Shown piece by piece: positions 1 to 22,392 of a stretch of DNA of 22,392 bases (position 1 is its first letter; each line of letters begins with the position of its first letter). Origin of the DNA: a virus. The notes under the pieces were generated by a model, which was not told where the DNA came from, did no database searches, and saw only the letters and a list, made by a program, of their open reading frames with translations. The stretch spans positions 1 through 22,392 of the IMG/VR virus record IMGVR_UViG_3300043438_001939. The stretch is one strand, 5' to 3'. Both the position numbers and the translations under genes were made by a program.

Positions 1-1
1 A

Positions 2-403
2 ATTAAACACTGTTTCCTTTGTAGTGGTATTGGATCAAGACCTGAAATGAAGAGTTTGGATGTACTTTTACCGCATGGAGTTGATAACGGACAATTTATA
101 AGATTAAATGGGATGGGAGACTTTAAAAATGGATCCTATGGTGATTTGGTTGTAAGAATTGACCTTAAACCGCAAGATGGGTTTGACAAACTTGGTAATC
201 ATTTGATATATAACGCATTTTTGAATTTGGATGACATAACAATGGGTAATCTTAGGGTTCCACATCCAGATGGTGAATTAAGTGTTAAGATGCCAAGAAA
301 AGTGGACACATCAATTCCATTAAGAGTTAAATCAAAAGGTTTTAGGTTAGATACGGTAGGCGATCTAATGATTAATCAATTTGTTAAATTTGATAGGGAT
401 TAA
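2..403 (+). CDS. dnaJ: DnaJ-type co-chaperone, C-terminal part (5' end outside window)
   Basis: The reading frame is open from base 2, so the gene begins upstream of the window. The first codons give a CFLCSGIG sequence, the last CxxCxGxG zinc-binding repeat of a DnaJ zinc finger. About 120 residues follow that match the DnaJ C-terminal substrate-binding domains: LLPHGVDNGQFIRLNGMGD, then GDLVVRIDLKP, a GN-LIYN segment and VPHPDGELSVKMP. DnaJ proteins deliver unfolded clients to DnaK and stimulate its ATPase. A phage copy would probably redirect host DnaK towards phage assembly or replication proteins; that is inference. The J domain cannot be checked here. The ATG at 47 is internal because coding similarity extends upstream of it. 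The stop codon overlaps the stop of a convergent small gene. Confidence 0.88.
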   Translation: MKHCFLCSGIGSRPEMKSLDVLLPHGVDNGQFIRLNGMGDFKNGSYGDLVVRIDLKPQDGFDKLGNHLIYNAFLNLDDITMGNLRVPHPDGELSVKMPRKVDTSIPLRVKSKGFRLDTVGDLMINQFVKFDRD

Positions 404-561
404 AACATAGATATAATATCTCTAATACAAGATACCATACCATAAATTCCAAAGAAAAAGAATATCCCACCACCGATCAAAACAAATCTCTGTGTGTTTT
501 TAACTTTTTTACTTTCGCTACACGCTCTACATTTAACTTCTGTTGCTTTTTGGTCTTCCAT
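400..561 (-). CDS. Small CxxC single-pass membrane protein, 53 aa
   Basis: This short minus-strand ORF fills most of the gap after dnaJ. The N-terminal half is charged and carries a CRAC (CxxC) motif at residues 11-14. Residues about 25-46 are hydrophobic (FVLIGGGIFFFFGIYGMVS) and fit one transmembrane helix. The stop is shared with the dnaJ stop through the sequence ttaa, so the two genes converge with a 4-base overlap. An ATATTTAT element lies 30 bases upstream of its ATG on the minus strand. I do not recognise a family. A zinc-ribbon-like N-terminus with a membrane anchor is possible, but there is only one CxxC pair. Coding status is inferred from the membrane segment and lack of any alternative gene here. 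Confidence 0.5.
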   Translation of the reverse strand: MEDQKATEVKCRACSESKKVKNTQRFVLIGGGIFFFFGIYGMVSCIRDIISMF

Positions 562-591
562 AGTTATAATTTAATTGGGTTAGTATTGAAA

Positions 592-599
592 ATAAATAT
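592..599 (-). promoter_or_regulatory. ATATTTAT element (candidate phage promoter), minus strand
   Basis: The minus strand reads GATATTTATT here, matching the element found before many genes in the window. It is 30 bases from the ATG at 561, further than most copies, so this is one of the weaker examples. Confidence 0.35.
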
Positions 600-643
600 C
601 AAAAATATTTTTTAATTTTTAACGCACTTTTTTAATTTTAATG

Positions 644-651
644 ATATTTAT
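644..651 (+). promoter_or_regulatory. ATATTTAT element (candidate phage promoter)
   Basis: ATATTTAT ends 5 bases before the ATG at 657. The surrounding 18 bases (642-659) are identical to those at 11735-11752 in front of an unrelated gene. Confidence 0.5.
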
Positions 652-656
652 AATAT

Positions 657-815
657 ATGAGTAAACCAGGAAGACCAAAAAAAAATGAAGAGAACAAAAA
701 AGTTAAATACGGTATTAGTATTGATCGATATTTGTTTGATAAAATGAAGAATGAAAATGTTAGTGTGTCTAAATTCATTCAGATTTTAGTGAAAGAACAT
801 TATGAGAAAGTATAA
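657..815 (+). CDS. Small ribbon-helix-helix-like DNA-binding protein, 52 aa
   Basis: The product starts with a basic stretch containing GRPKK, which resembles an AT-hook core. It continues with VKYGISIDRYLFDKMK and a second helix, VSVSKFIQILVKEHYEKV. The order of one beta strand followed by two helices, with a YLFDKM...SVSKFIQ pattern, is typical of ribbon-helix-helix repressors of the Arc/CopG kind, which act as dimers with the strand in the DNA major groove. The assignment rests on this pattern and the length only. The start is set by the upstream ATATTTAT element 5 bases away. The gene overlaps the LAGLIDADG endonuclease gene by 14 bases in another frame, which suggests coupled translation. 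It may regulate this gene cluster. Confidence 0.65.
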   Translation: MSKPGRPKKNEENKKVKYGISIDRYLFDKMKNENVSVSKFIQILVKEHYEKV

Positions 816-1608
816 AGTTAATGAGCATTTCTTTGATAGTTTAAATGAAAAATCAATATATTGGCTTGGATTTTTATATGCTGACGGATTTGTTAGAATG
901 AAAGACGGAAAAAGTGGTGAGATGAAGTTAAAACTAAAAGATACTGACAAAAATCACATCCAAAAGTTTTTATTAGATATTGAAAGTGATGCTCCGATAA
1001 AATGTGGGATTGATAATAAAAGTAAATTTTGCTCAGTTTCCGTTAACTCAACTTATATGGTAAAAAAATTATTTAATTTAGGGTGCGTGGAAAAAAAGAC
1101 ACAAAAAATTAGATTACCAGATATATCTAAAAATTTTATGGGTGATTTTATTAGAGGATATTTTGATGGTGACGGAAGCATAACAAAAAATAAAAAAAGA
1201 CCCAATTCGTTTACCGTTAGTATATGTTCAAATAAGAAATTTAATGAAGATGTGGTTAAATATTTAGGGTATGGTAAAATTTATGAAGATAAAAATTTTT
1301 CTGTAATAAAAATAAATAAAATTGAAGATGTTAAAAAATTTAGAGATTTTATTTATTGTGAACCTCAGGAGTTATTAGGAAGGAAAAAAGAAGTTTTCGA
1401 CCAAATAAATAATAACTTCAAAAGGGATTACACCAAAACAAAAAATAGAAAAAAATATAAATTGACTAATCCTCATAATTTAACTATTATTATTGATAAC
1501 TTAAGGTTATTTTGTGATGAAAATAATTTAAAATACTCAACAATGTCTAATTTATCTAGAGGTGTTGGAAAAATGAATAAAGGTTGGAAATGCGAAATAA
1601 TAAAATAA
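802..1608 (+). CDS. LAGLIDADG homing endonuclease, 268 aa
   Basis: Two LAGLIDADG-type motifs are visible: LGFLYADGF at residues 22-30 and DFIRGYFDGDGSI at 115-127. Each places an acidic metal-binding residue (D28 and D124 or neighbour) at the end of the helix, so one chain should form a pseudodimeric nuclease that cuts one long asymmetric site. The last 50 residues (KYKLTNP...NLRLFCDENNLKYS...SRGVGKMNKGWKC) resemble the DNA-binding module often attached to phage homing nucleases. The gene is freestanding, with no intron or intein boundary that I can see. It is more AT-rich than neighbours. It sits between the RHH gene and the Dam-like gene, 10 bases before the latter, so it probably inserted between two formerly adjacent genes. 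Confidence 0.85.
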   Translation: MRKYKVNEHFFDSLNEKSIYWLGFLYADGFVRMKDGKSGEMKLKLKDTDKNHIQKFLLDIESDAPIKCGIDNKSKFCSVSVNSTYMVKKLFNLGCVEKKTQKIRLPDISKNFMGDFIRGYFDGDGSITKNKKRPNSFTVSICSNKKFNEDVVKYLGYGKIYEDKNFSVIKINKIEDVKKFRDFIYCEPQELLGRKKEVFDQINNNFKRDYTKTKNRKKYKLTNPHNLTIIIDNLRLFCDENNLKYSTMSNLSRGVGKMNKGWKCEIIK

Positions 1609-1618
1609 TAAGATAAAT

Positions 1619-2470
1619 ATGTGCGTAAGTTATATAGGGGGTAAATCAAAAATTGCCCCACAATTAATAATTCCTAATATCCCAAAAGATATTGAAGTTT
1701 TTATTGAGGTTTTTGGGGGTCAATTCTGGACATTTTTTAAAATGAACTTGGATGATTACCCAAATCTAAAAACAGTCGTTTATAACGACTTCAATAAACT
1801 GAACTATAATATGTATCAGTGTCTAAAAGACCATAAACAACTTCTTCAAGAATGTGAAAAATTCATAGTACAGGAAAAAGGAGTTTTTCCGACTAATCCT
1901 GTTTGTGAAGAACAATTTAACAGGTTTCAGGCTGAAATATTTAATGAAAATTTCAGCGTACAACCTTACGATTATGAAGTTGCCGCAAAATACGTCTATG
2001 TGTTGACACAAGTTTTTTCTGGAGCAAACCCATCTAAGTCAAAATTTATTAACCTAAAAGGTAAATATCATTCAAAATTTACCTCTTTTATGAATAAATT
2101 AAAGAAACCTGAATGGCAAAAAATGTTTGAAAGTATTACCTTTGTTGAAAATATGGATTTTGAAGATGTGATTGTGAAATATGACTCACCCACAACGTAT
2201 TTTTATGTTGACCCTCCATATTATATTGTAGGTGAAGGATCATACTATTCAAATCACGACTTCGATAGGGGAGATCACGAACGTTTGGCAAATGTATTAC
2301 ACAATATAAAAGGTAAATTTTCGTTATCATATTATGACTTTGATTTACTTAAAGAGTGGTTCCCCGAGGACAAATATAATTGGGTAAAAAAGGAGTTTGC
2401 TAAGGCGGCTTCAGCCAAAAAAGGGGAGAAACAAAATATGGGTGAGGAATTACTTATTATGAATTATTAA
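1619..2470 (+). CDS. dam: Dam-like DNA adenine N6-methyltransferase (D12 class), 283 aa
   Basis: This enzyme should transfer a methyl group from S-adenosylmethionine to adenine N6 in duplex DNA. The D12-class motif order is clear: YIGGKSKIAP at residues 5-14, FIEVFGGQFW at 28-37 (SAM-binding motif I), VYNDFNKLNYNMY at 54-66, and the catalytic motif IV YVDPPYY at 196-202. The length fits Dam proteins (about 270-290). Motif I is unusual: the common form is E-P-F-x-G-G-G, whereas here Val replaces Pro and the glycine run is followed by QFW. The start ATG lies just before YIGGK, so little N-terminal extension is possible. The likely roles are self-modification against host restriction or marking of phage DNA. 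No cognate nuclease is adjacent, and the target sequence cannot be read from the protein. Confidence 0.88.
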   Translation: MCVSYIGGKSKIAPQLIIPNIPKDIEVFIEVFGGQFWTFFKMNLDDYPNLKTVVYNDFNKLNYNMYQCLKDHKQLLQECEKFIVQEKGVFPTNPVCEEQFNRFQAEIFNENFSVQPYDYEVAAKYVYVLTQVFSGANPSKSKFINLKGKYHSKFTSFMNKLKKPEWQKMFESITFVENMDFEDVIVKYDSPTTYFYVDPPYYIVGEGSYYSNHDFDRGDHERLANVLHNIKGKFSLSYYDFDLLKEWFPEDKYNWVKKEFAKAASAKKGEKQNMGEELLIMNY

Positions 2471-2486
2471 TTTTCTGCATTTTCTA

Positions 2487-2494
2487 ATATTTAT
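2487..2494 (+). promoter_or_regulatory. ATATTTAT element (candidate phage promoter)
   Basis: ATATTTAT followed by a 14-base A-rich spacer before the ATG at 2509. The same spacing recurs at 5112 and, on the minus strand, at 11677. Confidence 0.5.
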
Positions 2495-2508
2495 TATAAA
2501 AAAATAAT

Positions 2509-3885
2509 ATGTCATTACGCTTTACAAACTTATTAAAAGACCTAATCGTAGAAAGCTCTAGATTTCAGGTTCTTTATGACAAATTCGTTAAACCACAACA
2601 AAAAGGACAAAGAGGAATTCTTCCGTTTGAAACTTTATTTGCGTTGATTGCTGCGGATCCAACGTCAAAAATTCCTGATGGAATGGATATTGATAATGTA
2701 AAACCACAAGATATGGACCGAGTTAAAATCGGTAAATACGCTCAATGGTTATTGAAGAATTTTGTAACACCTAGATTACCTGAAGATCATCCTTTAATGA
2801 TTTCAGATCCACAATCACCTCAATACAAACAAGCTTTAAAAGAATACCAAGATTTATTTTTGGAGGATTTGTATAAAGTAACAGGAGACCTTCAAAAGTT
2901 TGAAAGATTTAAAAATAGATTACCACAAGAATTACGTGATATCAATAAGTTAACACCTGAAACTCTTTACGATCAAGTTAAAGATTTTAGTTTAGAAAAA
3001 ACTAAGGCAACTAAAGACGAGAAAAAAGAGGCTTCTAAAACTTACGAACACCCTGGTGCGGATGTTGTTTATCGTGGACAAGATTGGACGGTGGCTAAAA
3101 TTTCTGACACAGGTCAAATTGGTAAAGATGCCGCTTGTTTCTATGGTGGGTCTTATCAAGAACCATCTAAAGGTGAAACAAGATGGTGTACATCATCACC
3201 TGGTTTAACTTGGTTTGATCGTTACATTAAAGATGGTCCATTGTATGTGGTTATACCTAATAAAGGTGTTACATACCAAGGGGATAAAGAGTATGGTGAT
3301 GTATCGGGTCTTCCGTCACTTCGTTACCAATTCCACTTCCCATCCAACCAATTTATGGACCCGGCAGATAAACAAATAAATTTAATTGATTTTTTAAATA
3401 CAAATGAAGAAAGCTTAAAACAATTCTTCAAACCTGAATTTATGAAATCAATAACAGGTGAGAAAGGTAGGAAAGTTCAAGTTGATTACCCTGGTGATTC
3501 GGCGTCTAAATTCATAGCGTTATATGGTTTTGATGAATTCTTTGAAACATTACCAGATAACCTTGAAAGATTCACATTTAAAAACACTAGTAAGGGAGAT
3601 AATTTCGCTCTTAACATACCTGACGATATCTCAAGATTTAAAGATCTTTCAGCATTGAATTTGGTAGGTTGTGTAGCATCAATTCCTGATTCTATTTGTG
3701 GGTTAGAAAACTTACAATACTTATCACTTCCTGATAATCCCAAACTACAAAAATTACCTGAATGTGTTGGTAATATGCCAAACTTAATGGTTCTTAACAT
3801 ACCGGGTGGTAAAGAAAGAGGAGTCATTCCTGATTCAGTATATCAAAGAGCGGAACAAGATGATGATTTCCACATTTTTGAATAA
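2509..3885 (+). CDS. Leucine-rich-repeat protein with N-terminal processing-site-like tag, 458 aa
   Basis: The N-terminus (MSLRFTNLLKDLIVESSRF) is an amphipathic stretch ending in LIVE-SS at residues 12-17, close to the (L/I)-x-E cleavage signal of T4-type prohead proteases. A helical region covers residues 20-190. A central domain around residues 195-265 holds CFYGGSYQEP...TRWCTSSPGLTWFDRY..GPLYVVIPNK; similar W-C-T/I motifs occur in phage proteins of unknown function. The last about 120 residues show leucine-rich repeats: LSALNLVGCVASIPDSICG and NLQYLSLPDNPKLQKLPECVG. I infer a virion-associated or internal head protein, with the LRRs for protein binding. An ATATTTAT element precedes the gene and a strong terminator follows, so it is probably monocistronic. 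No catalytic function can be assigned. Confidence 0.7.
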   Translation: MSLRFTNLLKDLIVESSRFQVLYDKFVKPQQKGQRGILPFETLFALIAADPTSKIPDGMDIDNVKPQDMDRVKIGKYAQWLLKNFVTPRLPEDHPLMISDPQSPQYKQALKEYQDLFLEDLYKVTGDLQKFERFKNRLPQELRDINKLTPETLYDQVKDFSLEKTKATKDEKKEASKTYEHPGADVVYRGQDWTVAKISDTGQIGKDAACFYGGSYQEPSKGETRWCTSSPGLTWFDRYIKDGPLYVVIPNKGVTYQGDKEYGDVSGLPSLRYQFHFPSNQFMDPADKQINLIDFLNTNEESLKQFFKPEFMKSITGEKGRKVQVDYPGDSASKFIALYGFDEFFETLPDNLERFTFKNTSKGDNFALNIPDDISRFKDLSALNLVGCVASIPDSICGLENLQYLSLPDNPKLQKLPECVGNMPNLMVLNIPGGKERGVIPDSVYQRAEQDDDFHIFE

Positions 3886-3903
3886 CAAACACAAACAATA
3901 AAT

Positions 3904-3929
3904 AAAGCCCACCTTATGGTGGGTTTTTT
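3904..3929 (+). terminator. Rho-independent terminator
   Basis: The stem AAAGCCCACC / GGTGGGTTT has a TTAT loop and is followed by a T tract. It lies 19 bases after the LRR gene and just before the next ATATTTAT element. Confidence 0.85.
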
Positions 3930-3939
3930 ATTATAAGAA

Positions 3940-3947
3940 GTATTTAT
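3940..3947 (+). promoter_or_regulatory. GTATTTAT element (variant candidate phage promoter)
   Basis: One base differs from ATATTTAT. It ends 5 bases before the ATG at 3953 and sits directly after a terminator, where a new promoter is expected. Confidence 0.5.
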
Positions 3948-3952
3948 CGTAT

Positions 3953-4543
3953 ATGAAAATCATAATTACAGAAGAACAATATGGCAAACTGACTAAAGAG
4001 AAACTTAGAAAACTTTGTTATGCTGTATGGAACAATCAAAAAAAGAGGGGTAAAGAACCACACATTGATGATGTAATTTATGATGTGAGTGGTATTCAAA
4101 AAGATAGTAATGAAGATTATAAAATTATCAGACCAATATGGTATGAGTACAATGGGGGGTTTAATAGTTTAGCGGATAGAATAGTAGATGAAATTGAGGG
4201 TAAAATTTTTGACCTTAAAAGTGATTGGGGCAATTTAGATACTAAAATAAAGGTCGATCAAATTTATCTAAATTCATTTTACGGTTTACCAAAGTCAATT
4301 AACATTTCTGTGGATCTTAATAATCAAGGTACTATGGACTTTATGATGTATGAGGAAGGTACCGATAACGAAATTAACGTAAATGATACAATAGAAGCCG
4401 CATATATGGAAGCATTAGGTAACTATGAATCTACAGACTTTAAAGATTATTTAGAGGGTGAAGTTTACGATCTTTTATATAAAAAAATAAAAAAATATGG
4501 AATCCCACTTGAGGATGTATCCGTTGATTTAAAAGAATTTTAA
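3953..4543 (+). CDS. Unknown protein with ITEEQ-type N-terminal module, 196 aa
   Basis: The protein opens with KIIITEEQYGKL (residues 2-13), the clearest example of the short N-terminal module shared across this window. The rest is acidic and mixed alpha/beta: a helical region with WNNQKKRGKEPHIDDVIYDVSG at about 27-48 and a segment around 105-140 with alternating strands (INISVDLNNQGTMDFMMY). The final part is helical. I do not recognise the family and see no catalytic motif, signal peptide or membrane segment. The position between a terminator plus ATATTTAT element upstream and a host-type promoter downstream suggests a single-gene unit expressed late. Packaging into the virion is inferred from the N-terminus only. 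Confidence 0.6.
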   Translation: MKIIITEEQYGKLTKEKLRKLCYAVWNNQKKRGKEPHIDDVIYDVSGIQKDSNEDYKIIRPIWYEYNGGFNSLADRIVDEIEGKIFDLKSDWGNLDTKIKVDQIYLNSFYGLPKSINISVDLNNQGTMDFMMYEEGTDNEINVNDTIEAAYMEALGNYESTDFKDYLEGEVYDLLYKKIKKYGIPLEDVSVDLKEF

Positions 4544-4554
4544 TTATATTTTTG
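4524..4554 (+). promoter_or_regulatory. Bacteroidota-type promoter (TTG-N20-TATTTTTG)
   Basis: A -33-like TTG at 4524-4526, a 20-base gap, then TATTTTTG at 4547-4554, matching the TAnnTTTG consensus. The ATG at 4560 follows after 5 bases, so the transcript would have almost no leader. The -33 part lies inside the upstream gene. Confidence 0.65.
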
Positions 4555-4559
4555 TTGTT

Positions 4560-4799
4560 ATGGGACCAATAGAAAAAAAAATCAAAGAGTATCTTAATAA
4601 AGAGGGATTATCTGAAGAAACAAGATTAATCCTTAAGAACCTAAAAAGTGAGGTGAAAGAAATAGAGCCTATCATTATTAATGAGGGGTATCACCAAGGA
4701 TATAGTGATAAAGAACGTGGTAAAAACCCAACCTGGAATCACTTCAAAACAAGATATTACAACTATATATCAAAAATGAAATTTGGTCAATTGCCTTAA
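4560..4799 (+). CDS. Small conserved-looking phage protein, 79 aa
   Basis: The N-terminal half is a charged amphipathic helix (MGPIEKKIKEYLNKEGL, then LILKNLKSEVKEIEP). The C-terminal half is compact and rich in aromatic residues and His: INEGYHQGYSDKERGKNPT followed by WNHFKTRYYNYIS. I recognise no domain. The start is supported by the host-type promoter five bases upstream and by the lack of another in-frame start nearby. It is not tagged like its neighbours, and its promoter class differs, which suggests expression soon after infection rather than virion packaging. No membrane segment or cysteine is present. Confidence 0.6.
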   Translation: MGPIEKKIKEYLNKEGLSEETRLILKNLKSEVKEIEPIIINEGYHQGYSDKERGKNPTWNHFKTRYYNYISKMKFGQLP

Positions 4800-4813
4800 T
4801 ATTTGTATCTTTG
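4783..4813 (+). promoter_or_regulatory. Bacteroidota-type promoter (TTG-N20-TATCTTTG)
   Basis: TTG at 4783-4785 and TATCTTTG at 4806-4813, with a 20-base gap. The next ATG is exactly four bases downstream (4818). The element overlaps the end of the previous gene. Confidence 0.75.
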
Positions 4814-4817
4814 TTTT

Positions 4818-5105
4818 ATGGAAAATTTGAATTCATTAGATTTAGTTGCAATTAAATCACTTTGTAAGAAGTATGGTATTGGGACCATAGGTGAAAAAAA
4901 AGAACTAATAAAAAAGTTAAAATATTTTTTAGACCCAATTGATGATGTGTTGAATACTCATCCTGGTAGAAAATTACCACCAGAAAAAAAAATCATTGGT
5001 ATAAAGTTATCTGAAAGAGAGAAACTTAACGAAACCCTTAAGAAAAAAGGTAAATTCTTATATTATTCCTTAGGATATCAGTATTATCTCGTAACGGAAC
5101 AATAA
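4818..5105 (+). CDS. SAP-like DNA-binding protein, 95 aa
   Basis: Residues about 6-38 (SLDLVAIKSLCKKYGI...GEKKELIKKLKYFL) match the SAP fold pattern: two short helices around a G-x-K/R-x-E-L-I-x-x-L core, as in many DNA-binding and chromatin-associated proteins. The basic remainder, with KLPPEKKIIGIKLSEREKL and a Tyr-rich end, gives no further hint. Upstream in-frame codons back to a TTG at 4803 lie within the promoter, so the ATG at 4818 is the better start. The function is probably DNA binding or recruitment, but the partner is unknown. The host-type promoter suggests early expression. Confidence 0.68.
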   Translation: MENLNSLDLVAIKSLCKKYGIGTIGEKKELIKKLKYFLDPIDDVLNTHPGRKLPPEKKIIGIKLSEREKLNETLKKKGKFLYYSLGYQYYLVTEQ

Positions 5106-5111
5106 ACCTAG

Positions 5112-5119
5112 ATATTTAT
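5112..5119 (+). promoter_or_regulatory. ATATTTAT element (candidate phage promoter)
   Basis: GATATTTATT lies 14 bases before the ATG at 5134, with an A-rich spacer as at 2487. It would drive the 5134 and 5438 genes together. Confidence 0.5.
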
Positions 5120-5133
5120 TAAATAAAAAAACT

Positions 5134-5436
5134 ATGAAGAAGAACATTAATGAAGAACTTCAGGATATCAAGTTTTTGTTTTCATACAAACCTGGTGTTG
5201 TTTTATCCGAACAAGTTGAGGATGATGAAGTTGATTTTGATATGATGGACACTGAAATGGCGGAACAGAGAGAAGTTGAAACTCCTGTTAAACCTGGAAT
5301 CAAAACCCCAACAAAACCATCTAAACCTGGAACACCATATCGTCCTAAGCCAGGACCTAAGAAAGCACCTAAAGCTAAAAAGGCAGATTTACCTAATTGG
5401 TTAACGTTTGATGAACTTGGAATTGAATTCGAATAA
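5134..5436 (+). CDS. Tagged proline/lysine-rich protein, 100 aa
   Basis: The N-terminus (MKKNINEELQDIKFLFSYKP) forms a short amphipathic helix and ends in VLSE-Q at residues 23-27, a candidate prohead-protease site. An acidic patch (EDDEVDFDMMD) follows, then a low-complexity Pro/Lys region at 50-87 with repeated KPG and TPxKP units. The protein closes with LPNWLTFDELGIEFE. The middle is probably disordered and basic, like T4 internal proteins that pack with DNA, though that analogy is inference. The stop codon is one base before the ATG of the next gene (TAA T ATG), so the pair should be co-translated. It could also be a scaffold or linker. Confidence 0.65.
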   Translation: MKKNINEELQDIKFLFSYKPGVVLSEQVEDDEVDFDMMDTEMAEQREVETPVKPGIKTPTKPSKPGTPYRPKPGPKKAPKAKKADLPNWLTFDELGIEFE

Positions 5437-5437
5437 T

Positions 5438-6682
5438 ATGAAAAAAATAGAAGAAAAATTATATACCGAAGGGATCACAAAAAAACAATTTTTGAGATTG
5501 GCGGAAGCACCTATCGATTACGAAGGGCCTGAAAGAATGGAACCTGGCATCGAAAAAAAAATAACAGGTAAAGAAACCCCTTATCACGGATTTCCTGCGG
5601 TTCCAGAAATGGATCGAGATTATATCGAATTAATCTCTTCTAAGAGATTTAAGGATTCGGTTGAAAAAGTAAGGGCGGCAATGGGAGACACAAGAGCTAT
5701 CCAAGGAAGTAACCCCCTTATGACTCTTATGATGACGGCAATGCAATCAATGCAACAACTTGTTATGATTCAAATGCAAAACAAAGAGGCTCTTGAGAAA
5801 TTAGCTGTTGATTTGGTTAGAAAAGAGATGGGTATTCCTGAAGATGCAATGCAATTTAAAGCAGAACTTGTTATGCAACCTATGGGATCTGCAGAAGGTA
5901 TGAAACAAGAACCTGAAATGCCATCTGAAGAAGAGATCGAAGAATTTATGGGTGACGTTGAAACATTCAACCTTGAAAGAGCGAAAAGAAGATTTATTAA
6001 TTCATTAATCCAAGGAGCGGCTTTCAAAGGAGGGCATATGTTTAATATGGCTAAAAATGAGATCAATAATATTAACCCGAGGTTAATGGATTTATTTACT
6101 ACCACACAAGCTCTTATGGAACACGCTTATTGGTTATATCCTGATATGGAAGGTATGGCCGGCGGTGGCGGTGGACAAATGGGTCAATCGGAAGTTGATG
6201 AAGAAACGGATCCACCAACGGTAAAAGCAAAGGCAATGACTTTCCCTCTTTTGGTACACGAATTGGTTAAGGGTGTTTACGAAGTGTTCGGAACTCACGG
6301 ATTACCTGATGATCCAAAACAACAAGAAATGGTGTTAAATGCTGAAGATACGTTACCTGCTGAAATTTGGGATTCCCGATTGGGTCCAATTTTCTGGGAG
6401 AAATTTACCTCAACATATCCTATAGAGTTATTTGAAGAGGATATGAAACACATCCAACATTACTTATTTATGAGATTCTCGGCATTAAACGCTGAAGAAT
6501 TTATGAAAGTTGCAAAACTTATCTTGAGAGGTGATCCAAAAGGAGAACAAATAATTCAAGGAATGGTTAACGATATTATTCGTGAATTGAAAGAACAAGA
6601 TTTCAAAGACGCAATGGGTGGTGAAGATGATGATTACGATGATGATGATTTGAGTGGAATAGATATTAGTGATTTATTTTGA
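5438..6682 (+). CDS. Large acidic tagged protein, probably virion-associated, 414 aa
   Basis: I chose ATG 5438 because earlier in-frame codons overlap the preceding gene. The N-terminus reads KKIEEKLYTEGITKKQFLRL followed by AEAP. It contains the ITKKQF version of the shared module, then LAE-A at residues 21-24, an exact match to the T4 gp21 type of cleavage site. A Met/Gln-rich helix (about residues 95-125, MTAMQSMQQLVMIQMQNKEAL), an acidic linker and a long helical domain with RAKRRFINSLIQGAAFKGGH follow. A Gly-rich loop lies near residue 240, and the C-terminus is very acidic (EDDDYDDDDLSGID). No enzyme motif is visible. I infer a structural or internal head protein. It follows the 5134 gene in one transcript. 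Confidence 0.65.
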   Translation: MKKIEEKLYTEGITKKQFLRLAEAPIDYEGPERMEPGIEKKITGKETPYHGFPAVPEMDRDYIELISSKRFKDSVEKVRAAMGDTRAIQGSNPLMTLMMTAMQSMQQLVMIQMQNKEALEKLAVDLVRKEMGIPEDAMQFKAELVMQPMGSAEGMKQEPEMPSEEEIEEFMGDVETFNLERAKRRFINSLIQGAAFKGGHMFNMAKNEINNINPRLMDLFTTTQALMEHAYWLYPDMEGMAGGGGGQMGQSEVDEETDPPTVKAKAMTFPLLVHELVKGVYEVFGTHGLPDDPKQQEMVLNAEDTLPAEIWDSRLGPIFWEKFTSTYPIELFEEDMKHIQHYLFMRFSALNAEEFMKVAKLILRGDPKGEQIIQGMVNDIIRELKEQDFKDAMGGEDDDYDDDDLSGIDISDLF

Positions 6683-6709
6683 CATAGAATCATAAAACTA
6701 TTATATTTG
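6679..6709 (+). promoter_or_regulatory. Bacteroidota-type promoter (TTG-N20-TATATTTG)
   Basis: TTG at 6679-6681 overlaps the stop of the previous gene. A 20-base gap leads to TATATTTG at 6702-6709, and the ATG at 6714 follows after four T residues. Both boxes and spacing match the promoters at 4783 and 22154. Confidence 0.78.
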
Positions 6710-6713
6710 TTTT

Positions 6714-7010
6714 ATGAAAAATATAGATTGTGAGATTTACATAAGTCAGTTGATTTCTTTTTTTGAAAACAACCCAAATGATTTAAGTGATTTGATAGGA
6801 CAAGTCCAAAAAGAGGAATTCTATCAGAAACTAAGGGAAAGATGTGAAAAGAATTATGATGAAAATAATGATCACGTTATATCGAGAAAACAAATGATTG
6901 ATATTGTGATTGAGTTAAAAGCTCCTGAACTTCATCAAATGTTAAATCCTGAGAACGAAATTGAAGGATTCATACAGAAAACTAAATGGGGTGATATCAT
7001 CCTAAATTAA
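6714..7010 (+). CDS. Unknown acidic helical protein, 98 aa
   Basis: A mostly helical, acidic protein: EIYISQLISFFENNPNDLSD, then EEFYQKLRERCEKNYDENND, a basic turn (ISRKQMIDIVIELK) and a short C-terminus ending in KTKWGDIILN. I do not assign a family. There is no signal peptide, membrane helix, nucleotide-binding loop or metal-binding cluster. Its own complete host-type promoter and the strong palindromic terminator just after the stop make it a self-contained single-gene unit. The start ATG is four bases after the promoter box, implying a leaderless or nearly leaderless mRNA. An early takeover or regulatory role is possible but not shown by sequence. Confidence 0.6.
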   Translation: MKNIDCEIYISQLISFFENNPNDLSDLIGQVQKEEFYQKLRERCEKNYDENNDHVISRKQMIDIVIELKAPELHQMLNPENEIEGFIQKTKWGDIILN

Positions 7011-7036
7011 AACCACGATATCGTGGTTTTTTTTTT
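7009..7036 (+). terminator. Rho-independent terminator
   Basis: AACCACG / CGTGGTT stem with an ATAT loop, immediately after the stop codon and followed by about ten T residues. Confidence 0.85.
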
Positions 7037-7046
7037 CATATTTTTT

Positions 7047-7076
7047 TTGGTATTTATTGAAAATTATATATCTTTG
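7047..7076 (+). promoter_or_regulatory. Bacteroidota-type promoter (TTG-N19-TATCTTTG)
   Basis: TTG at 7047-7049 and TATCTTTG at 7069-7076. A GTATTTAT lies between the boxes (7050-7057). Unlike most promoters here, a leader of about 30 bases follows, containing AGGGAG at 7092-7097, an unusual Shine-Dalgarno-like sequence for this window. Confidence 0.75.
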
Positions 7077-7107
7077 TAAGAGTTAATCAAAAGGGAGAAA
7101 ATGAACG

Positions 7108-7221
7108 ATGAGAACAATAGAAATTACAATACAGGAAATTTGGCAGGCAACTAGACCTATCATTCAGAAGAGTAAGAAATCTTATACCCGAAAACAAAAA
7201 CACAAAAACAAAGAAAACTAA
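7108..7221 (+). CDS. Small basic peptide upstream of DUF932 gene, 37 aa
   Basis: The peptide starts MRTIEITIQEIWQATRPI and ends with a strongly basic tail rich in Lys, Arg, His and Asn (KKSYTRKQKHKNKEN). An AGGGAG sequence 10 bases upstream of ATG 7108 supports this start; the other ATG at 7101 is in a different frame and gives only a 17-codon product. The stop is four bases before the DUF932 ATG, so the two genes form an operon. The basic tail suggests nucleic-acid binding. Function is unknown, and a role as a translated leader of the DUF932 gene is also possible. Confidence 0.55.
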   Translation: MRTIEITIQEIWQATRPIIQKSKKSYTRKQKHKNKEN

Positions 7222-7225
7222 AAAT

Positions 7226-7984
7226 ATGATATACACTCCGGAACTTATTAAATCTATCGCACCAGCGATCTTCGCAACGGCACCATCTGTTAAAATGACA
7301 AACAAATATGAGTTTGTCCCAACAAATGAGGTAATGGAACTTTTTGAAAAAGAGGGTTGGGAATTATCCTCAGTAAAACAAACAGGTAAAGGGGTTCACA
7401 ATGTACACGAGTTGAAATATCGTAACGGACAATTACCGAAAGTTGGAGATACCGTAGTTGAAGCGGTAATCCGTAACTCTCACGACGGGACAGCAGCGTT
7501 CTCAATGGGAGCAGGTTTATTCCGATTGGTATGTTCTAACGGGCTTACGGTTCCGACATCAGTTGCCGAGAGATTCACAATCAGACACAACCACTTCTCT
7601 TATGATGATGTGAAGGAATTGGCCGACTCATTCTCAAAGAAACTACCAAAAATTGAAGCATCTGTTAACCGAATGATGGAACGTGAATTAACAGAAAAAG
7701 AAAAACTTCGTTTGGTGAGTGATGCGGTTAAGATCAGATGGGCAGTGGGAAGTGCTCCCGTATCATTAGATATGAGTGACATCCTAACACCTTTCAGACC
7801 TGAAGATGAAGGAAACGACTTGTGGACGACCTTCAACGTAATCCAAGAGAAGATGATGAGAGGTGGATTCTCATACAAGTCACAACGAGGAAGAACAACA
7901 AAGTTGAGAGGAATCCAAAGTATTCAAGCATCAAATCGATTAAACACTAAACTTTGGGAAGCGGCGGAGTTATTATTAGTATAA
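7226..7984 (+). CDS. DUF932 family (phage/plasmid-like) protein, 252 aa
   Basis: The product resembles DUF932 proteins found in phages and plasmids. The key region is VVEAVIRNSHDGTAAFSMGA followed by GLFRLVCSNGLTV at about residues 78-110, the characteristic core of the family. The remainder is helical, with a basic patch near the C-terminus (SYKSQRGRTTKLRGIQSIQ). The family has no firmly established biochemical role that I can state. The gene is visibly less AT-rich than neighbours, with more C in third positions, which may reflect strong expression or separate ancestry. It follows the 37-residue gene under a complete host-type promoter and is followed by a GC-rich hairpin. Confidence 0.8.
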   Translation: MIYTPELIKSIAPAIFATAPSVKMTNKYEFVPTNEVMELFEKEGWELSSVKQTGKGVHNVHELKYRNGQLPKVGDTVVEAVIRNSHDGTAAFSMGAGLFRLVCSNGLTVPTSVAERFTIRHNHFSYDDVKELADSFSKKLPKIEASVNRMMERELTEKEKLRLVSDAVKIRWAVGSAPVSLDMSDILTPFRPEDEGNDLWTTFNVIQEKMMRGGFSYKSQRGRTTKLRGIQSIQASNRLNTKLWEAAELLLV

Positions 7985-7992
7985 AGAAACAC

Positions 7993-8013
7993 GGGGACGA
8001 AAGTCCCCTTCTT
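7993..8013 (+). terminator. GGGGAC-GAAA-GTCCCC hairpin, probable weak terminator
   Basis: A perfect 6-bp stem (7993-7998 with 8003-8008) capped by a GAAA tetraloop. Only a short TTCTT follows, so termination may be partial. The next gene has no clear promoter of its own and may depend on read-through. Confidence 0.5.
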
Positions 8014-8018
8014 AAATT

Positions 8019-8363
8019 ATGAAAAATTTTAAACACGAAGAAAGATTTTTAGGGAACTTAACAGAAAAGACCGGTGAGTTGTTCTCAATAAATGAATTAT
8101 CAGAGGGACACGGATTATCACCCTACGAATTGTTTGGTAGACCAAAATTTAATGAGTACTTGTTGGACGGTATTGAATATTCTAATGGGGTGGTTTATTT
8201 AGATTCAATTTTTGTGTTTGACGAAGACATTTACATATATTTATCTAAAAGTGATGCAACGATCTCTTCGTTTTCTTGTAAGATTTACTATCCTATTAGA
8301 AAGAAAAAAGACGTTGAGTTCTTTATATTAAACTTAAAAAAATTAAAAAAAAATGGAAATTAG
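8019..8363 (+). CDS. Unknown protein upstream of thioredoxin gene, 114 aa
   Basis: A protein with a charged N-terminus (MKNFKHEERFLGNLTEKTGE), a middle section SPYELFGRPKFNEYLLDGIEY, and strand-rich regions (VVYLDSIFVFDEDIYIYLSK, SFSCKIYYPIRKK). The C-terminus is Lys-rich (LKKLKKNGN). The fold appears mainly beta with a terminal helix. I recognise no family or active site. Its last 11 bases overlap the start of the thioredoxin gene in another frame, and the poly-A region there could also serve as the translation initiation region of that gene. Co-expression with the two redox genes is likely; a shared function is only a guess. Confidence 0.55.
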   Translation: MKNFKHEERFLGNLTEKTGELFSINELSEGHGLSPYELFGRPKFNEYLLDGIEYSNGVVYLDSIFVFDEDIYIYLSKSDATISSFSCKIYYPIRKKKDVEFFILNLKKLKKNGN

Positions 8364-8667
8364 TAGTGTAGATTTACAACAAAAAATCAATAACGGTGAA
8401 AAAGTAATTGTTGAGTTTTGGGCTGAATGGTGTGGACCGTGTAAAATGATGAAACCTATTTTTGAAAGAGTTGCGAATTCAAATCAAAGCGACGTTCAAA
8501 TGTATACAATGAATGTGGATATGAATAGAGAATCGGCGGCAAGCCTTGGAATTAGAAGTATCCCTACGGTAAAAGTGTTTAACACAGGTGAAGTAATTCA
8601 CACACAAGTTGGTGTGATGAATGAAAGTCAAATAAATGATATGGTAACTGAACTAATCAATGGATAA
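8353..8667 (+). CDS. trx: Thioredoxin, 104 aa
   Basis: The active-site WCGPC is at residues 26-30 in the normal context VEFWAEWCGPCKMMKPIFE. The cis-proline loop GIRSIPTVKVF and the C-terminal helix follow at the expected spacing. Length (104) matches cytosolic thioredoxins. The protein would reduce disulfides with electrons from NADPH via host thioredoxin reductase, and could supply electrons to ribonucleotide reductase during phage DNA synthesis or act as a polymerase partner as in T7. Neither is shown here. No signal peptide is present. It overlaps the upstream gene by 11 bases and the glutaredoxin gene by 8, indicating coupled translation. Confidence 0.93.
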   Translation: MEISSVDLQQKINNGEKVIVEFWAEWCGPCKMMKPIFERVANSNQSDVQMYTMNVDMNRESAASLGIRSIPTVKVFNTGEVIHTQVGVMNESQINDMVTELING

Positions 8668-8947
8668 GATAGCGGTGATCTTCACAATGAAAAGTTGTCC
8701 CCATTGTCACGATTTTAAAAGAATGTTGACTGAGGAGGGAATCGATTTCATTGATAGAGACATAGACGATCACGAAGAAGAATACGATCTGTTTGTTGAA
8801 GCAACGGGGAATGATTTTGTACCGGCATTTATGTTAATTGAGAATCCGGAAAGTGAATCCCCAAATACAGGTCTTTACGCTCCTGATAGAGATTTTGAAG
8901 ACGTGGATAAAGGATTAGAAATAATTAAAGAATTTTTTGAAAGATAA
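8660..8947 (+). CDS. Glutaredoxin-like protein (CPHC), 95 aa
   Basis: A thioredoxin-fold protein with FTMKSCPHC at residues 8-16, so the catalytic Cys are C13 and C16. The pattern EGIDFIDRDIDDHEEEYDLF and the cis-proline site GNDFVPAFMLIE (proline near residue 56) fit glutaredoxins. CPHC differs from the usual CPYC. An acidic insertion with several Pro and Asp residues replaces part of the usual glutathione-binding region, so glutathione use is uncertain. The gene overlaps the thioredoxin gene by 8 bases. The pair probably supports deoxyribonucleotide production or maintains phage protein thiols. A strong bidirectional terminator follows. Confidence 0.85.
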   Translation: MDKIAVIFTMKSCPHCHDFKRMLTEEGIDFIDRDIDDHEEEYDLFVEATGNDFVPAFMLIENPESESPNTGLYAPDRDFEDVDKGLEIIKEFFER

Positions 8948-8951
8948 TAAA

Positions 8952-8978
8952 AAAACCCCATCCTAAGGATGGGGTTTT
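8952..8978. terminator. Bidirectional Rho-independent terminator
   Basis: AAAACCCCATCC / GGATGGGGTTTT with a TAA loop, a perfect 12-bp stem. T-rich sequence flanks it in both reading directions. It separates the glutaredoxin gene from the convergent minus-strand gene. Confidence 0.9.
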
Positions 8979-8981
8979 GTT

Positions 8982-9677
8982 TTATAGTAACATTATGTCT
9001 TCTAACCTATCTTGAACCAAATATGGTTTTGGTGAATCAGGGTTCAATATGTCATTCATAAATTCATAAGATTGTAATCTTTGGTTGAACTCAGTGAGAT
9101 CCATATCAAACACATCTAAAACTAAATCTCTAATTGTTTTCTTTTGTAATTTTGAGTCCGAAGTGATTTTAATTTTATAGTCCTCATCATCATTCATCTC
9201 CGTTGTATAAAAGAAGTATAGGTCATTTACCCCCAACAAATAATACATATGGTTAAAGATATAGTGTGAGTAGTAATACATTCCTCTACCACAACCTAAA
9301 CTATGTCCATATGGGAATTCGGAACTAACACTGATATCGGAAATAGGATCTTCCTCTGATACATAAAGTGATTTATTAACTGAAATCCATCCCTTTTTAA
9401 ATTCTTCGAGTTTTTGTTCGTATTTGATGATATCGATAACATTAATGTCTTTAATTTCAAGAGATTCAAATAGATCTTTAAATGATTCAATAAATTCGTA
9501 TTTAAGTTCGTTAAAGTTAATTTCTTTACTACTTGTTGTCACACCATTAACAACGACAAATGTTTCACAATCGGTTACCTGAATGATTGTGTTCTCTTGT
9601 TTCTCAAACTTTGAAAGGATATAGTCGCTAAATAGATTTACAAAATAACGTCTTGTGTTCTTTTCTAATTTTCTCAT
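8982..9677 (-). CDS. Unknown protein, 231 aa
   Basis: The N-terminus is basic and helical (MRKLEKNTRRYFVNLFSDYI). A strand-rich segment TDCETFVVVNGVTTSSKEIN at about residues 35-55 follows, then charged helices. A central aromatic stretch with a Gly/Cys loop comes next (PYGHSLGCGRGMYYYSHYIF at about 122-141), followed by DLYFFYTTEMNDDEDYKIKI. The C-terminus ends in DRLEDIMLL. The VVVNGVTTS and GCGRG segments faintly recall parts of S-adenosylmethionine synthetase, but catalytic motifs are absent, so I do not assign it. It is the last gene of the minus-strand block, and its stop is next to a bidirectional terminator. A CTATTTAT element lies 40 bases upstream. Confidence 0.5.
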   Translation of the reverse strand: MRKLEKNTRRYFVNLFSDYILSKFEKQENTIIQVTDCETFVVVNGVTTSSKEINFNELKYEFIESFKDLFESLEIKDINVIDIIKYEQKLEEFKKGWISVNKSLYVSEEDPISDISVSSEFPYGHSLGCGRGMYYYSHYIFNHMYYLLGVNDLYFFYTTEMNDDEDYKIKITSDSKLQKKTIRDLVLDVFDMDLTEFNQRLQSYEFMNDILNPDSPKPYLVQDRLEDIMLL

Positions 9678-9717
9678 ATTTTGTTTTTTACAATTAATAT
9701 GAGAATTAAATGAAACT

Positions 9718-9725
9718 ATAAATAG
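9718..9725 (-). promoter_or_regulatory. CTATTTAT element (weak candidate phage promoter), minus strand
   Basis: Minus strand reads ACTATTTATAG just after the stop of the 9726 gene. It differs by one base from the main motif and is 40 bases from the ATG at 9677, so it is a weak call. Confidence 0.3.
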
Positions 9726-10841
9726 TTATATGTAATCTGTGAAATATTCGTTAACATTTTTAGTGATTTGTGTATAGTCAGGGTAATCAGGGATTCTAAA
9801 ATCAATACATTCAAACAAACTATCGTTATCTTTTATTAGGCTAGTGTAACTACCATGGTACTCTAGAATGGAATCGTTATAACCTGAACCGGCGGTATCA
9901 CTTAAAAACGTTTTAACATCACCAACAAAATCTCTAATTTTAATGTATCTAACTCGATATCTTGTTTTTTTAGTACCATCTCTTAAAGTAACTTCTCTTG
10001 GTGTTTCAGTGACGTTACCATCGAAATACTCACTTAAACCATCATACACTAATGAAGAAATCTCATCCTCGTAAGACGTATTTTCTGACATATTATAAAG
10101 ACTTGATAACTCACTACCTAAATCGGATAATTCATCGTTAAATAATTGGTTCATTGAATCACTATCGTTAAGTAACCCATTAAGGTCTTCAGGTCTAATT
10201 CTGAAGTAACCTTCGGTACCCTGGTCTTCAGATAAGAACTCAAAAAAGTCCGAATTTAAATCCTCCAACGATAGTTCCTTATAACCAATCTGTTTATAAA
10301 TAACATCTTTAAGTCTAGTGATGTTTGAATCATCTAAAACACCAATTACCTCACTTGGTTTTGTGTAGCCATCATAATACCATTCGTGGGAATCCTCACC
10401 AAAAATAATTTTAGCGATATCTGAAGCACTAGTATTTCGTGAACTAGAACAGAAAAAATCCGCAAGTTCTTCACGATCTCTTAAATGTAGATAAAAACCA
10501 TCAGGTCTTATTTCGACATCAGTTAATAAATTTGAGGTAATATAAATAACAGTCGATTCGTAATCGTGTTCTAACCCGTATGATAGATAATAATTTTTAA
10601 ACTCGTTAGGTAAATTATCATAATCTGAAGATGTTATTAAATTATTTTCCATTAAAAAATCAAAAACATCTTTATCTAATTCAGATGAAGGTATATCATT
10701 TATATTGATTTCGTCAAGTACTTCGTATTTTTTTAAAAACTTAAAGAAGTTAATTAGGGTATTGAAGTACGGTTCAATATCCTCGTCGTAGTCACCATCA
10801 TTAAATAACTGAACTAAATTTCTTGCTCTTTCTAAACTCAT
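9726..10841 (-). CDS. Large acidic protein of unknown function, 371 aa
   Basis: A very acidic, Asp/Glu/Ser/Tyr-rich protein starting MSLERARNLVQLFNDGDYDE. Helical segments alternate with aromatic-acidic stretches such as VFDFLMENNLITSSDYDNLP and YFDGNVTETPREVTLRDGTK. The only notably basic part is near residue 290 (RDGTKKTRYRVRYIKIRDF). No LRR, zinc site, membrane helix or nucleotide-binding motif is visible. The N-terminus resembles the tagged proteins only in being a short amphipathic helix; it lacks the ITExQ core and an IxE site. An ATATTTAT element sits 5 bases before the start, and a terminator precedes that, so this gene begins a transcript that also covers 8982-9677. A virion role is possible. 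Confidence 0.5.
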   Translation of the reverse strand: MSLERARNLVQLFNDGDYDEDIEPYFNTLINFFKFLKKYEVLDEININDIPSSELDKDVFDFLMENNLITSSDYDNLPNEFKNYYLSYGLEHDYESTVIYITSNLLTDVEIRPDGFYLHLRDREELADFFCSSSRNTSASDIAKIIFGEDSHEWYYDGYTKPSEVIGVLDDSNITRLKDVIYKQIGYKELSLEDLNSDFFEFLSEDQGTEGYFRIRPEDLNGLLNDSDSMNQLFNDELSDLGSELSSLYNMSENTSYEDEISSLVYDGLSEYFDGNVTETPREVTLRDGTKKTRYRVRYIKIRDFVGDVKTFLSDTAGSGYNDSILEYHGSYTSLIKDNDSLFECIDFRIPDYPDYTQITKNVNEYFTDYI

Positions 10842-10846
10842 ATGTT

Positions 10847-10854
10847 ATAAATAT
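10847..10854 (-). promoter_or_regulatory. ATATTTAT element (candidate phage promoter), minus strand
   Basis: Read on the minus strand, AATATTTATAACAT leads to the ATG at 10841 with a 5-base spacer, the same spacing as plus-strand copies at 644, 3940, 11737 and 16707. It follows directly after a terminator. Confidence 0.55.
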
Positions 10855-10861
10855 TAGGTTA

Positions 10862-10893
10862 ATAAAAAAGGTGTTCCATAATGGAACACCTTT
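10862..10893 (-). terminator. Rho-independent terminator, minus strand
   Basis: A perfect 12-bp inverted repeat, AAAGGTGTTCCA / TGGAACACCTTT with a 3-base loop. On the minus strand it is followed by a T tract. It ends the mini-gene at 10914 before the next promoter. Confidence 0.88.
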
Positions 10894-10913
10894 ACATAGA
10901 TGATACGCGAATA

Positions 10914-11060
10914 TTATCTTCTGTAATATTTTTGTATAACTTTCTTGACAGACTCTTGAACATTAGTATTATTTTGGGCGGTATTACTCCCCCCTTGTTG
11001 TGTTTGAGTTTGTGTTTGAGGTTGTTGTGCTTGTTGTTTGTTTTTACACCCGCATGACAT
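10914..11060 (-). CDS. Cys- and Gln-rich mini-protein, 48 aa
   Basis: The N-terminus is MSCGCKNK, with a CxC pair. A low-complexity Gln/Thr/Pro tract (AQQPQTQTQTQQGGSNTAQ) follows. The C-terminus VQESVKKVIQKYYRR is a basic amphipathic helix. There is no signal peptide, so the cysteines are not a lipobox. The gene is too short for standard length cut-offs but is bounded by a clean start, a stop and a downstream terminator, which supports it. The CxC pair could bind metal or form a disulfide, and the Q-rich part is probably a flexible linker. Function unknown; the design of head group, linker and helix suggests an adaptor between two proteins. Confidence 0.65.
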   Translation of the reverse strand: MSCGCKNKQQAQQPQTQTQTQQGGSNTAQNNTNVQESVKKVIQKYYRR

Positions 11061-11074
11061 AATTAATAGTTTTA

Positions 11075-11662
11075 TTAGTTTATTGTTTCAAATTTATGTT
11101 TATAAATGGTTTTTCTTATCGTACCATTATAATCATTTTTTATTATTTTTCCTCTTAACGCGTTTGAAAGTTTTTGTCTAACATTTCTTTCAGAACCTGT
11201 TGTGAATCCTCCATTTATTAAATATCTTGCCGCTTCGAATAAATTATCAAAAGTATTCGAAACACAACCATTAATTTCAGTTAAAGTGAACTTATTTATA
11301 TTACCGTTTTTGTTTTTATTATATAACGACAACTTTAGTTTAACTTCGTCGTTATAGGTATTTCTTCTAAATTCATTAACTTTCGCCAAATTATATCCAT
11401 AATTAGAATCGTTCGACTTATATTCTATAATATAATTATTTTCTAATGAAACTAAATTATTAACACCACAAAATTGAATGACCTCAAATAAAAAAGAACT
11501 TTCGCCAAATTTATTAAATGAATTTTGTAGATGGAGATTGTCGTGTTTGTTGTTCCGTAACATCCAAAAATGTTTATATTGCCTTTTAGTGACATTTATA
11601 GAGCTACCTATATATACCTTATTATCGTTTAAATTTGTAATTTTATATATTCCTGAAGTCAT
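11075..11662 (-). CDS. GIY-YIG homing endonuclease, 195 aa
   Basis: The GIY-YIG nuclease domain covers roughly residues 1-85: GIYKITNLNDNKVYIGSS gives GIY at 4-6 and YIG at 17-19. It is followed by the conserved Arg region (NVTKRQYKHFWMLRNNKHDN, R27 likely catalytic), LQNSFNKFGESSFLFEVIQF and the Glu-containing segment SLENNYIIEYKS. The C-terminal part (LFEAARYLINGG...RNVRQKLSNALRGK) resembles the helix-turn-helix modules that give such nucleases site specificity. It is freestanding and AT-rich. It lies 14 bases before the Cys/Gln-rich mini-gene and carries an ATATTTAT element, so it may have inserted between that mini-gene and its original promoter. Confidence 0.88.
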   Translation of the reverse strand: MTSGIYKITNLNDNKVYIGSSINVTKRQYKHFWMLRNNKHDNLHLQNSFNKFGESSFLFEVIQFCGVNNLVSLENNYIIEYKSNDSNYGYNLAKVNEFRRNTYNDEVKLKLSLYNKNKNGNINKFTLTEINGCVSNTFDNLFEAARYLINGGFTTGSERNVRQKLSNALRGKIIKNDYNGTIRKTIYKHKFETIN

Positions 11663-11676
11663 AATAACTATATTCT

Positions 11677-11684
11677 ATAAATAT
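11677..11684 (-). promoter_or_regulatory. ATATTTAT element (candidate phage promoter), minus strand
   Basis: Minus strand reads TAATATTTATAG, with a 14-base spacer to the ATG at 11662. It is divergent from the plus-strand copy at 11737, leaving both in an 87-base gap. Confidence 0.5.
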
Positions 11685-11736
11685 TACAAGTCATGCGAAT
11701 CGTAATGGATGTGATGTAATAAATTAAAATTATTTG

Positions 11737-11744
11737 ATATTTAT
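11737..11744 (+). promoter_or_regulatory. ATATTTAT element (candidate phage promoter)
   Basis: ATATTTAT with a 5-base spacer to the ATG at 11750. The 18 bases from 11735 are identical to 642-659. Confidence 0.55.
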
Positions 11745-11749
11745 AATAT

Positions 11750-12964
11750 ATGTCAATTAAAAAATTCATAAAGAACTTTATTATAGAACAAGATGAAAAT
11801 CTTATTCAACTCACCCCCGAACAATATAAAGAAGTGTTAGAGGATGTTGGTGGTGTTGCCGATAGAGTTGCAAAACTAAAACCGTATAGAGGTAAAGGGA
11901 TTGTTATTACTGGACCTTTAGATGTTAGTAATAATAAAAAAATCGGACAATTAACAGGTATTGTTAGAGTAATGGGTAGATTGGACATAAGTGATTCAAA
12001 CGTCCCAAATATTAACGGAATTGAGGTTGATGGTTATGTTAACAATTATGGATCCACAATGTGGAGTATAATAAAACAACAAGAATTGGCAAAAAAACTT
12101 GATGAGTTAGAAGAGTTAAGATCTGACAACGAATGGAATATTGCAACTGGTGGTGATGATGATGCGGAAAGAACGGAGGCGTTATACAACTTTTTAATTG
12201 AAGAGGGAATTCCTGAGGAAGTTGAAGATGAAGAAGGAAATGAAGTTACTGAAGACAAATACTTTATTTACCCTGATGGGGTGGGTAGTTATGGTTACGG
12301 AAAAAAATATGAATGGGTAGGAGGATCGGCGCTAGTTCCAAACACATACGACGTTTATACTCAGGATGAAATGGATAAGGCTGCAGAAGCATATATTGAA
12401 AATTTGGTTGATGACGTTGGATATGATGCTTTTAGAGAATGGGTATGGAATGACGCAATTGATGTCCAACATTGGCGTAGATGGTTATATGAATTCTATG
12501 AGGACGATATAAGATCTAGCCCGGGTGGAACTTACGATATAGGTTTAGCTTTATCGGATTATCAAAAATCTCAGGTAAGTACGTTGGAAAATACCATTAA
12601 GAAATTAAATAATAAATTTATTAGTGGGGGTTTAACCGACGAAGAAAATAAAACAATTCAAAAAAAGATTGAAGGACTTCAGAACACAATTAACAATATT
12701 ATGGAAGACCCTGAAGGTGACTACGATGAAGATCAGATAGTTCAGGAGATTAATAGTAGGGTTGATGATTATGCGGACGATATTAAATCATTTATTGATG
12801 ATTATGGGTTTGATAAAAAATTTATTATGGATTTTATTGACATTAGTGAACTTACTAACACAATAGTTAGTTCCGATGGTTATGGAATACTATCAAATAA
12901 TGGAAGTGATATTTATGAAGACAGAATAAATGGTACTTGGTATTATGTGATACCAACAGATTAG
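11750..12964 (+). CDS. Large acidic tagged protein with strand-repeat region, 404 aa
   Basis: The N-terminus MSIKKFIKNFIIEQDE contains IIE-Q at residues 11-14, a candidate processing site. It is followed by LIQLTPEQYKEVL at 18-30, a copy of the shared module displaced downstream. Residues 45-100 show short repeating strands (GIVITGPLDVSN, GIVRVMGRLDISDSNVPNI, GIEVDGYVNN), a solenoid or LRR-like pattern. Two acidic helical regions follow, one with WEWVWNDAIDVQHWRRWLY-like aromatics (about 225-245) and one predicted coiled coil (STLENTIKKLNNKFISGG and KKIEGLQNTINNIME, about 278-325). No enzyme motif is visible. A candidate phage promoter lies 5 bases upstream. I infer a virion or internal head protein. 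Confidence 0.62.
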   Translation: MSIKKFIKNFIIEQDENLIQLTPEQYKEVLEDVGGVADRVAKLKPYRGKGIVITGPLDVSNNKKIGQLTGIVRVMGRLDISDSNVPNINGIEVDGYVNNYGSTMWSIIKQQELAKKLDELEELRSDNEWNIATGGDDDAERTEALYNFLIEEGIPEEVEDEEGNEVTEDKYFIYPDGVGSYGYGKKYEWVGGSALVPNTYDVYTQDEMDKAAEAYIENLVDDVGYDAFREWVWNDAIDVQHWRRWLYEFYEDDIRSSPGGTYDIGLALSDYQKSQVSTLENTIKKLNNKFISGGLTDEENKTIQKKIEGLQNTINNIMEDPEGDYDEDQIVQEINSRVDDYADDIKSFIDDYGFDKKFIMDFIDISELTNTIVSSDGYGILSNNGSDIYEDRINGTWYYVIPTD

Positions 12965-12987
12965 GTATTTATTTGTTTATATCTTTG
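12965..12987 (+). promoter_or_regulatory. Composite promoter region: GTATTTAT and TATCTTTG
   Basis: GTATTTAT (12965-12972) is followed 7 bases later by TATCTTTG (12980-12987). The latter matches the host -7 box, but I see no TTG at the expected -33 position. The ATG at 13008 is 20 bases downstream. Both promoter types could be used. Confidence 0.5.
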
Positions 12988-13007
12988 CGTTATTTTTTTA
13001 TTATAGG

Positions 13008-13787
13008 ATGGCAAAGAAAAAGAAAATAGAGTTTTTAATGAACACCGATTGGATGTTCGAAAAACCAATAGATAGAGAATATAAGGAATACAAACTCCTT
13101 TCGTATTTTCAAAAAATGGGCGAAAAATTAGATAGATTGGAACTATATCCTGGGTTTATTGAATTGTCGTTACATCTAATGAATGTCCAAGCACTTATTA
13201 AAGATAAGAAAATCGTTTATACGGACAAAAAATTAAATAATATTGATGACGAGATCTTAGTTAAAGATCTAAAAGTAAGAGCTCTACCTGAACTTTCGCA
13301 AGACGAGATGATTGAGTTTAGAGATATCCTTACATTTTCGGCACCACGAATAATGGAATACTTTAGTATTGCAAAATCGGTGTGGTCTATCGTGTTTGAT
13401 TCGTTAGATATGAAAATCAAAAGAAATAAAAAGAATATACTACACCCAAAGGGGTACTTCTTTTATACTGAAAATGAATCCAAAAAGACATACGTTTGGG
13501 AATATACAATCAAAAAAGAAACAAAAAATAACCCACAGAGTATGACAAACATCAATTTAATCTATTTTGATGAGATGGGCGAATTGACGATCCCAAAAAT
13601 TATCACTACTTTTTCTTCATTCGAATCAAAAGATAAAAGAATGAGTCCGGTGTTCCATATGATGTCAAGTGGTATATTTCCTGTAAATGAAACCTTACTT
13701 CCGTTGTTTAAACGAAGAATCGCTGGACTGATCTCTCAAACAAAAGTGATTCAAAGAAATCAAGAAACGGAACAAGATGGGTTTTAA
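13008..13787 (+). CDS. Unknown protein, first gene of the glutamine synthetase cluster, 259 aa
   Basis: The product has a basic start (MAKKKKIEFLMNTDWMFEKP), then a helical region (YKLLSYFQKMGEKLDRLELY; IELSLHLMNVQALIKDKKIV). Later come strand-rich segments such as KGYFFYTENESKKTYVWEYT and NINLIYFDEMGELTIPKIIT. The final part is basic (LFKRRIAGLISQTKVIQRN). I do not recognise the family and see no catalytic motif. It overlaps the next gene by 11 bases, which in turn overlaps the glutamine synthetase gene by 4, so the three are translated from one message. Its untagged N-terminus and host-like -7 box suggest it is not a packaged protein. Confidence 0.58.
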   Translation: MAKKKKIEFLMNTDWMFEKPIDREYKEYKLLSYFQKMGEKLDRLELYPGFIELSLHLMNVQALIKDKKIVYTDKKLNNIDDEILVKDLKVRALPELSQDEMIEFRDILTFSAPRIMEYFSIAKSVWSIVFDSLDMKIKRNKKNILHPKGYFFYTENESKKTYVWEYTIKKETKNNPQSMTNINLIYFDEMGELTIPKIITTFSSFESKDKRMSPVFHMMSSGIFPVNETLLPLFKRRIAGLISQTKVIQRNQETEQDGF

Positions 13788-13959
13788 TAAGAGAGTATTA
13801 AAGAAAGAAAATATTTTAATTCACATTAATGATATAATGACTTACTTAAATGTCGATGCGGTATTCTGCACCGACAATTTTTCACGCGAAGTTTGTGATC
13901 TATATAATGAAGGAAAAACAAAAGAAGAAATAATAAATTACATAAACGAAAATAAATGA
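13777..13959 (+). CDS. Small protein between 13008 gene and glutamine synthetase, 60 aa
   Basis: A 60-residue soluble protein: MGFNKRVLKKENILIHINDI, then MTYLNVDAVFCTDNFSREVC and a C-terminal helix NEGKTKEEIINYINENK. Two cysteines are present, but in no recognised metal-binding pattern. The C-terminal EGKTKEEIINYIN motif resembles short helix-turn elements often seen in small phage proteins. The gene overlaps both neighbours (11 bases upstream; ATGA downstream), so translation is coupled to glutamine synthetase. A regulatory role towards that enzyme, by analogy with small GS-inactivating proteins of cyanobacteria, is conceivable only from position; there is no sequence evidence. Confidence 0.55.
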   Translation: MGFNKRVLKKENILIHINDIMTYLNVDAVFCTDNFSREVCDLYNEGKTKEEIINYINENK

Positions 13960-15101
13960 AAATTAAGTTAGAATATGTATGGGTTGATGGATATAACCCA
14001 GAACCAAACCTTAGAAGTAAGGTTAAGATTGTTGATGAGGATACTATAACAGGATCAATAGAAAACCTCCCAATGTGGAACTTCGATGGATCGTCAACAA
14101 ATCAGGCAGAAACTGATAATTCAGATTGTCTATTAAAACCAGTTAGATGGTATGTACCGGAAGAAATTTCCACCATATATGTTCTATGTGAGGTTTTAAA
14201 TCCTGATGGTACACCACATAAAACAAATGAGAGATCAAAAATTGGAAATCAATTTTCTGATTTATGGTTTGGTTTTGAACAAGAATACTTCATTATGAAA
14301 GAACCTAATGGGCCAATTTTGGGTCACGACAGAAGATCCCTAGAAGGACAAGGTAAATACTATTGTGGTGTTGGATCAAACGTAGTTGGTCGTGACTTTG
14401 TTGAAGAACATACCAATATGTGTTTAGAATATGGTATCGACATTACTGGCACAAATGCTGAAGTGGCGTTAGGTCAATGGGAATATCAGGTCCTATCAAA
14501 AGGTAAGTTAAAAGGTGGGGATGATCTATGGATGAGTAGATATTTTTTGGAAAAGATTTCGGAAAAATACGGGTATGAGATTACCATACACCCAAAACCA
14601 TTAAGATCTGGTGAATGGAATGGATCTGGATTACATACAAATTTCTCAACTGATATGATGAGAAACGAAAGTAATGAAAAATATTTTATGTCATTATTTG
14701 GGGCTTTTGAAACAAGACATAATGATCACATCAAGGCGTATGGGTCTGATAATGAGTTACGTTTAACGGGTAATTTTGAAACTCAGTCAATTGACAAATT
14801 CAGTTGGGGGGTATCTGATCGTGGAGCGTCAATTAGAGTTCCCCAAGATACCGCAAAGGAATGGAGGGGATATGTTGAAGATCGTAGACCAGGATCAAAC
14901 GCCGACCCATATAAAATCATCCAAGAGATCGTTACATCACTTAGTTTAGCGGAACAAATTTACGAGATGAAATCTATAATGAACAATAATGTTGATATGA
15001 ATGGTCTTAGTGAGAAATATGGAACTATGTCTAATGACGAATTATTAAGTGAATATCAAAATGATGACGATCACGAACTTACAACTGAAAAAAATAATTA
15101 A
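13956..15101 (+). CDS. glnII: Type II glutamine synthetase, 381 aa
   Basis: The enzyme joins ammonia to glutamate with ATP to form glutamine. The type II motifs occur in order: WNFDGSSTNQA at residues 41-51, GFEQEYF 106-112, GTNAEVALGQWEYQ 165-178, NGSGLHTNFS 222-231, NDHIKAYGSDNELRLTG 256-272, DRGASIRVP 288-296 and VEDRRPGSNADPY 307-319. The metal-binding Glu residues, active-site His and substrate Arg all appear present. Length is close to eukaryotic and actinobacterial/Bacteroidota GSII (about 340-370), not GSI (about 470), and the adenylylation region of GSI is missing. A Gly/Asp-rich acidic tail of roughly 35 residues follows the catalytic core. As a phage gene it may raise glutamine for nucleotide synthesis. 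Fusion or decay is not apparent. Confidence 0.93.
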   Translation: MKIKLEYVWVDGYNPEPNLRSKVKIVDEDTITGSIENLPMWNFDGSSTNQAETDNSDCLLKPVRWYVPEEISTIYVLCEVLNPDGTPHKTNERSKIGNQFSDLWFGFEQEYFIMKEPNGPILGHDRRSLEGQGKYYCGVGSNVVGRDFVEEHTNMCLEYGIDITGTNAEVALGQWEYQVLSKGKLKGGDDLWMSRYFLEKISEKYGYEITIHPKPLRSGEWNGSGLHTNFSTDMMRNESNEKYFMSLFGAFETRHNDHIKAYGSDNELRLTGNFETQSIDKFSWGVSDRGASIRVPQDTAKEWRGYVEDRRPGSNADPYKIIQEIVTSLSLAEQIYEMKSIMNNNVDMNGLSEKYGTMSNDELLSEYQNDDDHELTTEKNN

Positions 15102-15106
15102 TTAAA

Positions 15107-15340
15107 ATGGAAAATAATAACGAACAAGTAAATCACCCAAATCATTATGGTGGTGAAAATAACCCTTATGAGTCAATCAAAGTTATTGATGCTTGGGAAT
15201 TAGGATTCTCATTAGGAAATACGGTAAAATATATATCACGTGCAGGAAAAAAAGGAAAAGATAAAGAACTCGAGGACCTCAGGAAAGCCCAATGGTACCT
15301 TCAACACCACATCGAGACACTCGAAAAAGACAGGTCTTGA
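15107..15340 (+). CDS. DUF3310 family protein, 77 aa
   Basis: The pattern VNHPNHYGG...PYESIKVIDAWELGFSLGN and TVKYISRAGKKGKDKELEDL followed by RKAQWYLQHHIETL is diagnostic of DUF3310. This small domain is widespread in phages and is also found at one end of the T7 gene 1.7 nucleotide kinase. The family's stand-alone activity is not firmly known. The protein length equals the domain, so nothing else is fused. The gene begins 5 bases after glutamine synthetase and is probably in the same operon, which would fit a role in nucleotide metabolism. The end of its reading frame adjoins a membrane-protein frame with no clear start. Confidence 0.85.
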   Translation: MENNNEQVNHPNHYGGENNPYESIKVIDAWELGFSLGNTVKYISRAGKKGKDKELEDLRKAQWYLQHHIETLEKDRS

Positions 15341-15347
15341 TAGAGAG

Positions 15348-15632
15348 ATTAGTATATTAGACGCCATCACAACTCCGGGTGAGTTAATCCGTGAAACTCT
15401 CATTAATTTTATGTGGGGATTCCTTGGAAACTCAATCGTTGTGTTTGTGGCGAAAGAACTGGACTTTTTGGTTTTAATTAACTACATTGTCTATTACATA
15501 TTAATTTCTTATATTGTTAATAGGAAGAAATATGAAACTATGTTGGGTAAGTTTATTGTTTTACCGGGATCGGCAGCAATAGGTGCATTCACAGGTTATA
15601 AATTAGCTCAAGCAATAACATCAATAATTTAA
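15348..15632 (+). CDS. Small membrane protein with uncertain start, about 94 aa
   Basis: The coding-like sequence begins near ISILDAITTPGELIRETLIN and continues with two or three hydrophobic segments: FMWGFLGNSIVVFVA, LVLINYIVYYILISYIV, and FIVLPGSAAIGAFTGYKLA. The first in-frame ATG is only at 15411, inside the first membrane helix, so it would truncate an apparently real N-terminus. The only earlier standard start, GTG at 15240, lies within the DUF3310 gene and would add a basic, non-membrane extension. I place the start at ATT 15348 as a working choice. Other explanations are +1 frameshifting from DUF3310 near its end, or an indel in a run of five A residues at 15324-15328. The protein is probably an inner-membrane protein of unknown role. 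Confidence 0.45.
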   Translation: MSILDAITTPGELIRETLINFMWGFLGNSIVVFVAKELDFLVLINYIVYYILISYIVNRKKYETMLGKFIVLPGSAAIGAFTGYKLAQAITSII

Positions 15633-15637
15633 GTAAA

Positions 15638-15844
15638 ATGAAATTAACGGAAGAACAAAAAAATCAGATCCTTAATCAATATGAGGGATTAAAAAATGAC
15701 GAACAAACATTAGGAGAAGTTCACGAAATAATTGTAGACTTTTGTGTCGATGAATTCATTGTTGATTTATCAAATGATGAGGATGGAGACCTTTTTGAGG
15801 AGTTCTCAAATGAAGTGTGGGATTATTTAGAAACAATAGCGTAA
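15638..15844 (+). CDS. Small acidic protein with LTEEQ start, 68 aa
   Basis: A highly acidic protein. MKLTEEQKNQIL resembles the shared N-terminal module, but no (I/L)-x-E site follows in the usual place and no ATATTTAT element precedes the gene, so I do not group it with confidence. The rest is EVHEIIVDFCVDEFIVDLSNDED followed by FEEFSNEVWDYL, probably a single long helix plus a short one. One cysteine is present. It lies 5 bases after the membrane ORF and 11 bases before the methyltransferase gene and seems to be co-transcribed. A DNA-mimic protein is conceivable from the charge, but there is no supporting motif. Confidence 0.5.
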   Translation: MKLTEEQKNQILNQYEGLKNDEQTLGEVHEIIVDFCVDEFIVDLSNDEDGDLFEEFSNEVWDYLETIA

Positions 15845-15855
15845 TTAATTAGGGA

Positions 15856-16707
15856 ATGATAGAAACAGGAAAAATAATAAATGGAGATTGTACCGAAGTA
15901 ATGAAAACATTACCGGAAGGATCTGTGGATCTAATCGTAACATCACCACCTTATGGTGTGGGGATTGCTTACGACGTACACGAAGATGATGTTGAGTTTG
16001 AAGAGTATGTAAAGTTTGCCAAAAATTGGTTAAGTGAAGCGTATAGATTGTTAAAAGATGATGGTCGTATTGCGTTGAACATCCCTTACGAGATTAATAG
16101 ACAGAAAAAGGGTGGAAGAATTTTCTTTGTTTCTGAAATGTGGCAAATTATGAAAGAGATTGGTTATGGGTTCTTTGGGATCGTTGACCTTGAGGAACAA
16201 TCTCCACATAGAAGCAAGACAACAGCTTGGGGATCTTGGATGAGTCCATCAAGTCCGTATATTTATAACCCTAAGGAGTGTGTGATATTGGCATATAAGA
16301 AACAACACATTAAAAAGATTAAAGGTCAACCACAATGGATGGGTGAATTAACTGAAATTGAAAATGAAGATGGAACAAAAAGGAATAAAAAGGTCTATGA
16401 AGAAACTGATAAGAAAGAGTTTATGGAGCTTGTTTTTGGCCAGTGGAATTACTTTGCAGATACAAAGTCACTCACCAAGGCAACCTTCTCAATGGACATC
16501 CCAACAAAAGCGATCAAGATATTATCATACAAGAACGATGTAGTTTTGGATCCATTTGCTGGGTCAGGTACAAGTTTGGTGGCGGCTGAAATTTTAGATC
16601 GTAGATGGTTGGGTATAGAGTTAAGTCCAAACTATGCCGAAGTTGCTCGAGGAAGGGTTCAGGTTTTTGTTGATGAAAAAACAAAAGTTAAAATCGAAAG
16701 TGAGTGA
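15856..16707 (+). CDS. DNA methyltransferase, beta-class N4-cytosine/N6-adenine type, 283 aa
   Basis: The catalytic motif VTSPPYGVG is at residues 28-36 and the SAM-binding motif VVLDPFAGSGTSLVAA at 229-244 near the C-terminus. This order (motif IV before motif I) defines the beta class of amino-methyltransferases. SPPY is common in N4-cytosine and some N6-adenine enzymes, so the base cannot be fixed from sequence. GKIINGDCTEVMKTLPEGSV at 5-24 is the standard opening. The region between holds the target recognition part with WGSWMSPSSPYIYN. The protein is full length, with no restriction nuclease nearby, which suggests an orphan phage enzyme that protects DNA or alters expression. It is the second DNA methyltransferase of the window and a different class from 1619-2470. 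Confidence 0.9.
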   Translation: MIETGKIINGDCTEVMKTLPEGSVDLIVTSPPYGVGIAYDVHEDDVEFEEYVKFAKNWLSEAYRLLKDDGRIALNIPYEINRQKKGGRIFFVSEMWQIMKEIGYGFFGIVDLEEQSPHRSKTTAWGSWMSPSSPYIYNPKECVILAYKKQHIKKIKGQPQWMGELTEIENEDGTKRNKKVYEETDKKEFMELVFGQWNYFADTKSLTKATFSMDIPTKAIKILSYKNDVVLDPFAGSGTSLVAAEILDRRWLGIELSPNYAEVARGRVQVFVDEKTKVKIESE

Positions 16708-16714
16708 TATTTAT
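16707..16714 (+). promoter_or_regulatory. ATATTTAT element (candidate phage promoter)
   Basis: Begins at the last base of the methyltransferase stop codon and ends 5 bases before the ATG at 16720. Confidence 0.52.
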
Positions 16715-16719
16715 AGTAG

Positions 16720-16923
16720 ATGAAAAATTATTTAATAACAGAAAAACAATTTAAAAAGATTGTAGAACAGGTTGAGGATGGCGAAGACACTAAAAAACCA
16801 ACTAAAGATTCGTCAAGCATTTTTGGTAATTTGTTAGGTGGTAAAGAAGTAGAAATGGATTCGGAAGATGATGAATTATCTGGTGGTGATCCGGTACAAC
16901 AATTCTTTGATTCGTTAAAGTAA
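16720..16923 (+). CDS. Small tagged acidic protein, 67 aa
   Basis: The first 17 residues (MKNYLITEKQFKKIVEQ) are the N-terminal module plus an IVE-Q site at residues 14-17. What remains is only about 50 residues: acidic, Ser/Gly-rich and mostly disordered (EDGEDTKKPTKDSSSIFGNL, EMDSEDDELSGGDP), with a short final helix QQFFDSLK. The gene thus looks almost like a tag with a minimal cargo, so after cleavage the product would be a small acidic peptide, comparable to the internal peptides of T4 heads. That comparison is inference. Its last 9 bases overlap the convergent DUF192 gene. Confidence 0.62.
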   Translation: MKNYLITEKQFKKIVEQVEDGEDTKKPTKDSSSIFGNLLGGKEVEMDSEDDELSGGDPVQQFFDSLK

Positions 16924-17259
16924 CGATATTGTATCACCTTCTTTAATACCATATTTTTTACAATCACCTCCTTGTAACTCTAAAACCATTTCACCATTAC
17001 CTTCGTAGTGGTTACAATCGTCAGATAGGCAAGGTTTGCAGTTGTGATGTATTTTTGTGATAACATCATCGTTAATAAAAATGATATCTAAATGAACCAC
17101 ACAATTTTTCATCCAGAAAGAGTGTGGTCCGTTTTCCATAAAGAATAACATACCATCATAGGAATCATTAAATTTACGATTCATCATACCATTCTGAGTG
17201 TCCTTTGACGTTATTACGGTTTTAACATTAAAAAGATTATCATTTATTTTAACTTTCAT
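16915..17259 (-). CDS. DUF192 family protein, 114 aa
   Basis: The sequence MKVKINDNLFNVKTVITSKDT followed by QNGMMNRKFNDSYDGMLFFM, then HSFWMKNCVVHLDIIFIND and GEMVLELQGGDCKKYGIKEGD shows the DUF192 (COG1430) signature: a G-M-M-x-R turn, FWMKN and a C-terminal G-x-x-x-x-x-G-D. Cellular members are often exported small beta proteins; here no signal peptide is present when starting at ATG 17259. That ATG is favoured because it is preceded by an ATATTTAT element on the minus strand. Upstream in-frame codons give an unlikely hydrophobic extension. A Cys/His cluster (HHNCKPCLSDDCNHYEG, about 71-87) replaces the usual linker and could bind metal; this is an unusual insertion. Biochemical function is unknown. 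Confidence 0.8.
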   Translation of the reverse strand: MKVKINDNLFNVKTVITSKDTQNGMMNRKFNDSYDGMLFFMENGPHSFWMKNCVVHLDIIFINDDVITKIHHNCKPCLSDDCNHYEGNGEMVLELQGGDCKKYGIKEGDTISLL

Positions 17260-17263
17260 ATTG

Positions 17264-17271
17264 ATAAATAT
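17264..17271 (-). promoter_or_regulatory. ATATTTAT element (candidate phage promoter), minus strand
   Basis: Minus strand reads GATATTTATC and is 4 bases from the ATG at 17259. This element also fixes the DUF192 start. Confidence 0.5.
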
Positions 17272-17315
17272 CATAAAAAAAGTTCTAAATATTTTTTTCA
17301 TTAGAAAAGATTCAC

Positions 17316-17323
17316 TATATTTG
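17316..17323 (+). promoter_or_regulatory. Host-type -7 box TATATTTG
   Basis: Matches TAnnTTTG, 16 bases before the ATG at 17340. No TTG is seen at the -33 position, so it is a partial match. Confidence 0.5.
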
Positions 17324-17339
17324 TAGAAATAAATCACAG

Positions 17340-17615
17340 ATGGTAAAATTAACATTCAATCACAACATTAGAATTATGAACGAAAAATTCGGAACATTAC
17401 TTTCTGAATCTTTTGTTGACCCAATTCAGTTTAAGATCTTCTTAAAGATGGTGGATGGGGCGTTGAACTTAAAAGAAGATTTATCTTACTTTGATGGTAA
17501 CACATTTTTGGTTCACATACCACATAAGATTTTAAAAGATTCTGTGGTAATCACAAATGTGTCTGAAATAAGTTTGAGTGAGCAAGTTAGAAACAAAATT
17601 GAAAGTTTAGTATGA
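17340..17615 (+). CDS. Unknown small protein, 91 aa
   Basis: A compact protein: MVKLTFNHNIRIMNEKFGTL, LSESFVDPIQFKIFLKMVDG, ALNLKEDLSYFDGNTFLVHI and PHKILKDSVVITNVSEISLS, ending in a helix EQVRNKIESLV. The alternation of helix and strand suggests a small alpha/beta fold. I do not assign a domain. The LLSESF segment resembles an (L/I)-x-E site, but the N-terminal module is absent and the promoter is host-type, so I do not group it with the tagged proteins. It shares ATGA with the following lipoprotein gene, implying translational coupling, and may act with it. Confidence 0.55.
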   Translation: MVKLTFNHNIRIMNEKFGTLLSESFVDPIQFKIFLKMVDGALNLKEDLSYFDGNTFLVHIPHKILKDSVVITNVSEISLSEQVRNKIESLV

Positions 17616-18049
17616 TGAAGAGTTTGATTTATTTTATCGGTATTATGTTGGTGATGAGTTCTTGTGTCAAACAAGAAATAAGACCTCAACAACCAATTGC
17701 ACCACAACCAATTATTACGAACCCAACTTTGGTCGATTCTACGGTAACTATAAAGAATACAACTTGGGTGATTGGTAAAGTGTTAAACACAGACCTTAGT
17801 GAAGAAATGAGATCTGATACATTAAAGTTTATTACTAACACAACGTACTCGTTCAACGGGGTTCAGTCAACATACGGGATTTATTCAACACCAACAGGAT
17901 ATAAGTTGAATTTAAATAACACACCTTGGGGACATATAAGTTGTAATTTGGTTGAGTATAACTTAACAAGTGGTAATATTTTGAATAAACAATTTAATGA
18001 TATTTTTACAAGTGAATCTGTTATTAAAATTTGGATGTACAAACAATAG
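17612..18049 (+). CDS. Phage-encoded lipoprotein, 145 aa
   Basis: A classic signal peptide with Lys-3, a hydrophobic core (SLIYFIGIMLV) and lipobox MSSC gives Cys-18 as the likely lipidated residue. The following linker is Pro/Gln-rich (QEIRPQQPIAPQPIITNP). The C-terminal domain (VTIKNTTWVIGKVLNTDLSE, LKFITNTTYSFNGVQSTYGI, GYKLNLNNTPWGHISCNLVE) has a beta-barrel-like strand pattern like small periplasmic lipocalin-like lipoproteins. It should sit in the outer or inner membrane facing the periplasm. Phage lipoproteins often block superinfection; that role is a guess here. The ATG at 17615 is an equally good start. It overlaps the previous stop by 4 bases. Confidence 0.75.
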   Translation: MMKSLIYFIGIMLVMSSCVKQEIRPQQPIAPQPIITNPTLVDSTVTIKNTTWVIGKVLNTDLSEEMRSDTLKFITNTTYSFNGVQSTYGIYSTPTGYKLNLNNTPWGHISCNLVEYNLTSGNILNKQFNDIFTSESVIKIWMYKQ

Positions 18050-18052
18050 TTT

Positions 18053-18103
18053 CCTTATACTATAAAAATAAGGTGGTGGAGTCGTCAACAAATCCTTGTT
18101 GAC
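18053..18103 (+). other. Two tandem stem-loops after the lipoprotein gene
   Basis: CCTTAT-N9-ATAAGG (18053-18073) is followed by an 8-bp stem GTCAACAA-ATCC-TTGTTGAC (18084-18103). Together with the terminator at 18112 these form three hairpins in about 90 bases with no ORF. It may be a short stable RNA, a 3' UTR structure that protects the lipoprotein mRNA, or an additional processing site. Confidence 0.45.
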
Positions 18104-18111
18104 CCAAAATT

Positions 18112-18139
18112 AAGGTGAGAGAAATCTCACCTTTTTTTA
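18112..18139 (+). terminator. Rho-independent terminator
   Basis: AAGGTGAGA / TCTCACCTT stem with GAAA loop, followed by seven T residues. It ends the 17340-18049 transcript just before the next ATATTTAT element. Confidence 0.9.
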
Positions 18140-18147
18140 TTTGCCGT

Positions 18148-18155
18148 ATATTTAT
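18148..18155 (+). promoter_or_regulatory. ATATTTAT element (candidate phage promoter)
   Basis: Lies 19 bases before the ATG at 18175, with an A-rich spacer, just after a terminator. Confidence 0.5.
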
Positions 18156-18174
18156 ATAATAAAAAAAATACACT

Positions 18175-19110
18175 ATGGAGAAGAAATTTGTATTAACGGA
18201 GGAAGAATCTAAACGTATTCTTACTCTACATAAGAAAAAAATTCAAGAAGAAAGAGAAAATATAAGTGAAGATACCGGCCAAGATATTGGTAGAGTTGCT
18301 GCTGGTGCGGGAGCTGGAGCCGCAACAGGTGCTGCGGTAGGTAGTATTGTTCCTGTTGTTGGAACGGCTATTGGTGCTGTAGTAGGTACCGTTGTTGGTG
18401 GTGTTGCTGGTTGGTTCACAACTGGTGGAGGTGCTGCGGATAACGTACTTGGAGTTCTAAAAAAATGTAGAACTCAAAAAGGTAATTTGGGGAAAACAAA
18501 AAATTCTGACGGGGCATTAACGGACATTGCTGATAATATATATTCTGCGGTTGCTGGACTTGGAAATACAAATCTTGAAGGGATAGAAAGAAATTTAAAT
18601 AAATTATTGACAATACCTGATTTATGTAAGATGGCTTCATTATATTATAGGAGACGTGGAGAAACATTATATGACGCTTTAGACGGTGACATTGATGGTG
18701 ATGACGATTGGAGAAGTCACGTTTGGTTACCAATCACTACCCTTATAAGTAACACTAAAAAGGCAAATAAAAATTTTTACTTAGATAAAGCTAAAAAATG
18801 TGGTTTTAGTAGTGTTGAGGCATGGAAAAAATCCGGATGGAAATGTAATAAAAAGACATCTGATGGTACAAAACCACCTGTTGACAATACAAACCCACCT
18901 GTTATTCCTGGTGGAGGAGGTGGAAGAGGTGATAGATATGGATTTGACTACCAAGAGGCATTAAAAGCGTTAAAATCTAAAGGTTGTTCAGTTGTTGGTG
19001 GTGGTGGATCACAAGATGAAGAACAATTTGCGGATGATTGGAGAGCCACTCAAGATCAAAAAGTTGATACAAAAATATCTCAAGACAATATTAAAAATTG
19101 GGCTAACTAA
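18175..19110 (+). CDS. Tagged protein with glycine-zipper membrane segment, 311 aa
   Basis: The N-terminus KKFVLTEEESKRILTLH is a degenerate form of the shared module, with possible IQE and ISE sites at residues 23-25 and 30-32. Residues about 41-80 form a glycine-zipper segment (AAGAGAGAATGAAVG...VGTVVGGVAGW), a small-residue-rich hydrophobic hairpin that packs tightly in membranes. A cysteine-containing helical domain, an acidic loop (DGDIDGDDDW), CGFSSVEAWKKSGWKC around 212-227, a Pro/Gly linker and a final helical region with SKGCSV follow. A packaged, membrane-inserting protein could assist DNA entry or pore formation; this is inferred. The next gene, for a peptidoglycan-binding protein, starts 24 bases later and seems to be co-transcribed. 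Confidence 0.68.
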   Translation: MEKKFVLTEEESKRILTLHKKKIQEERENISEDTGQDIGRVAAGAGAGAATGAAVGSIVPVVGTAIGAVVGTVVGGVAGWFTTGGGAADNVLGVLKKCRTQKGNLGKTKNSDGALTDIADNIYSAVAGLGNTNLEGIERNLNKLLTIPDLCKMASLYYRRRGETLYDALDGDIDGDDDWRSHVWLPITTLISNTKKANKNFYLDKAKKCGFSSVEAWKKSGWKCNKKTSDGTKPPVDNTNPPVIPGGGGGRGDRYGFDYQEALKALKSKGCSVVGGGGSQDEEQFADDWRATQDQKVDTKISQDNIKNWAN

Positions 19111-19134
19111 TAAAACATTTAAAAAAAATATAAA

Positions 19135-19353
19135 ATGAGCAAAATTAAATTAACTAAAGAACAATATAGTAAATTAAGACAAAATCTTGTTGAATCAGCA
19201 CTTATTATGGAACAAACAAATGATGAGGTTAGGGCTATTCAAGCATCATTAAATAAATGTTTTAATGCTGGTTTATCCGAAGATGGTATATGTGGTAATA
19301 ATACTAAAAATGCTATTGAAAAACACTTAGGTATTAGAACATTTAGAATATAA
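19135..19353 (+). CDS. Tagged peptidoglycan-binding-domain protein, 72 aa
   Basis: KIKLTKEQYSKLRQNLVESA (residues 3-22) contains the shared module and an LVE-S site at 18-21, plus IME-Q at 24-27. Residues 31-66 (EVRAIQASLNKCFNAGLSED, GICGNNTKNAIEKHLGI) match the PG_binding_1 fold: Q-x-x-L-N, a G-L-x-x-D-G-x-x-G-x-x-T-x-x-A turn and final helix. After cleavage, the product would be little more than a free peptidoglycan-binding domain, apparently stabilised by two cysteines (C42 and C53). No hydrolase domain is fused. It follows the glycine-zipper gene and is ended by a terminator, suggesting they work together in crossing the cell wall and membrane. Confidence 0.78.
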   Translation: MSKIKLTKEQYSKLRQNLVESALIMEQTNDEVRAIQASLNKCFNAGLSEDGICGNNTKNAIEKHLGIRTFRI

Positions 19354-19370
19354 CTTTAAAAGTAATTTAC

Positions 19371-19396
19371 AAAGGGAGAGTGATCTCCCTTTTTTT
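19371..19396 (+). terminator. Rho-independent terminator
   Basis: AAAGGGAGA / TCTCCCTTT stem with a GTGA loop and a T tract, 18 bases after the peptidoglycan-binding gene. Confidence 0.88.
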
Positions 19397-19412
19397 ATGC
19401 AATTTTTTTTAT

Positions 19413-19420
19413 TATCTTTG
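19413..19420 (+). promoter_or_regulatory. Host-type -7 box TATCTTTG
   Basis: Matches TAnnTTTG, with exactly four bases (TCCT) before the ATG at 19425. No TTG is seen 20 bases upstream, where the terminator T tract lies. Confidence 0.6.
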
Positions 19421-19424
19421 TCCT

Positions 19425-19823
19425 ATGGAAAAAATATTATACATCGTTCGTGGAATTCCTGGTTCAGGTAAATCAACATTTGCAAAATCATTAGTGAAGA
19501 AAGATTATTGTCATAAAGAGGCGGATATGTTTTTTGTTGATAGTGATGGTAATTACAATTTTGAACCATCAAAAATAAAGGATGCTCATCAATGGTGTCA
19601 AGAAGAAATGGATTTCTTAATGAGATTGGAACATTCTCCTGTTGTAGTTTCTAACACATTTACACAAGAGTGGGAGATGGAACCTTATTTTGAATTAGCG
19701 AAGACATACGGGTATAAAGTATTCTCAATAGTCGTTGAAAACAGACACGGAGGAATTAATCAACACGATGTTCCTGAAGAAGTATTAACTAAAATGAGAG
19801 ATCGTTTTGAAATTAAGATATGA
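19425..19823 (+). CDS. P-loop kinase, polynucleotide-kinase-like (AAA_33), 132 aa
   Basis: The Walker A motif GIPGSGKST is at residues 10-18 after the strand EKILYIVR. The motif HKEADMFFVDSDGNYNFEPS (about 31-50) and DAHQWCQEEM suit the nucleotide- and nucleic-acid-kinase group that includes T4 Pnkp kinase domains and NEDD4-binding-protein-2-like proteins. VVVSNTFTQEWEMEPYFELA supplies the next strand and helix. At 132 residues it is a minimal domain with no lid extension that I can identify. ATG 19425 is preferred because upstream in-frame codons run through the promoter and terminator. The stop shares ATGA with the following phosphoesterase gene. Substrate may be the 5'-OH of RNA or DNA, or a small molecule. 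Confidence 0.82.
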   Translation: MEKILYIVRGIPGSGKSTFAKSLVKKDYCHKEADMFFVDSDGNYNFEPSKIKDAHQWCQEEMDFLMRLEHSPVVVSNTFTQEWEMEPYFELAKTYGYKVFSIVVENRHGGINQHDVPEEVLTKMRDRFEIKI

Positions 19824-20476
19824 TGAAATTTGATAAAATATTAACAACAGGTAGAGTATGGATTACATCAGATCCCCACTATAACCATAAAAATATCTGT
19901 AGAGGTGTGACGGAATGGAGAACGACGGACGGGAAAGTTCCTGTGGATAGTACGAGAGACTTCAACACTCTGGATCAGATGAACAACACGTTAGTTGACA
20001 ACATTAACTCCAATGTAGGTCAGGATGATACATTAATAATGTTAGGTGATATTGCATTTGGTGGGTTTGAATTTATTAAAATATTCTTGGACCGATTGAT
20101 ATGTAAAAATATCCACTTAGTATTGGGAAATCACGATCACCACATTAGAAATAACAGAGAGAACATAAAAGATATGTTCTTATCTGTTAGTGACTACCTT
20201 CAGGTAAGTATAAATGGTGCAAATTTTGTGATGACTCACTATCCATTTGCGAGTTGGAATGGTTTAAATAAAGGTGTTATTCACCTTCACGGACACGTAC
20301 ACTTACCGGCAAGTAGAAAATGGGGTAACGGTAAAAGATTAGATGTTGGGGTGGACGGAAATAACCTCCAACCATATAGTCTTACTGAGATTGTTCATAT
20401 GATGGACAAAAGAACTATAGTGTCTGAAATAGAGAATGATCACCACCTAGATGATATCATTGGGGTTGTAGGATAA
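19820..20476 (+). CDS. Calcineurin-like metallophosphoesterase, 218 aa
   Basis: The five metal-ligand motifs are visible: SDPHYNHKNI (D18, H20), MLGDIAFGG (D77), LGNHDHH (N104, H105), MTHYPF (H140) and HLHGHVHLP (H157, H159). The order and spacing fit phage and bacterial phosphoesterases of about 180-220 residues that hydrolyse phosphomono- or diesters with two metal ions. The C-terminus RTIVSEIENDHHLDDIIGVV is extra to the core. Start is at 19820, with the second ATG (19823) also possible. Together with the upstream kinase it resembles the kinase and phosphatase halves of bacterial Pnkp, here as separate coupled genes; no ligase is next to them. Other substrates, such as cyclic nucleotides, remain possible. 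Confidence 0.88.
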   Translation: MMKFDKILTTGRVWITSDPHYNHKNICRGVTEWRTTDGKVPVDSTRDFNTLDQMNNTLVDNINSNVGQDDTLIMLGDIAFGGFEFIKIFLDRLICKNIHLVLGNHDHHIRNNRENIKDMFLSVSDYLQVSINGANFVMTHYPFASWNGLNKGVIHLHGHVHLPASRKWGNGKRLDVGVDGNNLQPYSLTEIVHMMDKRTIVSEIENDHHLDDIIGVVG

Positions 20477-20490
20477 ACTACAACTCCAAT

Positions 20491-20498
20491 ATATTTAT
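20491..20498 (+). promoter_or_regulatory. ATATTTAT element (candidate phage promoter)
   Basis: AATATATTTATTAGT leads to the ATG at 20503 with a 4-base spacer. Confidence 0.52.
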
Positions 20499-20502
20499 TA
20501 GT

Positions 20503-21741
20503 ATGAAAAACATTATCATTACCGAAAATCAATTACGACTTATAACGGAAGCCTTGGGGGTTCCTGATTCTATTTTAGATGCTGCAGAAAAGATATACGA
20601 TTTAATCGGACAAGATCTAAAAAGTATCACAACTAAGGACGAAAAATATGAATTTTCTAATGAGGTTGATATTGAATTAGGTGATAAAAAGAAAATAAAT
20701 ATCGAAGATTTTGAACTTGTTGTTAATATTGAGGAATACCCAAAACAAATAAAAGGTAAACCTGTTATTATATCTATGGGTATGGGTCAATCTTTTCATT
20801 TTGATAGAAAAGTAATGATGAAAAGAATTCAGAAATCAGAGACCGCGGAAATTGAAATTACATATGGTGTTGGTGAAAATTGGGAACCTAGTGATCTTTA
20901 CGATGTGTATGTTGAGGACAGATCAGAACATTTGGGATCAATCGCTCACGAATTAAAACACAAATATGACAAACAGTCAAAAGAACTTGATTTGATTGGT
21001 AGAGACGCTGAATACAGAGCAACCCATAATTACGGTAGCTTTGGTATTCCAATAATTGACGGTACTTTTATGAGGTATTTGTATTATACAACTATTGCGG
21101 AAAATTTAGTTAGAACAACTGAAGTTGCATCACAACTTAAATCTGATAATATTACAAAATCACAGTTTAAAGACTTTCTAAGTAATAACAGGGTGTATAG
21201 AGAATTACTTGAAATTAAGAATTTCACTTTTGAGAAACTTATTGAAGGTTTACGTAACGATATGGATAAGGTGGATAAAGTTCTTATTCACATAGATGAG
21301 GACCCGTCTGAACTTACTGAGGAACAAAAAATCCGTAGAATTTTGGAAATAGTGTATATTAATTTAGTTAATACTAAAATGTCAACATTTATTGATATGA
21401 CTAGTAATTCTAGAGACGAACTTAGATCGTTATTTAGGGGTTTAATGGGGTCATCATTAGTTGACGATGAAGAAGAAAAAAAGATGGACAAATTGAAAAA
21501 CAAGTTTGCAAACCACATTTCAAAATACAAAGGTAATACAACACAATTTTTCAAAGATGAAATTGAAAACTTCAATTATATTGCAACAAAAATGTTGAAG
21601 AAAATAGGTAAACTTTATGCAATGGCTAAAGATGATCAACCTGTTAGTGAATCTATAATTAATTGGGAATTACATCAAAAACTTATGGATAAAAAACACG
21701 GTAAGTCAAAATTAGAAACTGAGTTTAAGTTTAAGAGATAA
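20503..21741 (+). CDS. Tagged protein with zincin-like HELKH motif, 412 aa
   Basis: The N-terminus NIIITENQLRLITEALG carries the shared module and, at residues 14-17, ITE-A, an excellent match for a T4 gp21-type site. Residues 146-156 (SIAHELKHKYD) form an H-E-x-x-H zinc-binding helix (H149, E150, H153), the mark of zincin metalloproteases; the third ligand may be one of the acidic residues in GRDAEYRA near 167-173, which I cannot confirm. The region before it has strand-rich sequence and DLYDVYVEDRSEH. The rest is helical and highly charged, with an acidic stretch DDEEEKKMDKL near 328. I infer a packaged metalloprotease-like protein. A related non-catalytic helix is possible because no third ligand is certain. 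Confidence 0.68.
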   Translation: MKNIIITENQLRLITEALGVPDSILDAAEKIYDLIGQDLKSITTKDEKYEFSNEVDIELGDKKKINIEDFELVVNIEEYPKQIKGKPVIISMGMGQSFHFDRKVMMKRIQKSETAEIEITYGVGENWEPSDLYDVYVEDRSEHLGSIAHELKHKYDKQSKELDLIGRDAEYRATHNYGSFGIPIIDGTFMRYLYYTTIAENLVRTTEVASQLKSDNITKSQFKDFLSNNRVYRELLEIKNFTFEKLIEGLRNDMDKVDKVLIHIDEDPSELTEEQKIRRILEIVYINLVNTKMSTFIDMTSNSRDELRSLFRGLMGSSLVDDEEEKKMDKLKNKFANHISKYKGNTTQFFKDEIENFNYIATKMLKKIGKLYAMAKDDQPVSESIINWELHQKLMDKKHGKSKLETEFKFKR

Positions 21742-21773
21742 CCTAAAACCTTTATTTATCGACAATTTTTTCA

Positions 21774-21781
21774 TACTTTTA
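21774..21781 (+). promoter_or_regulatory. TACTTTTA, degenerate host-type -7 box
   Basis: Differs from TAnnTTTG at the last base but has the typical four-base spacer to the ATG at 21786. A TTATTTAT lies upstream (21752-21759). Weak evidence. Confidence 0.35.
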
Positions 21782-21785
21782 CACT

Positions 21786-22151
21786 ATGAGAAAATTTTTG
21801 ATACCCATATTACTTATAACTTTATCGTTCACAACACCTAATGACGTACGCAAAGGTACCGCTTCTTACTACGGTCAAAACTACACAGGAAGGTTAACCG
21901 CGTCGGGAGAAAAGTTTCATAAGGATAGTTTATTTGGGGCTCATAAAACTCTTAAGTTTGGAACCTTAGTGAAAGTTACCAATCTCCTCAATGATTCGGT
22001 TAGGTTTGTTAAAATTAATGATAGATTACCAAAGTCATCCAAACACATAATCGATTTATCTTACGGCACCGCAAAACAATTGGACTTCATTAAAAGAGGG
22101 ATTGCTCCGGTATCCATTGAAATTGTTGGAACTTCTCCGATTAAAAAATAA
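21786..22151 (+). CDS. rlpA: RlpA-like lytic transglycosylase (DPBB domain), 121 aa
   Basis: An N-terminal signal sequence (MRKFLIPILLITLSF) is followed by a double-psi beta-barrel of about 95 residues: GTASYYGQNYTGRLTASGEK (23-42), GAHKTLKFGTLVKVTNL, then VKINDRLP and HIIDLSYGTAKQL. RlpA family members cleave glycan strands or bind denuded glycan; the catalytic Glu and Asp of Pseudomonas RlpA correspond to E42 and D79 here, and both are conserved. There is no SPOR domain, no lipobox Cys and no transmembrane anchor, so the product should be a soluble, exported protein in the periplasm. Likely roles are lysis help or wall remodelling late in infection. Untagged, it differs from the peptidoglycan-binding protein at 19135. 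Confidence 0.87.
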   Translation: MRKFLIPILLITLSFTTPNDVRKGTASYYGQNYTGRLTASGEKFHKDSLFGAHKTLKFGTLVKVTNLLNDSVRFVKINDRLPKSSKHIIDLSYGTAKQLDFIKRGIAPVSIEIVGTSPIKK

Positions 22152-22153
22152 TT

Positions 22154-22184
22154 TTGTTTTATTAAAATAGTTTTCATATCTTTG
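22154..22184 (+). promoter_or_regulatory. Bacteroidota-type promoter (TTG-N20-TATCTTTG)
   Basis: TTG at 22154-22156 and TATCTTTG at 22177-22184 with a 20-base gap, then TATT and the ATG at 22189. It is the cleanest promoter of this class in the window. Confidence 0.78.
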
Positions 22185-22188
22185 TATT

Positions 22189-22380
22189 ATGAAAAAACCT
22201 TGCAAAGAATGTCCACACTTTATTAAAAATCATCATAACGATATGATTGTTAATTTTGCTGAAAAAACCGGTAAGAAACACAATTGCCATATGACTGACG
22301 GTAAAAAAGATTTGTGGAATGTTACAGATAAAAAATTAGAATGTTATGGGTCAAAGAGAGATAATTTACGGAGTGTGTGA
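22189..22380 (+). CDS. Small Cys/His-rich protein, DUF6283-like, 63 aa
   Basis: The sequence MKKPCKECPHFIKNHHNDMI begins with a CKEC (CxxC) pair at residues 5-8. It is followed by KKHNCHMTDGKKDLW and KLECYGSKRDNLRSV, so C33 and C52 with several His could complete a metal site. The opening and size resemble the DUF6283 group of phage proteins, but I hold this loosely. The product is basic and soluble and may bind zinc or nucleic acid. It has its own complete host-type promoter with a four-base spacer and probably a leaderless mRNA. The stop is at 22378, and the final 12 bases of the window hold nothing I can identify. Confidence 0.6.
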   Translation: MKKPCKECPHFIKNHHNDMIVNFAEKTGKKHNCHMTDGKKDLWNVTDKKLECYGSKRDNLRSV

Positions 22381-22392
22381 TAAGACAGGGTC

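Follow-up and report, generated by a model that had tools for sequence, protein, structure and literature searches.

Domain layout, conservation and gene neighbourhood

The window analysed here comprises 22,392 nt of a viral record. As the initial annotation had it, an open reading frame (ORF) occupies positions 2509–3885 of the + strand; its product of 458 amino acids begins MSLRFTNLLKDLIVESS and carries the central stretch ...ETRWCTSSPG...GPLYVVIPNK.... The protein consists of a short N-terminal tag, a helical region, a W-C-T domain with the signature T224-R-W-C-T228 and a C-terminal solenoid of leucine-rich repeats (LRR) (Table 1). A whole-protein AlphaFold model calculated with 44 homologues as input has a mean pLDDT of 83. 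Relatives were found at 61 IMG/VR loci (identity 45–100%), and a profile scan widens this set to 428 matches. One orthologue is already deposited in UniProt, under the name 'Leucine-rich repeat [uncultured Caudovirales phage]'.

Table 1 Features of the window
Feature	Residues	Position	Strand	Basis or remark
D12-class adenine methyltransferase		1619..2470	+	PF02086 E 7.7e-22; conserved upstream neighbour
LRR gene, complete, 458 aa		2509..3885	+	tag, helical region, W-C-T domain, LRR
Putative capsid-targeting propeptide MSLRFTNLLKDLIVE	1–15	2509..2553	+	predicted cleavage after E15
Helical region	16–165	2554..3003	+	alignment A1; helices in AlphaFold model
W-C-T domain, virus-restricted, undescribed	166–318	3004..3462	+	alignment A6, domain model
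T224-R-W-C-T228 signature	224–228	3178..3192	+	sequence; W226-C227-T228 invariant in alignment A3
LRR solenoid	319–458	3463..3882	+	AlphaFold, VIA-align, PDB phmmer
Tagged ORF (MKIIITEEQYGKLTKE...)		3953..4543	+	N-terminus; same tag type in G001
Conserved neighbour, 98 aa		6714..7010	+	gene neighbourhoods
Second tagged ORF (MSIKKFIKNFIIEQ...)		11750..12964	+	C-terminal ~290 aa match C-terminus of another phage's WCT protein
Tagged ORF (MKNYLITEKQFKKIVEQ...)		16720..16923	+	N-terminus
Tagged ORF (MEKKFVLTEEESKRILTLH...), glycine-zipper stretch		18175..19110	+	N-terminus; weak Gly-zipper Pfam match
Tagged ORF (MKNIIITENQLRLITEA...)		20503..21741	+	N-terminus

Strong purifying selection acts on every domain (dN/dS 0.09–0.14 per domain, 68 homologue pairs). 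The LRR are the least conserved domain, with a mean pairwise identity of 45% compared to 65% for W-C-T. Positive selection on the LRR is rejected: no other domain of the four has a higher dN/dS, yet their value of 0.14 is still strongly purifying. In the 292-kb relative G001, the gene is present in a single copy. A conserved single-copy gene under such constraint is compatible with an effector and no less with a core structural function.

Gene order is maintained in most relatives examined, where genes for DnaJ, the D12 methyltransferase, the LRR protein and a protein of ~95 aa follow each other. In most relatives the ~95-aa gene immediately follows the LRR gene; its counterpart in the window, of 98 aa, is displaced by inserted tagged ORFs. 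In G001, a PcfJ-like ORF (PF14284 E 2.5e-8, 28460–30238) is one gene away from the LRR gene, an arrangement that the window does not have.

Leucine-rich repeats and the W-C-T domain

Two or more LRR units had been proposed at the C-terminus from the sequence. By eye, the solenoid has caps and four repeats, three of them canonical and one degenerate, and 'two or more' is too low. Structure prediction of the C-terminus supports the LRR fold: residues 316–458 are modelled at pLDDT ~77–95 with six strand/helix turns. Alignment of this region to solved LRR proteins with VIA-align, including SHOC2, Leptospira LRR proteins and XopL, yields Z scores of 11–13 (rmsd 2.1–3.2, 101–128 residues), with the top Z of 13.1 for 7txh, 6lx0 and 7tyg, and a phmmer search of PDB sequences retrieves LRR proteins at E 1e-16 to 1e-9 (best 1.4e-16). 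The hallmark of the LRR superfamily, a solenoid of strand-turn units with LxxLxLxxN spacing, is thus present by model, structural alignment and sequence search. Pfam matches of the single sequence are weak. The best, LRR_14 (E 4.9e-5, residues 375–433), scores 22.7 bits against a curated cut-off of 40, and no Pfam LRR model passes for the 458-aa protein; passing this cut-off is a criterion of convenience and not essential to the fold.

By profile and by fold, the LRR region also resembles the bacterial LRR effectors XopL, XopAC and XopAE. The 458-aa protein does not have the partner domain of those families, and the full-length match fails, with scores of 27.5–36.4 bits against cut-offs of 450–600 that derive from the LRR part only.

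The central domain had been described as recurring in phage proteins, and profile search extends this well beyond the original claim: the domain occurs in hundreds of viral contigs, and a protein of Pseudomonas phage PA5oct is retrieved at E 3.9e-31 by a profile from alignment A6, which was built without PA5oct. In A6, G, W and C are invariant, and T, F, Y and G are conserved in at least 90% of the sequences. No Pfam or NCBIfam model covers the domain. Prediction, proposed initially for residues 195–270, gives a confident domain model (pLDDT 89, pTM 0.81); searching the PDB with this model by Foldseek and VIA-align returned no fold match, which does not prove the fold to be new.

Fold search among predicted proteins recovers W-C-T in (i) PA5oct, CcrBL9 and other phages, (ii) Marseillevirus LCMAC201/202, where one protein is named ankyrin repeat protein, and (iii) an FNIP-repeat protein of Indivirus. 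The partner regions differ between carriers: SCTP-2 encodes seven WCT paralogues with DUF4116-type repeats, and locus L203 joins the domain to a 26-residue helical repeat. A motif of the preceding helical region, DPT...K..W...EDLYK, is common to WCT proteins of PA5oct and distant phages (alignment A1) and has the variant form DPSGN..KYL.W in loci L171–L176. At locus L166 (2933–7222), a single ORF of 1430 aa combines W-C-T with Amidoligase_2 and, by eye, a nucleotidyltransferase-like N-terminus. Bacterial genomes were scanned with two patterns, each bounding what its scan could find; the first returned no relative of W-C-T, and the second returned one match, in Thiomicrorhabdus sp. Milos-T2 (L266). 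This copy possibly represents a prophage remnant, and no tag is seen at its N-terminus.

The invariant W and C of alignment A6 could be taken as signs of an enzyme, for example with an acyltransferase-like fold, whose substrate for modification would be a host protein recognized by the LRR, in the way of LRR-bearing type III effectors. The profile matches of the LRR to XopL/XopAC-type LRRs and the top VIA-align rows, weak GNAT/MYST-like arrangements with Z up to 4.2, point in the same direction. Z scores below 5 lie, however, within the range of chance arrangements, Foldseek gives no match below E 0.17, and we do not claim this fold. Nor do we claim a Cys-His-Asp active site: C227 is invariant but His276 is absent from distant members of alignment A6, therefore W-C-T proteins have no Cys-His site in common. 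As Pfam, NCBIfam and PDB also contain no catalytic family match, we regard an enzymatic W-C-T domain as improbable; our guess is a conserved core or adaptor.

Kinship of the domain with other families is not claimed either. PcfJ (PF14284), suspected from a C...Y...strand pattern, reaches an hhalign probability of 0.1% with three PcfJ sequences only; a BFVD search with W-C-T contains one weak row for a PcfJ-like protein. Profile matches to gasdermin and Cas2 (E 0.5–0.8) and Foldseek rows for Anbu/proteasome (E at least 0.17, rmsd ~15) are chance matches.

N-terminal tag, head genes and virion evidence

In T4, propeptides of 10–20 residues are removed by a protease that cuts after Glu, incorporation of IPIII into the head requires its first 10 residues, and fusions bearing only these 10 residues are packaged and delivered (PMC9026906, PMC5694885). 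The 458-aa protein has this feature of T4-type capsid-targeted internal head proteins, a short N-terminus ending hydrophobic-x-Glu. The prohead-protease-like site noticed initially (LIVE-S) holds up in 44 homologues: E15 at P1 is invariant (44/44), position 13 (P3) is I in 43 and V in one, and position 14 (P2) varies between V, L, I, S and K. A fixed P1 Glu and a free P2 at the predicted cut I-V-E|S are as expected of a T4 gp21-type site. Residues 1–20 are modelled with low pLDDT (47, 59). Among divergent WCT proteins, 39/43 have an N-terminal [LIVFM]-x-E site compared to 28% of internal windows; as the 43 sequences are mutually related, a P value for this difference cannot be read as a true probability.

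Large relatives encode both a gp21-type protease (PF03420, E 1e-22 to 1e-26) and a gp23-type capsid protein (E 1e-62 to 1e-64); neither is seen among the ORFs of the window record, a 22-kb fragment. The N-terminal region of gp23 in six relatives has an invariant LINE|A near residue 60, which we infer to mark the end of the gp23 propeptide. Both genes also occur together in seven of eight further large phages tested, among them the WCT carriers PA5oct, SCTP-2 and three IMG/VR contigs. CcrBL9 is the exception, a single case: gp21 and gp23 are both absent, and its W-C-T protein is without the tag region.

The PA5oct protein EST35_0205, a homologue of the helical and W-C-T module, is deposited as 'structural protein' with the remark ESI-MS/MS. 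Its gene directly follows that of the terminase large subunit within the terminase/structural cluster. The homologue behind this virion evidence is a single, distant one, 29% identical across 38% of the 458-aa query, and its mass-spectrometry label is as given by the depositors. EST35_0205 and its Wroclawvirus homologues have the same helical (DPT..K..W) and W-C-T module and a tag-like N-terminus MKLFEVFTLYED; unlike the 458-aa protein, they carry no LRR, have another C-terminal region and are encoded beside the terminase.

The invariant [IV]-x-E site, the gp21-type protease and gp23 in relatives, the PA5oct homologue and the tagless CcrBL9 protein together give good, if indirect, support to packaging by means of the tag, and we consider that the 458-aa protein is probably packaged as a processed head protein. 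Conservation extends beyond the predicted cut (R18 in 44/44, L22 in 42/44 homologues), so that the N-terminus could simply be part of the first helix. The protein would then be an early intracellular one that is never packaged, with an N-terminal helix inside the fold and a likeness to gp21 sites that reflects amphipathic composition. Its neighbours, DNA-metabolism and chaperone genes (D12 methyltransferase, DnaJ), agree with such a role. Against it stand the mass-spectrometry annotation of EST35_0205, the joint absence of protease and tag in CcrBL9, and the occurrence of like N-termini on many unrelated proteins of G001 and not on recognized enzymes. On this evidence, we judge an unpackaged protein to be unlikely.

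Packaging for head assembly, with no role in the host, is a second alternative, in which the LRR and W-C-T domains of a processed head-core protein would bind core or capsid proteins. This is consistent with the conserved, single-copy gene and its low dN/dS, and with the location of the PA5oct gene inside the terminase/structural cluster. In this clade, however, the LRR gene is unlinked to the head cluster; in G001, ~120 kb separate the two. Moreover, the seven paralogues of SCTP-2, the change of partner repeats between phages and the presence of W-C-T in non-caudoviral giant viruses, as retrieved by fold search, would be unexpected for a fixed assembly part. We consider an exclusive assembly function rather unlikely, if the least so of the alternatives weighed.

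Proposed delivery into the host and the set of tagged proteins

The reading we favour, to which we give about an even chance as a whole, is that a T4-type jumbo phage carries this protein inside its head as an 'ejection' protein, which is processed there and ejected to bind a partner through its LRR. Residues 1–15 would act as a capsid-targeting sequence that draws the protein into the prohead core, where the phage's gp21-type protease would cut after E15. The mature protein, comprising the helical region, W-C-T and the LRR, would remain in the head and reach the host cell together with the DNA. Inside the cell, the LRR would bind a partner protein; a common activity or scaffold may come from the conserved W-C-T region. 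Of the initial proposal, a protein-binding module delivered in the head and acting as an injected effector, head packaging has gained good indirect support, and the effector action is plausible; ejection into the host with a target bound by the LRR we hold to be an evenly balanced matter.

T4 itself offers the closest comparison. IPI, IPII, IPIII and Alt have a short N-terminal propeptide ending hydrophobic-x-Glu, accompany a gp21-type protease and a gp23 capsid as found in relatives of the window phage, and combine a common tag with unrelated mature parts, as here. In contrast to the T4 proteins, the mature part is W-C-T plus LRR, tag-like N-termini are found on dozens of proteins instead of four, and packaging and ejection are inferred. 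Phage polyvalent proteins are multidomain proteins thought to be packaged and injected (PMC5512222). The L166 ORF resembles them in joining W-C-T to Amidoligase_2, whereas the 458-aa protein carries just W-C-T and LRR; LRR and DUF4116 are absent from the text of that paper, and the W-C-T domain was not found in the passages covered.

Phages of freshwater Bacteroidetes that encode bS21 have been described (PMC9723584). G001, which has the LRR gene, resembles them in that its S21 gene neighbours those for the prohead protease and gp23 and lies on the opposite strand. The position of S21 within the gp23/protease region of G001 points to a probable Bacteroidetes host for the window phage, a giant freshwater phage. 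The word 'leucine' is absent from the main text of PMC9723584, so that the paper does not treat the LRR gene by that name. If packaged and ejected, the protein would be the first described phage-delivered LRR protein as far as our searches went, and it would offer a handle on W-C-T, a domain without a curated model that hundreds of viral contigs encode and that fold search also retrieves from giant viruses.

Tag-like N-termini are frequent in G001, where 66/272 ORFs (at least 90 aa, first 45 residues), about a quarter, carry them. The same motifs at internal positions number 14/272, 9/214, 4/161 and 5/127, and a shuffled control gives a mean of 14.7 and a maximum of 26; since the regular expressions were composed after inspecting N-termini, this excess is descriptive. 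Dozens of otherwise unrelated G001 ORFs (L070–L084) begin with MKIIITESQ..., MKKxIRLTESDLxRIVRR... or MNLQENIRRI.... No tag is seen on recognized enzymes of the window, and a Fisher test of tag against hand-assigned classes of window ORFs, done after looking, gives p 0.012. Judged from these sequences, the N-termini shared across G001 and window ORFs suggest a very large set of tagged cargo, and in these Bacteroidetes phages the different cargo proteins loaded into each virion may number in the dozens, well above the T4 figure.

The product of the second tagged ORF of the window aligns with W-C-T proteins of other phages at L202 (BLASTP 26% over 360 columns, E 9e-22) and L174 (E 5e-8); the C-terminal domain that they have in common suggests domain shuffling among tagged proteins. 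Tentatively, W-C-T could form the centre of a modular delivery system, in which target-recognition repeats are exchanged while a common N-terminal packaging module and the W-C-T core stay the same, and the 458-aa protein would be one of dozens of tagged head proteins in this clade. The exchangeable part might be the LRR in the window phage, repeats of the DUF4116 type in SCTP-2 and the 26-residue helical repeat in L203, with ankyrin or FNIP repeats taking this place in giant viruses.

Two tagged LRR proteins are also encoded by an unrelated 462-kb huge phage, LR756500 (LR756500.1, L066). Positions 10535–18720 of LR756500.1 hold a cluster of tagged ORFs (MKYIKEYEEFILEA...), several of which have a C-terminal NADDFGFxDN in common.
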